NCBI GenBank assembly: GCA_019635285.1
Contig: JAHBZS010000015.1
Location: 36,562-100,561, forward strand
Direction: 5' to 3'
Length of the DNA: 64,000 nucleotides
From: Rubrivivax sp.
GTDB taxonomy: Bacteria; Pseudomonadota; Gammaproteobacteria; Burkholderiales; Burkholderiaceae_C
Shown: positions 1-64,000 of the stretch, one piece after another
Position numbering within the stretch: the first letter of the stretch is position 1
Layout: the number at the start of each line of letters is the position of its first letter
Notes under the pieces: generated by a model
The model's database searches: none
The model's input: only the letters and a program-made list of their open reading frames with translations
What the model was told of the DNA's origin: nothing
Position numbers and translations under genes: made by a program

Positions 1-504
1 ACGCAGATCAAGTCGAAGAAGCCGGACATCGTCTTCTTCGGCGGCATGGACGCCGTGGCCGGCCCGATGATGCGCCAGATGAAACAACTGGGCATCAACG
101 CCAAGTTCATGGGCGGCGACGGCATCTGCTCTAGCGAGCTGCCCAAGCTGGCCGCCGGCGCAATGGCCGATGGCCAGGTGGTGTGCGCCGAGGCGGGCGG
201 TGTCGAAGGCGAACAGAAGGCCGGCATGGACCAGTTCCGTGACAAGTTCAAGGCCAAGTTCAACACCGACGTCCAGGTGTATGCGCCGTACGTGTACGAC
301 GCCGTGATGGTGATGGCCGCCGCGATGGAGAAGGCCGGTTCGGCCGATCCGGCCAAGTACCTGCCCGTGCTGGCCAAGACCGACGGCTACAAGGGCGTCA
401 CCGGCACCATCGCCTTCGACGAGAAGGGCGACATCAAGAACGGCGCGCTGACCCTGTACACCTACAAGGACGGCAAGCGCGAGCAGATCGCCGTGGTGCG
501 CTGA
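1..504 (+). CDS. Branched-chain amino acid ABC transporter substrate-binding protein (C-terminal part)
   Basis: The frame is open from base 1 and runs 167 codons to a TGA, so the N-terminus with its signal peptide lies outside the window. The protein resembles the second lobe of LivJ/LivK-type periplasmic binding proteins (type 1 fold): a FFGGMDAVAGPMMRQMK stretch near the window start, a YAPYVYDAV segment, and a C-terminal strand ending KREQIAVVR. Family members bind leucine, isoleucine, valine or related amides in the periplasm and deliver them to a LivHMGF transporter. The ligand cannot be read from this fragment. A strong terminator follows 21 bases after the stop, so it is the last gene of its unit. 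Confidence 0.85.
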   Translation, partial: TQIKSKKPDIVFFGGMDAVAGPMMRQMKQLGINAKFMGGDGICSSELPKLAAGAMADGQVVCAEAGGVEGEQKAGMDQFRDKFKAKFNTDVQVYAPYVYDAVMVMAAAMEKAGSADPAKYLPVLAKTDGYKGVTGTIAFDEKGDIKNGALTLYTYKDGKREQIAVVR

Positions 505-525
505 GCCCCGCGCTCGACGCAAGAC

Positions 526-552
526 AAAGGCGCCCGCAAGGGCGCCTTTTTT
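526..552 (+). terminator. Rho-independent terminator, shared by convergent genes
   Basis: A perfect 10-bp stem (AAAGGCGCCC, loop GCAA, GGGCGCCTTT) runs into a run of T. It sits between the stop of the binding-protein gene (504) and the stop of malQ (551), which face each other. The plus-strand side has the better T tract. The complement has a short one and may also terminate malQ. Confidence 0.9.
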
Positions 553-2056
553 ATTCCGGAGTCGGCAGCCGGCCGTAGAGGCGGCACAGCGCCGCCAGGC
601 GCTGCGCATGCCAGTCGTGCACCTGACTCCACTGCATGCGCCAGCGCCACCAGCCCGCGCTCTGGCCGGGGAAGTTCATGCGGGCCTCGGTGGGCAGCGA
701 CAGCAGGTCCTGCATCGCATAGATCGCCGTATCGGCCACCGACGCGCAGGCGCTGCGGATCAGCGCCCAGGCCATGTCCGCGCCGTCCACATCCAGATAG
801 GCGCGTGCGAACTCGCGCTCGTGCTCGCGGGCCGTGGCCCACCAGCCGAGGGTGGTGTCGTTGTCGTGCGTGCCCGGATAGATCACCGTGTCGCGCTCAT
901 GGTGGTGCGGCAGGAAGCTGTTGCGGGCGTCGTCGCCGAAGGCGAACTGCAGGATGCGCATGCCGGGGAAGGCGAAGCGTCGGCGCAGCGCCTCCACGTC
1001 CGGCGTGATCACGCCCAGGTCCTCGGCGATCACCGGCATCGGCCCCAGCGCCGCGGCGATGGCCTCGAACAGTGCCGCGCCCGGGCCGTCGCGCCAGCGG
1101 CCGTGGATGGCCGTGGGCTCGCTGGCCGGAATCTCCCAGTAGCCGGCAAAGCCGCGGAAGTGGTCGATGCGCACCACGTCCACCAGCTCGAAGACCTGGC
1201 GCAGGCGCTGCACCCACCAGGCGAAGCCATCGCGCGCATGGGCCGGCCAGCGGTACAGCGGGTTGCCCCAGCGCTGGCCGGTGGCGCTGAAGAAATCCGG
1301 CGGCACGCCGGCCACCACGGTGGGCATGCCGTCGGTCCCCAGTTCGAACAGCGACTGATGCGCCCAGACCTCGGCGCTGTGGTGGCCGATGAAGATGGGC
1401 ACGTCGCCGACGATCTTCACCCCGCGGCCGTTGGCATAGGCTCTGAGCTTCAGCCACTGGCGGAAGAAACTCCACTGGCAGAACTTCCAGAAGGCGATGC
1501 GGCCGGCATGACGCGCCGCCGCCTGGGCCAGCGCCCGCGGCTCGCGTTGCGCCAGTGGCTCGGGCCACGACGGCCAGATGCGGAAGTCGTGCGCCTCGCT
1601 CAGCGCCATGAACAGGCTGTAGTCGTCCAGCCAGCCGGCCTGCGCGGCGCAGAAGGCGTCGAAGTCGGTGCGGCTGGCGTGCGGCGCAGGCAAGGCCAGG
1701 AAGCGCTGTGCCGCCCAGTCCAGGCGCTGCATGCGGTAAGGCCGCACCAGCGCATAGTCGACGTGCAGTTCGCTCAGTCCGGCCACCGGCGCCAGTTCCT
1801 CGGCCGACAGCCAGCCCTGCTGGTGCAGCTCCTGCAAGTCGATGAGCAGCGGGTTGCCGGCAAAGGCGGAGTCGCTGGCATAGGGCGAGTCGCCGGCGCC
1901 GATCGGGTTCAGCGGCAGGATCTGCCACAGCGACTGCCCGGCCGAGACCAGCCAGTCGACGAAGTGGTAGGCCGCCGGCCCGCAGTCGCCGCTGCCGTGC
2001 GGCCCGGGCAGTGAAGTGGGGTGCAGCAGCACGCCGCTGACGCGTGGGAAGTGCAT
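551..2056 (-). CDS. malQ: 4-alpha-glucanotransferase (amylomaltase)
   Basis: This 501-aa protein has the usual length of the GH77 family. It transfers alpha-1,4-glucan segments between maltooligosaccharides in the cytoplasm. Visible landmarks fit the family: LNPIGAGDSPYASDSAFAGN near residues 49-68, the nucleophile Asp298 in RIDHFRGF, the acid Glu345 in IAEDLG, and Asp398 in THDNDT. These match the spacing of Thermus amylomaltase residues 293, 340 and 395. The ATG start overlaps the glgX stop by one base (TGATG), so a much longer upstream reading frame is only read-through of an open shadow frame. It is last in a glgP-glgB-glgX-malQ unit and probably recycles the short maltodextrins left by GlgP and GlgX. 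Confidence 0.95.
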   Translation of the reverse strand: MHFPRVSGVLLHPTSLPGPHGSGDCGPAAYHFVDWLVSAGQSLWQILPLNPIGAGDSPYASDSAFAGNPLLIDLQELHQQGWLSAEELAPVAGLSELHVDYALVRPYRMQRLDWAAQRFLALPAPHASRTDFDAFCAAQAGWLDDYSLFMALSEAHDFRIWPSWPEPLAQREPRALAQAAARHAGRIAFWKFCQWSFFRQWLKLRAYANGRGVKIVGDVPIFIGHHSAEVWAHQSLFELGTDGMPTVVAGVPPDFFSATGQRWGNPLYRWPAHARDGFAWWVQRLRQVFELVDVVRIDHFRGFAGYWEIPASEPTAIHGRWRDGPGAALFEAIAAALGPMPVIAEDLGVITPDVEALRRRFAFPGMRILQFAFGDDARNSFLPHHHERDTVIYPGTHDNDTTLGWWATAREHEREFARAYLDVDGADMAWALIRSACASVADTAIYAMQDLLSLPTEARMNFPGQSAGWWRWRMQWSQVHDWHAQRLAALCRLYGRLPTPE

Positions 2057-4122
2057 CAGGCCTCCAGACGCAGCAGGCACACGCAACGCGGCGCCAAGGG
2101 GTAGGTCGGCGCGTCGATCGAGGTGCCCGCCTGCGACGACGAAGCGGCGCTGTCCAGCAGCCGTCGCCAGCGGCCCGCCGGCAGCCGGAAGTCGACACCC
2201 TGCGCGCCGGCGTTGACCAGCAGCAGCAGCGGCGCGCCGCCGTCCCCGGGCGGCCCCACCCGCAGGCCGAAGGCGCGCGCGGCGGGGTCGTGCCAGCGCT
2301 CGCCCTGCAGCGCCTCGCCGTCCGGCTGCAGCCAGCGCAGGCCGTCGTTGCCGCTTGGGTCGACGGCGTCGTCGTACCAGCGGTCGCCGAGCGGCTTGAT
2401 CTGGCGGCGCAGGCGGATCAAGGCGGCGCAGAAGTCGATCAGCCCGTCGTCGGCCTGCGACCAGTCGATCCAGGTGATGGGGTTGTCCTGACAGTAGGGG
2501 TTGTTGTTGCCCTGTTGCGTGTGGCCCAGTTCGTCGCCCGCTGCCAGCATGGGCGTGCCCTGCGCCAGCAGCAGCGTGGCCAGCAGCGCGCGCTGCAGTC
2601 GCGCGCGCAGGGCCTGCACGGCCGGGTCGCCGGTGGGGCCTTCGATGCCGCAGTTCCAGCTGAGGTTGTGGGCATGGCCGTCGCGGTTGTCCTCGCCGTT
2701 GGCCTGGTTGTGGCGCCGGTCGTAGCTGACCAGGTCGCGCAAGGTGAAGCCGTCGTGCGAGACCACGTAGTTCAGCGACGCGGCGGGCGCGCGCGCGGCC
2801 GGCCGGAACAGCTCGGACGAGGCACACCAGCGGCGCGCGAATTCGGCCCGCGTGCCATCGCCCCGCAGCCACCAGGCGCGTGCGGTGTCGCGGAAGCGGT
2901 CGTTCCATTCCACCCAGCCGGGCGGGAACTGCCCCAGTTGGTAGCCGCCGGGGCCGATGTCCCAGGGCTCGGCGATCAGCTTGACGCCGGCCAGCAGCGG
3001 GTCCTGCGCGATGCAGGCGAAGAAGGCGGCGTGGCGATCGAAGCCCTGCGCGTCGCGCCCGAGCACGGTCGCCAGGTCGAAGCGGAAGCCGTCGACGTGC
3101 ATCTCCTGCACCCAGTAGCGCAGGCTGTCCATGACCATCTGCAGCACGCGCGGCTGGCTCAGATTGAGCGTGTTGCCGCAGCCGCTGTGGTTGTCGTAGT
3201 GGCGCGCGTCGCCGGGGCGCAGCAGGTAGTAGCTGGCGTTGTCCAGCCCGCGCCAGCTGAGGGTGGGGCCGAACTCGTCGGTCTCCGCGGTGTGGTTGTA
3301 GACCACGTCCAGGATGACCTCGATGCCCGCGGCATGCAGGCGCCGCACCATCTGCCGGAACTCGTCGCGCACCGCCTGGCCGCCGGCGCGCAGCGCGGCT
3401 TCGCTCGCATAGCGTGCCTCGGGGCAGAAGAAGGCCAGCGTGTTGTAGCCCCAGTAGTTGCGCAAGCCCATGCGCACCAGCCGCTGCTCGTCGATGTACT
3501 GCTGCACCGGCAGCAGGCTCACCGCGGTGACGCCCAGGCGCTGCAGGTGGGCGATGGCCGCATCCGACGCCAGGCCGGCGTATGTGCCGCGCTGCGCCTC
3601 GGGCACGCCGGGGTGCTGCTGGCTGAAGCCGCGCACGTGCATTTCGTAGAGCACGCTGTCGCCCCACGGCGTGCGCGGCGCTGCGTCGTCGCCCCAGTCG
3701 AAGGTGTCGCGCACCACGCGTGCCTTGAGTGCCGTGGCGCCGTTGTCCTGCCGGTCCATCTGTCCGTCGGCCGTGTCGCCGCGGTGAGCCGCGTCCCAAC
3801 GGAAGCTGCCGACCGTCTCGCGCGCATAGGGGTCGAGCAGCAGCTTGTGCGGGTTGAAGCGCTGTCCCATCGACGGCGCCCAGGGCCCCTGCGCGCGCAG
3901 GCCGTACACCAGCCCGGGGCCGGCGCCGGCCAGGTGGGCATGCCAGAGGTCGCCGCTGCGCACCAGCGGCGCGCGCTGGACTTCCGCTTCGCCGCGCGGG
4001 TCGTACAGGCACAGCTCGACGGCGGTGGCGTGCGCGGAGAACACGGCGAAGTTGACGCCCAGGGCGTCCACCGTCGCGCCCAGCGGCCACGGCCGGCCGG
4101 CCGACGGCGTCAGGGCTTGCAC
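2056..4122 (-). CDS. glgX: Glycogen debranching enzyme (isoamylase type)
   Basis: This 688-aa GH13 protein hydrolyses alpha-1,6 branches left after phosphorylase has shortened the chains. It has an N-terminal CBM48-like domain ([11 protein letters not shown]), a GH13 barrel with nucleophile motif [11 protein letters not shown], acid motif [13 protein letters not shown] and SHDGFTL, and the GlgX-typical [14 protein letters not shown] segment. The start is inferred as GTG at 4122, giving [16 protein letters not shown], which aligns with the known GlgX N-terminus; it overlaps the end of glgB by 13 bases. The frame is open much further upstream, but there it is the shadow of glgB. Length is slightly above that of E. 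coli GlgX (657 aa). Confidence 0.93.
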
Positions 4123-6284
4123 TCGAACATCACCGTGGCCAGCGGCGGCAGGTCGATGAGGATCGAGTCGCCGCGGCCGTCGTGTCCGATCGGCTGCGAT
4201 TCCGCCATGCCGAAGGGCGTGCCGACGTTGCTGCCGCCGTACCAGGCCGAGTCGGTGTTCAGCACCTCCTGCCAGCGCCCGGCGCGCGGCACGCCGACGC
4301 GCCAGCCGCGGCGCACCACCGGCGTGAAGTTGCACACCACCAGCACCAGCGAGCGCCCGTCGAGGCTGCGGCGCACGAAGCTCAGCACACTGTGCGCGGC
4401 GTCGCTGTGCGAGATCCATTCGAAACCCTGGGGCACGAAGTCGCCTTGGTGCAGCGCCGCGAGCTCGCGGTGCAGCCGGTTCAGGTCGCGCACCAGCGAC
4501 TGCACGCCGGCATGCAGCGGGTCGGCCGTCAGGTGCCAGTCCAGGCTCTGGTCGTGATTCCACTCGCGCTCCTGCGCGAACTCGTTGCCCATGAACAGCA
4601 GCTTCTTGCCCGGGTGGCCGAACATGAAGCCGTAGTAGGCGCGCAGGTTGGCGAACTTCTGACAGCGGTCGCCGGGCATCTTCTGCAGCATCGAGCCCTT
4701 GCCGTGAACCACCTCGTCGTGCGACAGCGGCAGCACGAAGTTCTCGCTGAAGGCGTACATCAGGCCGAAGCTCATCTCGCCGTGATGGTGCTTGCGGTGC
4801 GCCGGGTCGCGGGACATGTACTTCAGCGTGTCGTGCATCCAGCCCATGTTCCATTTGTAGTGGAAGCCCAGTCCGCCGGCATAGGTGGGGCGCGACACGC
4901 CCGGGAAGGCGGTCGATTCCTCGGCCAGCGTCACCGCCTGAGCACGTTGCGTGCCCACCACCTCGTTGACGCGCTTCAGGAAGGCGATGGCCTCCAGGTT
5001 CTCGCGGCCGCCGTACTGGTTGGGCACCCACTCGCCGGGCTTGCGGCTGTAGTCGCGGTAGAGCATCGAGGCCACCGCGTCGATGCGCAGGCCGTCGGCG
5101 CCGTAGCGCTCCAGCCAGTACAGCGCGCTGCCGACCAGGAAGTTCTGCACCTCGGTGCGGCCGAAGTTGTAGATCAGCGTGTTCCAGTCCTGGTGGAAGC
5201 CTTCGCGCGGGTCGGCGTATTCGTAGAGCGCGCTGCCGTCGAACTGCGCCAGGCCGTGCGCGTCGGTGGGGAAGTGCGCCGGCACCCAGTCCAGCAGCAC
5301 GCCGATGCCGGCGGCATGCGCGCGCTCGATCAGCCGTGCCAGGCCGGCCGGCTCGCCGAAGCGCGCGGTGGGCGCGTACAGCCCCAGCGTCTGGTAGCCC
5401 CAGGAGCCGTCGAAGGGGTGTTCGGTGATGGGCAGCAGCTCCAGGTGCGTGAAGCCCATGTGCGCCGCATAGCCCACCAGCTGGTCGGCCAGCTCGTCCC
5501 AGGTCAGCCAGCGGTTGCCGTCCTCCACGTGGCGCCGCCATGAGCCCAGGTGCACCTCGTAGATGCTCATCGGCGCGTCCAGCGCGTTGGCGCGCTGGCG
5601 TGCGGCTGAGAATGGCTGCACCGGCGGCAGCGGCGCCACCACGCTGGCCGTGGCCGGGCGCAGCTCGGCCCGGCGCGCGTAGGGGTCCACCTTCTGCGGC
5701 AGCAGTTGGCCGTCCTGCGACAGCAGCTCGAACTTGTAGCAGGCCCCTTCGCCCACGCCGGGCAGGAAGATCTCCCAGATGCCGCACTCGCGGCGCAGCC
5801 GCATCGGGTGGCGCCGGCCGTCCCAGCCGTTGAAGTCGCCGACCACGCTGACGCGTGCGGCATTCGGCGCCCATACCGCAAAGCTGCAGCCGGCCACGCC
5901 TTCGTGCGTGCGCGGCATCGCGCCCAGGGTCTCGAAGGGCCGCAGGTGCGAGCCTTCGCTCAGCAGCCAAGCGTCGAGCTCACCCAGCACCGGGCCGAAG
6001 CGGTAGGGGTCGTCGAGCGTCGCCGCGTCGCCGCCCGGCCAGCGCACCTGCAACCGGTAGGGCTGGCTGCGGTGCAGGGTGCCTTCGAACAGCCCTGCCG
6101 CATCGCGCTGGCGCAGCGACGCCAGCAGGCGGCCATCGGCGGCGACGGCGTCCACCTCGGCGGCGCCGGGCAGGAAGGCCGCCAGCTGCACGCTGCCGCC
6201 GGGCTGCGCATGCGGCCCCAGCACGCTGAAGGGGTCGGCATGCCGGCCCTGGCACACCTGTCGCACGTCGTGGTCGGACAGCAT
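4110..6284 (-). CDS. glgB: 1,4-alpha-glucan branching enzyme
   Basis: This 724-aa protein forms alpha-1,6 branches in glycogen. An N-terminal N1 module and a CBM48 (residues about 20-220) precede the GH13 catalytic barrel. Asp402 in RIDAVAS is the nucleophile, Glu455 in LAEEST the acid and Asp523 in [12 protein letters not shown] the third catalytic residue. Each is three positions from E. coli GlgB 405/458/526, so the frame and start look right. The ATG lies three bases after the glgP stop and the gene overlaps glgX, so translation is likely coupled along the unit. Confidence 0.96.
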
Positions 6285-6287
6285 CGC

Positions 6288-8711
<2,424 letters not shown>

Positions 8712-8865
8712 TGCTTTTGTACCGCGGCGTGTTCTTGCGCGCACTGGCGCACCGGAGTGCGAGTATCGCGCCTGCCGGCAGCGCACGACGCGCAACGGCA
8801 TGCGGGACAATAGCTCCGCCGTGGAGCACGCCGCGGCAAACATCAGGGAAGCAGGGAGACGGCCG
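8712..8865. promoter_or_regulatory. Divergent promoter region of glgP and glgC
   Basis: This 154-base gap must carry the promoters of both glycogen units. A GGACAAT -10-like element lies near 8805-8811 for glgC, with no convincing -35. A TACAAA element on the minus strand sits almost directly before the glgP start and could give a nearly leaderless transcript. A ribosome-binding site AGGGAGA at about 8853-8859 serves glgC. No clear operator palindrome is visible. Confidence 0.5.
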
Positions 8866-10137
8866 ATGAACTCGAACTACCTCGCGCAAACTCTGGACCT
8901 GCCCAAGCGCGCCGTCGCGCTGGTGCTGGCCGGCGGCCGTGGCAGCCGGCTGCACAACCTGACCGACAGCCGCGCCAAGCCGGCGGTGTACTTCGGCGGC
9001 AAGTTCCGCATCATCGACTTCGCGCTGAGCAACTGCCTGAACTCCGGCATCCGGCGCATCGGCGTGATCACGCAGTACAAGAGCCACAGCCTGCTGCGCC
9101 ACCTGCAGCGCGGCTGGGCCTTCATGAAGACCGAGATGAACGAGTTCGTCGACCTGCTGCCCGCGCAGCAGCGCATGGACGAAGAGAGCTGGTACCGCGG
9201 CACGGCGGACGCGGTGTCGCAGAACCAGGACATCATCGACAGCTACGAGGCCGACTACGTGATCGTGCTGGCCGGCGACCATGTCTACAAGATGAACTAT
9301 GCGCTGATGCTCGCCGACCACGCGGCGCAGGGGCGCCCCTGCACCGTGGGCTGCATCGAGGTGCCGCGCAGCGAGGCCAGCGCCTTCGGCGTGATGGCCG
9401 TGGACGAGCAGCGGCGCATCACCGCCTTCGTCGAGAAGCCGATCGACCCGCCGGCCATGCCGGGCAAGCCGGACCGCTCTTTGGCCAGCATGGGCATCTA
9501 CATCTTCGATGCCAAGTTCCTGTACCAGGAGCTCAAGCGCGACATGTCCGACCCGAACTCCAGCCACGACTTCGGCAAGGACATCATCCCGCGCGCCGTG
9601 CGCGAAGGCAATGCCGTGGCGCACCCGTTCGCGATGAGCTGCGTGGGTACCAAGCCCGGCCAGGAGCCTTATTGGCGTGACGTCGGCACCATCGACGCGT
9701 ACTGGGACGCGAACATCGACCTGACGGCCACCGACCCGCTGCTCAACATGTACGACACGCAGTGGCCGATCATCACCTACCAGCCGCAGCTGCCGCCGGC
9801 GAAGTTCGTGCACAACCAGGACGACCGGCGCGGCATGGCCATCGAGTCGCTGACCTCGGGGGGCTGCATCATCTCCGGCCGCGTGTTCCGCTCGGTGCTG
9901 TTTTCCAGCGTGCGCGTGCACTCGTACTCGACGGTCAACTGGTCGGTGCTGCTGCCGCTGGTGCAGGTGGGGCGCGGCGTGCGCCTGAACCGCGTCGTCG
10001 TCGACCGTGGCTGCGAGTTGCCCGACGGCATGGTCATCGGCGAAGACCCGGTCGAGGACGCGCGGCGTTTCTATCGCACCGACAACGGCGTGACGCTGGT
10101 CACCCAGGCCATGCTCGACGCGTTGCCGCGCGCATGA
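8866..10137 (+). CDS. glgC: Glucose-1-phosphate adenylyltransferase (ADP-glucose pyrophosphorylase)
   Basis: This 423-aa enzyme makes ADP-glucose from ATP and glucose-1-phosphate, the committed step of glycogen synthesis. The nucleotide-binding [20 protein letters not shown] (residues 21-40), [20 protein letters not shown], the [12 protein letters not shown] segment and a C-terminal left-handed beta-helix ([13 protein letters not shown]) are all seen. The start at 8866 has a good ribosome-binding site; the frame is open upstream, but that stretch is intergenic. The stop overlaps the glgA start (ATGA), so GlgC and GlgA are co-translated. Confidence 0.96.
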
Positions 10138-11606
10138 AGGTCCTGCAGGTCGGCGCCGAGATCTACCCGCTGATCAAGACCGGCGGCCTGGCCGACGTGC
10201 TGGGCGCGCTGCCGCAGGCGCTGCAGGCGCAGGGTGCGGACGTGCGCCTGCTGCTGCCCGGGCTGCCGGGCATCATCGACGCGGTGCTGCACGCCAAGCG
10301 CGTGGCCCAGGTGGGCCCGGTGCTGGGCGCGGCGCGCGTCACCTTGCTGCTGGCGCAGATGCCCTACAGCCACTTGCCGGTGTACGTCATCGACGCGCCA
10401 TTCCTGTACCGCCGCGGCGGCGGCCCGTACCAGGACCGGCGTGGCAACGAATGGGCCGACAACCTGCAGCGCTTCGGCGTGCTCGGCTGGATGGCCGCGC
10501 AGCTGGCGCAGGGCGAGCTGGACCCGGCCTGGGCACCGGAGGTCGTGCATGCGCACGACTGGCATGCGGCGATGAGCTGCGCCTACCTGCACGCCCACCC
10601 GGCCGGCACGGCAGCCTCGGTGTTCACCGTGCACAACCTGGCCTACCAGGGCTTGTTTCCGCATGACGACTGGGCGTTGCTGGGGCTGTCGTCGCGCTAC
10701 ATGTCGCCGGCCGCGCTGGAGTTCCACGGCCAGCTGTCGTTCATGAAGGCCGGGCTGAAGTTCGCCGACCGCGTGACCACCGTCAGCCCGACCTATGCCC
10801 GCGAGATCGCCACACCGGAATTCGGCGTGGGTCTGGAAGGCGTGATCCGCGGCCGCGGTGCGGACGTGTCGGGCATCCTCAACGGCATCGACACCAAGGT
10901 CTGGGACCCGAGCGCGGATGCGGCGCTGGCGCAGCGCTACAGCGCCGAACAGCCCGCCGGCAAGGCGGCCTGCAAGGCCGCGCTGCAGGCGCAGTTCGGC
11001 CTGGCGCCCGAGCCGGCCACCCCGCTGCTCGGCGTGGTGTCGCGGCTGACGTCGCAGAAGGGCCTGGACCTGGTGCTGTCGGTGCTGCCGGAGGTCGTGC
11101 GCATGGGCGGGCAGCTGGTGGTGCAGGGCACCGGCGACAGCGCGCTGGAAGCCGCCTTCCGCATGGCCGCCGACGCGCACCCGGGCCGCGTCGGCGTGCT
11201 GCTGGGCTACGACGAGAACGGCGCACACCGGCTGATCGCCGGCGCCGACATGATCCTGGTGCCGTCGCGCTTCGAGCCCTGCGGGCTGACGCAGATGTAC
11301 GGCCTGCGCTACGGCACGGTGCCGGTGGTGCGGCGCGTCGGCGGCCTGGCCGACACGGTGCGCGACGCCGGCGCCGACGCAAGCGCCGGCAATGGCTTCG
11401 TCTTCGAAGGCGCCCAGCCGGACGCGCTGCGCGAGGCGATTGCGCGCGCCTTTGCGCAGTACCGCGCCAAGCCGGGCTGGGCCCAGCTGATGCGGGTGGG
11501 CATGGGCGAGCAGCTGTCCTGGGAAGGGCCGGCGCGCCAGTACATGGCGCTGTACGAGCAGGCGACCGGCGCGCGGCGCGAAGTGCGGCAGCGTGACATC
11601 GACTGA
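10134..11606 (+). CDS. glgA: Glycogen synthase (ADP-glucose dependent)
   Basis: This 490-aa GT5 enzyme extends alpha-1,4-glucan chains from ADP-glucose. The N-terminal KTGGLADV motif (residues 15-22) binds ADP-glucose. [21 protein letters not shown] and the C-terminal [17 protein letters not shown] catalytic region follow. The ATG overlaps the glgC stop. A perfect 8-bp hairpin without a T tract (11608-11627) lies just after the stop and may end the mRNA. Length is about 13 residues longer than E. coli GlgA, and no defect is visible. Confidence 0.96.
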
Positions 11607-11607
11607 G

Positions 11608-11627
11608 GGCTGCGGCTGGCCGCAGCC
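11608..11627. other. Hairpin after glgA
   Basis: GGCTGCGG and CCGCAGCC form a perfect stem around a CTGG loop directly after the glgA stop. No T run follows, so it is at best a weak terminator or an mRNA 3'-end stabiliser. Confidence 0.5.
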
Positions 11628-12009
11628 GGCTCAGGCGCCTTGCGTCTGCGTGGCGTCGGTCGAGCGTAGAGTCTCCTTGACCACGTAGTACTCCATGCAC
11701 ATGCCAGCGAGCCATCGTTGGCCCTTGAACTTCCAGGGCGGCGATGAAGCGACGGAGGGGCAGTATGAAGGGAACGAGCCGGACGACCGGTTCAGTCGGA
11801 TGGCGCGACAAGCGAAGTCTTTGAGATTGAGGCGCGCTGCGGCATGTACGCGGCCTGCTCGCCGGTCTATGAGACGGTCATCGCGGAATTTAAGCGCGCT
11901 GTGCTTGCAACGAGATAGCTACTGCGCAGCGTCGCCTTTCCGGTTTATGTGGTTGCTTGTGGGACAAGAGCCAAAGACTGCCTGAAGGACCGGGTAGGAC
12001 ACTACGGTC
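11628..12009. other. Non-coding or degenerate stretch between glgA and tRNA-Ser
   Basis: This is the longest stretch without a recognisable gene and looks less GC-rich than its surroundings. Only short broken reading frames appear. On the minus strand 11631-11696 reads MEYYVVKETLRSTDATQTQG plus Ala and a stop, and the frame continues upstream without a convincing start. On the plus strand a frame ending at 11918 reads EVFEIEARCGMYAACSPVYE and on to VLATR. Neither resembles a family I can name. The position beside the 3' end of a tRNA gene fits the scar of an excised or decayed element, but no integrase or attachment repeat is visible. Confidence 0.5.
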
Positions 12010-12100
12010 TGGCGGAGGGAGCGGGATTCGAACCCGCGGGGGGCTGTTAACCCCCACACGCTTTCCAGGCGTGCGACTTAAACCGCTCATCCATCCCTCC
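12010..12100 (-). tRNA. tRNA-Ser (GGA anticodon)
   Basis: The minus strand reads as a complete class II tRNA of 91 nt with an encoded CCA. The acceptor stem GGAGGGA pairs with TCCCTCC followed by G and CCA. The anticodon stem CACGC/GCGTG holds the loop CTGGAAA (anticodon GGA, reading UCC/UCU). A long variable arm TGGGGGTTAACAGCCCCC and the T arm GGGTTCGAATCCC are present. The 3' end faces the degenerate stretch before glgA, the side where tRNA-targeting integrases insert. Confidence 0.96.
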
Positions 12101-12129
12101 GCGGGAAGGGCAGGATTCTAGTCGCGGAC

Positions 12130-12510
12130 TCAGGCCCCTTCCGCAGGCGCCGCGGCAGCGCGGCGCAGCCAATCCAGCAGCACGTATTCCAGCGCGCGCT
12201 CGTGCGTGCATTCCAGCACGACCGGCGGCGCGTAGCCGGCCTCGTAGGCCTCGCGCCAGCGCAGCGCGCACACGCACCATCGGTCACCGGGCTTCAGGCC
12301 GGGAAAGCGCGCGTCGGGCCGCGGCGTGATCAGGTCGTTGCCGCGCTCCATCTGGTGGTTCAGAAAGGCCGGCGTCATGCGTGCGCAGACCACGTGGCTG
12401 CCGGCGTCGTGGTCGTCGGTGTGGCAGCAGCCGTCGCGCAGCCAGCCGGTCAACGGGTCGAAGGAGCAGGGCACCAGCGGCGTGCCCAGCACGTTGCGCG
12501 CCGGCTTCAC
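12130..12510 (-). CDS. DUF2237 family protein
   Basis: This 126-aa soluble protein matches the DUF2237 family: NVLGTPLVPC, a CC pair in DGCCHTDDHDAGSHVVCA, GNDLITPRPDARFPGLKPGD, RWCVCALRW and a C-terminal APPVVLECTHERALEYV. The function of the family is unknown; conserved cysteines hint at metal or redox chemistry. The start is the GTG at 12510, which overlaps the stop of the SPFH gene (GTGA), so it is translationally coupled to a membrane-scaffold gene. It is third in an nfeD-SPFH-DUF2237 unit. Confidence 0.85.
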   Translation of the reverse strand: MKPARNVLGTPLVPCSFDPLTGWLRDGCCHTDDHDAGSHVVCARMTPAFLNHQMERGNDLITPRPDARFPGLKPGDRWCVCALRWREAYEAGYAPPVVLECTHERALEYVLLDWLRRAAAAPAEGA

Positions 12511-13421
12511 TTGGTGGCGCCGCCGGGCTTGATCAAGGCCATCGCGGTGCCGATCAGCGCCGACACCTCGGTCATGTTGCCGGGCACGATCATGGTGTTG
12601 TTCTTCTGGGCCAGCTGCGCGTAGGCCTCGACCGCCTTCTCGGCCACTTTCAGCTGCACGGCCTGCTCGCCGCCGGGCGAGCGGATGGCTTCGGCCACCT
12701 TGCGGATGGCGTCGGCGGTGGCCTCGGCCACCGCGACGATGGCCGCCGCCTCGCCCTGCGCGGTGTTGATCTCGGCCTGCTTCTCGCCTTCGCTCTTGGC
12801 GATGAAGGCGGCGCGTGCGCCCTCGGCCAGGTTGATCTGCTCCTGGCGCCGGCCCTCGCTGGCGGCGATGAGCGCGCGCTTCTCGCGCTCGGCGGTGATC
12901 TGCGCCTGCATGCTGCGCAGGATCTCGGCCGGCGGCGTCAGGTCCTTGATCTCGTAGCGCAGCACCTTCACGCCCCAGTTCAGCGCCGCTTCGTCCAGCG
13001 CCGCCACGACCGAGGCGTTGATGATCTCGCGCTCCTCGAAGGTCTTGTCGAGCTCCATCTTGCCGATGACGCTGCGCAAGGTGGTCTGCGCCAGTTGCGT
13101 GATGGCGAAGACGTAGTTGCTGGAGCCGTAGCTGGCGCGCATCGGGTCGGTCACCTGGTAGTAGATGACGCCGTCCACCTGCAGCTGGGTGTTGTCCTTG
13201 GTGATGCACACCTGGCTGGGCACGTCCATCGGCACTTCCTTCAGCGAATGCCGGTAGGCAACGCGCTCGATGAAGGGGATCAGGAACTTCAGGCCCGGTG
13301 TCAGCACGCGGTCGAACTTGCCCAGCCGCTCGACCACCCAGGCGTTCTGCTGGGGCACGATCTTGAAGGTCTGCCAGACGAAGACGACGGCGATGATCAA
13401 GAAGACGATGGCGACTTCCAT
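12507..13421 (-). CDS. SPFH/band 7 membrane protein (QmcA/stomatin type)
   Basis: This 304-aa protein has an N-terminal membrane helix (VAIVFLIIAVVFVWQTF), then the band 7 domain (RLGKFDRVLTPGLKFLIPFI, near residues 35-180) and an alanine- and glutamate-rich coiled-coil (SEGRRQEQINLAEGARAAFI). Such proteins oligomerise into membrane scaffolds and often pair with NfeD partners, as here. ATG 13421 is preferred because GGAAG lies seven bases upstream; a GTG two codons earlier sits too close to that site. NfeD precedes it and DUF2237 overlaps its stop. Confidence 0.9.
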   Translation of the reverse strand: MEVAIVFLIIAVVFVWQTFKIVPQQNAWVVERLGKFDRVLTPGLKFLIPFIERVAYRHSLKEVPMDVPSQVCITKDNTQLQVDGVIYYQVTDPMRASYGSSNYVFAITQLAQTTLRSVIGKMELDKTFEEREIINASVVAALDEAALNWGVKVLRYEIKDLTPPAEILRSMQAQITAEREKRALIAASEGRRQEQINLAEGARAAFIAKSEGEKQAEINTAQGEAAAIVAVAEATADAIRKVAEAIRSPGGEQAVQLKVAEKAVEAYAQLAQKNNTMIVPGNMTEVSALIGTAMALIKPGGATK

Positions 13422-13436
13422 GGGCACTCTTCCAGG

Positions 13437-13874
13437 CTAGTGGGTGGCGGGGGCGACGATCAGCCGGTTGCCCTGCACGGCGACGATGACATGCGGCCCT
13501 GGCATGGGCACGCCCGGCCCGCGGTACTCGGCATTCCAGGCGCTGCCGCGGTAGCTGACGCGGGCGGCGCCTTGCGCGTCCCAGGCGTCCACCTGCAGCG
13601 TCTGGCCGATGTCCAGGTTGGCATCGCGGTTGTATTCGATGGGCTCGGAGCGGGGCGCGCGGGCGCGCCGGTAGTGCCACAGCGCGGTGGTGCCGGCGCC
13701 GACGATGGCGGCGACGAACAGCTGCGTCGTATCGCTCGCGCCCAGGTGCGAGGCCAGCGCGCCGGCCACGCAGCCCAGCGCCAGCATCAGCATGTAGAAG
13801 CTGCCGATGAAAAGCTCCGCCACCACCAGCAGGCCGGCGATCAGCCACCACCAGGTCGGCGCGCCGAGGTTCAT
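13437..13874 (-). CDS. NfeD family membrane protein
   Basis: This 145-aa protein has two to three membrane helices in its first half (WWWLIAGLLVVAELFIGSFY, LALGCVAGALASHLG) and a C-terminal OB-like domain (GQTLQVDAWDAQGAARVSYR, GPHVIVAVQGNRLIV). This is the short NfeD1b form that partners SPFH proteins; the protease domain of long NfeD is absent. The ATG at 13874 begins MNLGAPTWWW. The gene opens the minus-strand unit and diverges from the decarboxylase across 104 bases. Confidence 0.88.
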   Translation of the reverse strand: MNLGAPTWWWLIAGLLVVAELFIGSFYMLMLALGCVAGALASHLGASDTTQLFVAAIVGAGTTALWHYRRARAPRSEPIEYNRDANLDIGQTLQVDAWDAQGAARVSYRGSAWNAEYRGPGVPMPGPHVIVAVQGNRLIVAPATH

Positions 13875-13978
13875 CGTTGTCGTCCGTTCACAAAGTCTGC
13901 GAGCCCAGTGTAGCGACACACGGGTGGCACACGCTGCGGCCTACACTTCGCGTCTTTCGATTCGGCCCGCCCCCTGAC

Positions 13979-16237
13979 ATGCAGCGCTTCCATTTCCCCA
14001 TCGTCATCATCGACGAGGACTACCGCTCGGAGAACACCTCGGGCCTGGGCATCCGCGCACTGGCCCAGGCCATCGAGAAGGAAGGCTTCGAGGTGCTGGG
14101 CAACACCAGCTACGGCGACCTGAGCCAGTTCGCGCAGCAGCAAAGCCGCGCCAGCGCCTTCATCCTGTCGATCGACGACGAGGAATTCAAGGGCGGCCCC
14201 GAGCTGGACCCGGCGGTGCTGAACCTGCGCAAGTTCATCCAGGAGATCCGCCGCAAGAACGCCGACATCCCGATCTACGTCTACGGCGAGACGCGCACCA
14301 GCCAGCACATCCCCAACGACATCCTGCGCGAGCTGCACGGCTTCATCCACATGTTCGAGGACACGCCGGAGTTCGTGGCGCGCCACATCATCCGCGAGGC
14401 CAAGAGCTACCTGGACGGGCTGGCGCCGCCGTTCTTCAAGGAGCTGATGGACTATGCGCAGGACGGCTCCTACAGCTGGCACTGCCCGGGGCACTCGGGC
14501 GGGGTGGCGTTCCTGAAGAGCCCGGTGGGCCACATGTTCCACCAGTTCTTCGGCGAGAACATGCTGCGCGCCGACGTCTGCAACGCGGTGGAGGAACTGG
14601 GCCAGCTGCTCGACCACACCGGCCCGGTGGCGCAGAGCGAGCGCAACGCGGCACGCATCTTCAATGCCGACCATTGTTTCTTCGTCACCAACGGCACCAG
14701 CACCAGCAACAAGATGGTCTGGCACCACACGGTGGCGCCGGGCGACGTGGTGGTGGTCGACCGCAACTGCCACAAGAGCATCCTGCACAGCATCATCATG
14801 ACCGGCGCGGTGCCGGTGTTCCTGCGGCCCACGCGCAACCACTACGGCATCATCGGGCCGATCCCCGAGTCGGAGTTCGCCCCCGAAGCCATCCGCCAGA
14901 AGATCGCCGCCAACCCGCTGCTCGCCGGCGTCGATGCCAAGAAGGCGCAGCCGCGCATCCTGACCCTGACGCAGAGCACCTACGACGGCGTGCTCTACAA
15001 CACCGAGACCATCAAGCACGCGCTCGACGGCTACATCGACACGCTGCATTTCGACGAGGCCTGGCTGCCGCACGCCGCCTTCCACCCGTTCTACGGCCAG
15101 TTCCATGCCATGGGGCGCAAGCGGCCGCGGCCCAAGAACCAGCTGGTCTTTGCCACGCAGAGCACGCACAAGCTGCTGGCCGGCATCAGCCAGGCGAGCC
15201 AGGTGCTGGTGCAGGACGCGCAAAACCGCAAGCTGGACCGGCACCTGTTCAACGAGGCCTACCTGATGCACACCAGCACCAGCCCGCAGTACGCCATCAT
15301 CGCCAGCTGCGACGTGTCGGCGGCGATGATGGAGGCGCCCGGCGGCACCGCGCTGGTGGAAGAGAGCATCGCCGAGGCGCTGGACTTCCGCCGCGCCATG
15401 CGCAAGGTGGACAAGGAATACGGCCGCGACTGGTGGTTCAAGGTCTGGGGGCCGGACAAGCTGGCGGCCGAGGGCATCGGCCGTGCCGAAGACTGGGAGC
15501 TGAAGGCGGGCGACAAGTGGCACGGCTTCGGCGACCTGGCGCCGGGCTTCAACCTGCTCGACCCGATCAAGAGCACGATCATCACGCCCGGGCTGGACGT
15601 GTCGGGCAAGTTCGCCAAGACCGGCATTCCCGCGGCCATCGTCACCAAGTACCTGGCCGAACACGGCATCGTGGTGGAGAAGACCGGGCTGTATTCGTTC
15701 TTCATCATGTTCACCATCGGCATCACCAAGGGCCGCTGGAACACGCTGCTCACCGCGCTGCAGCAGTTCAAGGACGATTACGACCGCAACGCAGCGATGT
15801 GGCGTGTGTTGCCGGAGTTCTGCGCCGCCCACCCGCGCTATGAACGCACGGGGCTGCGCGACCTGTGCCAGAGCATCCACGAGGCCTACGCCAAGGGCGA
15901 CATCGCGCGGCTGACCACCGAGATGTACCTGTCGGACCTGGAGCCGGCGATGAAGCCCAGCGACGCCTTCGCGCGCATTGCCCACCGCGAGACCGAGCGC
16001 GTGGGCATCGACGCGCTGGAAGGTCGCATCACCACCAGCCTGCTGACGCCCTATCCCCCGGGCATCCCGTTGCTGATACCGGGCGAGCGCTTCAACCGCA
16101 AGATCGTCGACTTCCTGCGCTTCACGCGCCAGTTCAACGCGGCCTTCCCCGGCTTCGACACCGACGTGCACGGCCTGGTCGAGGAAGAGGCGCCGGACGG
16201 TGCCGGCCGGCGCTACTTCGTCGACTGCGTGCGCTAG
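13979..16237 (+). CDS. Arginine/lysine/ornithine decarboxylase (fold type I)
   Basis: This 752-aa PLP enzyme has the three-part build of inducible basic amino acid decarboxylases: an N-terminal wing (VIIDEDYRSENTSGLGIRAL), the catalytic domain with SWHCPGHSGG and FFVTNGTSTSNK, the PLP lysine at about residue 398 (ATQSTHKLLAGISQAS), and a C-terminal domain (LLTPYPPGIPLLIPGERF). It removes CO2 from arginine, lysine or ornithine; the substrate cannot be told from sequence by eye. ATG 13979 begins MQRFHFPIVIIDED as in relatives; 34 further open codons upstream are probably leader. If it acts on arginine, its product agmatine would feed the agmatinase at 55670-56605. Confidence 0.93.
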   Translation: MQRFHFPIVIIDEDYRSENTSGLGIRALAQAIEKEGFEVLGNTSYGDLSQFAQQQSRASAFILSIDDEEFKGGPELDPAVLNLRKFIQEIRRKNADIPIYVYGETRTSQHIPNDILRELHGFIHMFEDTPEFVARHIIREAKSYLDGLAPPFFKELMDYAQDGSYSWHCPGHSGGVAFLKSPVGHMFHQFFGENMLRADVCNAVEELGQLLDHTGPVAQSERNAARIFNADHCFFVTNGTSTSNKMVWHHTVAPGDVVVVDRNCHKSILHSIIMTGAVPVFLRPTRNHYGIIGPIPESEFAPEAIRQKIAANPLLAGVDAKKAQPRILTLTQSTYDGVLYNTETIKHALDGYIDTLHFDEAWLPHAAFHPFYGQFHAMGRKRPRPKNQLVFATQSTHKLLAGISQASQVLVQDAQNRKLDRHLFNEAYLMHTSTSPQYAIIASCDVSAAMMEAPGGTALVEESIAEALDFRRAMRKVDKEYGRDWWFKVWGPDKLAAEGIGRAEDWELKAGDKWHGFGDLAPGFNLLDPIKSTIITPGLDVSGKFAKTGIPAAIVTKYLAEHGIVVEKTGLYSFFIMFTIGITKGRWNTLLTALQQFKDDYDRNAAMWRVLPEFCAAHPRYERTGLRDLCQSIHEAYAKGDIARLTTEMYLSDLEPAMKPSDAFARIAHRETERVGIDALEGRITTSLLTPYPPGIPLLIPGERFNRKIVDFLRFTRQFNAAFPGFDTDVHGLVEEEAPDGAGRRYFVDCVR

Positions 16238-16248
16238 ATGTGAAGCCA

Positions 16249-16516
16249 GGAGCCTGGGCGGCAGAGATCGGCACCCGCGCCGAGGTGGCCAAGGCCGCTG
16301 GCGTAGGCGCGTCGCGCAGCGCGGGCTCGCCGCCCGCGCAAGCGGCGCAACACCCGCCAGCGGCCTTGGGTACCTCGGCCCTTCGGGTTGGGGCTGATTC
16401 GGGCGCATGCAGCGTTGCAGCGCTTGCCCGGGCGGCGAGCCCGGGCTGCGCACTGCGCCTTGCCTGCATCCCGAATCAGCCCCAACGCGGGTGCCGATCT
16501 CTGCCGCCCAGGCTCC
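16249..16516. repeat. 268-bp element of nested inverted repeats
   Basis: The outer arms 16249-16279 and 16486-16516 are perfect 31-base reverse complements. Inside, 16280-16303 pairs with 16355-16378 (22 of 24), and 16387-16403 pairs with 16470-16486 (17 of 17). Two 39-base segments, 16313-16351 and 16414-16452, are reverse complements of each other at 34 of 39 positions and share the same centre as the outer arms. Each carries its own small hairpin (GCGCGGGC/GCCCGCGC and GCCCGGGC twice). The element fills the gap between the convergent decarboxylase and fabI genes. It could fold as a cloverleaf in RNA or single-stranded DNA. There is no coding frame, no T tract and no obvious target duplication. 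Confidence 0.88.
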
Positions 16517-16526
16517 CAGGCGGACC

Positions 16527-17312
16527 CTAAGCGTCCGGCGTGCCCATCGCCATGCGGCTGAAGCCGCCGTCGACGTAGGTGATCTCGGCGGTCATGCCGG
16601 CCGCCAGGTCCGACAGCAGGAAGGCGGCGACGTTGCCCACGTCGTCGATGGTCACGTTGCGGCGCAGCGGGGCGGTCTTCGCAAAGGTCTCCAGCAGCTT
16701 GCCGAGATCCTTGATGCCGGAGGCAGCGAGGGTCTTGATCGGCCCCGCCGAGATGCCGTTGACGCGGATGCCCCTGGGCCCCAGGCTGGACGCCAGGTAG
16801 CGCACGCTGGCTTCGAGCGACGCCTTGGCCAGCCCCATAGTGTTGTAGTTGGGCACGGCCCGCTCGGCGCCCAGGTAGCTCAGCGTCAGCAGCGAACTGC
16901 CCGGACGCAGCCGCGGCAGCGCCGCCTTGGCCAGCGCCGGGAAGCTGTAGGCCGAGATGTCGTGCGCGATGCGGAAGGCCTCGCGCGACAGGCCGTCGAG
17001 GAAGTCGCCGGCGATCGCCTCGCGCGGCGCAAAGCCGATCGAATGCACAAAGCCGTCGAACTGCGGCCAGGACTGGCCCAGTGCGTCGAACAGGGCGGCG
17101 ATCTGGGCGTCGTCGCCGACGTCGCAGTCGAAGATCAGGTCGCTGTCGAACTCGCGGGCGAAGTCGGCGGTGCGCTCGCGGAAACGTTCGCCGACGTAGC
17201 TGAAGGCCAGTTCCGCGCCTTCGCGCCGGCAGGCACGGGCGATGCCGTAGGCGATCGAACGGTTCGACAACAGCCCGGTGATGACCAGCTTCTTGCCAGC
17301 GAGGAATCCCAT
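16527..17312 (-). CDS. fabI: Enoyl-[acyl-carrier-protein] reductase (NADH)
   Basis: This 261-aa short-chain dehydrogenase catalyses the last reduction of each fatty acid elongation cycle. It shows [20 protein letters not shown] at the N-terminus, the FabI form of the catalytic site (YNTMGLAK, with a tyrosine further upstream in [10 protein letters not shown]), and [14 protein letters not shown] near the substrate loop. The start is ATG 17312 ([10 protein letters not shown]) preceded by TAGGAG; an open frame upstream is the rimP leader read backwards. It diverges from the rimP operon. Confidence 0.96.
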
Positions 17313-17379
17313 CTGTGTGCTCCTAGGGCCCGTCGGCAGCGGGCGGGGCGGCATTCTGGCATGCGCCCGGTGGGCGTGG

Positions 17380-17408
17380 TTGCCGGGCCTTTCACCTGAG
17401 GTTACAAT
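17380..17408 (+). promoter_or_regulatory. Sigma-70 type promoter of the rimP-nusA-infB operon
   Basis: TTGCCG (17380-17385) and TACAAT (17403-17408) are separated by 17 bases, near consensus. Transcription would start around 17415, about 100 bases before rimP, so the hairpin at 17430-17460 would lie in the leader. Confidence 0.75.
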
Positions 17409-17429
17409 GCGCCTTTCGCTGACACACGG

Positions 17430-17460
17430 AATGGGCGGATCTGATCCAGCCCATTTTTTA
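17430..17460 (+). terminator. Attenuator-like terminator in the rimP leader
   Basis: AATGGGC (17430-17436) pairs with GCCCATT (17449-17455), with a further GGAT/ATCC helix inside the loop, and TTTTTT follows. This is a textbook intrinsic terminator placed about 15-20 bases after the predicted transcription start and before rimP. It may attenuate the operon, for example in feedback control by NusA, which acts at such hairpins. That role is inference. Confidence 0.7.
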
Positions 17461-17506
17461 TGGCTGATTGCATTTCGCGCCGCGCACGGGTGTCGTGTGA
17501 GGTAGC

Positions 17507-17532
17507 GGCGTGATGCAACGGCGTGATGCAAC
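17507..17532 (+). repeat. Tandem 13-bp duplication at the rimP start
   Basis: GGCGTGATGCAAC occurs twice without a gap. Each copy carries an ATG, but the two lie in different frames; only the first (17513) is in frame with rimP. Confidence 0.85.
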
Positions 17533-18079
17533 GGCATGGGCCACGAGGGCGGTAGACGGATTGGCAACGACAGCTTGGCATTCGACCATCGAGCGCACGG
17601 TCACCGGCTTGGACTACGAGCTGGTGGACGTGGAGCGCTCGGCCGCCGGCTTGCTGCGTGTGACCATCGATCGTGTGCCCGGGCACCATTATCCCGGCGG
17701 TGAGGCCGAGTCCGTCACCGTCGAAGACTGCGAGCGCGTGACGCGGCAGCTGCAGTACGTGCTCGAGGTCGAGGCCGTGCCCTATCAGCGGCTCGAGGTG
17801 TCGTCGCCGGGTCTGGACCGTCCGCTGAAGCGGCCGGCCGACTACACCCGCTTCGCCGGCCACGAGGTCGAGCTGACGCTGAAGGAGCCGTTCAACGGCA
17901 GGAAGAACTACCGCGGCACGCTGCTGGCCGCGGATGAAGGCTGGCGCCTGGCGCTGGCCGGTGACAAGGCCGATCAGGCGCTGGACTTCAACCTGGACGA
18001 GGTGCGCACGGCGCGGCTCGTGCCGGTGCTGAACTTCAAAGGCCGGGCCCGTGGGGTAGACGGAGGTCAGACACGATGA
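17513..18079 (+). CDS. rimP: Ribosome maturation factor RimP
   Basis: The protein assists assembly of the 30S subunit. Core features of the family are [53 protein letters not shown] and a C-terminal SH3-like part ending [10 protein letters not shown]. The start is uncertain. ATG 17513 (188 aa) has GAGGT ten bases upstream; TTG 17561 (172 aa, [16 protein letters not shown]) fits the usual N-terminus better. The 13-bp duplication over the first ATG may explain the apparent extension. The stop overlaps the nusA start (ATGA). Confidence 0.92.
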
Positions 18080-19554
18080 ATCGCGAAATGCTGATGCTGG
18101 TGGACGCCATCGCGCGCGAGAAGAGCGTCGAACTCGACGTGGTCTTCGACGCGGTCGAGGCGGCGCTTGCTTCGGCAAGCAAGAAGTTTCACGGCGCCGA
18201 CTGGGACATCCGTGTCGCCATCGACCGTGAAACCGGCGAATACGAGACCTTCCGCCGCTGGCTGGTGGTGCCTGACGCCGCCGGGCTGCAGAACCCGGAT
18301 GCCGAAGAGATGCTGTCCGACGCGCTCGACCGCATCGCCGACATCGAAGAAGGCGACTACATCGAAGAGCCGATCGAATCGGTGCCGATCGGCCGCATCG
18401 GCGCGCAGGCCGCCAAGCAGGTGATCCTGCAGAAGATCCGCGATGCCGAGCGCGAGCAGCTGCTCAACGACTTCCTGTCGCGTGGCGAGAAGATCTTCGT
18501 CGGCACGGTCAAGCGCCTGGACAAGGGCGACATCATCGTCGAGAGCGGCCGCGTCGAAGGGCGCCTGAAGCGCAGCGAGATGATCCCCAAGGAGAACCTG
18601 CGCTCGGGCGACCGCGTGCGCGCCTTCATCGCCGGCATCGACCCGACGCAGCGCGGCGCGCAGATCATGCTGTCGCGCTCCAGCCCCGGCTTCATGATCG
18701 AGCTGTTCCGCCAGGAAGTGCCCGAGATCGAACAGGGCCTGCTGGAGATCAAGAGCTGCGCGCGCGACCCCGGCAGCCGCGCCAAGATCGCCGTGGTCAG
18801 CCACGACCGCCGCGTCGACCCGATCGGCACCTGCGTCGGCGTGCGCGGCTCGCGCGTCAACGGCGTGACCACCGAACTGGCCGGCGAGCGCGTGGACATC
18901 GTGCTGTGGTCCGAGGACCCGGCGCAGTTCGTCATCGGCGCGCTGGCGCCGGCCAACGTGCAGTCGATCGTCGTCGACGAAGAGAAGCACGCGATGGACG
19001 TGGTCGTCGACGAGGAGAACCTGGCCATCGCCATCGGCCGCGGCGGGCAGAACGTGCGCCTGGCCAGCGACCTGACCGGCTGGCGCATCAACATCATGAC
19101 GGCCGAAGAGTCGCAGGCCAAGCAGAGCCAGGAATCGGACTCGGTGCGCGAGCTGTTCGTCGACAAGCTTGACGTCGACGCCGAGGTGGCCGACATCCTG
19201 ATCGCCGAAGGCTTTACCAGCCTGGAAGAGGTGGCCTACGTGCCGCTGCAGGAGATGCTGGAGATCGAAGCCTTCGACGAGGACACCGTCAACGAGTTGC
19301 GCACCCGTGCCAAGGACGCGCTGCTGACGATGGAGATCGCGCGCGAAGAAAAGGTCGACGAGGTCTCGCAGGACCTGCGCGACGTGGAAGGGCTGACGCC
19401 CGACCTGATCGGCAAGCTGTCCGACGGCGGCGTGCACACCCGTGACGACCTGGCCGATCTGGCCGTCGACGAACTGACCGACATGACCGGCATCGACGAG
19501 GAGCGGGCCAAGGCCCTGATCATGAAGGCGCGCGAACACTGGTTCACCGCCTGA
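18076..19554 (+). CDS. nusA: Transcription termination/antitermination factor NusA
   Basis: This 492-aa protein binds RNA polymerase and nascent RNA and controls pausing, termination and antitermination. In order it shows the N-terminal polymerase-binding domain ([16 protein letters not shown]), an S1 domain ([16 protein letters not shown], about 137-200), two KH domains ([32 protein letters not shown]) and two C-terminal acidic HhH repeats ([35 protein letters not shown]) of the proteobacterial long form. The ATG overlaps the rimP stop. Its action at hairpins makes it a candidate controller of the leader hairpin at 17430-17460. Confidence 0.97.
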
Positions 19555-19612
19555 TCACCGCCACCGCACCCCTGCCTGAAGCCCATACAGTCGCATTGAA
19601 GGAAACCCCACA

Positions 19613-22459
19613 ATGGCCGTGACCACCGTCGCCCAGCTAGCCACGGAGCTCAAGCGCCCCGCGGCCACACTGCTCGAGCAGCTGGAGTCGGCCGGCGTTC
19701 CGAAGAAGTCGGAAAGCGAGACGCTGACCGAAGCCGACAAGGAGCGGTTGCTGGAGTTCCTGCGCAGCGCGCACGGCACCAGCGGCAACGAGCGCAAGAA
19801 GATCACGCTGGTGCGCAAGTCGACCAGCGAGATCAAGCAGGCCGACGCCAGCGGCAAGGCGCGCACCATCCAGGTCGAGGTGCGCAAGAAGCGCGTGTTC
19901 GTCAAGCGCGACGACGTGGCGCCGGGCGTGGACGAGGCGGCGGCTGCTGCCGCCGCTGCCGCGGCCGAGCAGGTAGAACTGGAGCGCCGCGAAGCCGAGG
20001 CCCGTGCGCAGGCCGAGCTGCTGCGCGCCCAGGAGGCCGAGTTGGCCGAGCGCCGCCGCCAGCGCGAGGAACAGGAGCGTGCCGAACGCGAGGCCGCCGA
20101 AGCGCGCGCCCGCGAACAGGCCGCTGCGGCCGAAGCCGCCGCGGCCGCCGCCGCGGCCGCCGCGGCAGCGAAGCCCGAGAAGACGGCCAGCGAGCCGGCG
20201 CCTGCAGTGGCCGCTACGGCTGCAGCACCGGCAGCCCCGGCCGAGCCGCCCAAGCCCGCGCTGCGCGTCGTCAAGGCCTCGACCATCGAGGCCGAAGACA
20301 AAGCCCGCCAGGCCGACCTGGACCGCCGCCGCAAGGCCGCCGAATCGGAAGCCGCGGCCATCCGCGCGATGATGAACGCGCCGAAGAAGGTGCTCGTCGC
20401 CAAGGCGCCGGAGCCGGCCAAGCCGGCCGACGCCACCAAGGAAGGCATCACCGGCACGATCCACAAGCCCAAGGCGGCGCCGGGCGCGGGCGCCACCACG
20501 GCCAAGCCCGGCGACAAGAAGTCGGTCAAGTCCGAGAAGCTGTCGTCGAGCTGGGCCGACGACGCGAAGAAGCGCGCGGCCAAGCCGCGCACCGACGGCG
20601 GCGCTGCCGGCCGGCCGGGCTGGCGCGCGCCGCGCGGTGCACGCCGCGGCGACTCGCGCGAAGGCTCGGGCAGCGGCTTTGTCGCGCCGGCCGAATTCGT
20701 GACGCAGGAAGTGCACGTGCCCGAAACCATCTCCGTGGCCGACCTGGCGCACAAGATGTCGGTCAAGGCCTCCGAGCTGATCAAGCACCTGATGAAGCTG
20801 GGCCAGATGGTCACCATCAACCAGCAGCTCGACCAGGAAACGGCGATGATCCTGGTCGAGGAAATGGGCCACAAGGCGCTGGCCGCCAAGCTGGACGACC
20901 CCGAAGCCTTCCTCGAGGAGGAAGAGGCGGCGACCACCGGCGAAGACAAGCCGCGCGCCCCGGTGGTCACGGTGATGGGCCACGTCGACCACGGCAAGAC
21001 CTCGCTGCTGGACTACATCCGCCGCACGCGCGTGGCCTCCGGCGAGGCCGGCGGCATCACGCAGCACATCGGCGCCTATCACGTCGAGACGCCGCGCGGC
21101 ATGATCACCTTCCTGGACACCCCGGGCCACGCCGCGTTCACCGCGATGCGTGCCCGCGGCGCCAAGGCCACCGACCTGGTGGTGCTGGTGGTGGCGGCCG
21201 ACGACGGCGTGATGCCGCAGACCAAGGAAGCCATCTCGCACGCCAAGGCGGCGGGGGTGCCGATCGTCGTGGCGATGAACAAGATCGACAAGCCCGAGGC
21301 CAATGTCGAGCGCCTGAAGACCGAGCTGGTGGCCGAACAGGTCGTGCCTGAGGACTTCGGCGGCGACTCGCCGTTCGTGCCGGTGTCGGCGCGTACCGGC
21401 CAGGGCATCGACGAGCTGCTAGAGCAGGTGCTGCTGCAGGCCGAGGTGCTGGAGCTGAAGGCGCCGACCGACGCGATGGCCAAGGGCGTGGTCGTCGAGG
21501 CGCGGCTGGACAAGGGCCGCGGCCCGGTGGCCACCGTGCTGGTGCAAAGCGGCACGCTGAAGAAGGGCGACGTGGTGCTGGCCGGCTCGGCCTACGGCCG
21601 CGTGCGCGCCATGCTCGACGAGAACGGCAAGCCTGCCGACGAGGCCGGCCCGTCGATCCCGGTGGAGATCCAGGGCCTGACCGAGGTGCCGCAGGCCGGC
21701 GACGACTTCATGGTGCTGGCCGACGAGCGGCGGGCGCGCGAGATCGCCACCTTCCGCCAGGGCAAGTACCGCGACGTCAAGCTGGCCACCAAGCAGGCCG
21801 CCAAGCTGGAGAACGTGTTCGACAGCATGGGCCAGGGCGAGGTGCAGGTGCTGCCGCTGATCGTCAAGGCCGACGTGCAGGGCTCGCAGGAAGCGCTGGC
21901 GCAGGCCCTGCAGAAGCTCAGCACCGACGAGGTCAAGATCCAGATCGTGCACTCGGCGGTGGGTGGCATCAGCGAAAGCGACATCAACCTGGCGATCGCG
22001 TCCAAGGCGGTGGTCGTCGGCTTCAACGTGCGTGCCGATGCCGGTGCGCGCAAGCTGGCCGAAGGCAACGGCGTGGACCTGCGCTACTACACGATCATCT
22101 ACGACGCGGTGGACGACGTGAAGGCGGCGATGAGCGGCATGCTGGCGCCCGAGCAGCGTGAAGAGGTCATCGGCGCGGCCGAGATCCGCACCAAGTTCGT
22201 GGCCAGCAAGATCGGCACGGTGGCGGGTTGCATGATCACCGCCGGCGTCGTGCGCCGCGGCGCGCGCGTGCGCGTGCTGCGCGACAACGTCATCGTCTAC
22301 ACCGGCGAGGTCGAGAGCGTGCGCCGCATCAAGGAAGACGTGCGCGAGGTCAAGGAAGGCTTCGAGTGCGGCGTCAAGATCAAGAACTACAACGACATCG
22401 CCGAGGGCGACCAGCTCGAGTTCTTCGAGGTCAAGGAAGTGGCTCGCACTTTGTCTTAG
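19613..22459 (+). CDS. infB: Translation initiation factor IF-2
   Basis: This 948-aa GTPase places initiator tRNA on the ribosome. It has an N-terminal IF2N domain ([19 protein letters not shown]), a long charged, alanine-rich linker including a run of twelve alanines near residue 180, a second IF2N domain ([20 protein letters not shown]), and the G domain with GHVDHGKTS near residue 455, DTPGHAAF and NKID. Domains II to IV follow. AAGGAAA lies a few bases before the ATG. The linker length is at the high end but normal for Burkholderiales. Confidence 0.97.
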
Positions 22460-22498
22460 CCCCCACGCACCCTCCCGGTCGCTGCCCCCCGAGGGGGC
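22459..22498. repeat. GC-rich intergenic repeat, copy 1
   Basis: A GCCCCCACGC...GCTGCCCCCCGAGGGGGC element directly after infB. Related copies lie at 29438-29475 and 36262-36300. The ends GCCCCC and GGGGGC can pair. Such short dispersed repeats are common in Burkholderiales genomes; their function is unknown. Confidence 0.6.
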
Positions 22499-22505
22499 GC
22501 ATGCA

Positions 22506-22569
22506 GCGGACCGGCGGAGCCGGGTCCGCGCATGGCCTCGATCAAGGGAGCCCCGCTTCGGCGGGGCTC
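22506..22569. other. Two hairpins between infB and rbfA
   Basis: GCGGACC/GGTCCGC (22506-22529) and GAGCCCCGC-TTCG-GCGGGGCTC (22548-22569) form stable stems ahead of rbfA. No T tract follows, so they more likely set mRNA processing or stability than terminate the operon. Confidence 0.6.
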
Positions 22570-22586
22570 GGTGCTTCAGGAGTCGT

Positions 22587-22955
22587 ATGCGTCACAAGAA
22601 AGCCATCCCCAACCGCAGCTTCCGCGTCGCCGACCAGATCCAGCGCGACGTGGCGGTGCTGGTGCGCGAGCTGAAGGACCCGCGCATCGGCATGGTCACG
22701 ATCAACGCGGTCGAGGTCTCGCCCGACTATGCGCATGCCCAGGTGTACTTCTCGCTGCTCAGCGGCGACGTGGGCGAATGCGAGCAGGCGCTCAACGAAG
22801 CCGCCGGCTTCCTGCGCAACAGCCTGTTCAAGAAGCTCCAGATCCACACGGTGCCGACGCTGCACTTTCACTTCGACCGCAGCACCGAGCGCGCCGCCGA
22901 CCTGAGCGCGCTGATCGCCAAGGCCAACGCCCAGCGCGCCAAGGACGACGAGTGA
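22587..22955 (+). CDS. rbfA: 30S ribosome-binding factor RbfA
   Basis: This 122-aa KH-fold protein binds the 30S subunit and helps mature the 16S rRNA 5' end, notably in the cold. It shows [40 protein letters not shown] and a C-terminal [17 protein letters not shown], all typical of the family. AGGAGT lies just before the ATG. The stop overlaps the truB GTG start. Confidence 0.96.
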
Positions 22956-23890
22956 AGCCGTCGCCGCGTGTGCGCCCCCCGCGCCGTGCCGTGCACGGCG
23001 TGCTGCTGCTCGACAAGCCGCTGGGGCTGAGCAGCAACGACGCACTGCAGCGCGTCAAGCGCCTGTACCGCGCCGAGAAGGCCGGCCATACCGGCACGCT
23101 GGACCCGCTGGCCACCGGCCTGCTGCCGCTGTGCTTCGGTGCGGCCACCAAGTTCTCGCAGGTCAGCCTGGACGCCGACAAGCGTTACCTGGCGACGCTG
23201 CGCCTGGGGCAGACCACGAGCACCGGCGATGCCGAGGGCCAGCTGCTGCAGCAGCGCGAGGTCGCGGTGGGCCGCGCCGACCTCGACGCGGCGCTGCTGC
23301 GCTTCACCGGCGCCATCGATCAGGTGCCGCCGATGCATTCGGCGCTGAAGCTGGACGGCCGCGCGCTCTACGAGTACGCGCGCCAGGGCGTCGAAGTCGA
23401 ACGTGCACCGCGCCGCGTGACCGTCCATCGCCTCGAGGTCGTCGACTGGCAGGCGCCTACGCTGGTGCTGGACGTGGGGTGCAGCAAGGGCACCTACATC
23501 CGCACGCTGGCCCAGGACCTCGGCGAGCAGCTCGGTTGCGGCGCGCACCTGAGCGCGCTGCGCCGCACCGCCAGCGGCGCGCTGCGCGTCGAAGACGCGT
23601 CGTCGCTGGACGCGCTGGAGGCAATGAGCGAAGCCGAACGCGATGCGCTGCTGCAACCCGCCGACGCGCTGCTGGCCGGCTGGCCGCGCGTGCAACTGCC
23701 GGACGACGAGGCGGGCCGCTTCCTCACCGGGCTGCGCCGCCGCGTGAGCCTGGCCGACGCCGCCGCGGTGCGCGTCTACGGGCCGCGCGAGGCCTTCCTG
23801 GGCAGCGCCCACATCAAGGCCGGCGAGCTGATCGCCGACCGCCTGCTTTCGCCCGCCGAAGTGGCGGGCTGTACCGACAGCCTGAAATGA
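22952..23890 (+). CDS. truB: tRNA pseudouridine(55) synthase
   Basis: This 312-aa enzyme makes pseudouridine 55 in the T loop of tRNAs. The catalytic Asp51 lies in [48 protein letters not shown] and [15 protein letters not shown] follow, then a C-terminal PUA-like part. The start is inferred as GTG 22952, which overlaps the rbfA stop (GTGA) and gives [20 protein letters not shown]. The upstream open frame is the shadow of rbfA. Confidence 0.95.
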
Positions 23891-23897
23891 GCCGACC

Positions 23898-25715
<1,818 letters not shown>

Positions 25716-25772
25716 CTTCGCGCTTGCGCCTCCGGATGCTCTTCGGCGTACCGCCTTTCCGTGGGCACCCCC

Positions 25773-25828
25773 GAGCCCCCGCCAAGCGGGGGCTCCAGCA
25801 TGTGATGGCCCGGCCCGCTTCGCGGGCC
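25773..25828. other. Two GC-rich hairpins after typA
   Basis: GAGCCCCCGC-CAA-GCGGGGGCTC (25773-25795) and GGCCCGC-TTC-GCGGGCC (25812-25828) are perfect stems. Neither has a T tract. Together they probably mark the 3' end of the typA transcript. Confidence 0.65.
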
Positions 25829-25839
25829 TCTGAGATGAC

Positions 25840-26760
25840 GTGACCCATCGGCGAGCCGTTTTCCTGATGATCTGCGTGACGCTGATGTGGAGCATCGCGG
25901 GCATCGTCACGCGCCATCTCGACAGCGCGCGCGGCTTCGAGGTGACCTTCTGGCGCAGCCTGTTCAACGCGCTGGCGCTGCTGCTGGTGCTGGGCGCGCT
26001 GCAGGGGCCGGCGCGGCTGTGGCGCACGCTGCGCAGCGGCGGCCGGCCGCTGTGGATCTCCGGCCTGTGCTGGTGCGTGATGTACACCGCCTTCATGGTG
26101 GCGATCACGCTGACCACGGTGGCCAACGTGCTGGTGACCATGGCGCTGGCGCCGCTGTTGACGGCGTTGTGCGCGCGCGTCGCGCTCGGCCATCGGCTGG
26201 CCTTGCGCACCTGGGTGGCCATCGCCGTGGCCGGTACCGGCATCGCCTGGATGTACGGCAGCGAACTGGGCGGTGGCGATGCGCGCCATTGGCTCGGCAC
26301 GGCGGTGGCCTTGTGCGTGCCCGTCGCCGCCGCCATCAAGTGGACGCTGCTGCAGCACTTGTACCGGCGCGCCGCCAGCGAGCCGCCGCCCGACATGCTG
26401 GCGCCGGTGCTGCTGGGCGCGCTGCTGTCGGCGGCACTGACGCTGCCGCTGGCCTTGCCGCTGGCGGCGTCGGCGCACGACGTGGCGCTGCTGGCGCTGC
26501 TGGGCGTGGTGCAGCTGGCCATTCCCTGTCTGCTGGCGGTGCGCGTGGCGCGTGTGCTCAGCGCGCCCGAAGTGTCGCTGCTGGGCCTGCTGGAGGTGGT
26601 GTTCGGCGTGCTCTGGGTCTGGCTCGGCACCGACGAGGCGCCTTCGGCGTCGGTGCTCGGCGGCGGGTTGGTGGTGCTGTTGGCGCTGGCCGCCAACGAG
26701 ACGCTGGCGCTGCGCCGGCTGTTGCCGATGCCCGGCGTGTCGCACACGTCGCGCCGCTAG
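25840..26760 (+). CDS. EamA/DMT family transporter
   Basis: This 306-aa inner-membrane protein has about ten hydrophobic helices in two EamA repeats, starting MTHRRAVFLMICVTLMWSIA. Relatives export or import small metabolites such as amino acids; the substrate is unknown. The start is a GTG at 25840 shortly after the typA-side hairpins. A basic C-terminus (HTSRR) faces the cytoplasm. It stands alone between typA and the GntR gene. Confidence 0.85.
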   Translation: MTHRRAVFLMICVTLMWSIAGIVTRHLDSARGFEVTFWRSLFNALALLLVLGALQGPARLWRTLRSGGRPLWISGLCWCVMYTAFMVAITLTTVANVLVTMALAPLLTALCARVALGHRLALRTWVAIAVAGTGIAWMYGSELGGGDARHWLGTAVALCVPVAAAIKWTLLQHLYRRAASEPPPDMLAPVLLGALLSAALTLPLALPLAASAHDVALLALLGVVQLAIPCLLAVRVARVLSAPEVSLLGLLEVVFGVLWVWLGTDEAPSASVLGGGLVVLLALAANETLALRRLLPMPGVSHTSRR

Positions 26761-26837
26761 CCGCTGACCGCTAACGGCGGTCTGGGTGCGCGGGGTTCCC
26801 GGCTAGCGCAGCGCCTGCCCGATGCGTACATCCCCTA

Positions 26838-26849
26838 GTTTGATCAAAC
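26838..26849. promoter_or_regulatory. 12-bp palindrome upstream of the GntR gene (candidate operator)
   Basis: GTTTGATCAAAC is a perfect palindrome in an AT-richer patch about 100 bases before the GntR start. Position and symmetry suit an autoregulatory operator of the FCD-type regulator. This is inference. Confidence 0.5.
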
Positions 26850-26948
26850 ATCACGTATCGCCTATCGTCGATGGATTCCCTACTGCTGGCAGGTCATGCC
26901 TCTCCACGAGGGCATCCCACGAAAGCTCCATTTCTGCTGCGTCTTGCC

Positions 26949-27674
26949 ATGACCGACCTCCGCAGTTCCCGCGCCCCGGGCGCCGCCGGCCTGGATGTGC
27001 CTTCCGGCCCGCTGACGGCGCTGCAGCCCATCGTGCGCCAGTCGGTCAACGAGGCGGTGTACCGGGCACTGCGCAACAAGCTGATGCACGGTGAATACCG
27101 CGCCGGCCAGCAACTGGGCATCCAGGAACTGGCCGACGCGCTGGAGACGAGCACGATGCCGGTGCGTGAGGCGCTGCGGCGCCTGGTCGCACAGCAGGGC
27201 CTGGAGCCGATGCGCAACGGCTGCACCCGCGTGCCGCTGATCACGCCGGCGCGGCTGGCCGACATCCGCCGCGCGCGCGTGCTGGTCGAAGGCACGGTCA
27301 CCGAATGGGCCGGCCCGCGCCTGCCGGCCCGCACGCTGGACCAGCTGAACCAGCTGGCGCGAGAGATCACCGAGGAGCGCCGCACGCGCGAAGGCGTGCC
27401 CAGCAGCCTGGAGAAGAACCGCATCTTCCACTTCACCATCTACGGCGCGGCCGAGTCCCCGGTGATGCTGGCGATGATCGAGAGCCTGTGGCTGCAGTCT
27501 GGCGCCTACCTGCGCGAGACCCGCGAGCTGCTGCACACCGACGACAAGCCGGCCGACCACCTGCACGAGCAGACCGTCGAGGCGCTGCTCGCCGGCAACT
27601 GGCCGCTGGCGCGCCAGCACATCCAGGCCGACATCAGCTGGGTCTTCGATCGCCTCGAGCCGCTGGGCGGATGA
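26949..27674 (+). CDS. GntR family regulator, FCD subfamily
   Basis: This 241-aa protein has an N-terminal winged helix ([36 protein letters not shown], about 30-95) and a C-terminal all-alpha FCD domain ([18 protein letters not shown] onward) with histidines that usually bind a metal and an acid ligand ([22 protein letters not shown]). FCD members commonly sense sugar acids or other carboxylates and repress the adjacent operon. Start ATG 26949 ([11 protein letters not shown]) is preferred; the frame is open to an ATG at 26871. The stop overlaps the dehydratase start. Confidence 0.9.
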
Positions 27675-29428
27675 CCCTGATGGCCCGTCCACCCCTGTCG
27701 CAGCGCAACCTCCACATGCCCCAACAACCCCGCTCCCGCATGGTCACGCAGGGCGTGACCCGCACGCCCCACCGGGCCTTTCTCCGGGCCACCGGCCTGG
27801 ACGACGACGACCTGAACAAGTCGATGGTCGCCATCATCGGCACCGCGGGCGACAACACGCCATGCTCCCAGTCGCTCGGCCCGCAGGCCGACAGCGCCCG
27901 GCTCGGTGTGGCCGAAGGCGGCGGCGTGCCGGTGATCATGAACACCATCTCGGTGTCCGACGGCACCTCGATGAACCATGACGGCATGCGCATGAGCCTG
28001 ATTTCGCGCGAGCTCATCGCCGACAGCATGGAAGTGGCGGTGCGCGGCCATGCCTACGACGCGCTGGTCGGCTTCGGCGGCTGCGACAAGACGCTGCCCG
28101 GCACGCTGATGGCGATGGTGCGGCTGAATGTCCCGTCGGTGTTCGTCTACGGCGGCTCGATGCTGCCCGGCTATTCGCCCGACGGCAGCGAGAACACCGT
28201 GCTCACCGCCATCGAAGGCGTGGGTCGCGTGCAGAGCGGCGCCATCACGCTGGCGCAGTTGCAGGGCATCGAGCGCCGCTGCGCGATGACGGTGGGTTCG
28301 TGCCCCGGCCAGTTCACCGCCAACACGATGGGCATGATCGCCGAGGCCTTGGGCCTGTCCTTCCTCGGCTCGTCCACCATACCTGCCGTGTACAGCCAGC
28401 GCCACGCGCTGGCCCGGCGCGCCGGGCGCCGGGCGATGGAGATCCTGACGCAGGGCGGGCCGCTGCCGCGCGACCTGGTGACGCGCAAGAGCCTGGAGAA
28501 CGCCGCCGCCGCCGCCGCCGCCACCGGCGGCTCGACCAACGTCGCGCTGCACATCCCGGCCATTGCGCACGAGGCCGGCATCCGCTTCACGATGGACGAT
28601 CTGGCGGAGGTGTTCGACCGCACGCCGCTGATCGCCGACCTGCAGCCGGGCGGCCGCTACCTGGCCCGCGACCTCGATGTCATCGGCGGCGCGCCGGTGG
28701 TGTTCAAGGCGCTGCTGCGCGGCGGCCATCTGCATGGCGACACGCTGACACTGACCGGCGAGACGCTGGCCGAGGCGCTGGAGCGCTTCCCTGACCCCGA
28801 CGGCCGCATCGTGCGCGACAGTGCGCAGCCGCTGCATGCCAGCGGGGGGCTGGTGGTGCTCAAGGGCAACCTCTGCCCGCACGGCGCGCTGCTGAAGATC
28901 GCCGGGCTCAAGGCCCTGAGCTTCGAAGGCCGCGCCCGCGTCTTCGAGACCGAAGAAGACTGCATGCGGGTGGTGTCGGCGCGGGCCTACCAAGAGGGCG
29001 ACGTGCTGCTCATCCGCAACGAGGGCCCCCGCGGCGGCCCGGGCATGCGCGAGATGCTCAGCGTCACCGCGGCCATCTACGGCCAGGGCCAGGGCGAGAA
29101 GGTGGCGCTGCTGACCGATGGCCGCTTCTCCGGCGCGACCCGGGGCATGTGCATCGGCTACGCCAGCCCCGAGGCGGCTGCGGGCGGCGCCATCGGCCTG
29201 GTGCGCGATGGCGACCGCATCAGCATCGACGCGGCCGCGGGCCGCATTCATCTGCACGTCAGCGATGCAGAACTGGCCGAGCGCCGCCAGCACTGGCAAC
29301 CCCATGTGCGCGGGCGCCTGGCCGGCGCGATGGAGAAATACGCCCGCCTGGTCGGCCCGACGCACGAAGGCGCCGTGACCCATTCGGGGCTGGCCGAGTG
29401 GCCGCTCGAGACGCCGTCGGACACCTAG
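27671..29428 (+). CDS. IlvD/Edd family dehydratase
   Basis: This 585-aa enzyme belongs to the iron-sulfur dehydratases that convert dihydroxy acids or sugar acids to 2-oxo acids. All three cluster cysteines of the [2Fe-2S] type are present: Cys65 ([10 protein letters not shown]), Cys138 (GGCDKTLPG) and Cys211 ([12 protein letters not shown]). Given the GntR/TRAP operon it probably acts on a sugar acid, although housekeeping dihydroxyacid dehydratase (IlvD) cannot be excluded. The ATG at 27671 overlaps the GntR stop (ATGA); ATG 27716 ([13 protein letters not shown]) also fits relatives. Confidence 0.85.
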
Positions 29429-29437
29429 GATGACACG

Positions 29438-29475
29438 GCCCCCACGCTCACTGCGTTCGCGGCCCCCGACGGGGC
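29438..29475. repeat. GC-rich intergenic repeat, copy 2
   Basis: GCCCCCACGCTCACTGCG...GGCCCCCGACGGGGC between the dehydratase and the dehydrogenase. It resembles the copies at 22459-22498 and 36262-36300 in order of blocks (CCCAC, CGCTxxCTxCG, GCCCC, GGGGC). Confidence 0.6.
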
Positions 29476-29484
29476 GACACTGAC

Positions 29485-30381
29485 ATGAAACTCGGATTCT
29501 GCGGACTGGGACTGATGGGCGCGCCGATGGTGCGCCGCCTGCTGGCGGCGGGCCACCAGGTGCAGGTGTGGAACCGCTCGGCGGCCAAGGCCGAAGCGCT
29601 GGCCGCACAGGGCGCGCGCGTGGTCGGCAGCGCGCGCGAGGCCGCCAGCGGCGTCGACGGCGTGCTGATGTGCCTGTTCGACGCCCACGCCGTCGAGGCG
29701 GTGGTCTTCGGCGCGGACGGCGTGGCGGAAGCGACGGGCCTGCGCTGGCTGGCCGACCATTCGAGCATCGACCCGGCGGCCACGCGGACGCTGGCGGCGC
29801 GCCTGGCGCAGGCCAGCGGCGCCGACTGGATCGACGCGCCGGTCTCGGGCGGCATCGCCGGCGTCGAAGCCGGCACGCTGGCCGTGATGACCGGCGGCGC
29901 GCCGACGCACATGGCGCAGGCGGCCGAGGCCATGCGGGCCTACGCGGGCAACGTCACCCACATGGGCCCCGCGGGCGCGGGCCAGGCCACCAAGCTGTGC
30001 AACCAGACCATCGTCGCCACCACCGTGGTGGCCATCGCCGAAGCGCTGGGCTTTGCCGCGCGCAACGGCATCGCCCTGGACAAGCTGGCCGGCGCACTGG
30101 CGGGCGGCTGGGCCGACTCCAAGCCGCTGCAAGTCTTTGCCCCGCGCATGAACGAAGCCCAGCCCACGATCATCGGCGCGCTGTCGACCATGCTCAAGGA
30201 CGTGGACACCGTGCTCGCCAACGCACAGCGCAGCGGCGCGCCGATGCCGGTGACGGCCGGCGTGCAGCAGGTGCTGCGCGTGGCCGACGCCATGGGTTTG
30301 GGCCAGGCCGAACTGTCGGCGGTGATCAGCGTGGTGCGGCCCGAGCTGCGCGAGGCCTTCCTGCGCCAGGTTCCGGCCTGA
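29485..30381 (+). CDS. NAD(P)-dependent beta-hydroxyacid dehydrogenase (3-hydroxyisobutyrate dehydrogenase family)
   Basis: This 298-aa protein has the N-terminal Rossmann motif GFCGLGLMGAPMVRRL, the substrate motif DAPVSGG (117-123), the catalytic Lys170 in GAGQATKLCNQ and the KDVD motif near the C-terminus. Family members include 3-hydroxyisobutyrate, tartronate semialdehyde and L-threonate (LtnD) dehydrogenases. Beside an OtnI-like isomerase and a DenD-like protein, a four-carbon sugar acid substrate is the most likely. Only nine bases separate it from the next gene. Confidence 0.87.
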   Translation: MKLGFCGLGLMGAPMVRRLLAAGHQVQVWNRSAAKAEALAAQGARVVGSAREAASGVDGVLMCLFDAHAVEAVVFGADGVAEATGLRWLADHSSIDPAATRTLAARLAQASGADWIDAPVSGGIAGVEAGTLAVMTGGAPTHMAQAAEAMRAYAGNVTHMGPAGAGQATKLCNQTIVATTVVAIAEALGFAARNGIALDKLAGALAGGWADSKPLQVFAPRMNEAQPTIIGALSTMLKDVDTVLANAQRSGAPMPVTAGVQQVLRVADAMGLGQAELSAVISVVRPELREAFLRQVPA

Positions 30382-30390
30382 GGCACGCGC

Positions 30391-31176
30391 ATGCAACTGG
30401 CCGCCAATCTCAGCTGGCTGTACCGCGACCTGGACTGGGGCGCGCGCTTCGAGGCCGCCGCGCGCGACGGCTTTCGCGCCGCCGAGATCCTGCTGCCTTA
30501 CGAGCACCCACCGCAGTGGTATGCCGAGCGGCTGCGCGATGCCGGCCTGGCGCTGGTGTTGATCAACACGCCGATCGCCCCCGGCGCGGGCCGCCTGGGC
30601 TGGGCCGCACTGCCGGGCGCGCAGGCCGAGTTCCGCGCGGCGCTGGACCGCGCACGTGCCGTGGCCCAGGCCACCGGCTGCCCGGCGCTGCACGTGATGG
30701 CCGGCCACGTGGCCGAGCATGCCACGGCGGACTGCGACGCCACGCTACGCCGCAACCTGGAGTGGGCCCTGGCCCGCACCGATGCAGACGGCCTGCTGCT
30801 GACGCTGGAGCCGCTGAACCGCCGCGACATGGCGGGCTACCACTATCACCACCCCGACCAGGTGCTGGCGGTGCTGCGCGACCTGCCGTCGCCGCGGCTG
30901 CGCCTGCAGTTCGACTACTACCACGTGGCCATGGAGGGGCTGGATCCGCTGGCCACCGTGCAGGCATGCGCACCGCACATCGGCCATGTGCAGATTGCCG
31001 GGGTGGACGGCCGTTTCGAGCCCGACCTGCACGCGGGCCATCTGCTCGACGCGGTGGCGGCGCTGCCCGACCTGGGCTACGACGGCTGGCTGGGCTGCGA
31101 ATACCAGCCGCGCAGCACGGCCGCTGCGGGCCTGGGCTGGTGCGAGCCGCTGCGCGCGCGGGGCCGGCTCGCATGA
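30391..31176 (+). CDS. Hydroxypyruvate isomerase-like sugar isomerase (OtnI family)
   Basis: This 261-aa TIM barrel of the AP-endonuclease 2 family matches Hyi/OtnI in length and active site. Glu140 (LTLEPLN) and Glu237 (GCEYQPR) lie three positions from the E. coli Hyi pair 143/240. FDYYHV and HVQIAGVDGRFEPD supply metal ligands. OtnI converts 2-oxo-tetronate to 3-oxo-tetronate; Hyi interconverts hydroxypyruvate and tartronate semialdehyde. The neighbouring dehydrogenases favour the tetronate role. The stop overlaps the next start (ATGA). Confidence 0.85.
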   Translation: MQLAANLSWLYRDLDWGARFEAAARDGFRAAEILLPYEHPPQWYAERLRDAGLALVLINTPIAPGAGRLGWAALPGAQAEFRAALDRARAVAQATGCPALHVMAGHVAEHATADCDATLRRNLEWALARTDADGLLLTLEPLNRRDMAGYHYHHPDQVLAVLRDLPSPRLRLQFDYYHVAMEGLDPLATVQACAPHIGHVQIAGVDGRFEPDLHAGHLLDAVAALPDLGYDGWLGCEYQPRSTAAAGLGWCEPLRARGRLA

Positions 31177-32117
31177 GGCATGTGCTGGTCACCGGCGCCG
31201 GCGGCTACATCGGCCGGGCGCTGTCTCGCGCGCTCGTGCCGGCGCTGCGCGACGGCCGCACGCAGACCCTGACGCTGGTCGATCTGGATCTGCCGGACAC
31301 CGAGGCCGACGCGCCGGGCTTGCGCCGGCTGCGCGGCGACCTCGCCGACCCCGACGTGCTGCGCGCCGCGACCGAGCCGGCGCCGACCACGGTGTTCCAC
31401 CTGGCCGGCATCACCAGCCGCCTGGCCGAGGAACACTTCGCGCTCGGCCTGCGCGTCAACCTGCTGTGCACCGTGTCGCTGTTCGAGCGCCTGCGCGAAC
31501 AGGCGCAACAACCGGTGCTGGTCTACGCCAGCTCGATCGGCGTCTTCGGCACGCCGCTGCCCGAACACATCGACGACGCCACGCCGCCCGCGCCGACGCT
31601 GAGCTACGGCGCGCAGAAGCGGGCGATCGAAGTTCTGCTGGCCGACTACACCCGGCGCGGCTGGATTGACGGCCGCGCGCTGCGTCTGCCCACCGTGGTC
31701 GCGCGGCCTGCGCAGGCGCAGGTGGCGTTGTCCTCCTTTGCCAGCGAGCTGATCCGCGAGATCGCCGAAGGCCGCCCCTACACCTGCCCGGTGGGCGCGG
31801 ACGCGCAGCTGTGGTGGCTGTCGCTGCCGGCCTGCGTCGAGCATCTGCGCCACGCAGCGGCCTTGCCGGCCGATGCGCTGCCGGCCCAGCGCGTCTGGTC
31901 TCTTCCGGCGCTGCGCGCCAACGTGGACGACGTGGTGCAGGCGCTGCGCCGCCGCTTCGGCGCCGAAGTCGACGCGCGGCTGCGCTTTGCGCCGCAGGCC
32001 GCGCTGCAGGCGCAGTTCGCACAATGGCCGCCACTGTCCACCGCGACCGCGCGCCGTCTGGGTCAACAGCACGACGGCGACCTGGACACCCTGATCGAGC
32101 GCGCGCTGGGCCGCTGA
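31173..32117 (+). CDS. NAD-dependent epimerase/dehydratase family protein (D-erythronate dehydrogenase-like)
   Basis: This 314-aa extended short-chain dehydrogenase shows GAGGYIG (8-14), the active-site serine pair in VYASSIGVFG and the YxxxK motif at Tyr145/Lys149. The VYASSIGVFG segment and overall length resemble DenD, which oxidises D-erythronate at C2, making it a natural partner of the upstream OtnI-like gene. The ATG lies inside the OtnI stop; the long open frame upstream is shadow sequence. It could instead be a uronate dehydrogenase. Confidence 0.8.
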   Translation: MRHVLVTGAGGYIGRALSRALVPALRDGRTQTLTLVDLDLPDTEADAPGLRRLRGDLADPDVLRAATEPAPTTVFHLAGITSRLAEEHFALGLRVNLLCTVSLFERLREQAQQPVLVYASSIGVFGTPLPEHIDDATPPAPTLSYGAQKRAIEVLLADYTRRGWIDGRALRLPTVVARPAQAQVALSSFASELIREIAEGRPYTCPVGADAQLWWLSLPACVEHLRHAAALPADALPAQRVWSLPALRANVDDVVQALRRRFGAEVDARLRFAPQAALQAQFAQWPPLSTATARRLGQQHDGDLDTLIERALGR

Positions 32118-32165
32118 CGATCGACCGAGCCATCCCGACCCTCCCACTGCCGAAAGGACCACCCC

Positions 32166-33209
32166 ATGACTCTCCGTTGGAACGCCCCGGTGCTCGCGCT
32201 GGCCACGGCCGCCGCGCTGATCGCCGTCTCACCCGCGCAGGCGCAGCCCAAGCCCGTCGAGCTGAACTTCTCGGTCTGGATTCCGCAGACGCACATCCTG
32301 GTCGCCAACTTCATGGTGCCCTGGTCACAGGAGGTGGAGAAGGCCACCGAAGGCCGCGTGAAGATCAGCTTCCTGCCCAAGCCCGTGACGAACCCCGTGG
32401 GCCATCTGGACGCGGTGCGCAATGGCGTGGTCGACCTGGCGTTCATCTCGTATTCGTACTACCCGGGTCGCTTCGACCTGATGAAGTACGCCATCCTGCC
32501 GTTCTCGGGCAACTCCGCGCTGTCCACCTCGGTGGCCAGCTGGCGCATCTACGACAAGTACCTGCGCGCGGCGGTGGACATCCCGGGCGTCAAGCAGCTC
32601 GGCATCTACGGCCACGGCCCGGGCGGCGTCTACACCTCGGGCAAGGCGGTCGAGAAGATCGACGACTTCGAAGGCCTGAAACTGCGCATCGGCGGCGGCA
32701 TCCAGGCCGATCTGGCCAAGGTGCTGAAGTTCAACGCGGTGGTCAAACCGGCCCCCGAGTCCTACGAGCTGATGAGCACCGGCGTGGTCGACGGCGTGTT
32801 GTTCCCGCCCGAGTCGGTGGCCTCGTTCCGCCTGGACGGGCTGGTCAAGACGGCCACCGTCTTTCCCGGTGGGCTGTACTCCGACGTGCACGGCATCATC
32901 ATGAACGAGAAGTCCTTCGAGCGCCTCTCGCCCAAGGACCAGGCCATCGTCCTGAAGCTCTCCGGCGAGCACCTGGCACGCCTCGGGGGCAAGGCCTGGG
33001 GCGATGCCGACACCGCCGCGCTGGAGTCGCTGAAGGCCAAGGGCGTGGTCTTCCACCCGGCCAGCGACAAGCTGGTCGCCGACATCAAGGAACGCACTGC
33101 CGGCTTCGAGAAGGCCTGGCTGGAGGCCGCCAAGGCCAAGGGCATCGACGGCCCCAAGGTGCTGGCCGAGTTCCGCGCCGAACTCAAGTCGCTCGAAGGC
33201 GGCAAGTAG
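32166..33209 (+). CDS. dctP: TRAP transporter substrate-binding protein (DctP family)
   Basis: This 347-aa periplasmic protein has a signal peptide ending near residue 25 (AVSPAQAQP). Typical DctP segments follow: FMVPWSQEVEKATEGRVKIS, GIYGHGPGGVYTSGKAVEKIDDFEGLKLRIGG, and STGVVDGVLFPPESVASFRL. The helix-forming C-terminus is complete. TRAP receptors bind organic acids, often sugar acids. It has AAAGGA before the ATG and is followed by a hairpin before dctQ. Confidence 0.92.
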   Translation: MTLRWNAPVLALATAAALIAVSPAQAQPKPVELNFSVWIPQTHILVANFMVPWSQEVEKATEGRVKISFLPKPVTNPVGHLDAVRNGVVDLAFISYSYYPGRFDLMKYAILPFSGNSALSTSVASWRIYDKYLRAAVDIPGVKQLGIYGHGPGGVYTSGKAVEKIDDFEGLKLRIGGGIQADLAKVLKFNAVVKPAPESYELMSTGVVDGVLFPPESVASFRLDGLVKTATVFPGGLYSDVHGIIMNEKSFERLSPKDQAIVLKLSGEHLARLGGKAWGDADTAALESLKAKGVVFHPASDKLVADIKERTAGFEKAWLEAAKAKGIDGPKVLAEFRAELKSLEGGK

Positions 33210-33236
33210 GCGCCGCATCGACCTGATCGCTGTAGT

Positions 33237-33258
33237 GGCGCGCCCTGGAGGGCGCGCC
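33237..33258 (+). other. Intercistronic hairpin between dctP and dctQ
   Basis: GGCGCGCCC-TGGA-GGGCGCGCC is a perfect 9-bp stem with no T tract. Such hairpins in TRAP and ABC operons tend to stabilise the upstream mRNA, allowing an excess of binding protein over permease. Confidence 0.65.
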
Positions 33259-33278
33259 TGTTCCGCACCGCCCGCCGC

Positions 33279-33761
33279 ATGAAAACCCTTCTTCGCCTGT
33301 TGCAAGCTGCCCTCAAGCGCCTGGCCGAGTGCTGCATGGTGGCCCTCGCGCTGTTGACCCTGGCCGACGTGCTGGGCCGCTACGTGTTCAACGTCTCGGT
33401 CATGGGCGCCGTCGAAGTGACCGAGATCCTGATGGTCGGCGTGATCTTCAGCGGCATGCTGCTGGCCACGCTCGCGCGCGAGCATGTCGTCGTCGACCTG
33501 CTGCCGATCTCCGCAGGGCGCCTTGGCCGGCGGGCGGTGCTGTGGCTCAGCCATCTCACCGCCGCCGGCGTCAGCGCCCTGCTGGGCGCGACAAGCTGGA
33601 GCCAGGCCGCATCGGCCCGCGAGTTCGGCGACCAGACGCAGATGCTGAACCTGCCGCTGGCGCCGGTCGTCTACTTCATGAGCGCCATGCTGTTCGTCAA
33701 CGCCCTGGTGCAGATCGGCCTGCTGTGGTCCGACCTGCGCGGGGAGGGCGCCGATGCTTGA
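33279..33761 (+). CDS. dctQ: TRAP transporter small permease (DctQ family)
   Basis: This 160-aa inner-membrane protein has four predicted helices (CCMVALALLTLADVLGRYVF; VTEILMVGVIFSGMLLATLA; AVLWLSHLTAAGVSALLG; APVVYFMSAMLFVNALVQIG). It is the small subunit of the TRAP permease, and it overlaps dctM by 8 bases. Confidence 0.9.
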   Translation: MKTLLRLLQAALKRLAECCMVALALLTLADVLGRYVFNVSVMGAVEVTEILMVGVIFSGMLLATLAREHVVVDLLPISAGRLGRRAVLWLSHLTAAGVSALLGATSWSQAASAREFGDQTQMLNLPLAPVVYFMSAMLFVNALVQIGLLWSDLRGEGADA

Positions 33762-35046
33762 GGCGCTGCTCGGCTTCGGCGCCATGCTGGCGCTGATCTT
33801 CCTGCGCGTGCCGGTCGCGTTCGCCATGGCCGTGACGGGCATGGCCGGCTTCGCGGCGATGCGCGGCTGGCCATCGGCCTATGCCGCGGCCGGCGCCGTG
33901 GTGCGCGAAAGCGGCTTCCAGTACCTGCTGTCGGTGGTGCCGCTGTTCGTGCTGATGGGCAACTTCATCACGCGCTCGGGCCTGTCGAAGGAGCTCTACG
34001 CGGCGGCGTACGCCTTCCTCGGGCATCGCCGGGGCGGGCTGGCCATGTCCACGGTGGTCGCCTGCGGCGGCTTCGGTGCGGTCTGCGGCTCCAGCCTGGC
34101 CACCGCCGCGACCATGTCGCGCGTGGCCTATCCAGAGATGCGCAAGCTGGGCTACAGCGAGGCGCTGGCCTCGGGCTCGATCGCCGCCGGCGGCACGCTG
34201 GGCATCCTCATTCCACCTTCGGTGGTGATGGTGGTCTACGCCATCCTCACCGAGCAGAGCATCGGCAAGATGTTCGCCGCCGGCATCCTGCCGGGCCTGG
34301 TGGCCATCAGCCTGTACCTGCTGGCCGTGCAATGGACCATCTGGCGCCACCCCGATGCCGGCCCGCCCGGCGAGCGCTACACCTGGGCGCAGCGCCTGGG
34401 CGCACTGCGCGACGTGTGGGGCGTGCTCGTGCTGTTTGCCGTCGTCATGGGTGGCATCTACGGCGGCGTCTTCAGCTCCACCGAGGCCGCCGGCATCGGC
34501 GCCTGCGGCGCCTTCTTGTTCGCGCTGCTGCGCCGGCGCCTCGACCGGTCCGTGCTGTCGACCGTGCTGGTCGAGTCGGCCCGCACCACGGGCATGCTCT
34601 TCATGGTGCTGATCGGCGCGCTGATCTTCGCCAACTTCATCAACTTCACGACGCTGCCGACCGACCTGAAGGACGCGATCCGGCACTTCGACCTCAGCCC
34701 GCTGGCCGTCATCCTGATCATCTGCGCCATCTACATCGTGCTGGGCTGCGTGCTCGAAAGCATGTCGATGATCCTGCTGACGGTACCCGTGTTCTATCCG
34801 CTGGTGCAGCACCTGGGCTTCGACATGATCTGGTTCGGCATCCTGGTGGTCGTGGTCACCGAGATCAGCTTCATCACGCCGCCGGTCGGCCTGAACGTGA
34901 TGATGCTCAAGAGCCTGCTGCCCGACATCCCGATGCGCACGATGTTCCGCGGCGTCATGCCCTTCGTGGTGGCCGACCTCGTGCGGCTGGCCATCCTGAT
35001 CGCCTTTCCTTCCATCACGCTGCTGCTGCCGCGCTACCTGGGCTAG
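33754..35046 (+). CDS. dctM: TRAP transporter large permease (DctM family)
   Basis: This 430-aa membrane protein has about twelve helices and the family landmarks VVPLFVLMGNFITRSGLSKE, CGGFGAVCGSSLATAATMSR, SGSIAAGGTLGILIPPSV and VVTEISFITPPVGLNVMML. It forms the sodium-driven translocation channel with DctQ. It ends three bases before the NIPSNAP gene. Confidence 0.94.
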   Translation: MLEALLGFGAMLALIFLRVPVAFAMAVTGMAGFAAMRGWPSAYAAAGAVVRESGFQYLLSVVPLFVLMGNFITRSGLSKELYAAAYAFLGHRRGGLAMSTVVACGGFGAVCGSSLATAATMSRVAYPEMRKLGYSEALASGSIAAGGTLGILIPPSVVMVVYAILTEQSIGKMFAAGILPGLVAISLYLLAVQWTIWRHPDAGPPGERYTWAQRLGALRDVWGVLVLFAVVMGGIYGGVFSSTEAAGIGACGAFLFALLRRRLDRSVLSTVLVESARTTGMLFMVLIGALIFANFINFTTLPTDLKDAIRHFDLSPLAVILIICAIYIVLGCVLESMSMILLTVPVFYPLVQHLGFDMIWFGILVVVVTEISFITPPVGLNVMMLKSLLPDIPMRTMFRGVMPFVVADLVRLAILIAFPSITLLLPRYLG

Positions 35047-35048
35047 CC

Positions 35049-35381
35049 ATGATCGTCGACCAGAGAACCTACACCGTGCAGATCGGCAAGCTGCGCGACT
35101 TCCTCGCGCTCTACGCCGCGGAGGGCCTGGCGGTGCAGACCGAGCACCTGGGCCCGCCGATGGGCTACTTCACCACCGAGGTGGGGGATGTGAATCAGGT
35201 GGTCCACCTGTGGCGCTACACCGACATGGCTGACCGCGAGCGCCGGCGCGCCGCGCTGGAGGCCGACCCGCGCTGGCTGGCCTACCGCCGCAAGGCCGCT
35301 GCCGATGGCCAACTGGTGCGCCAGCAGAACGCGCTGCTGCGCGACGTTGACTTCAGCGCCTTCGGCAGCGCGCGCGCCTGA
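35049..35381 (+). CDS. NIPSNAP family protein
   Basis: This 110-aa protein shows the NIPSNAP pattern: a VDQRTYTVQIGKLRDFLALY strand-helix start, VVHLWRYTDMADRERRRAAL in the middle, and an RQQNALLRDVDFS end. These ferredoxin-like dimeric alpha-beta barrels have no firm function in bacteria. They recur next to TRAP transporter genes of Burkholderiales, which suggests a role in the same catabolic unit. Confidence 0.83.
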   Translation: MIVDQRTYTVQIGKLRDFLALYAAEGLAVQTEHLGPPMGYFTTEVGDVNQVVHLWRYTDMADRERRRAALEADPRWLAYRRKAAADGQLVRQQNALLRDVDFSAFGSARA

Positions 35382-35474
35382 ACTGCGCGGCAAGGTCCGA
35401 ATAGGGGCGCCGCTCCAGTCCACGACGGCAGCGGCCGTTACTATCGATGCGAACCGTCTAGAGGGAGTTGCCAG

Positions 35475-36254
35475 ATGTCCACTGAATCGACCGCCGAGGT
35501 GCGCCCGCCCAGCCCCTGGCTGCTGCTGGCCGAAGGAGGGCGCGCGCCTTGGGAATACGCGGCGACGCTGGCCGCAATGCCGTGGCTCAACCGCGTGCCG
35601 CCCGGCGACGGCCATCCGGTGATCGTCTACCCCGGCCTGGGCGCGTCGGAGCTCAGCACGCGGGCGCTGCGCAGCTACCTGGGCCGTCTGGGCTACGCCA
35701 CCTACGACTGGGGCCTGGGCCGCAACCGGCCGGTGCCGGGTGTGATGGAGGCCTGCCGGCAGCGTGTGCTGGACGTGGCCTCGCGCCACGGCCGCAAGGT
35801 CAGCCTGGTGGGTTGGAGCCTGGGCGGCGTCTACGCACGCGAGCTGGGCAAGCATCTGCAGGCGCAGACCCGCTGCGTCATCACGCTGGGTTCGCCCTTC
35901 TCGGGCGACACGCGGGCGACCAACGCCACGCGAGCCTACGAACTGATGGGCGGCCGGCCGGCGCGTCACGACCCCGAGCGCGCCGAACGGCTGCGGCGCG
36001 CGCCGAACGTGCCCACGACGTCGATCTACAGCAAGAGCGACGGTGTCGTCGCCTGGCAATGCAGCCTGAACGACGCGGCGCCGCATACCGAGAACGTCGA
36101 GATCCATGCCAGCCACATGGGCCTGGGTGTCAACCCGCTGGCGCTGTTCATCGTGGCAGACCGCCTGCGGCAGGACCCCGCGCAATGGCAGCGCTTCGAC
36201 GCGCAGGCGCTGCCGCGCTGGCTGTTCCGCACCGACGCAGGGGCGGCACACTGA
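35475..36254 (+). CDS. Alpha/beta hydrolase (lipase/esterase-like)
   Basis: This 259-aa protein lacks a signal peptide. The nucleophile elbow is GWSLGG, the acid probably Asp in SKSDGVVAW, and the histidine in IHASHMGLGVNP. VIVYPGLGASELSTRALRSY supplies an oxyanion loop. The arrangement resembles PGAP1-like or lipase-like hydrolases; the substrate is unknown. GAGGGAG lies before the ATG, preceded by a possible TACTAT -10 element, so it probably has its own promoter. Confidence 0.75.
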   Translation: MSTESTAEVRPPSPWLLLAEGGRAPWEYAATLAAMPWLNRVPPGDGHPVIVYPGLGASELSTRALRSYLGRLGYATYDWGLGRNRPVPGVMEACRQRVLDVASRHGRKVSLVGWSLGGVYARELGKHLQAQTRCVITLGSPFSGDTRATNATRAYELMGGRPARHDPERAERLRRAPNVPTTSIYSKSDGVVAWQCSLNDAAPHTENVEIHASHMGLGVNPLALFIVADRLRQDPAQWQRFDAQALPRWLFRTDAGAAH

Positions 36255-36261
36255 TGACGCG

Positions 36262-36300
36262 GCGCCCACACCCGCTTCGCTTGCTGCCCCGTGGCGGCGC
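36262..36300. repeat. GC-rich intergenic repeat, copy 3
   Basis: GCGCCCACACCCGCTTCGCT followed by TGCTGCCCCGTGGCGGCGC lies between two hydrolase genes. It is a diverged relative of the copies at 22459 and 29438. Confidence 0.55.
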
Positions 36301-36335
36301 GCTCAGGTGCTTCGGCACGCTCAGGCAGAGTTGAT

Positions 36336-37220
36336 ATGCAGATCATCGCCAACGGCGTGCAGATCGAGGTCGACGTGCAGGGCCCCGAGCAGGGCGAGCC
36401 GATCCTGCTGATCATGGGCCTGGGCATGCAGCTCATAGCCTGGCCCGACGAGTTGGTGCAGATGCTGCTGCAGCGGGGCTTCCGCGTCATCCGCCACGAC
36501 AACCGCGACGTCGGCCTGAGCCAGGGCTTCGACCGCCTGGGCACGCCCAACGTGCTGGTCCAGGCCTTGCGCCATCGCCTGCGGCTGCGCGTGCGCGCGC
36601 CGTACCAGGTGGCCGACATGGCGGCCGACGCGCTGGGCGTGCTCGACGCGCTGGGCATCGAGCGGGCCCACATCTGCGGCGCATCGATGGGCGGCATGAT
36701 CGCGCAGCACATCGCCGCCAAGCACCCGCGCCGCGTGAAGAGCCTGACGCTGATCATGACCACCTCGGGCGCGCGCGAGCTGCAGCAGGCGCGGCCGCAG
36801 GTGGCGCGCGCGCTGATGTCGCGCCCGCAGCAGCCCGACGCCAAGACCTATATGGCGCACATGGCGAAGCTGGTGTCGGTGATCGGCAGCCCGGCGTACC
36901 CGCCCGACCCGCAGCGCCTGCAGCAGCGGCTGATGGCGTCCTTCAACCGCGCCTACCGGCCGGCCGGCACGGCGCGGCAGCTGGTGGCGGTGGTCGCGGA
37001 CGGCGACCGCTCGCCGCTGCTGCGCCGCATCGTCGCGCCGACGCGCGTGATCCACGGCGAAGTCGACCCGCTGGTGCCGGTGCCGGCCGCGCACGACCTG
37101 ACGAAGAAGATCGCCGGCGCCGAGGTCGACATCGTGCCCGGCATGGGCCACGACCTGCCGCTGGCGCTGCTGCCGCGCATCGCCGAAGGCATCGCGCAGA
37201 ACGCGGCGCGCGCGGCATGA
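36336..37220 (+). CDS. Alpha/beta hydrolase
   Basis: This 294-aa hydrolase shows LLIMGLGMQL, HDNRDVGLSQGF, the nucleophile motif GASMGGMIAQ, Asp in HGEVDPLVP and His in GMGHDLP. This pattern resembles the esterase group that includes RdmC/BioH-like and aclacinomycin methylesterase-like proteins. ATG 36336 (MQIIANGVQIEVD) is preferred to an in-frame start 15 codons upstream inside the repeat. The stop overlaps dusA. Confidence 0.8.
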   Translation: MQIIANGVQIEVDVQGPEQGEPILLIMGLGMQLIAWPDELVQMLLQRGFRVIRHDNRDVGLSQGFDRLGTPNVLVQALRHRLRLRVRAPYQVADMAADALGVLDALGIERAHICGASMGGMIAQHIAAKHPRRVKSLTLIMTTSGARELQQARPQVARALMSRPQQPDAKTYMAHMAKLVSVIGSPAYPPDPQRLQQRLMASFNRAYRPAGTARQLVAVVADGDRSPLLRRIVAPTRVIHGEVDPLVPVPAAHDLTKKIAGAEVDIVPGMGHDLPLALLPRIAEGIAQNAARAA

Positions 37221-38230
37221 ACCCGACGCCCGCCGCGTGGCGCCTGAGCGTCGCGCCGATGATGGACTGGACGGATCGCCATTGCCGCTATTTCCATCGG
37301 CTGATCACGCGGCGCACGCGGCTGTACACCGAGATGGTCAGCACCGGCGCGCTGGTGCACGGCGACGTGGCGCGCCACCTGGACCACGATGCCGCCGAGC
37401 ATCCGCTGGCGTTGCAGGTCGGCGGCAACGACCCCGGCGAACTGGCGCACAGCGCGAAGCTGGCCCAGGCCTGGGGCTACGACGAGATCAACCTCAACTG
37501 CGGCTGCCCCAGCGACCGCGTGCAGCGCGGCGCCTTCGGCGCCTGCCTGATGGCCGAGCCGCAGCGCGTGGCCGACGGCGTGAAGGCGATGCGCGATGCC
37601 TGCACGCTGCCGGTGACGGTGAAGCACCGCATCGGCATCGACCGCGTCGAGCGCTATGACTTCGTGCGCGACTTCGTCGGCACCGTGTCGCAGGCTGGCT
37701 GCGAGGTCTTCATCGTGCATGCGCGCAATGCCTGGCTCGACGGACTGAGCCCGAAGGACAACCGCGAGATCCCGCCGCTGCGCTATGCGGTGGTGCACCG
37801 GCTGAAGCAGGACTTCCCGGCGCTGACCATCGTGCTCAACGGCGGCATCGCCGGCGATGCGGCGATCCGCGAACAGCTGCCGCACGTCGACGGCGTGATG
37901 ATCGGCCGCGAGGCCTACCACCACCCGTGGACGATGGCCGGCTGGGACCGCGGCTTTCTGGGCGATACGACGGCGGCCCCGCCGGTGCGCGAGGCGGTCG
38001 AAGCCGCGATGGTGGCCTACATGCAGGCCCTGCAGGCCCGCGGGCAGCTCTGGCCGCAGGCCGCGCGCCACATGTTGGGCCTGTGGAACGGCACGCCCGG
38101 GGCGCGCCGCTGGCGTCAGGTGTGGTCGGACCATCGCCTGAAACACGAGCCGGTGGCGCGGGTGGCGGCGCTGGCGCAGGCCGCGCGCGTCGGCGCGGTG
38201 TGCCACGACACCGTGGCGCTGGAGGCCTGA
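37217..38230 (+). CDS. dusA: tRNA dihydrouridine(20/20a) synthase
   Basis: This 337-aa flavin enzyme reduces uridine in the D loop. DusA signatures are SVAPMMDWTDRHCRYFHRL, LQVGGNDPGELAHSAKLA, NLNCGCPSDRVQRGAFGACL with the catalytic cysteine, and VKHRIGID. The ending MLGLWNGTPGARRWRQ is also DusA-like. The ATG overlaps the preceding hydrolase stop. Confidence 0.94.
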   Translation: MNPTPAAWRLSVAPMMDWTDRHCRYFHRLITRRTRLYTEMVSTGALVHGDVARHLDHDAAEHPLALQVGGNDPGELAHSAKLAQAWGYDEINLNCGCPSDRVQRGAFGACLMAEPQRVADGVKAMRDACTLPVTVKHRIGIDRVERYDFVRDFVGTVSQAGCEVFIVHARNAWLDGLSPKDNREIPPLRYAVVHRLKQDFPALTIVLNGGIAGDAAIREQLPHVDGVMIGREAYHHPWTMAGWDRGFLGDTTAAPPVREAVEAAMVAYMQALQARGQLWPQAARHMLGLWNGTPGARRWRQVWSDHRLKHEPVARVAALAQAARVGAVCHDTVALEA

Positions 38231-38308
38231 TGCGCGGCCAGGCAGGCAGCCTGCACGCGGTGTGTCGCCCACGCCGGCGGCCGCTGCTCGCGCGGGGCCG
38301 CTAGAGCG

Positions 38309-39394
38309 ATGCGTGTCGACGGCCAGCCGCGACGCACGCTGTGGCCGGCGGACGGGCAGGACGCGCTGTACGTCATCGACCAGCGGCAGCTGCCGCATCG
38401 GCTGGCCGTCGAGCGCCTGGACAGCGTGCCAGCCGTGCTCGTGGCGATCCGCGACATGTGGGTGCGCGGCGCGCCGCTGATCGGTGCCACCGCGGCCTAT
38501 GGGCTGGCGTTGCAGGCACGGGTGGACGGATGCGACGCGGCATTGCAGGCCGCGGCCGCACAGTTGCGCACGGCCCGGCCGACGGCGGTGAACCTGGCTT
38601 GGGCGCTGCAGCGCATGCTGCGCCGGCTGCTACCGCTGCCGCCGGCCGAGCGCGCGGTCGCTGCCTGGCAGGAGGCGGCGGCCCTCGCCGACGAGGACGT
38701 GGCCACCAACCAGGCCATCGGCCGCCATGGCTTGGCGCTGCTGGCCGATCTGGCCCGCCGCCGACCCGGGCCGGTGCGGGTGCTGACCCACTGCAACGCC
38801 GGCTGGCTGGCCACGGTGGACTGGGGCACGGCGCTGGCGCCGGTGTACCAGGCGCGGGCCGCCGGCATCGACCTGCAGGTGTGGGTCGACGAGACACGGC
38901 CGCGCAACCAGGGCGCCAGCTTGACGGCCTGGGAGCTGGCGCAGCAGGGCGTGGCGCACACGCTGATCGCCGACAACGCCGGCGGTCACCTGATGCAGCG
39001 CGGACTGGTGGACATCGTCATCGTCGGCTGCGACCGCGTCGCCGCCAACGGCGACGTGTGCAACAAGATCGGCACCTACCTGAAGGCGCTGGCCGCGCGC
39101 GAGCACGGCGTGCCCTTCCATGTGGCGATGCCGCTGTCGACGCTGGACCTGTCGTTGCCCGACGGCCTGCAGATCCCCATCGAGGAACGCAGCGCGCGCG
39201 AGCTGACGCACATCACCGGGCGAACCGCTGGCGGTGACGTGCTTGAAGTGCAGCTGGCGCCCGACGGCTGCGCGGCCGCCAACCCGGCCTTCGACGTCAC
39301 GCCGGCGGCCTGGGTGAGCGGGCTGATCACCGAGCGTGGTCTGGTCGCGGCGCGGCGCGAGGCGCTGCAGGCCTTGGTGGAACGCCCGGCATGA
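38309..39394 (+). CDS. mtnA: S-methyl-5-thioribose-1-phosphate isomerase
   Basis: This 361-aa enzyme of the eIF2B-alpha-like family converts methylthioribose-1-phosphate, and by promiscuity 5-deoxyribose-1-phosphate, to the ribulose form. RGAPLIGATAAYGLAL, THCNAGWLATVDWGTALAP (catalytic Cys), DETRPRNQGASLTAWEL and VGCDRVAANGDVCNKIGTY (catalytic Asp) are all present. Its stop overlaps the start of a class II aldolase, implying one pathway. No mtnB, mtnC or mtnD of the full methionine salvage route lies nearby. Confidence 0.93.
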   Translation: MRVDGQPRRTLWPADGQDALYVIDQRQLPHRLAVERLDSVPAVLVAIRDMWVRGAPLIGATAAYGLALQARVDGCDAALQAAAAQLRTARPTAVNLAWALQRMLRRLLPLPPAERAVAAWQEAAALADEDVATNQAIGRHGLALLADLARRRPGPVRVLTHCNAGWLATVDWGTALAPVYQARAAGIDLQVWVDETRPRNQGASLTAWELAQQGVAHTLIADNAGGHLMQRGLVDIVIVGCDRVAANGDVCNKIGTYLKALAAREHGVPFHVAMPLSTLDLSLPDGLQIPIEERSARELTHITGRTAGGDVLEVQLAPDGCAAANPAFDVTPAAWVSGLITERGLVAARREALQALVERPA

Positions 39395-40053
39395 CGGCCG
39401 ACGCAGCCACGTTGAGCGCGCAGGCGGTGGCCGCGATGCAACGCCTGGACGCGCTGGGCCTGAACCGCGGCAGCACCGGCAACCTGAGCCTGCGCTGCGC
39501 ACGCGACGGGCGCGACGGCATGCTGATCACGCCCACCGGCGTCGGCGCCGAGGAGTTGCAGCCGTCGCAGATGGTCTGGGTGGGGCTGGACGGCGACGTG
39601 CAGGGGGACTGGCACCCGTCGTCGGAATGGCCGTTGCACCGGGCGGTGCTGGCGCGCCGCCCGGACCTGCAGGCGGTGGTGCACACGCATTCGGTGCACG
39701 CCACCGCGCTGGCCTGCCTGCAGCGCGAACTGCCGCCCTTTCATTACATGGTGGCGGTGTGCGGTGCCGACCGCGTGCCGTGCACGCCGTACCACCCCTT
39801 CGGCAGCGACGCGCTGTCCGCCGCGGTGGCGCAGGCGCTGGGCGACCGCCAGGCCTGCCTGATGGCCCAGCACGGGCTGGTGGCCGCCGGTGCCACGCTG
39901 GCGCAGGCGATGCGCGTGGCGGTCGAGATCGAGGCGCTGTGCGAGGTCTACCTGAAGGCGCTGGCGGTGGCCGAGCCCGCAAACCTGAGCGCCGCGCAGA
40001 TGGCTGAGGTGCTGCAGCAGTTCAAGCGCTACGGGAGCGCTCGTCGGCGCTGA
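39391..40053 (+). CDS. Class II aldolase, FucA-like (probable 5-methylthio/5-deoxyribulose-1-phosphate aldolase)
   Basis: This 220-aa zinc aldolase aligns along its length with L-fuculose-1-phosphate aldolase: GSTGNLSLR, PSSEWPLHRAVLARRPDL, AVVHTHSVHATAL (zinc histidines), PPFHYMVAVCGADRVPCTPY, MAQHGLVA and QQFKRYG at the end. Being translationally coupled to mtnA, it most likely acts as the Ald2 aldolase of the DHAP shunt, cleaving the isomerase product to DHAP plus (methylthio)acetaldehyde. MtnB dehydratase, also of this fold, is the main alternative. The 3' end overlaps the convergent exporter gene by 32 bases. Confidence 0.85.
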   Translation: MTADAATLSAQAVAAMQRLDALGLNRGSTGNLSLRCARDGRDGMLITPTGVGAEELQPSQMVWVGLDGDVQGDWHPSSEWPLHRAVLARRPDLQAVVHTHSVHATALACLQRELPPFHYMVAVCGADRVPCTPYHPFGSDALSAAVAQALGDRQACLMAQHGLVAAGATLAQAMRVAVEIEALCEVYLKALAVAEPANLSAAQMAEVLQQFKRYGSARRR

Positions 40054-40981
40054 TTCCGACCTTGGCATCGCCCCGGCCGCGCTGCGGCCAGGTGGCCAGC
40101 AACAGCCCGGCCAGCGACAGCGCGAAGGCCACCACGTGCAGCGGCCCGAAGGCTTCACCCAGGAACAGCACGCCCACCAGCGCGGCGCTGACCGGCAGCA
40201 TCACGGTGAACACGCCGGCCTGCGGCGCCGGCACGTGGCGCAGGCCCTGCATCCACAGCCAGACGGTGACCATGCTGGCGGCGATCGAATAGAACACCAG
40301 CAGCGCCCAGGTGCCGGGGGCCACCGCGCCGAAGTCGAAGCGCCAGGCCTGCCACAGGCCCAGCGGCGTGACCAGCGCCAGCCCCCACAGGTTGATGAGG
40401 GCGCTGATGCGGCGCGGCGACAGCTTGCCCGTCAGGCGCTTGCCGATGACCACGTAGCTGGCTTCGCACAGCACCGCGCCCAGCAGCAGCAGGTAGCCCC
40501 AGTGCGTGGCCGCGCTGGCCGGCGCGCCGGCGTCGCCCTTGGCCAGCGCGAGCAAGGCGATGCCCAGCACGGCCAGCGCGATCGCCACCATCACGCGGCC
40601 GCGGATGCGCTCGCCCAGGAAGATGCGCGACAGCAGCGCCACCGCGGCGGGGATCCCTGCCATGACCACGCCGGCGGCCAATGCCGAGGTGAGCTGCACG
40701 CCGTAGAGCATGCAGATCGAGAACAGGAAGTTGCCGAGAAAGCTCTCCCAGAACAGCAGCCGGCGGTCATGCGCCGAAAGCGCTACCTCGCCGGCGCGGC
40801 GCGGCACCCAGTGCAGCATGGCCACTGCGGCGATGCCGAAGCGCAGCCAGGCCAGCAGGAATACCGGCAAGGCGGCGACCAGCAGCTTCGACAGGCCCAC
40901 GTAGGCGCCGACCACCGCCATGCTGGTGGCCAGGCAGACATAGGCCAGCCACGGCACGGCCGGCGCGCGGTGCGGACTCAA
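40022..40981 (-). CDS. EamA/DMT family transporter
   Basis: This 319-aa inner-membrane protein has ten hydrophobic helices in two EamA repeats (YVCLATSMAVVGAYVGLSKL at the start; APQAGVFTVMLPVSAALVGV in the second repeat). It resembles RhtA/YdcZ-like amino acid or metabolite exporters. It begins 13 bases after the GlnT-like ligase gene, so the two are likely co-transcribed and may handle related compounds. Confidence 0.85.
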   Translation of the reverse strand: MSPHRAPAVPWLAYVCLATSMAVVGAYVGLSKLLVAALPVFLLAWLRFGIAAVAMLHWVPRRAGEVALSAHDRRLLFWESFLGNFLFSICMLYGVQLTSALAAGVVMAGIPAAVALLSRIFLGERIRGRVMVAIALAVLGIALLALAKGDAGAPASAATHWGYLLLLGAVLCEASYVVIGKRLTGKLSPRRISALINLWGLALVTPLGLWQAWRFDFGAVAPGTWALLVFYSIAASMVTVWLWMQGLRHVPAPQAGVFTVMLPVSAALVGVLFLGEAFGPLHVVAFALSLAGLLLATWPQRGRGDAKVGISADERSRSA

Positions 40982-40994
40982 CGACGCCGCCCGC

Positions 40995-42359
40995 TCAGAA
41001 GGCTTCGGCGTAGCGCTGCATCTCCCAGTCGCTGACCTGCTGCTGATACTCCGTCACCTCGGCCCGCTTCAGCCGCAGGAATTCCTCGGCCAGCGTGGCG
41101 CCCAGCGCGCTGCAGATCAGTTCGTCGGCGGCCAGGGCGTCCAGCGCCTCGGTCAGGGACTGGGGCAGCAGCGGGATGCCGCGCGCGCGAACCTGCGCCG
41201 GCGACAGCTCGAACAGGTCGTCGATGCATTCCGCCGGCGGCTCGAGCTTGCGGTCGATGCCGTCCAGGCCGGCGACGATCAGCGCCGCGGTGGCCAGGTA
41301 GGGGTTGGTGCTGGAGTCGGGCACGCGCCACTCGAAGCGGCCGTGCAGCGTGCGCAGCGCTGCGGTGCGGTTGTTCGGGCCCTGCGCCAGGTACGGTGGT
41401 GACCAGGTCGTCCCCGACAGCGATGCGCCCAGGCGCAGCCGCTTGTAGGAGTTGATGGTGGGCGCCACCAGCGCCGTCAGCGCGGCCGAATGCGCCATCA
41501 CGCCGGCGATGAATTGGCGCCCGGTGGCCGACAGCGTGGCCTCGCGATCGGCACTGCCGTCGGAGCGGTGCGGCACGAACACGCACTGTGCGTTGTCCGG
41601 GCGTTTGGCGTTCCAGCCCGACCACATCGACACATGCAGGTGCATGCCGCTGCCCGGCTGGTTGTGGAAGGGCTTGGGCATCATCGAGAAGACCATGCCG
41701 TGGGCTTCGGCCAGCGCCTGTGCGGCCAGCTTGAAGAGCATCAGGTGGTCGGCGCTGGCCAGCGCCTCGTCGAAGCCGAAGTTCAGCTCGTACTGGCCGT
41801 GCGCGTCCTCATGGTCGATCTGCAGCACGTCCAGCCCGCACTTGGACAGCACGGCATGCAACTCGTGCAGGAAGCCGCGCTGGCGCGACAGCGACTTCAG
41901 GTCGTAGGACGGCTTGTCCAGCATGTCCAGGTCGTCGGCCGGGCGCCAGCGGTGGCCGTCGCGCTTGAGCAGGAAGAACTCGGGCTCGATGCCGGTGCGC
42001 AAGTGCCAGCCGCGCTCGGCCAGCCGCGCGATGGCGCGCTTGAGCACCTGCCGCGGGCACGCGTCGAAGGGCTGGCCGTTGACGAAGCCGTCGCAGACGA
42101 TGCGCGCCACGCCCGGCATCCACGGCAAGGGCGTGGCGCTGCTGGCGTTGCCGCGCGCGTAGTACTCGGCGCGCGGGCCAACGCGTGGCAGCCCGGTGCC
42201 GACGATCGAAGGGCCGGCAAAGCCGACCCCGTCGGTCAGCAGTTCGTCCAGGTGCGTCAGCGGCACCAGCTTGCCCTTGGCCACGCCGTGGATGTCGGTG
42301 AACTGCGCCAGCAGCGTGTGCACGCCCTCGGCGCGCAGCCGTTCGATCAGATCCTTCAT
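40995..42359 (-). CDS. Glutamine synthetase-like gamma-glutamyl ligase (GlnT/type III)
   Basis: This 454-aa protein has the glutamine synthetase fold: an N-terminal beta-grasp (FTDIHGVAKGKLVPLTHLDE), GIEPEFFLLKRDG, QIDHEDAHGQYELNFGFDEA, GSGMHLHVSMWSG, NSYKRLRLGASLSG and a C-terminal RFEWRVPDSSTNPYL. The closest match I recall is the rhizobial GlnT group, which includes type III glutamine synthetases and gamma-glutamylmethylamide synthetases. It is distinct from the PuuA-like enzyme at 50227-51594. The amine substrate is unknown. Confidence 0.8.
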   Translation of the reverse strand: MKDLIERLRAEGVHTLLAQFTDIHGVAKGKLVPLTHLDELLTDGVGFAGPSIVGTGLPRVGPRAEYYARGNASSATPLPWMPGVARIVCDGFVNGQPFDACPRQVLKRAIARLAERGWHLRTGIEPEFFLLKRDGHRWRPADDLDMLDKPSYDLKSLSRQRGFLHELHAVLSKCGLDVLQIDHEDAHGQYELNFGFDEALASADHLMLFKLAAQALAEAHGMVFSMMPKPFHNQPGSGMHLHVSMWSGWNAKRPDNAQCVFVPHRSDGSADREATLSATGRQFIAGVMAHSAALTALVAPTINSYKRLRLGASLSGTTWSPPYLAQGPNNRTAALRTLHGRFEWRVPDSSTNPYLATAALIVAGLDGIDRKLEPPAECIDDLFELSPAQVRARGIPLLPQSLTEALDALAADELICSALGATLAEEFLRLKRAEVTEYQQQVSDWEMQRYAEAF

Positions 42360-42638
42360 CGATGCTCTCCATGGGCCCGGCGACCCTCGGACGGGATGCT
42401 ACGCCCGCGCCGCTGCCGTGCGATCCGCCAGCGCATGCAGGCCATGCCCTCGCGCGAGAGTGCGCCGAATGCGACGCTGAGGGGCGCCGGCTGCAAGCAG
42501 GCCTGCGCTGACGCGACGCGGGTATCGGGTGCGAGCGCCGTGCACGCCGGCGCGGCAGCTACAGCGCGTGCCGGGCAGACCGCCTGGGAAGCCGCAAGCC
42601 CGCCTTGCCGGGCCTGCGGCGGCGGCGCTGGGAGCTGC
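42360..42638. other. Intergenic region after the PEP-CTERM gene
   Basis: No gene is supported here. Near 42589-42622 a GC-rich imperfect hairpin (CCGCAGGCCCG with CGGGCTTGCGG on the minus strand) follows the PEP-CTERM stop and may end its transcript. The rest should hold the promoter of the GlnT-like gene; no clear element is visible. Confidence 0.45.
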
Positions 42639-43214
42639 TTAGGCGCAGCGGCGGCGGGCCAGGCCGAGGCCGGCGAGCGCGGCACCCACCAGCGCGAGCG
42701 AGGTGGGCTCGGGCACGGTGTTGCGGACGTCGGCCGTGAAGACCGCGAAGCCCCAGTTGCGGGCGGTGTAGTCGGCCGCCTTGTCGCCGCCGAAGTCGCC
42801 GAAGCGGTTCCAGGTCGCGCCAGCGGTGTCGTTGTAGCCGGTCTGGCTGGCCTTGTACCATGTAGAGTCGCCGCCGAAGCTATCGGCCATCACGACCCAC
42901 AGCACGCCGCAGCAACCGGCACCGCTGCCGATCAGGACCGCGGGCTCGGCGTTCATCACCGCCACCAGCGCATTGGCCGCGTCATTGGCGCCGGTCGCAT
43001 TGCCCAGGAATGTGGGCGACTGGGACGCGAAGACGGTGTTGTAACTCCCGAACTTGAAGTCGACGTCGTAGTTCGTGCCGTCCACGACCAGATCCTGGAT
43101 GCCGACGGCCACGTTGCCGCTGTAGGTCACCGTGGGAGCGGCGCCGGCCAGATGGCCGGCCAGCAGGCCCAGCGTGAGCAGGAGTGGTTTGAGCAGGCGG
43201 GTGTTCGAAGCCAT
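42639..43214 (-). CDS. PEP-CTERM sorting domain protein
   Basis: This 191-aa exported protein has a signal peptide (LLLTLGLLAGHLAGA, residues 10-25), a beta-rich middle (VTYSGNVAVGIQDLVVDGTN) and the C-terminal sorting signal: VPEP near residue 167, a hydrophobic helix (LALVGAALAGLGLA) and an RRR tail. Exosortase removes this tail during surface delivery, often with exopolysaccharide. No exosortase gene lies in the window. The middle domain is not one I recognise. Confidence 0.88.
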   Translation of the reverse strand: MASNTRLLKPLLLTLGLLAGHLAGAAPTVTYSGNVAVGIQDLVVDGTNYDVDFKFGSYNTVFASQSPTFLGNATGANDAANALVAVMNAEPAVLIGSGAGCCGVLWVVMADSFGGDSTWYKASQTGYNDTAGATWNRFGDFGGDKAADYTARNWGFAVFTADVRNTVPEPTSLALVGAALAGLGLARRRCA

Positions 43215-43378
43215 GGACGCGTCTACGGTGTTGTGAGATGGTGGGCGCCGTCACGCAGGTTTTGCGCCAGAACCGGGGTGTGGCAGAAAAATCGAGCGCC
43301 ATCAGGGAGTTAGTTGATGAGCCCATCTGGGGGATGGTCGGTTTGTCAAAACTCTCGACGCCCCGACCCTCCCTCGGT

Positions 43379-44746
43379 CTAGAACGACACCACCACCGAC
43401 GCACCGAGCACGCTGTTGTTCTTGCGGTAGCTGCCGTCGCTGACGTATTCGAAGACGTCGAGGTTCGACCAGTCGTAGCGGTACTCGGCCTTGAACATCG
43501 TGTACTGGTTGAACACGTAGTTCATGCCCACCGCGAGCGCATAGCGGCTGGCGCCCTTGTTGCAGCCCGGGTCGACCGCCGCCGCGCCTTGCACGCAGCC
43601 CAGCGCGCCCGCGGGGCCGACGCCGTTGCCGCCATCGACGCCGTAGCCGAGCAGGCCGCCGCCGTTCTTGCCGTTGTACAGGTAGTCGAAGCGGCCCACG
43701 CCTTCGAGGCGCGGCGTGAACTTGTAGGCCGCCAGCGTGGACAGGCCGTACCACGACGCCGTCTGCAGGCCGCCGTTGGCGTTGGCGGTGATCGCCGCGG
43801 CCTTCTGGTAGCCGTAGCTCAGCTGGCCCTGCACCGTCCAGTCGCCGCGGATGAAGTAGCCGTCGACCTCGAGCAGGCCGAGGTTGGTGTTGCCGGTGTC
43901 GTTGACGAAGTTCGGCGCCTGGCCATACACGCCCGCCAGGCCGAAGCCCTGGTATTCGCCGCGCGCATAGTCCACGCGCCAGGCCAGCACCGAGCCCTTG
44001 GCGGTCGAGCTGTTGGCGTTCTGGTTCATCTGCGCCACCATCGCCTTGGTGATCCACTTGCCGCTGGTGTAGTCGATGCCCGCGCCGATGTAGGCGGTGG
44101 GCAGCGTGAAGTCGAACAGCAGGTTGTGCGTGATCAGCTTGTTCAGCGTGGGCTGCTGGTATTCATAGCCGGACCAGTCGGGAATCTGGCCGGCGATGAA
44201 GCGCGTCTGCAGGTCGGTCAGCGGCACCGACACGCTGGCCTCCTGCACGATGGAATAGCCGTCGATCACCGAGCCGGCACCGCGTTGCGGGGTCAGCGTC
44301 AGGCGCCATTTGGTGCCGTCCTGCATTTCCTTCTGGAAATCGAGGATGGCCATGCCGATGTAGCCGTTCCAGTAGTTGTAGCCGTAGTTGGCCACCGAAT
44401 CGAGGAACTGGAAGCCCGCCAGGTCCTGCGCGCGGTTGTAGATGTAGGCGGCCTGCATCTGGCCGCTGATCTTCAGGCCCATGAAGCCGCTGGCCTCGCG
44501 GGAGTCTTCCAGGGCCTCGGTCTTGACGGTCAGCCGGTTCAGCTCGGCCGCCTGCTCGGGCGTCATGCCCCACTGCGGCGTGGCCTGCTTGGCCTGGGTG
44601 GCCTTGAGCTGCTGCTCGAGCTGGTTGACCCGGTCGCGCAGGGCCTTCAGCTCGTTCAGCACTTCGGCATTGGTCTGGGCAGCGGCCGGGAAGGCGGCGG
44701 CCACCGCCAGCGCAAGCAGTGTGGCCTGGGGCAGGGAAGGCGTCAT
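43379..44746 (-). CDS. Outer-membrane beta-barrel protein (DUF3138-like) ending the polyamine operon
   Basis: This 455-aa protein has a signal peptide (LLALAVAAAFPAAAQ), a short coiled-coil (EVLNELKALRDRVNQLEQQL, about 28-50) and then alternating amphipathic strands rich in Tyr, Trp and Gly. It ends in the C-terminal aromatic signature GASVVVSF of outer-membrane barrels. I recall similar proteins as DUF3138 in Burkholderiales. It sits 48 bases after potI in the same direction, which suggests a channel for polyamines; that is inference. It is not one of the classic trimeric porins. Confidence 0.72.
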   Translation of the reverse strand: MTPSLPQATLLALAVAAAFPAAAQTNAEVLNELKALRDRVNQLEQQLKATQAKQATPQWGMTPEQAAELNRLTVKTEALEDSREASGFMGLKISGQMQAAYIYNRAQDLAGFQFLDSVANYGYNYWNGYIGMAILDFQKEMQDGTKWRLTLTPQRGAGSVIDGYSIVQEASVSVPLTDLQTRFIAGQIPDWSGYEYQQPTLNKLITHNLLFDFTLPTAYIGAGIDYTSGKWITKAMVAQMNQNANSSTAKGSVLAWRVDYARGEYQGFGLAGVYGQAPNFVNDTGNTNLGLLEVDGYFIRGDWTVQGQLSYGYQKAAAITANANGGLQTASWYGLSTLAAYKFTPRLEGVGRFDYLYNGKNGGGLLGYGVDGGNGVGPAGALGCVQGAAAVDPGCNKGASRYALAVGMNYVFNQYTMFKAEYRYDWSNLDVFEYVSDGSYRKNNSVLGASVVVSF

Positions 44747-44794
44747 CGTGGGGTCTCCAGGGGCGTCGTTAGGGGTGGTCGGAGGGAGGGCGGG

Positions 44795-45646
44795 TCAATG
44801 GCGCGAGGCTTCGGCCAGATCGAGCAGTCTCTTGCGTTCGGCACGGGCGATCAGGTAGCTGGCGACGAGCACGCCGATGGCCACGATGGCCACGATCAGC
44901 GTGGCCACCGCGTTCACGCTCGGGTTCAGGCCCAGCCGCGCGCGCGAGAAGATGACCAGAGGCAGGGTGGTGGCGCCCGGCCCGGACAGGAAGGCCGACA
45001 GCACCACGTCGTCCAGCGAGATGGTGAAGGTCAGCAGCCAGGCGGACATCAGCGCCTGCGAGATCATCGGCAGCGTCACCAGCCAGAACACCTGCGACGG
45101 CTTGGCGCCCAGGTCCATCGCGGCTTCTTCCAACGCCGGGTTCAGGTCGAGCAGCCGCGACTGCACGACCACCGCGGCGTAGGCCATGCCCAGCAGCAGG
45201 TGCCCCAGCCAGATGGTCATCAGCCCGCGCTCGGGGAAGCCGATGGCGCGCTGCACCGACACCAGCATCAGCAGCAGCGACAGGCCGACCACCACCTCGG
45301 GCATGACCAGCGGCGCGTTGACCATGCCGCTGAACAGCGTGCGCCCGCTGAAGCGCTTGTAGCGCACCAGCGCGAACGCGGCCATGGTGCCCAGCACCAC
45401 CGAGCCGCAGGCCGTGAGGAAGGCGATCTTCAGGCTGAGCCACAGGCCGGCCTGGATTTCGCGGTCGGTGGCCAGCGCGGCATACCACTTGAGCGTGAAG
45501 CCGCGCCACAGGTTGGGCACCGGCGAGTCGTTGAACGAATACAGCACCAGCGCGACGATCGGCAGGTACAGGAACACGAAGCCCGCCGCCAGCCAGCCGC
45601 GGCCGAACCAGCGGTTGAAGCTCGGGCTGGTGCCGCGGGAGGTCAC
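44795..45646 (-). CDS. potI: Polyamine ABC transporter permease PotI
   Basis: This 283-aa permease has six membrane helices and the EAA loop (EEAAMDLGAKPSQVFWLVTLP). The N-terminus FNRWFGRGWLAAGFVFLYLP and the FTISLDDVVLSAFLSGPG segment match PotI. The start is GTG 45646, overlapping the potH stop (GTGA); the longer open frame is the potH shadow. It pairs with PotH to form the channel. Confidence 0.92.
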   Translation of the reverse strand: MTSRGTSPSFNRWFGRGWLAAGFVFLYLPIVALVLYSFNDSPVPNLWRGFTLKWYAALATDREIQAGLWLSLKIAFLTACGSVVLGTMAAFALVRYKRFSGRTLFSGMVNAPLVMPEVVVGLSLLLMLVSVQRAIGFPERGLMTIWLGHLLLGMAYAAVVVQSRLLDLNPALEEAAMDLGAKPSQVFWLVTLPMISQALMSAWLLTFTISLDDVVLSAFLSGPGATTLPLVIFSRARLGLNPSVNAVATLIVAIVAIGVLVASYLIARAERKRLLDLAEASRH

Positions 45647-46560
45647 TTCCGCGCCTCCTGCGCCTCGGCCTGGTACTTGTTGAAGATGGCCAGCGGCACG
45701 ATGATCAGCAGCACCATCACCACCGCCACCGTTGAGGCCATCGGCCAGTCGTTGTTGGAGAAGAATTCGTCCCACATGACGCGGCCGATCATCAGCGTCT
45801 GCGGCCCGCCCAGCAGCTCGGGGATGACGAATTCGCCGATGCAGGGGATGAACACCAGCATCGAGCCGGCGATGATGCCGGCCTTGGACAACGGCACCGT
45901 GATCTTCCAGAAGGCCACCCAGGCGGTGGCGCCCAGGTCGGCGGCGGCCTCCAGCAGCCGCAGGTCCATCTTCGCCAGGTTGGCGTACAGCGGCAGGATC
46001 ATGAAGGGCAGGTAGGTGTAGGTCATGCCCAGCACCAGCGAGAACGGCGTGTGCATCAGCATGCCCGGCCCCGGAATCAACCCGGCCGCGGCCAGCAGCT
46101 GGTCGATGCCGGTGCTTTCCAGCAGGTCGGCGACCCAGCCGTTCTCGCTGAGCAGGCCCTTCCAGGCATACACGCGCAGCAGGAACGAGGTCCAGAAGGG
46201 CAGCATCACCAGCATCAGCAGCGACGGCTGCAGCGTGGACTTGGCGCGCGCCATGAAGTAGGCGAAGGGGTAGCCGATGGCCAGGCACAGCACGGTGGTC
46301 GCGGCCGCGTACTTCAGGCTCGCCACGTAGGTCTTCAGGTACAGCGCGTCCTCGGTCAGGAAGACGTAGTTCGACAGCTTGACGCTGAACTGCAGCACGC
46401 CGTCGCGCAGCGTCAGCAGGTCCTTGAACTGCACCGCCTCCATCTCGGAGACGCTGATCTTCAGGACGATGACGAACGGAAACAGAAAGAACAGCAGCAG
46501 CCACAGGTAGGGCACGCCGATCACGGCCGTGCGCCCGCTGAGCCGGCGGCGCAGGTTCAT
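45643..46560 (-). CDS. potH: Polyamine ABC transporter permease PotH
   Basis: This 305-aa permease has six helices, PYLWLLLFFLFPFVIVLKIS at the start and the EAA loop (LEAAADLGATAWVAFWKITVP). EFVIPELLGGPQTLMIGRVM is characteristic of PotB/PotH. The ATG overlaps the potG stop, so the transporter subunits are translationally coupled. Confidence 0.93.
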   Translation of the reverse strand: MNLRRRLSGRTAVIGVPYLWLLLFFLFPFVIVLKISVSEMEAVQFKDLLTLRDGVLQFSVKLSNYVFLTEDALYLKTYVASLKYAAATTVLCLAIGYPFAYFMARAKSTLQPSLLMLVMLPFWTSFLLRVYAWKGLLSENGWVADLLESTGIDQLLAAAGLIPGPGMLMHTPFSLVLGMTYTYLPFMILPLYANLAKMDLRLLEAAADLGATAWVAFWKITVPLSKAGIIAGSMLVFIPCIGEFVIPELLGGPQTLMIGRVMWDEFFSNNDWPMASTVAVVMVLLIIVPLAIFNKYQAEAQEARK

Positions 46561-47666
46561 TGCGTCAGCACCACGTGCGCCGAGCGCGGCCAGTGCGCCC
46601 AGACCACGTCGCCCCAGGTGAAGTCGTCGTCGAGGTGGCGCTGGACGTTGGCCAGGCTGACCTTGAGCCGGGCGCCGCTGGGCAGCTCGAGGTGGTAGAC
46701 GGTGAAGCTGCCGAAGTAGGACAGCTCCTTGATCGTGCCGCGGGCGCGGTTGTACGGATCCTCGGGCTCGTGCCGCGACAGGTGGATCTTCTCCGGCCGC
46801 AGCGCCACGGTCACCGCCATGCCTTCGTGGCCGGTGATGCCGTGCCCGACGTAATGCTTGCCGTCGGCGGTGTCGATGATCACGTGGTCGGGCTCGTCGA
46901 CCTCGACCTTGCCGTCGAGCAGGTTGACGTTGCCGATGAAGTCGGCCACGAAACGCGTCGCCGGGGTCTCGTAGATCTCGTGCGGCGCGCCCACCTGCAG
47001 GAAGCGGCCCTCGCTCATGATGGCGATGCGCGAGGCCATGGTCATGGCTTCTTCCTGGTCGTGCGTGACCATCACGCAGGTGACGCCCACCTGCTCGATG
47101 ATGTTCACCAGCTCGATCTGGGTTTCTTCGCGCAGCTTCTTGTCCAGCGCGCCCAGCGGCTCGTCCAGCAGCAGCAGCTGCGGCTGCTTGGCCAGGCTGC
47201 GCGCCAGCGCCACGCGCTGCTGCTGGCCGCCGGACAGCTGGTGCGGCTTGCGCTTGGCGAACTTGCCCAGCTGCACCAGCTTGAGCATCGCCTCGACGCG
47301 GTCGGCCACCTGCTCCTTGGGCAGCCGGTCGCGGCGCAGGCCGAAGGCGACGTTGTCCCAGACGCTCAGGTGCGGGAAGAGCGCGTAGCTCTGGAACATC
47401 ATGTTCATCGGGCGCTGGTAGGGCGGCAGCGTCGCCAGGTCCTGCCCGGCGAGCACGATGCGCCCGGAGGTCGGCGTCTCGAAGCCGGCCAGCATGCGCA
47501 GCAGCGTGCTCTTGCCGCAGCCCGACGAGCCGAGCAGCGCGAAGATCTCGCCCTTGGCGATGTCCAGCGACACGTCGTTGACGGCCTTGTAGCCGTCGAA
47601 GTCCTTGACCAGGTGCTCGATGCGCAGGAAGGCCTGGTCGCCTGCGCCGCCTTGCTCGCCAGCCAT
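46557..47666 (-). CDS. potG: Polyamine ABC transporter ATP-binding protein PotG
   Basis: This 369-aa ATPase shows Walker A GSSGCGKST (46-54), signature LSGGQQQR (144-151), Walker B LLLLDEP (164-170), the switch histidine in VMVTHDQEEAM, and a C-terminal TOBE domain (VTVALRPEKIHLS). It powers putrescine/polyamine uptake with PotH and PotI. Confidence 0.95.
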   Translation of the reverse strand: MAGEQGGAGDQAFLRIEHLVKDFDGYKAVNDVSLDIAKGEIFALLGSSGCGKSTLLRMLAGFETPTSGRIVLAGQDLATLPPYQRPMNMMFQSYALFPHLSVWDNVAFGLRRDRLPKEQVADRVEAMLKLVQLGKFAKRKPHQLSGGQQQRVALARSLAKQPQLLLLDEPLGALDKKLREETQIELVNIIEQVGVTCVMVTHDQEEAMTMASRIAIMSEGRFLQVGAPHEIYETPATRFVADFIGNVNLLDGKVEVDEPDHVIIDTADGKHYVGHGITGHEGMAVTVALRPEKIHLSRHEPEDPYNRARGTIKELSYFGSFTVYHLELPSGARLKVSLANVQRHLDDDFTWGDVVWAHWPRSAHVVLTQ

Positions 47667-47673
47667 CGGCTTG

Positions 47674-48789
47674 CTACAGGCCGGTCTTGAAGGCGGTGTA
47701 GGTGCGCGTCATCAGGCGCCTGAGGTCGTTGTTCAAGGCGTCCGGTGGCACCATGGTCTTCATGTCGTTGGGGGACAGGAACACCGTCGGGTTGTTGGCC
47801 ACCTCGGGCTTGATGAACTTCTTGGATTCCTGGTTCGGGTTGGCGTAGAAGACCTTGTTGGTCAGCGACGCGTGCACCTCGGGGCGCAGGATGTAGTTGA
47901 TGAACTTGTGCGCGTTGCCGGGGTGTGCGGCATCGGCCGGGATGACCATCACGTCGAAGAACAGCAGGCCGCCGTTCTTGGGGATCAGCGCCTCGATGTT
48001 GTTGCCGGTCTTGCCTTCGATGGCCCGCTGGCGGGCGATGTTGATGTCGCCCGACCAGCCCAGCGCGACGCAGATCGAGCCGTTGGCCAGGTCGTTGATG
48101 TAGCCCGACGAGCTGAACACGGTGATGTACGGGCGCACCGCCTTCAGCACGTTGGCCACGGCGGTGTAGTCGCCGGGGTTCTTGCTGAACGGCGGCTTGC
48201 CCAGGTAGTGCAGGGCGGCCGGCACCACCTCGGTGGCCGAGTCGAGGAAGGACACGCCGCAGCTCTTGAGCTTGCTGACATATTCGGGGTTGAAGACCAG
48301 CTCCCAGACGTTTTCAGGCAGCGGCTTGGGGGCGATCGCCGCCTTCACCTTGTCGACGTTGATGCCCACCGTGGTGAAGCCCCACAGCCAGTTGACCATG
48401 TACTCGTTGCCGGGGTCCAGCCGCGCCAGCTGCGCCTGCAGCGCCGGGTCGAGGTTCTTGTAGTTGGACAGCTGGCCCTTGTCGATCTTGCGCAGCAGGC
48501 CGCCGTCGACCTGCAGCTTGGCCCAGTTCGACGAGGGTACGACGAGGTCGTAGCCGGTCTTCCCCGCCACCAGCTTGGCGTGCACGATCTCGTTGTTGTC
48601 GAAGTTGTCGTAGCGGACCTTGATGCCGGTTTCCTTCTCGAAGTTCTTGAGCGTGTCCTCGGCGATGTAGTCCGACCAGTTGTAGATGTTGAGAACCTTC
48701 TCCTCCTCTTGCGCCATTGCCAGCGAACAGGCGAGGGCAAGGCCCGCGGCGAACGATGCGACCACGGGACGGAAGGAGGTGAAGTTCAT
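47674..48789 (-). CDS. potF: Polyamine ABC transporter substrate-binding protein PotF
   Basis: This 371-aa periplasmic protein has a signal peptide (VVASFAAGLALACSLAMA). The typical PotF/PotD opening is LNIYNWSDYIAEDTLKNFEK, followed by YDLVVPSSNWAKLQVDGGLL, SSSGYINDLANGSICVALGW and a C-terminal YTAFKTGL. GGAG lies seven bases before ATG 48789, preferred over an in-frame upstream start. It likely captures putrescine. The gap to spuC is 44 bases. Confidence 0.94.
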   Translation of the reverse strand: MNFTSFRPVVASFAAGLALACSLAMAQEEEKVLNIYNWSDYIAEDTLKNFEKETGIKVRYDNFDNNEIVHAKLVAGKTGYDLVVPSSNWAKLQVDGGLLRKIDKGQLSNYKNLDPALQAQLARLDPGNEYMVNWLWGFTTVGINVDKVKAAIAPKPLPENVWELVFNPEYVSKLKSCGVSFLDSATEVVPAALHYLGKPPFSKNPGDYTAVANVLKAVRPYITVFSSSGYINDLANGSICVALGWSGDINIARQRAIEGKTGNNIEALIPKNGGLLFFDVMVIPADAAHPGNAHKFINYILRPEVHASLTNKVFYANPNQESKKFIKPEVANNPTVFLSPNDMKTMVPPDALNNDLRRLMTRTYTAFKTGL

Positions 48790-48833
48790 GGGCAGGCTCC
48801 GGCGGTGATGTGGGACGAATGCTAGCGCAGGGA

Positions 48834-50216
48834 TCAGCCGATCCAACCCCGCTGTTGGGCGTCTGCCAGCGTCAGGTCCAGGCAGCGGCGGATCAGAAGC
48901 ATCATTTCATCGATCTGGGCGCGGGTGATGACCAGCGGCGGCGCGACGATCATGCGGTCGCCCACGGCGCGCATGATCAGCCCGTTGGCGAAGCAGTGGC
49001 CGCGGCAGACCATGCCCACCTCCAGCTCCGACGCAAAGGGCGTGCCCCTGGCCGGGTCCTTGACCAGTTGCAGCGCGCCCATCAGGCCGCAGGTCTGCAC
49101 CTCGCCGACCAGCGGATGGGTCGCCAGGCCCTGGAACTGCGCGGCCAGGTAGGGGCCGACGTCGTCGTGCACGTGCTCCACCAGCTTCAGCTGCCGGATG
49201 AGCGCGATGTTGGCCAGCGCCACCGCGCAGGCCACCGGGTGGCCCGAATAGGTGTAGCCGTGGTTGAACTCGCCGCCGCGTTCGATCAGCACCTTGGCGA
49301 TGCGCTCGCCGACCATCACCCCGCCCAGCGGCACGTAGCCGCTGGTCACGCCCTTGGCGAAGGTCATCAGGTCGGGCTTGAAGCCGAAGCGCTCGCAGCC
49401 GAACCAGCGGCCGGTGCGGCCGAAGCCGCAGATGACCTCGTCGCTGACCAGCAGGATGCCGTGCTTGTCGCAGATGCGCTGGATCTCCGGCCAGTAGCTC
49501 TCGGGCGGCACGATCACGCCGCCGGCCCCTTGCACCGGCTCGCCGATGAAGGCGGCCACCTTGTCGGCGCCGATTTCTAGGATCTTCTGTTCCAACCAGC
49601 CGGCGGCCACGCGGCCGAAATCCTCGCGGCTCAGGCCCTGCGGGCGGCCGTTCTCCCACCAGTGCGGCTGGCCGATGTGCGTGATGCCGGGGATGGGCAG
49701 CCCGCCCTGCGCATGCATGCCGCCCATGCCGCCCAGCGAGGCGCCGGCCATGGTCGAGCCGTGGTAGGCGTTGTGCCGGCTGATGATCACCTGGCGCTCG
49801 GGCTGGCCCAGCAGGTCCCAGTAGCGCCGCACCATGCGCACCACGGTGTCGTTGCCCTCCGAGCCCGAGCCCGAGAAGAACACGTGGCGAAACTGCGGCG
49901 GTGTCACTTCCGCCAGCACCTCGGCCAGCTCGATGGCCGGCGGCGTGGCCGTCTGGAAGAAGGCGTTGTAGAAGGGCAGCTCGGCCATCTGCCGTGCGGC
50001 GGCGTCGATCAGCGCCCGCTGGCCGTAGCCGACGTTGACGCACCACAGGCCCGACATGGCGTCGAGGATCTTGTGGCCGTCGCTGTCCCACAGGTAGATG
50101 CCTTCGGCGCGCTGGATGATGCGCGCGCCCTTGGCCGACAGCGCCTTGAAGTCGGTGAAGGGGTGCAGGAAGTGGGCGGCGTCGGCAGCCTGCCACTGTG
50201 CGGTGGTGCGTTCCAT
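48834..50216 (-). CDS. spuC: Putrescine-pyruvate aminotransferase (SpuC type)
   Basis: This 460-aa class III aminotransferase shows GLWCVNVGYGQ, SGSGSEGNDTVVRMVRRY, FIGEPVQGAGGVIVPP, SDEVICGFGRTG and the PLP lysine 288 in LMTFAKGVTSGYVPLGG. The match to SpuC is strong. It moves the amino group of putrescine (and perhaps other diamines) to pyruvate, giving 4-aminobutanal. It lies ten bases after puuA in the polyamine operon, offering a route parallel to gamma-glutamylation. Confidence 0.9.
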   Translation of the reverse strand: MERTTAQWQAADAAHFLHPFTDFKALSAKGARIIQRAEGIYLWDSDGHKILDAMSGLWCVNVGYGQRALIDAAARQMAELPFYNAFFQTATPPAIELAEVLAEVTPPQFRHVFFSGSGSEGNDTVVRMVRRYWDLLGQPERQVIISRHNAYHGSTMAGASLGGMGGMHAQGGLPIPGITHIGQPHWWENGRPQGLSREDFGRVAAGWLEQKILEIGADKVAAFIGEPVQGAGGVIVPPESYWPEIQRICDKHGILLVSDEVICGFGRTGRWFGCERFGFKPDLMTFAKGVTSGYVPLGGVMVGERIAKVLIERGGEFNHGYTYSGHPVACAVALANIALIRQLKLVEHVHDDVGPYLAAQFQGLATHPLVGEVQTCGLMGALQLVKDPARGTPFASELEVGMVCRGHCFANGLIMRAVGDRMIVAPPLVITRAQIDEMMLLIRRCLDLTLADAQQRGWIG

Positions 50217-50226
50217 AAGCGAATCC

Positions 50227-51594
50227 TCAGACGTGCAGCAGCAGGTGCTCCCGCTCCCAGGGCGAGATCACCTTCATGAACTCGGCGTACTCGATTTCCT
50301 TGACCTCGGTGTAGACGGTGACGAAGGCTTCGCCCAGCACTTCGGCCAGGTCCTTGTCGTCGCGCAGCAGCTGCAGCGCCTCGCCCAGGCTGCGCGGCAG
50401 CGCGTGCGCGCCCAGGTAGGCGTCGCCCTTGCATTCCGCCGTCGGCTGGATGCGCTTCTTGATGCCCAGGTAACCGCAGGCCAGCGTGGCGGCCAGCGCC
50501 ACGTAGGGGTTGGCGTCCGCGCCGATGACGCGGTTCTCGACGCGCCGCGCCTGCGGGCCGGCCACCGGCGAGCGGATGCCCACGGTGCGGTTGTCGGTGC
50601 CCCACTGGATGTTGATCGGCGCGGCATTGCTGCGCACCAGCCGCCGGTAGCTGTTGACGTAGGGCGCGAACAGCGCCATCGCCGCCGGCACGTACTTCTG
50701 CAGCCCGCCGATGTACCAGTAGAACTCGTCGCTGGGCGAGCCGTCGGGCTTGCTGAACAGGTTCTGCCCGCTGGCCTGGCTGACCAGGCTCTGGTGCACG
50801 TGCATGGCGCTGCCCGGCTCGCCGGCGATGGGCTTGGCCATGAAGGTGGCGTACATGTCGTGGCGCAACGCCACCTCGCGCACCGTGCGCTTGAACAGGA
50901 AGGTTTCGTCGGCCAGGCTCAACGGGTCGGCGTGGAAGAAGTTGATCTCCATCTGCCCGGCGCCGACTTCGTGGATCAGCGTGTCCACGTTCAGCTCCAT
51001 CTTCTCGCAGTAGTCGTAGACGTCCTCGAACAGCGGATCGAACTCGTTGACCGCATCGATCGAATACGCCTGGCGCGAGGTTTCGGCGCGGCCGCTGCGG
51101 CCCACCGGCGGCTTCAGCGGCATGTCGGGGTCGGTGTTGCGCGCCACCAGGTAGAACTCGAGTTCGGGCGCGACCACCGGCTTCCAGCCCTCGGCCTCGA
51201 ACAGGCCGCAGACGCGGCGCAGCACCGAGCGCGGCGCAAAGGGCACGAGCCGGCCTTTCTTGTCGTAGCAGTCGTGAATGACCTGCGCGGTCGGGTCGGT
51301 GGCCCAGGGCACGATGCGCACCGTGGTCGGATCGGCCTGCAGGTGCATGTCCTGGTCGGTGGGGCTGATGACGTCGTAGTACGGCCCTTCCTCGGGGAAT
51401 TCGCCGGTCACGCCCATCGCCACCACCGCTTCGGGCAGGCGCATGCCGCGGTCCTCGGTGAATTTCTCGCGCGGCAGGATCTTGCCGCGGGCCACGCCGG
51501 TCAGGTCGGGCACCAGGCATTCGATCTCGGTCACGCGGTGCGTGTTGAGCCACTGTTCGAGCTCGCTGAAGGTCAGGTTGTCTCTGCGCACCAT
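50227..51594 (-). CDS. puuA: Gamma-glutamylputrescine synthetase
   Basis: This 455-aa glutamine synthetase-family ligase joins glutamate to putrescine using ATP. It has the PuuA/SpuB features ECLVPDLTGVARGKILP, APELEFYLVARN, INFFHADPLSLADETFLFKR (with EVGAGQMEINF just before), GSAMHVHQSLV, and ENRVIGADANPYVALAATLA. Gene order with puuB and puuD supports the assignment. It begins three bases after puuD. Confidence 0.93.
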   Translation of the reverse strand: MVRRDNLTFSELEQWLNTHRVTEIECLVPDLTGVARGKILPREKFTEDRGMRLPEAVVAMGVTGEFPEEGPYYDVISPTDQDMHLQADPTTVRIVPWATDPTAQVIHDCYDKKGRLVPFAPRSVLRRVCGLFEAEGWKPVVAPELEFYLVARNTDPDMPLKPPVGRSGRAETSRQAYSIDAVNEFDPLFEDVYDYCEKMELNVDTLIHEVGAGQMEINFFHADPLSLADETFLFKRTVREVALRHDMYATFMAKPIAGEPGSAMHVHQSLVSQASGQNLFSKPDGSPSDEFYWYIGGLQKYVPAAMALFAPYVNSYRRLVRSNAAPINIQWGTDNRTVGIRSPVAGPQARRVENRVIGADANPYVALAATLACGYLGIKKRIQPTAECKGDAYLGAHALPRSLGEALQLLRDDKDLAEVLGEAFVTVYTEVKEIEYAEFMKVISPWEREHLLLHV

Positions 51595-51597
51595 GGG

Positions 51598-52365
51598 TTA
51601 CCTTGGCAGTTTCATTTGTCGTTTGTAGGCCCGGCAGGCGTCGCCGAAGGCGCGGGCCAGCTGTACGGACACGGCATGGCGGCTGGCTTGCCATTCCGGG
51701 TGCCATTGCACGCACAGGTTGAAGCCGGCCGCGCGCGGGTCGGAGAAGGCTTCGACCAGCCCGTCGGGCGCCCGCGCCTCGACGCGCAGGCCCTCGGCCA
51801 GCCGGTTCACGGCCTGGCCATGCACCGAATTCACCTGAAAGCGCGCACGGTCGACGATGCCGGCGAGCACGCCGCCGGGCAGCACCTCCACCTCGTGCGC
51901 CAGCGCGTACTGCGCGGCGGCGTCCTCGATGGCCGGCGCACGGTGGTCCAGGTGGCCGGCCAGCTCCTGCACCGCCTGGTGCAGCGAGCCGCCGAGCGCC
52001 ACGTTGGTCTCCTGCGCGCCGCGGCAGATGGCCAGCAGCGGCAGGCCGCGCGCCAGCACCTGCGGAATGAAGGGCAGCGTCCAGTCGTCGCGCTCGGTGT
52101 CCAGCGGCAGCGTGGCGTCGTGCACCGGCTCGTCGAAGTGGCGTGGGTGCACGTTGGACGGCGCGCCAGTGAGCAGCACGCCGTCGGCCAGGTCGAGCAG
52201 CGTATCGAATTCGTCCGCGCCGGCATTCGGCACCACCAGCGGCACGCAACCCGCCAGGCGCACGAAGTCCACGTACTTCTTGCCGGCGACGTGGAACGGG
52301 TGCAGCCCGAGCTGGCGGTTGCAGGCCGGCACCAGCACCACGGGTTGAGCGTTGGCTTGGGTCAT
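51598..52365 (-). CDS. puuD: Gamma-glutamyl-gamma-aminobutyrate hydrolase
   Basis: This 255-aa class I amidotransferase-like hydrolase releases GABA from gamma-Glu-GABA. The nucleophile Cys114 lies in LLAICRGAQETNVALGG, the same residue number as in E. coli PuuD; the His-Glu pair is in CVQWHPEWQ. LLTGAPSNVHPRHF is the usual oxyanion region. Its ATG overlaps the puuB stop (ATGA); a longer open frame is shadow of puuB. Confidence 0.94.
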   Translation of the reverse strand: MTQANAQPVVLVPACNRQLGLHPFHVAGKKYVDFVRLAGCVPLVVPNAGADEFDTLLDLADGVLLTGAPSNVHPRHFDEPVHDATLPLDTERDDWTLPFIPQVLARGLPLLAICRGAQETNVALGGSLHQAVQELAGHLDHRAPAIEDAAAQYALAHEVEVLPGGVLAGIVDRARFQVNSVHGQAVNRLAEGLRVEARAPDGLVEAFSDPRAAGFNLCVQWHPEWQASRHAVSVQLARAFGDACRAYKRQMKLPR

Positions 52366-53675
52366 GCGACGAGGTCTTTCATGCGATACCAGGCCATGCC
52401 CAGCACCAGGGCGGGCGTGCGCAGCAGGCGGCCGCCGGGGAAGGGCCGGTGGCGGATGCGCGCGAAGGTGTCGAAGCGGCTGGCGTCGCCGTCGATGGCC
52501 TCGGCCACCAGCTTGCCGGCCAGGCCCGTGAGGGCCAGCCCGTGGCCGGAGAAGCCCTGCAGGTAGTAGATGTTCGGTGCGCCCCCGCCCTCGGCCGGCA
52601 GGCGCCCGAAATCCGGCGCGCGGTTCATCGAGATGTCGACGAAGCCGCCCCAGGCGTATGCCACCTTGGCGCGCGACAGCTGCGGGAAAGTCAGCACCAT
52701 GCGCTGGCGGATGCTCTCGGCCAGATGCGCCGGCGTCACGGTGCTGTAGCTGACGCGCCCGCCGTAGAGCATGCGCTGGTCGTTGGTGGTGCGGAAGTAG
52801 TCGAGCACGAAGTTGGTGTCGCAGACGGCGGCGCGCGATGGAATCAGGCTGTCGGCCAGCGCGTCGTCCAGCGGCTCGGTGCAAGCGATATACGTGCCTA
52901 CCGGCATGATGCGCGACGCGAGCTCCGGCACCAGCCCCTGCAGATAGACGTTGCCGGCGAGCAGCACGTGGCGTGCGCGCAGCTCGCCCTGCGGCGTGCG
53001 CAGCCGCACGCGCGCGCCCGGCTCCATCGACTGCACCGGGCTCTGCTCGTGGATGCGCACGCCGGCGGCGGCCGCGGCCCGCGCCAGGCCCAGCGTGTAC
53101 TTCAGTGGATGCAGATGGCCCGAGCGCTTGTCGAACACGCCGCTGTGGAAGCGCTGGCTGGCGATCCAGCGCGGCAGTTCCGCCGGTGGCAGGTGCTGCT
53201 GCGCGTAGCCGTAGACCCGCTCCATGCGCTCGGCCCAGTCCTGCAGTTCGCGGCCCTTGCGTGCGCTGGTGGCCACGCCCAGATAGCCGTCGCGCCAGTC
53301 GCAATCAATGCCATGGCGGCGGATGCGCTCGCGCAACAGGTCCAGCGCCTCGATGGACATGGCCCAGATGCGCTTGGACTCATCCAGGCCGAGCTGTTGC
53401 TCCACGGTCGCCTGGTCGCAGGCCAGGCCGTGGATGGCCTGCCCGCCGTTGCGGCCGCTGGCGCCCCAGCCGACCTCGCGGCTCTCCAGCAGCGTGACGG
53501 CATGACCGCGCTCGGCCAGCTCGAGTGCAGCCGACACCCCGGCCAGGCCGCCGCCCACCACCGCCACGTCGCACTGCGCACTGTCTTGCAGCGCGGCGTA
53601 GGACTGCTGGCGCGCGGCCGTGGCCGCATAGTAGGAATTCCGGGTGAGTTCGCGATCGGCGCTCAGCAGGTCCAT
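52362..53675 (-). CDS. puuB: Gamma-glutamylputrescine oxidase (FAD)
   Basis: This 437-aa DAO-type flavoprotein oxidises gamma-glutamylputrescine to the aldehyde. The dinucleotide motif is VAVVGGGLAGVSAALELAERG; ESREVGWGASGRNGGQ and C-terminal YYLQGFSGHGLALTGLAGKL are typical of PuuB/OrdL. ATG 53675 (MDLLSADRELTRN) is chosen; a TTG seven codons upstream is also open and neither has a clear ribosome-binding site. Confidence 0.9.
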   Translation of the reverse strand: MDLLSADRELTRNSYYAATAARQQSYAALQDSAQCDVAVVGGGLAGVSAALELAERGHAVTLLESREVGWGASGRNGGQAIHGLACDQATVEQQLGLDESKRIWAMSIEALDLLRERIRRHGIDCDWRDGYLGVATSARKGRELQDWAERMERVYGYAQQHLPPAELPRWIASQRFHSGVFDKRSGHLHPLKYTLGLARAAAAAGVRIHEQSPVQSMEPGARVRLRTPQGELRARHVLLAGNVYLQGLVPELASRIMPVGTYIACTEPLDDALADSLIPSRAAVCDTNFVLDYFRTTNDQRMLYGGRVSYSTVTPAHLAESIRQRMVLTFPQLSRAKVAYAWGGFVDISMNRAPDFGRLPAEGGGAPNIYYLQGFSGHGLALTGLAGKLVAEAIDGDASRFDTFARIRHRPFPGGRLLRTPALVLGMAWYRMKDLVA

Positions 53676-53722
53676 GCGTCGGTATGCGCTAGGCAAGCCC
53701 TCGGTGATGGTGGCGTCGGCTC

Positions 53723-55030
53723 TCAGGCGGCGCGCTGGATGGCGCCGCGCAGCGTGTCGACGATGCGGTCGATCTGCTCGCGCTCGATGATCAGCGGCGG
53801 CGACAGCGCGATGATGTCGCCGGTGTAGCGCAGCATCACGCCCTGCGCATAGCAGTCGAGGAAGATGTCCAGCGCACGCTTGGACGGCTCGCCGGGCCGC
53901 GGTGTCAGCTCGACGCCGCCGACCAGACCGAGGTTGCGGATATCGATGACGTTGGGCAGCCCCTTCAGCGAATGCAACGCTTCGCCGAAGTAGCCTTGCA
54001 GCTGGCTGGCGCGTGTCAGCAGGCCTTCGTCGGCATAGGTTTCCAGCGTCGCCAGGCCGGCCGCGCAGGCCAGCGGGTGCGCCGAGTAGGTGTAGCCGTG
54101 CGCAAACTCGATCAGGTATTCGGGCCCGGTCATGAACACGTCGTGGATGGCTTGCTTGGCCAGCACCGCGCCCATCGGCACCGAGCCGCCGGTCAGGCCC
54201 TTGGCCAGGGTCATCAGGTCGGGCGTCACGCCGAAGGTGTTGGCCGCGAAGGGCGCGCCGGTGCGGCCGAAGCCGGTGATGACCTCGTCGAAGATGAGCA
54301 GGATGCCGTGCTTGTCACAGATCTCGCGCAGCCGGTTCAGGTAGCCCTTGGGCGGAATCAGCACGCCGGTGGAGCCGGCGATCGGCTCGACGATGACCGC
54401 GGCGATGGTCGACGCGTCATGCAGCGCGATCACGCGCTCCAGGTCGTCGGCCATCTCTGCACCGTGCACGGGCTGGCCCACGCTGAAGGCATTGCGTGCC
54501 AGGTCGTGCGTGTGGCGGATGTGGTCCACGCCGGTCAGCAGGCTGCCGAACATCTTGCGGTTGCCGGAGATGCCGCCGACCGAGATGCCGCCGAAGTTGA
54601 CGCCGTGATAACCGCGCTCGCGGCCGATCAGCCGCGTGCGCTGGCCTTCGCCGCGGGCGCGGTGGTAGGCGATGGCCATCTTCAGCGCTGTCTCCACCGA
54701 CTCGGAGCCCGAGTTGGTGAAGAACACCTTGTTCAGGCCGGCCGGCGCCAGCTTGGACACCTTGTCGGCCAGCTCGAAGGCCTTGGGGTGCGCCATCTGG
54801 AAGGGCGGCGCGAAATCCATCTCGGCGGCCTGCGCCTGGATGGCCTGCACCACCTTGGGCCGGTTGTGGCCCGCGTTGACGCACCAAAGGCCGGCCACGC
54901 CGTCCAGGATCTGGCGGCCTTGGTCGTCCCAGTAGTACATGCCCGAGGCCTTGACCAGCATGCGCGGGGCCTTCTTGAAGTGCCGGCTGGCGGTGAAGGG
55001 CATCCAGAATGCGTCGAGTTCGGGCTTCAT
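53723..55030 (-). CDS. Class III omega-aminotransferase (beta-alanine/GABA-pyruvate type)
   Basis: This 435-aa enzyme begins MKPELDAFWMPFTASRHFKK, the pattern of omega-amino acid:pyruvate transaminases. GLWCVNAGHNRPKVV, FTNSGSESVETALKMA, IFDEVITGFGRTG and PLP lysine 277 (LMTLAKGLTGGSVPMGA) are present. In this operon it probably handles GABA or beta-alanine released from putrescine and spermidine. It is the first gene of the polyamine operon and diverges from the Lrp-type gene across 141 bases. Confidence 0.87.
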   Translation of the reverse strand: MKPELDAFWMPFTASRHFKKAPRMLVKASGMYYWDDQGRQILDGVAGLWCVNAGHNRPKVVQAIQAQAAEMDFAPPFQMAHPKAFELADKVSKLAPAGLNKVFFTNSGSESVETALKMAIAYHRARGEGQRTRLIGRERGYHGVNFGGISVGGISGNRKMFGSLLTGVDHIRHTHDLARNAFSVGQPVHGAEMADDLERVIALHDASTIAAVIVEPIAGSTGVLIPPKGYLNRLREICDKHGILLIFDEVITGFGRTGAPFAANTFGVTPDLMTLAKGLTGGSVPMGAVLAKQAIHDVFMTGPEYLIEFAHGYTYSAHPLACAAGLATLETYADEGLLTRASQLQGYFGEALHSLKGLPNVIDIRNLGLVGGVELTPRPGEPSKRALDIFLDCYAQGVMLRYTGDIIALSPPLIIEREQIDRIVDTLRGAIQRAA

Positions 55031-55171
55031 GGGGATTTCTCGCAAAAGTGGCACATGCAGCGTGGCTTCGGCAGTCTAAACACTGTGGCTAGCAATGTGC
55101 AGGCGCAATCGGCAGTTTCCGCGCAAGGGCTTGCAATATCATGCGGCAGATCAACCAAGCAACGGCATGAA
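55031..55171. promoter_or_regulatory. Divergent control region of the polyamine operon and the Lrp-type gene
   Basis: This 141-base gap is markedly less GC-rich than the genes around it and must contain both promoters and probably the binding sites of the regulator. I see no single convincing -35/-10 pair; TTGCAATAT (55132-55140) is a possible element for the Lrp gene. Confidence 0.5.
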
Positions 55172-55651
55172 ATGCAAAACCAGAACGGTGCCGCGCAACT
55201 CGATTCGATAGATCGGGCGATTCTGGAGGCCTTGCAGCGCGACGGCCGGCTCTCCAACGTGGAGCTCGCGCAGCGTGTGCATCTGTCGCCGTCGGCCTGC
55301 CTGCGGCGCGTCAAGCAGCTGGAGGAGTCGGGGGTCATCGCCCAGTACGTGGCCTTGCTCAATCCGAAGGCGGTGGGCCGGCACGGCACCAGCTTCACCA
55401 TCATCAACCTGGAGAGCATGAACAACCAGCAGCTCGAGGCCTTCGAGCAGGCGGTGCGCGACGCGCCCGAGATCCTGGATTGCTTCTACGTCGCCGGCTC
55501 CAACGACTACCTGCTGCGCTTCGCCTACCGCGACGCCGAGGACCTGGAGCGCTTCCACACCGAGGTGCTGATGCGCCTGCCGGGCGTGGCGCGCTCGAAT
55601 TCGATGCTCGTGCTGCGCACGGTGAAGAAGACCACGGCGCTCGCGCTCTGA
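55172..55651 (+). CDS. Lrp/AsnC family transcriptional regulator
   Basis: This 159-aa protein has an N-terminal winged HTH (LDSIDRAILEALQRDGRLSN, then VELAQRVHLSPSACLRRVKQLEESGVI) and a C-terminal RAM ligand domain (GTSFTIINLESMNNQQLEAFEQ; GSNDYLLRFAYRDAEDLERF). Such regulators often sense an amino acid and control a divergent operon. Here the divergent target would be polyamine uptake and breakdown, with polyamine or GABA as possible signals. ATG 55172 is preferred; upstream sequence in frame is shadow. Confidence 0.9.
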   Translation: MQNQNGAAQLDSIDRAILEALQRDGRLSNVELAQRVHLSPSACLRRVKQLEESGVIAQYVALLNPKAVGRHGTSFTIINLESMNNQQLEAFEQAVRDAPEILDCFYVAGSNDYLLRFAYRDAEDLERFHTEVLMRLPGVARSNSMLVLRTVKKTTALAL

Positions 55652-55669
55652 GCGTCGCGGCTCAGGCCT

Positions 55670-56605
55670 TCAGGCGGGCTGCCAGGCACCGCGGGCGATG
55701 CAGCCGCACAGGTAGGTCCACACGAAGCGCGCCGCGGCATAGCTGCTCAGCTCGGCATGGTCGTAGGGCGGCGACACCTCCACGCAGTCCATGCCGACGA
55801 AAGGCAAGCCGGCCAGCTCCTCGAGCAGGGTGAACACCTGGTTGGTCGTCAGGCCGCCGGGCTCGGGCGTGCCGGTGCCCGGGGCGAAGGCCGGGTCCAG
55901 CGCGTCGATGTCCAGGCTCAGGTAGACCGGCGGCTGGCCATGGCGCGCCAGGCGTTCGCGCATCTGGGCCACCACCGGCGCCAGTTGTTCCGCGCTTTCC
56001 AGGCCGCGCAGGCTGCGGGCGTCGAAGATCAGGCCGCCCTGGTCGCGCACGTACTCGCGCGCTTCGCGATGGCCGGCCGAGCGGATGCCGATCTGCATGA
56101 AACATTCGCGCACCACCAGACCTTCCTGGATGGCTTCGTAGACCCAGGTGCCGTGGCCGCTGGGTTCGCCGAAATGGTCGCTCCAGGTGTCGCAGTGCGC
56201 ATCGAAGTGGATCACCGCCAGCGGCCGGCCCAGCCAGCGGCGGTAGCAGCGCAGCAGCTGCAGCGTGATCGAGTGGTCGCCGCCCAGCCAGGCCATGTGC
56301 TGCTTGCGGATCAGGGCGTCGACCAGTGGCGCCATCGCGGCGCGCATGCCTTCCAGGCTGGTGTTGGGCAAGGGCAGGTCGCCGGCGTCCGACAGGTGGC
56401 CTTCAGGGGTCACGTCGAACAGCGGGTGAACGCCGTCGCACAGCATGTGGCTGGCCTCGCGGATGGCGCGCGGCCCGAAGCGCGCACCAGGGCGGTTGGT
56501 GGTGGCGCCGTCCCAGGCAATGCCGGCCACCGTGAAGGGCGATACGCCGCTGCCCGCCTGCACCTTGAGGAAGCGGTTGTCGGACTGGAAGGCGAAGGAG
56601 GTCAT
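55670..56605 (-). CDS. speB: Agmatinase/ureohydrolase family protein
   Basis: This 311-aa binuclear manganese enzyme shows the metal motifs LGGDHSITL, HFDAHCDTW and SLDIDALDPAFAPGTGTPEP. GIAWDGATTNRPGARFGPRAI is typical of agmatinases. It most likely turns agmatine into putrescine plus urea, feeding the neighbouring putrescine pathway; guanidinobutyrase is the alternative. It is convergent with the Lrp-type gene and diverges from the amidotransferase gene by 42 bases. Confidence 0.88.
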   Translation of the reverse strand: MTSFAFQSDNRFLKVQAGSGVSPFTVAGIAWDGATTNRPGARFGPRAIREASHMLCDGVHPLFDVTPEGHLSDAGDLPLPNTSLEGMRAAMAPLVDALIRKQHMAWLGGDHSITLQLLRCYRRWLGRPLAVIHFDAHCDTWSDHFGEPSGHGTWVYEAIQEGLVVRECFMQIGIRSAGHREAREYVRDQGGLIFDARSLRGLESAEQLAPVVAQMRERLARHGQPPVYLSLDIDALDPAFAPGTGTPEPGGLTTNQVFTLLEELAGLPFVGMDCVEVSPPYDHAELSSYAAARFVWTYLCGCIARGAWQPA

Positions 56606-56647
56606 CGTCGTGCATCCGCTGCGGGGTTCGCGGATCATACGGAGGCC

Positions 56648-57379
56648 ATGCAACACCAAGCGACCCCACCCGTCCTGATCCTGCAGCACCTGAGCGGCGA
56701 TGGCCCGGCCTATCTGGCCACCTGGCTGCAGCGGCAGGGCATCGCCTTCGACCTGCGCAACACGGAGGCCGGCGACGCCTTCCCCGAGCACATGGGCGGC
56801 CATGCGGCGTTGGCCATCCTGGGCGGCGAGATGAGCGCCAACGATGCTCTGCCGTCGCTGCGCCGCGCCGAGCTGCTGATCCTGGACGCCATGGCGCGCA
56901 ACCGCCCGGTGATCGGGCACTGTCTGGGCGGGCAACTGATGGCGCGAGCGCTGGGGGCCGCCGTGGGCCCGTCGCCGGCGCCTGAGGTCGGCTGGCATGA
57001 CATCACGCCGGCAGCGAACGCCGAGGCGCAGGCCTGGTTCGGCGAGGCCCCCACGCTGACGGTGTTCCAGTGGCACGAGGAGGCCTTCGCGCTGCCGGTC
57101 GGTGCCACCGCGCTGGCCGGCAACGCCGCCTGCACGTACCAGGCCTTTGCCATCGGGCCCCATCTGGCGATGCAGTTCCACGTCGAGGTGGACGAGGAGA
57201 AGCTGACGCGCTGGTCGATGCTGGACACCGCCGCCTATCGCGCCCAGCAGCAGCGCCACACCACCGTGCAGGGCGGGCGCACGCTGCGCGAGGCGATGCC
57301 GCGGCACCTGCCGGCGCAGCAGGCGCTGGCCGACCGGATCTACGCGCGCTGGTGGTCGCGCGCGTCGCCCTCGGGCTAA
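56648..57379 (+). CDS. Class I glutamine amidotransferase-like protein (GuaA-domain family)
   Basis: This 243-aa single-domain protein has the nucleophile Cys92 in GHCLGGQLMARALG and a His-x-Glu pair in MQFHVEVDEE. LAILGGEMSANDALPSL gives the oxyanion region. It resembles the GMP synthase-like GATase proteins of unassigned substrate. Whether it hydrolyses a gamma-glutamyl compound, as PuuD does, cannot be told. The open frame upstream of ATG 56648 is shadow of the agmatinase. Confidence 0.8.
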   Translation: MQHQATPPVLILQHLSGDGPAYLATWLQRQGIAFDLRNTEAGDAFPEHMGGHAALAILGGEMSANDALPSLRRAELLILDAMARNRPVIGHCLGGQLMARALGAAVGPSPAPEVGWHDITPAANAEAQAWFGEAPTLTVFQWHEEAFALPVGATALAGNAACTYQAFAIGPHLAMQFHVEVDEEKLTRWSMLDTAAYRAQQQRHTTVQGGRTLREAMPRHLPAQQALADRIYARWWSRASPSG

Positions 57380-57624
57380 GCTGTTTTCATATGGGTTGAG
57401 CAGCGTTTTGCATTACGAAAGACGGCGGCGCTGCAGTGCAGCATCATCTTTCATCTGGTTCGAGATTGTTCCGCATCGCGGAATAGAAGCGCTATCTTGT
57501 TGATTTACAAGATTTTGATTTTTAGTCTTATATAAGACATAAGTCTTCCATTGAGGGCGACTCCGCGTTACGCTTACGCCTGTCGATTGAGTCTTTCCCT
57601 AGCTTTGCAACCAAGGAGTCCCGC
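57380..57624 (+). promoter_or_regulatory. AT-rich regulatory leader of isocitrate lyase
   Basis: This 245-base region is strikingly AT-rich for the window and holds several palindromes: GCTGCAGTGCAGC near 57432, TTCCGC-ATC-GCGGAA around 57469-57483, CTTGT-TGATTT-ACAAG (57496-57511) and GTCTTATATAAGAC (57525-57538), the last extended by an overlapping AAGAC-ATAA-GTCTT to 57547. It must include the aceA promoter and probably two or more regulator sites for acetate or fatty acid control. AAGGAGT precedes the ATG. Confidence 0.7.
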
Positions 57625-58926
<1,302 letters not shown>

Positions 58927-58946
58927 AGCCACCGCTTCGCCGCGCA

Positions 58947-58977
58947 GCCCGAAGGCCATCCGCCTTCGGGCTTTTTT
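58947..58977 (+). terminator. Rho-independent terminator of aceA
   Basis: GCCCGAAGGC and GCCTTCGGGC form a perfect 10-bp stem (loop CATCC) followed by six T. It lies about 20 bases after the stop and overlaps a spurious GTG of the next frame. Confidence 0.93.
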
Positions 58978-58999
58978 GTGCCCGGCTATCGTGACGCCG

Positions 59000-59947
59000 A
59001 TGCAAGATGCCAGCTTCCCGTTGACGCCGCGCATGGCCGGCCTGCTGCAGCGCATCCAGCGTGCGCAGCGCACGCCGCTGCATACGCAAGCGCCCGTGCA
59101 GGCGCGTGCGGCCTATGCCGCGGCCGCCGAGATCCTGGACCTGCCGCGCGCATCGCTGCATCGCGTGGTCGAGCTCACGCTGCCGGCGCAAGATGGCCAG
59201 GCGCTGCCGGCGCGGCTGTACCTGCCGCACGACGGGTCGTCTCTTCCGGCAATGCTGTACCTGCACGGCGGCGGCTTCGTCATCGGCTCACTGGAAACCC
59301 ACGACAGCCTGTGCCGGCAGCTGGCGCTGCACAGCGGCGCGGCGGTGGTGGCGCTGGACTACCGGTTGGCGCCGGAACATCGCTTTCCGACGGCGGTGGA
59401 CGACGCCTGGGTCGCACTGCAGTGGTTGCACACCCGGGGTGCCACGCTGGGCATCGACGGCACGCGCCTGGCGGTGGGCGGCGACAGTGCCGGCGGCACG
59501 CTGGCGGCGGTGTGCGCCTTGCAAGCGCGCGACCAGGGCCTGCCGCTGGCCTTGCAGCTGCTCATCACGCCGGGCACCGACGCCTACGGCGACTTCCCAT
59601 CACGCCGCCGCTTCACCAGCGGCGTGCTGCTGGACGCGCAGACCATCGACTGGTTCTTCGACCACTACATCGACCGCGCGCAGCGCCGCGACTGGCGCTT
59701 TGCGCCGCTGTGCCACGACGACGTGGCCGACGTGGCGCCGGCCTGTGTCATCCTTGCGGAATGTGACCCGCTGGTCGACGAAGGCCTGGCCTACGCCGAC
59801 CGCCTGCGCGCCGCCGGCGTGCCGGTGGCCCTGGAGCTGTACCGCGGGTTGACGCACGATTTCATCAAGATGGGCCGCGCTCTGCCCGAAGCGCCGCAAG
59901 CGCTGCAGGCCGCCGCGGACGCCATGAAAGGAGCCTTCGAGACATGA
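59000..59947 (+). CDS. Alpha/beta hydrolase, HSL/acetyl esterase (Aes) type
   Basis: This 315-aa esterase of the hormone-sensitive lipase family shows the oxyanion motif LHGGGFV, ALDYRLAPEHRFP, the nucleophile GDSAGG, Asp in AECDPLVDEG and His in GLTHDFIKMG. It hydrolyses short-chain acyl esters; the natural substrate is unknown. ATG 59000 (MQDASFPLTPRM) is preferred over a GTG that falls in the aceA terminator. Its stop overlaps the next start (ATGA). Confidence 0.87.
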   Translation: MQDASFPLTPRMAGLLQRIQRAQRTPLHTQAPVQARAAYAAAAEILDLPRASLHRVVELTLPAQDGQALPARLYLPHDGSSLPAMLYLHGGGFVIGSLETHDSLCRQLALHSGAAVVALDYRLAPEHRFPTAVDDAWVALQWLHTRGATLGIDGTRLAVGGDSAGGTLAAVCALQARDQGLPLALQLLITPGTDAYGDFPSRRRFTSGVLLDAQTIDWFFDHYIDRAQRRDWRFAPLCHDDVADVAPACVILAECDPLVDEGLAYADRLRAAGVPVALELYRGLTHDFIKMGRALPEAPQALQAAADAMKGAFET

Positions 59948-60801
59948 GCCGCACCGAGTACCGATTCTTCGAGCGCCTGCGCGTGCGCTGGGCCGAGGTC
60001 GACATGCAGAAGATCGTCTTCAACGGCCACTACCTGATGTACTTCGACACGGCCGTGGCCGGCTACTGGCGCGCCATGGCCATGCCCTACAAGGAGACGA
60101 TGGCCCATCTGGACGGCGACCTGTACGTGCGCAAGGCCACGCTCGAGTACCTGGGGTCGGCGCAGTACGACGACAGCCTGGATGTCGGCGTGCGCTGCGT
60201 GCGCGTCGGCAACTCGTCGATCCTGTTCGGTGCGGGGGTGTTCCGCGGCGACACGCTGCTGGTCGGCGGCGAGCTGGTCTACGTCTTCGCCAACCCGCAG
60301 ACGCAGACCTCGCTGCCGGTGCCGGCGCAGCTGCGCGCGCTGCTGCAGGACTTCGAGGCCGGCCAGCCGATGGTCGACGTGCGCCTGGGTACCTGGGACG
60401 AGCTTGGGCGCGAGGCGCAGGCCATCCGCACCGAGGTCTTCGTGCAGGAGCAGCGCATCCCCAAGGAACTGGAATGGGACGCCGCCGATGCCTCCTGCGT
60501 GCATGCCGTGGCCTACAACCGCTTCGGCATGGCGCTGGGCACCGGCCGGCTGCTGGAGCACGCGCCGGGGGTGTCGAAGATCGGCCGCATGGCGGTGCGC
60601 CAGTCGCTGCGCGGCGGCCATATCGGCCGCGCGTTGCTGGACCAGCTGGTCGATTGCGCGCGGCAGCGCGGCGACCGCGAGCTGATGCTGCATGCGCAGG
60701 CCAGCGCGGCGGCCTTCTACGTTCGCGCCGGTTTCAGCCCGCGTGGCCAGCCTTTTGAAGAAGCCGGCATCCCGCACCAGGAGATGGTGCGCGCGCTGTA
60801 G
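59944..60801 (+). CDS. Fusion of hotdog acyl-CoA thioesterase (YbgC/FadM type) and GNAT acetyltransferase
   Basis: This 285-aa protein joins two domains. Residues about 8-135 form a 4HBT hotdog thioesterase (RVRWAEVDMQKIVFNGHYLM with the catalytic Asp region, then YLGSAQYDDSLDVGVRCVRV). Residues about 150-285 form a GNAT domain of the ElaA-like kind (EVFVQEQRIPKELEWDAADA; VRQSLRGGHIGRALLDQL as the acetyl-CoA loop; AFYVRAGFSPRGQPFEEAGI at the end). One half releases acyl-CoA, the other moves an acyl group. The target is unknown. Confidence 0.87.
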   Translation: MSRTEYRFFERLRVRWAEVDMQKIVFNGHYLMYFDTAVAGYWRAMAMPYKETMAHLDGDLYVRKATLEYLGSAQYDDSLDVGVRCVRVGNSSILFGAGVFRGDTLLVGGELVYVFANPQTQTSLPVPAQLRALLQDFEAGQPMVDVRLGTWDELGREAQAIRTEVFVQEQRIPKELEWDAADASCVHAVAYNRFGMALGTGRLLEHAPGVSKIGRMAVRQSLRGGHIGRALLDQLVDCARQRGDRELMLHAQASAAAFYVRAGFSPRGQPFEEAGIPHQEMVRAL

Positions 60802-60810
60802 CCGGGCGGG

Positions 60811-61731
60811 TCAGAGCTCCAGTGCAGCCAGGTCGTAGGGCAGGGCGGCCGGGCTGAGCCGCGCACCGTTGGCCGCGTGCAGCTCGCCGCCTTGCAGCGC
60901 CGCGATCTTCAGTTCGACCAAGGCCGCATGCGCGCCGGACAGCGAAGCCGACAGCACCACCATGCCCGCGGGCTGCCCCGGGTCGGCGCTGTGGAAGACG
61001 TCCATGCCCGGCGGCATGGCGGCGTCGCTGGCCACCAGATAGGTGCGGCGCTTGACGGTGCCGCGGTACTGGCTGCGCGCCACCACTTCCTGGCCCGGGT
61101 AGCAGCCCTTCTTGAAATTGACGCCACCCAGCAATTCCAGGTTGAGCATCTGCGGCACGAACTTGTCCACCGTGGCGGCGACCACGCGCGGGATGCCGCT
61201 GTGCACCTCCAGCCAACGCCACGCGTCGGCCGGCAACGGCGGCAGTTCCGGCGCATCCGCACCGGCCCAAAGGTAGCGCGTGCAGCCGTCGACGGCTGGC
61301 AGGCGAATGACCTGGGCCGCGCCGTGGCTGACGCAGGCCCAGTCGCCGGCAGGTGCAGCGGCGCCCAGCCAGGCGTCCGCCGAGGCGCCCGCCAGGCCAT
61401 GCAGCGGCCATTGCGCGCTGGCATCGCTGAGCTTGCACTTGGCGCGCAGCACGAACATCGACAGCCGCTTCAAGGTAGCCGCCAGCAGGTCGGCGCTGCA
61501 GGCCAGCAGGATCTGGTCTTCCGCGGCGCGCCAGACGACGAAGGTGGCGAGCAGCCGGCCCTTGGCAGAGCAATAGCCGGCCAGGCGAGCCTCGGTGGCG
61601 CCCCACGGCGGGACGTCCTGCGTCAGCTGGCCATTGAGAAAGGTCGCGGCTTCGGGCCCCTGGGCGAGGATCACTCCCCAGTCCGACAAGGGGACGATGC
61701 CATGGCAGGCGGCAGCAGGGGCATCGGACAT
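60811..61731 (-). CDS. ygfZ: Folate-binding protein YgfZ
   Basis: This 306-aa protein of the GcvT-like family supports repair or assembly of some iron-sulfur enzymes with tetrahydrofolate. The diagnostic motif KGCYPGQEVVARSQYRG is present, with FLNGQLTQDVPP near the N-terminus. ATG 61731 (MSDAPAAACHG) is preferred over a longer frame that would run into mltG on the other strand. It diverges from mltG by 22 bases. Confidence 0.92.
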   Translation of the reverse strand: MSDAPAAACHGIVPLSDWGVILAQGPEAATFLNGQLTQDVPPWGATEARLAGYCSAKGRLLATFVVWRAAEDQILLACSADLLAATLKRLSMFVLRAKCKLSDASAQWPLHGLAGASADAWLGAAAPAGDWACVSHGAAQVIRLPAVDGCTRYLWAGADAPELPPLPADAWRWLEVHSGIPRVVAATVDKFVPQMLNLELLGGVNFKKGCYPGQEVVARSQYRGTVKRRTYLVASDAAMPPGMDVFHSADPGQPAGMVVLSASLSGAHAALVELKIAALQGGELHAANGARLSPAALPYDLAALEL

Positions 61732-61753
61732 GCCGCAATTATCATCGCCGCCC

Positions 61754-62773
61754 ATGTCATCGACGTCCAAGGGGGTACGCTGGCTGCTCGTGGCCATCGG
61801 CCTGGTGGTCGTGGTGATGGCTGCCGCGGCCGCACTGGCGGCGTGGTGGCTGCAGCGGCCCTTGCCGCTGGCCACCGCGGCGGTGGAGCTGTCCATCGAG
61901 CCCGGTGCCACGCCGCGCGATGTCGCCGCGGGGTGGGTGCATGCCGGCGTGATGACCCACGCGGAATGGCTGTACCAATGGTTCCGCTGGTCGGGTCAGG
62001 CGCGCCGCATCCGCGCCGGCAGCTACGAGGTCGAGACCGGCGTCACGCCGCGCCAGCTGCTGGACAAGATGGTGCAGGGCGACGAGCTGCTGGAGAAGCT
62101 GCGCATCCCCGAAGGCGCGACCTGGCGCCAGTTGCGCGCCGCGCTGTCCACGGCGCCGCACCTGAAGCCGACCCTCGGCACGCTGGCCGAAGCGGCGGTG
62201 ATGCAGCAGTTGGGCAGCAGCGCGGACAGCGCCGAAGGGCGCTTCTTTCCCGACACCTACGTCTACAGCCGAGGCGTCAGCGACCTGACGGTGCTGCGCC
62301 GGGCCCATGCGGCCATGCAGCGGCGGCTGGACGCGGCCTGGGCGCAGCGTGCGGCCGACACGCCGCTGAAGAGCCCCGACCAGTTGCTGATCCTGGCGTC
62401 GATCGTCGAGAAGGAAACCGGCCCCAGGGACGACCCGGCCATGGTCGCCGCGGTGTTCCTGAACCGGCTGCGCATCGGCATGCCGCTGCAGACCGACCCG
62501 ACCGTGATCTACGGCCTGGGCGAGGCCTTCGACGGCAACCTGCGCAAGCGCGACCTGCAGGCCGACGGCGCCTACAACACCTATACGCGCGCCGGCTTGC
62601 CGCCCACGCCGATCGCGCTGCCCAGCGTGGCGTCACTGCAAGCGGTGGCGAAACCGGCACCGACCCGGGCGCTGTACTTCGTGTCGCGTGGCGACGGCAG
62701 CAGCGTCTTCAGCGACAACCTCGCCGACCATAATCGTGCGGTGAACAAGTACCAGCGCAAAAGCCCGCCATGA
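61754..62773 (+). CDS. mltG: Endolytic murein transglycosylase MltG
   Basis: This 339-aa inner-membrane protein has one N-terminal helix ([20 protein letters not shown]), a LysM-like part and the YceG catalytic domain. The catalytic Glu lies in [29 protein letters not shown] and [14 protein letters not shown] are typical. It cuts nascent glycan strands and ends peptidoglycan elongation. It overlaps tmk (ATGA), the usual mltG-tmk-holB order. Confidence 0.94.
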
Positions 62774-63384
62774 CGGGCCGCTTCGTGACTTTCGAAGGCA
62801 TCGACGGGGCCGGCAAATCGACGCACATCGCGGCCTTCGAGGCTTGGCTGCGCGCGCGCGGCCGCGAGGTGCTGGTGACGCGCGAACCCGGCGGCAGCCC
62901 GCTGGCCGAGCGCCTGCGCGAGCTGGTGCTGCACGAGCCGATGGATGCGCTGAGCGAGACGCTGCTGATCTTCGCGGCGCGGCGCGACCACCTGCGCCAC
63001 ACCATCGAGCCCGCGCTGGCACGAGGCGCGGTGGTGCTGTGCGACCGCTTCACCGATGCCACCTTCGCCTACCAAGGGGCGGGGCGGGGCTTCGACCTGC
63101 AGGTGCTGTCGCAGCTTGAAGCGTGGGTGCAGCAGGGCCGCGAGCCGGACCTGACGCTCTGGTTCGACCTGCCGCCGGCGCAGGCCGCCCAGCGCCGCGC
63201 CGCGGTGCGCGCGCCCGACCGCTTCGAGAGCCAGGACGCCGAGTTCTTTGCGCGCGTGCGCCAGGGCTATGCCGAACGCATGGCGCAGGCGCCGCAGCGC
63301 TTCGTGCGGCTGGACGCGTCGGCCGACCGCGAAGAAGTGTGGACGCAGATCGAACGCGCTGCGGCGCAGCGGCCATGGTGGTAG
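62770..63384 (+). CDS. tmk: Thymidylate kinase
   Basis: This 204-aa kinase converts dTMP to dTDP. It has the P-loop [11 protein letters not shown] (8-18), the [17 protein letters not shown] loop, [17 protein letters not shown] and a lid-side segment. All are as in the proteobacterial enzyme. Its stop overlaps the holB start by about ten bases. Confidence 0.96.
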
Positions 63385-64000
63385 GCGCGGACGGCCGGCT
63401 GCCGCTGCCCTGGCTGGAGGCGCCGCTGCGCGACGCGCTGGCCCATCAGCGCGGGCATGCGCTGCTGGTGCAGGCCGCCGACGGCGTCGGTGCGCTGGAG
63501 TTCATGTTCGCCCTGGCCCAGGCCTGGCTGTGCGAAGCGCAGGGCACCACCCGGCCCTGCGGCGTCTGCGAAAGCTGCCGGCTGCTCCAGGCGCGATCGC
63601 ATCCCGACCTGTACCTGCTGCTGCCGGAGGCGCTGCGCGTGTCGCTGGGCTGGGCGGGGCAGGGCGACGACGACAGCGAAGGCAAAAACCGGCGCAAGCC
63701 GAGCCGGCAGATCCGCATCGACGAGGTGCGGGCGGCCGTCGACTGGGTGGTGCAGACCTCGGCCCGCGGCCGCGCCAAGGTGGTGGTCATCCATCCAGCC
63801 GGCGCGATGAACCTGCAGGCGGCGAGTGCGCTGCTGAAGACGCTGGAAGAGCCGCCCGGCCAGGCGCGCCTGCTGCTTAGCACCACCGACGAAGCCAGCC
63901 TGCTGCCCACGGTGCGCAGCCGTTGCCAGCGCATCCGGCTGGCCACACCGGCACGCGACGAGGCCCAGGCCTGGCTGCAGGCCCAGGGCGTGGCCGATGC
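63375..64000 (+). CDS. holB: DNA polymerase III delta-prime subunit (partial)
   Basis: About 208 residues of the clamp-loader delta-prime subunit are visible; the window ends inside the gene. The zinc-binding cysteines lie in [57 protein letters not shown] and [16 protein letters not shown] match HolB. A Walker A lysine is absent, as expected for delta-prime. ATG 63375 is chosen; GTG follows directly. Confidence 0.94.

Follow-up and report, generated by a model that had tools for sequence, protein, structure and literature searches.

Which acid is taken up and degraded by the products of a nine-gene operon at 26949-35381 (+ strand) of the window, a 64,000-nucleotide stretch of Rubrivivax sp. 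DNA, and does its degradation require a kinase? Searches with Pfam and NCBIfam profiles bore out the gene order, strand and families given in a preliminary description of this DNA: a GntR-FCD regulator is followed by an IlvD/Edd dehydratase, a HIBADH-type dehydrogenase, an OtnI-like isomerase, a DenD-like dehydrogenase, a full TRAP transporter (DctP, DctQ and DctM) and a NIPSNAP gene (Table 1). The last gene had been included in the range described earlier and was not named there; its ATG (35049) lies 2 nt after DctM and its stop at 35381, the family scan having begun at 35043. For the regulator, no NCBIfam equivalog scored above cut-off. A further in-frame ATG lies upstream of its start, at 26871.

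Table 1. Genes of the operon in the window
Product	Position	Strand	Evidence
GntR-FCD regulator	26949..27674	+	Pfam GntR and FCD above cut-off
IlvD/Edd-family [2Fe-2S] dehydratase, distinct subfamily	27716..29428 (alternative start 27671)	+	PRK00911, subfamily motifs
HIBADH/tartronate-semialdehyde-reductase-type dehydrogenase	29485..30381	+	Pfam above cut-off; NCBIfam all below
OtnI/Hyi-like TIM-barrel isomerase	30391..31176	+	NF043033 and TIGR03234, both below cut-off
DenD-like extended SDR dehydrogenase	31173..32117	+	NF043036, below cut-off
DctP periplasmic receptor, TRAP transporter	32166..33209	+	Pfam; 4p56 match; predicted model vs PDB
DctQ small permease	33279..33761	+	Pfam above cut-off
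DctM large permease	33754..35046	+	Pfam and TIGR00786 above cut-off
NIPSNAP-domain protein	35049..35381	+	Pfam NIPSNAP 99.7 bits vs cut-off 22.3

The gene overlaps reported previously hold for OtnI/DenD (31173/31176) and DctQ/DctM (33754/33761), but the one at 27671/27674 hinges on the start codon of the dehydratase. In the homologue at locus L006, the first in-frame start after a stop yields a 570-aa protein, a reading also found in five further close homologues (L008, L009, L010, L033 and L043); read as 570 aa, the dehydratase starts at 27716, leaving a 41-nt gap after the GntR gene. A scan for promoters and terminators returned no promoter-like site and a single terminator-like match, inside dctM (shuffle mean = 2.1), and the GC content of the operon (0.708, compared with 0.695 for the window) showed no anomaly. 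The operon was absent from this site in all seven same-genus genomes examined and is an accessory cassette.

The IlvD/Edd dehydratase

The dehydratase belongs to the IlvD/Edd superfamily, as it has both Pfam domains and, in agreement with the preliminary description, the three Fe-S cysteines (Cys65, Cys138 and Cys211), together with the catalytic serine (Ser487), of the [2Fe-2S] type (585-aa frame). It passed the PRK00911 model (762 bits; cut-off, 644) and just missed the TIGR00110 equivalog (600.9 bits; cut-off, 618), and its closest relatives by model and structure comparison are DHADs; plasmid relatives are annotated ilvD. The genome holds four IlvD/Edd genes, so the window copy is not the sole one, and the case considered earlier, that it is the only housekeeping IlvD, is ruled out. 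We rejected the housekeeping role itself for the window enzyme because the housekeeping-DHAD motifs (ITPCN, GCDKNMP and SGGT) sit in the copy on contig C15; its own fixed motifs are NTPCS, GCDKTLP and SGAT, and it also has GSCPG and Phe261 (counted from the third cysteine).

When compared with the classes defined in PMC9314677, the window enzyme, with GCDKTL, GSCPG, Phe261 and SGAT, has the motifs neither of the branched-chain (housekeeping DHAD) class (GCDKNM, G(A/S)CGG and SGGT) nor of the sugar-acid dehydratase class (GCDKTT, GHC(M/N)T, Gly261 and SGTA). With the promiscuous class (SsDHAD; GCDKTT, GTCSG, Phe261 and SGAT), it agrees at Phe261 and SGAT and matches partly at the two other motifs. 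Judged by these motifs, the dehydratase is a distinct IlvD/Edd subfamily with its own Fe-S signature. It could nevertheless be a catabolic copy of dihydroxy-acid dehydratase that acts on an aliphatic dihydroxy acid, branched or otherwise, a view favored by its closeness to DHADs, by the resemblance of SGAT and the Phe at the third-cysteine motif to the promiscuous class and by the HIBADH-family partner enzyme; we consider this improbable in view of the fixed motif differences from the C15 copy and the aromatic grouping of the receptor (see below).

Partner enzymes and the kinase question

The operon had been described as built on OtnI and DenD parts together with an LtnD-like dehydrogenase, and family resemblance to these enzymes is indeed present, but the equivalog level is not reached. 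The OtnI-like isomerase scored 220 bits with NF043033 (cut-off, 325) and 196 with TIGR03234 (cut-off, 353), the DenD-like dehydrogenase 268 with NF043036 (cut-off, 325) and the HIBADH-type dehydrogenase 130 with the LtnD model (cut-off, 350), the best NCBIfam model of the latter being tartronate semialdehyde reductase (203 bits; cut-off, 341). Because these scores fall below curated cut-offs, we treat the three proteins as relatives of the named enzymes and not as those enzymes themselves. The isomerase is 38% identical to a Hyi-like protein on contig C35, and the DenD-like protein is 39% identical to an above-cut-off DenD on contig C5 and 47% identical to a DenD-like protein on contig C3.

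Neither a DUF1537 kinase nor OtnC is encoded within the operon. The earlier statement that both are missing from the window carries one caveat, a class II aldolase gene (39391-40053) that weakly matches the OtnC model (113 bits; cut-off, 250) and scores best with L-fuculose-phosphate aldolase (216 bits; cut-off, 264). We rejected this candidate as OtnC on its score and its position; because it directly follows mtnA (38309-39394), it is probably a methylthioadenosine-salvage gene.

The preliminary description had regarded OtnK and OtnC genes elsewhere under the same regulator as evidence against its proposal, and this applies in part: a DUF1537 match (257.5 bits) followed by OtnC (250.2 bits; cut-off, 250) is present on contig C1 of the same genome. 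The DenD- and OtnI-like enzymes might then carry out the first steps of a standard tetronate pathway and supply this OtnK and OtnC, with the dehydratase as an extra. Consistent with this, model searches found no DenD or OtnI in the stretch around the C1 genes, and only a remnant of OtnI lies next to the DenD on C5. We nevertheless hold this arrangement to be very unlikely, since the genome has its own above-cut-off DenD (C5) and Hyi/OtnI (C35), IlvD is the most conserved gene product across related loci, and such loci persist in OtnK-free genomes. The C35 protein passes the cut-offs of both OtnI (373.5 bits) and hydroxypyruvate isomerase (391.7 bits), and its neighbors, read without a family scan, are putative glxR and gcl genes; on these grounds it was rejected as a tetronate enzyme.

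Among 17 genomes holding closely related loci (IlvD 77-86% identical; assembly completeness not reported), seven had no DUF1537 match, including Alcaligenes sp. SORT26 (record titled complete genome), Pusillimonas caeni, P. noertemannii and A. pakistanensis. In six of these seven, no match to the OtnC model was found at E <= 1e-20, and the seventh had only a remote match. The occurrence of related loci in genomes without OtnK therefore supports a route without phosphorylation, as had been suggested.

Receptor, neighborhoods and proposed substrate

DctP is 56% identical (418 bits) to PDB 4p56, whose ligand we take to be mandelate. When an alignment-based model of DctP (pLDDT 91.8; it replaced a single-sequence model of only 36.6) was compared with the PDB, the next match group after 4p56 consisted mostly of aromatic-acid receptors, although the aromatic entries represent only about four receptors. 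DctP thus groups with TarP-type aromatic receptors by sequence and structure, and aromatic acids are its predicted ligand class. In the portions available, PMC5812351 and PMC11668362 do not mention 4P56 or mandelate, and PMC4996985 describes TRAP genes, and no dehydratase, as neighbors of arylmalonate decarboxylase. A search without positive control found a close DctP in none of 15 genomes of the genus to which the L017 genome belongs.

Neighborhood analysis of the dehydratase, which had been suggested earlier, pointed in two directions. Some related loci adjoin tryptophan dioxygenase and aromatic transaminase genes and others a Rieske dioxygenase or beta-phenylalanine-aminotransferase-like gene, but sugar-acid genes lie near L117 (glucarate-dehydratase-like), L118 (lactonase), L114 (RraA-like aldolase) and L010 (tartronate semialdehyde reductase and GarL/HpaI-type aldolase, on the other strand), and the more distant L042, L045 and L047 adjoin an altronate-type dehydratase; these associations represent few independent events. 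Among 21 distinct loci at or above 76% for IlvD, 16 carried NIPSNAP. Given the receptor grouping and the aromatic genes beside several related loci, the acid-sugar substrate originally proposed is not well supported.

Gene content, conservation, families, conserved Fe-S motifs, loci without OtnK and the structural grouping of the receptor were seen directly; from these we infer a substrate, a reaction order, the reaction of each enzyme and any role of NIPSNAP. Our leading, still tentative, reading is a GntR-controlled, horizontally acquired operon that serves to degrade an aromatic hydroxy acid, for which a 3-aryl-2,3-dihydroxypropanoate (arylglycerate) or close analogue is the likeliest candidate. 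DctPQM would bring the acid into the cell, and the IlvD-type enzyme would remove the C3 hydroxyl as water, without phosphorylation, to give an arylpyruvate-type 2-oxo acid. At C2 and C3, the three remaining enzymes (DenD-, OtnI- and HIBADH-like) would convert hydroxyl to keto groups and back, bringing other stereoisomers or oxidation states into the form accepted by the dehydratase; in relatives, enzymes that may supply or consume this 2-oxo acid are a 2-hydroxyacid dehydrogenase, an FMN hydroxyacid dehydrogenase and an aromatic transaminase. A broader proposal, which we advance with more doubt, is that an uncharacterized [2Fe-2S] IlvD/Edd subfamily converts arylglycerates to arylpyruvates and anchors a mobile pathway whose DenD/OtnI/HIBADH C2/C3 redox-isomerase module funnels stereoisomers, or beta-amino analogues in some hosts, into aromatic amino-acid metabolism.

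Several points count against an aromatic substrate. We know of none for the IlvD/Edd superfamily, C3-C4 acids are the known substrates of the partner enzyme families, the window shows no aromatic gene next to the operon, and there are the sugar-acid genes near the loci named above. Alternatively, the substrate could be a tetronate or pentonate, short sugar acids that would likewise be used without phosphorylation: IlvD would convert the (2R) isomers to a 2-oxo-3-deoxy acid by dehydration, the remaining isomers would be epimerized by the DenD-, OtnI- and HIBADH-like enzymes, and an aldolase encoded outside the operon would cleave the product. The partner enzyme families and the neighbors of L010, L114, L117 and L118 fit this, as does the biochemistry of DHAD-type enzymes, which require 2R and accept either C3 configuration; one of them, FtDHAD, takes L-threonate (PMC9314677), which also counts against an aromatic substrate, and L-threonate dehydratase activity is known (PMC10079672, available portion). 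The grouping of DctP with aromatic receptors, a dehydratase without sugar-acid-class motifs and the absence from the operon of an aldolase or 2-oxo-3-deoxy acid enzyme make this alternative less likely than the aromatic reading, if well worth weighing. In addition, Alcaligenes and Pusillimonas are asaccharolytic.

The enzyme families are known, but their combination and substrate appear uncharacterized; we found no description of such an operon among the titles and abstract openings listed in searches of openly licensed literature. If the arylglycerate reading is true, an aromatic substrate class would be added to a well-studied Fe-S dehydratase superfamily, the names ilvD, OtnI and DenD would mislead for these genes, and Alcaligenaceae- and Comamonadaceae-type bacteria could have a route to exploit aromatic hydroxy acids, such as those derived from lignin or from aromatic amino acids. 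Should the substrate be a sugar acid instead, the operon would be a kinase-free alternative to DUF1537 pathways.

Comparison with known systems

For the DenD/LtnD-OtnI-OtnK-OtnC (DUF1537) pathways, we ran the models NF043033, NF043034, NF043036 and NF043037. The operon shares with these pathways the families of its isomerase and one dehydrogenase, and either may have a TRAP transporter and local control by a GntR-type or comparable regulator; it differs in that its three enzymes score below equivalog cut-offs, it encodes neither kinase nor decarboxylase, a dehydratase is present, and related loci exist in genomes without OtnK. Like the Weimberg and Dahms non-phosphorylative routes, it would turn a 2,3-dihydroxy acid into a 2-oxo acid by dehydration, with no kinase step, but its dehydratase lacks GCDKTT, GHC(M/N)T and SGTA, and genes for a sugar dehydrogenase, a lactonase or a 2-oxo-3-deoxy acid enzyme are missing from the operon. 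Housekeeping DHAD (IlvD, branched-chain amino acid synthesis) is the closest enzyme family, with the three cysteines and catalytic serine kept, whereas the window enzyme has NTPCS, GCDKTLP and SGAT and is encoded in a catabolic-type operon. Finally, TarPQM and related aromatic-acid TRAP transporters are the nearest structural group of DctP after 4p56 and share the full P-Q-M set, but DctP is only 22-29% identical to TarP and the marine aromatic receptors, and the enzymes that would act downstream of uptake here are not CoA-ligase or ring-cleavage enzymes.

Composition and distribution of the operon

The preliminary description had read the operon as continuous from three gene overlaps and short gaps. 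The OtnI/DenD and DctQ/DctM overlaps hold and the remaining gaps are 69 nt or less, but the 27671/27674 overlap is insecure because the start of the dehydratase is ambiguous, lying either at 27671 or at 27716; the latter corresponds to the 570 amino acids read for six close homologues. The 2-hydroxyacid dehydrogenase and the FMN hydroxyacid dehydrogenase found in relatives are both missing from the window operon.

Gene groups in the window
Position	Genes in order	Remark
26949-35381	GntR-FCD, IlvD/Edd dehydratase, HIBADH-type dehydrogenase, OtnI-like isomerase, DenD-like dehydrogenase, DctP, DctQ, DctM, NIPSNAP	nine genes, one strand
38309-40053	mtnA, then directly class II aldolase of FucA type	mtnA over cut-off

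The operon is an acquired cassette. The flanking EamA gene is present in 11 of the 12 other same-genus genomes searched, and at all seven of these sites inspected it follows TypA and the operon is absent. Of the hydrolase genes that lie downstream in the window, one or both recur farther along in six of the seven; in the seventh, EamA is followed by dusC-mtnA-fucA. Further, none of five other same-genus genomes in a draw of 399 family genomes (partly the same genomes as in the site comparison) gave a dehydratase match, and the closest dehydratases in a scan of genome contigs, which yielded 45 loci with a dehydratase relative, were those of Pusillimonas and Alcaligenes (85-86% identity). The stretch after EamA (26760-35475 in the window; L167-L173 in the genus) is a variable site, with differing genes or none before the hydrolase genes. 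The mtnA-aldolase pair, which in the same-genus locus L173 likewise comes after dusC, probably encodes a methylthioadenosine-salvage aldolase shunt.

In the 399-genome draw, which included the window's own genome, at least 34 genomes had a dehydratase match at E <= 1e-170, and at least 14 of these (own included) had one at 65% identity or more; both counts are lower bounds because just three candidates per genome were scored. Wider stretches were taken for 18 places, and 68 loci were mapped using known proteins. A dehydratase of 65% or more occurred in 52 rows besides the window, or 49 loci once three duplicate rows (L107 = L012, L108 = L036, and L110 = L046) were removed. Of the 21 distinct loci that reach 76%, some are cut by contig ends; HIBADH adjoins IlvD in 20 (the exception, L015, stops at a contig end), whereas OtnI, DenD, and NIPSNAP are each found in 16, the 2-hydroxyacid dehydrogenase in 15, and DctP in 11. 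Thus, the core is IlvD plus HIBADH, and the remaining parts come and go: an SDR and an MFS transporter replace DenD and TRAP in Achromobacter, Pandoraea, and Bordetella relatives, two Alcaligenes loci add the FMN hydroxyacid dehydrogenase, and a Sulfitobacter dubius plasmid unites a TIM-barrel gene (33% to OtnI), IlvD (60%), HIBADH (48%), and a TRAP system.

Tetronate genes outside the operon

OtnK and OtnC, of which the preliminary description saw none in the window, are both encoded in its genome, on contig C1, outside the operon. An ordinary tetronate pathway divided between two loci would fit this arrangement, but the OtnI-, DenD-, and HIBADH-like partner enzymes all score under their equivalog cut-offs. 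A DenD over cut-off lies on contig C5 with a 56-residue OtnI remnant immediately upstream (4200-5552 of locus L155), and therefore the genome's own tetronate locus looks eroded; a Hyi/OtnI over cut-off lies on contig C35 beside genes read as gcl and glxR. A search of 27 genomes gave a DUF1537 kinase over cut-off in 12; of the 17 genomes with an IlvD of 77-86% at the locus, 10 had it. The search did not find it in the other seven of the 17, namely Pusillimonas caeni, P. noertemannii, Alcaligenes pakistanensis, and Alcaligenes sp. SORT26 (a record titled complete genome), all four of which have the full operon, and Alcaligenaceae CGII-43 (no GntR or NIPSNAP near the locus) and Pseudacidovorax RU35E and P. 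intermedius NS331 (both loci without TRAP genes). OtnC was matched in 12 of 20 genomes searched; it was missing in six of the seven DUF1537-negative genomes, remote in P. noertemannii, and also missing in the DUF1537-positive A. faecalis AU14. Because 7 of 17 genomes with related loci gave no DUF1537 match, the operon is independent of the kinase, which supports the proposed non-phosphorylated route and makes a divided tetronate pathway very improbable.

Gene neighbourhoods and the candidate substrate

Our tentative first choice of substrate is an aromatic hydroxy acid. Tryptophan dioxygenase adjoins the operon in six loci of other genomes (L006-L009, L043, and L013; over cut-off in L006, where scanned), accompanied by an aromatic transaminase in L006 (over cut-off), L007, and L013 and, L006 excepted, by KynB-like and RidA genes, although such aromatic neighbourhoods represent few independent events. 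The L013 locus has its transaminase, dioxygenase, KynB-like, and RidA genes co-directional with, and leading into, IlvD-HIBADH-NIPSNAP-2HADH, and in L033 benzoate/anthranilate-dioxygenase-like subunits, all under equivalog cut-offs, stop just upstream of GntR. Paraburkholderia caribensis has the order LysR-MFS-SDR-IlvD (67%)-HIBADH and, upstream of it, an OtnI-like gene and a gene closest to beta-phenylalanine aminotransferase (PDB 4ao9, 540 bits).

We note that L007 (5232-9203), L008, L009, L043, and L013 (1695-5660) share a block of RidA, KynB-like hydrolase, tryptophan dioxygenase, and Lrp genes, joined in L007 and L013 by the aromatic transaminase; no kynureninase gene was seen within the block. 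On the almost unannotated P. caribensis plasmid 1 (L174, 2141-5639), the OtnI-like gene lies between two class III aminotransferases, one of them that closest to beta-phenylalanine aminotransferase.

Beyond the protein families, motifs, conservation, and receptor grouping, which the data show, we infer a route in which the aromatic hydroxy acid would be taken up and IlvD would dehydrate Ar-CHOH-CHOH-COOH to Ar-CH2-CO-COOH. The DenD-, OtnI-, and HIBADH-like enzymes would shift oxidation state and configuration between C2 and C3, and the resulting 2-oxo acid would enter aromatic amino-acid metabolism. The genome encodes tryptophan dioxygenase and 4-hydroxyphenylpyruvate dioxygenase away from the operon. 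Against an aromatic substrate, the window has no aromatic gene next to the operon, and we know of no aromatic substrate for the IlvD/Edd superfamily.

Sugar-acid genes near several relatives also speak against it and point to a sugar acid, which we consider rather unlikely. In one genus (L115-L118), the related dehydratase lies within an island, with a beta-propeller lactonase in L118 and a glucarate-dehydratase-like gene (789 bits versus a cut-off of 829) in L117. An RraA-like aldolase is upstream in L114, and tartronate semialdehyde reductase (over cut-off) and a GarL/HpaI-type aldolase lie 8-9 kb off on the opposite strand in L010. In the more distant L042, L045, and L047 (51-53%), an altronate/galactarate-type dehydratase adjoins IlvD. 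In all three, the dehydratase family is thus wired differently; L045 (8350-16911) also has a TPP enzyme, a 2-hydroxyacid dehydrogenase, and an FMN hydroxyacid dehydrogenase.

The dehydratase and known IlvD/Edd enzymes

The case raised in the preliminary description, that the window dehydratase might be the genome's only housekeeping IlvD, does not hold: housekeeping DHAD motifs sit in the copy on contig C15. Of two further copies, that on C11 has motifs resembling the sugar-acid class and that on C61 different ones. An aliphatic dihydroxy acid as substrate of the operon is improbable. The alignment of sequences at 65% or more comprised 52, with the window's among them (49 without the three duplicates); every one has NTPCS, GCDKTLP, and RFSGATRG, and all but L018 (GACAGQF) have G[SA]CPGQF. 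The window dehydratase fits no class fully in the scheme of Melse et al. 2022 (PMC9314677); it resembles the promiscuous class in its SGAT and in a bulky Phe at the third-cysteine motif. Chemically, its substrate could be a short sugar acid, because the DHAD-type FtDHAD, according to that paper, accepts (2R) acids of either C3 configuration and takes L-threonate.
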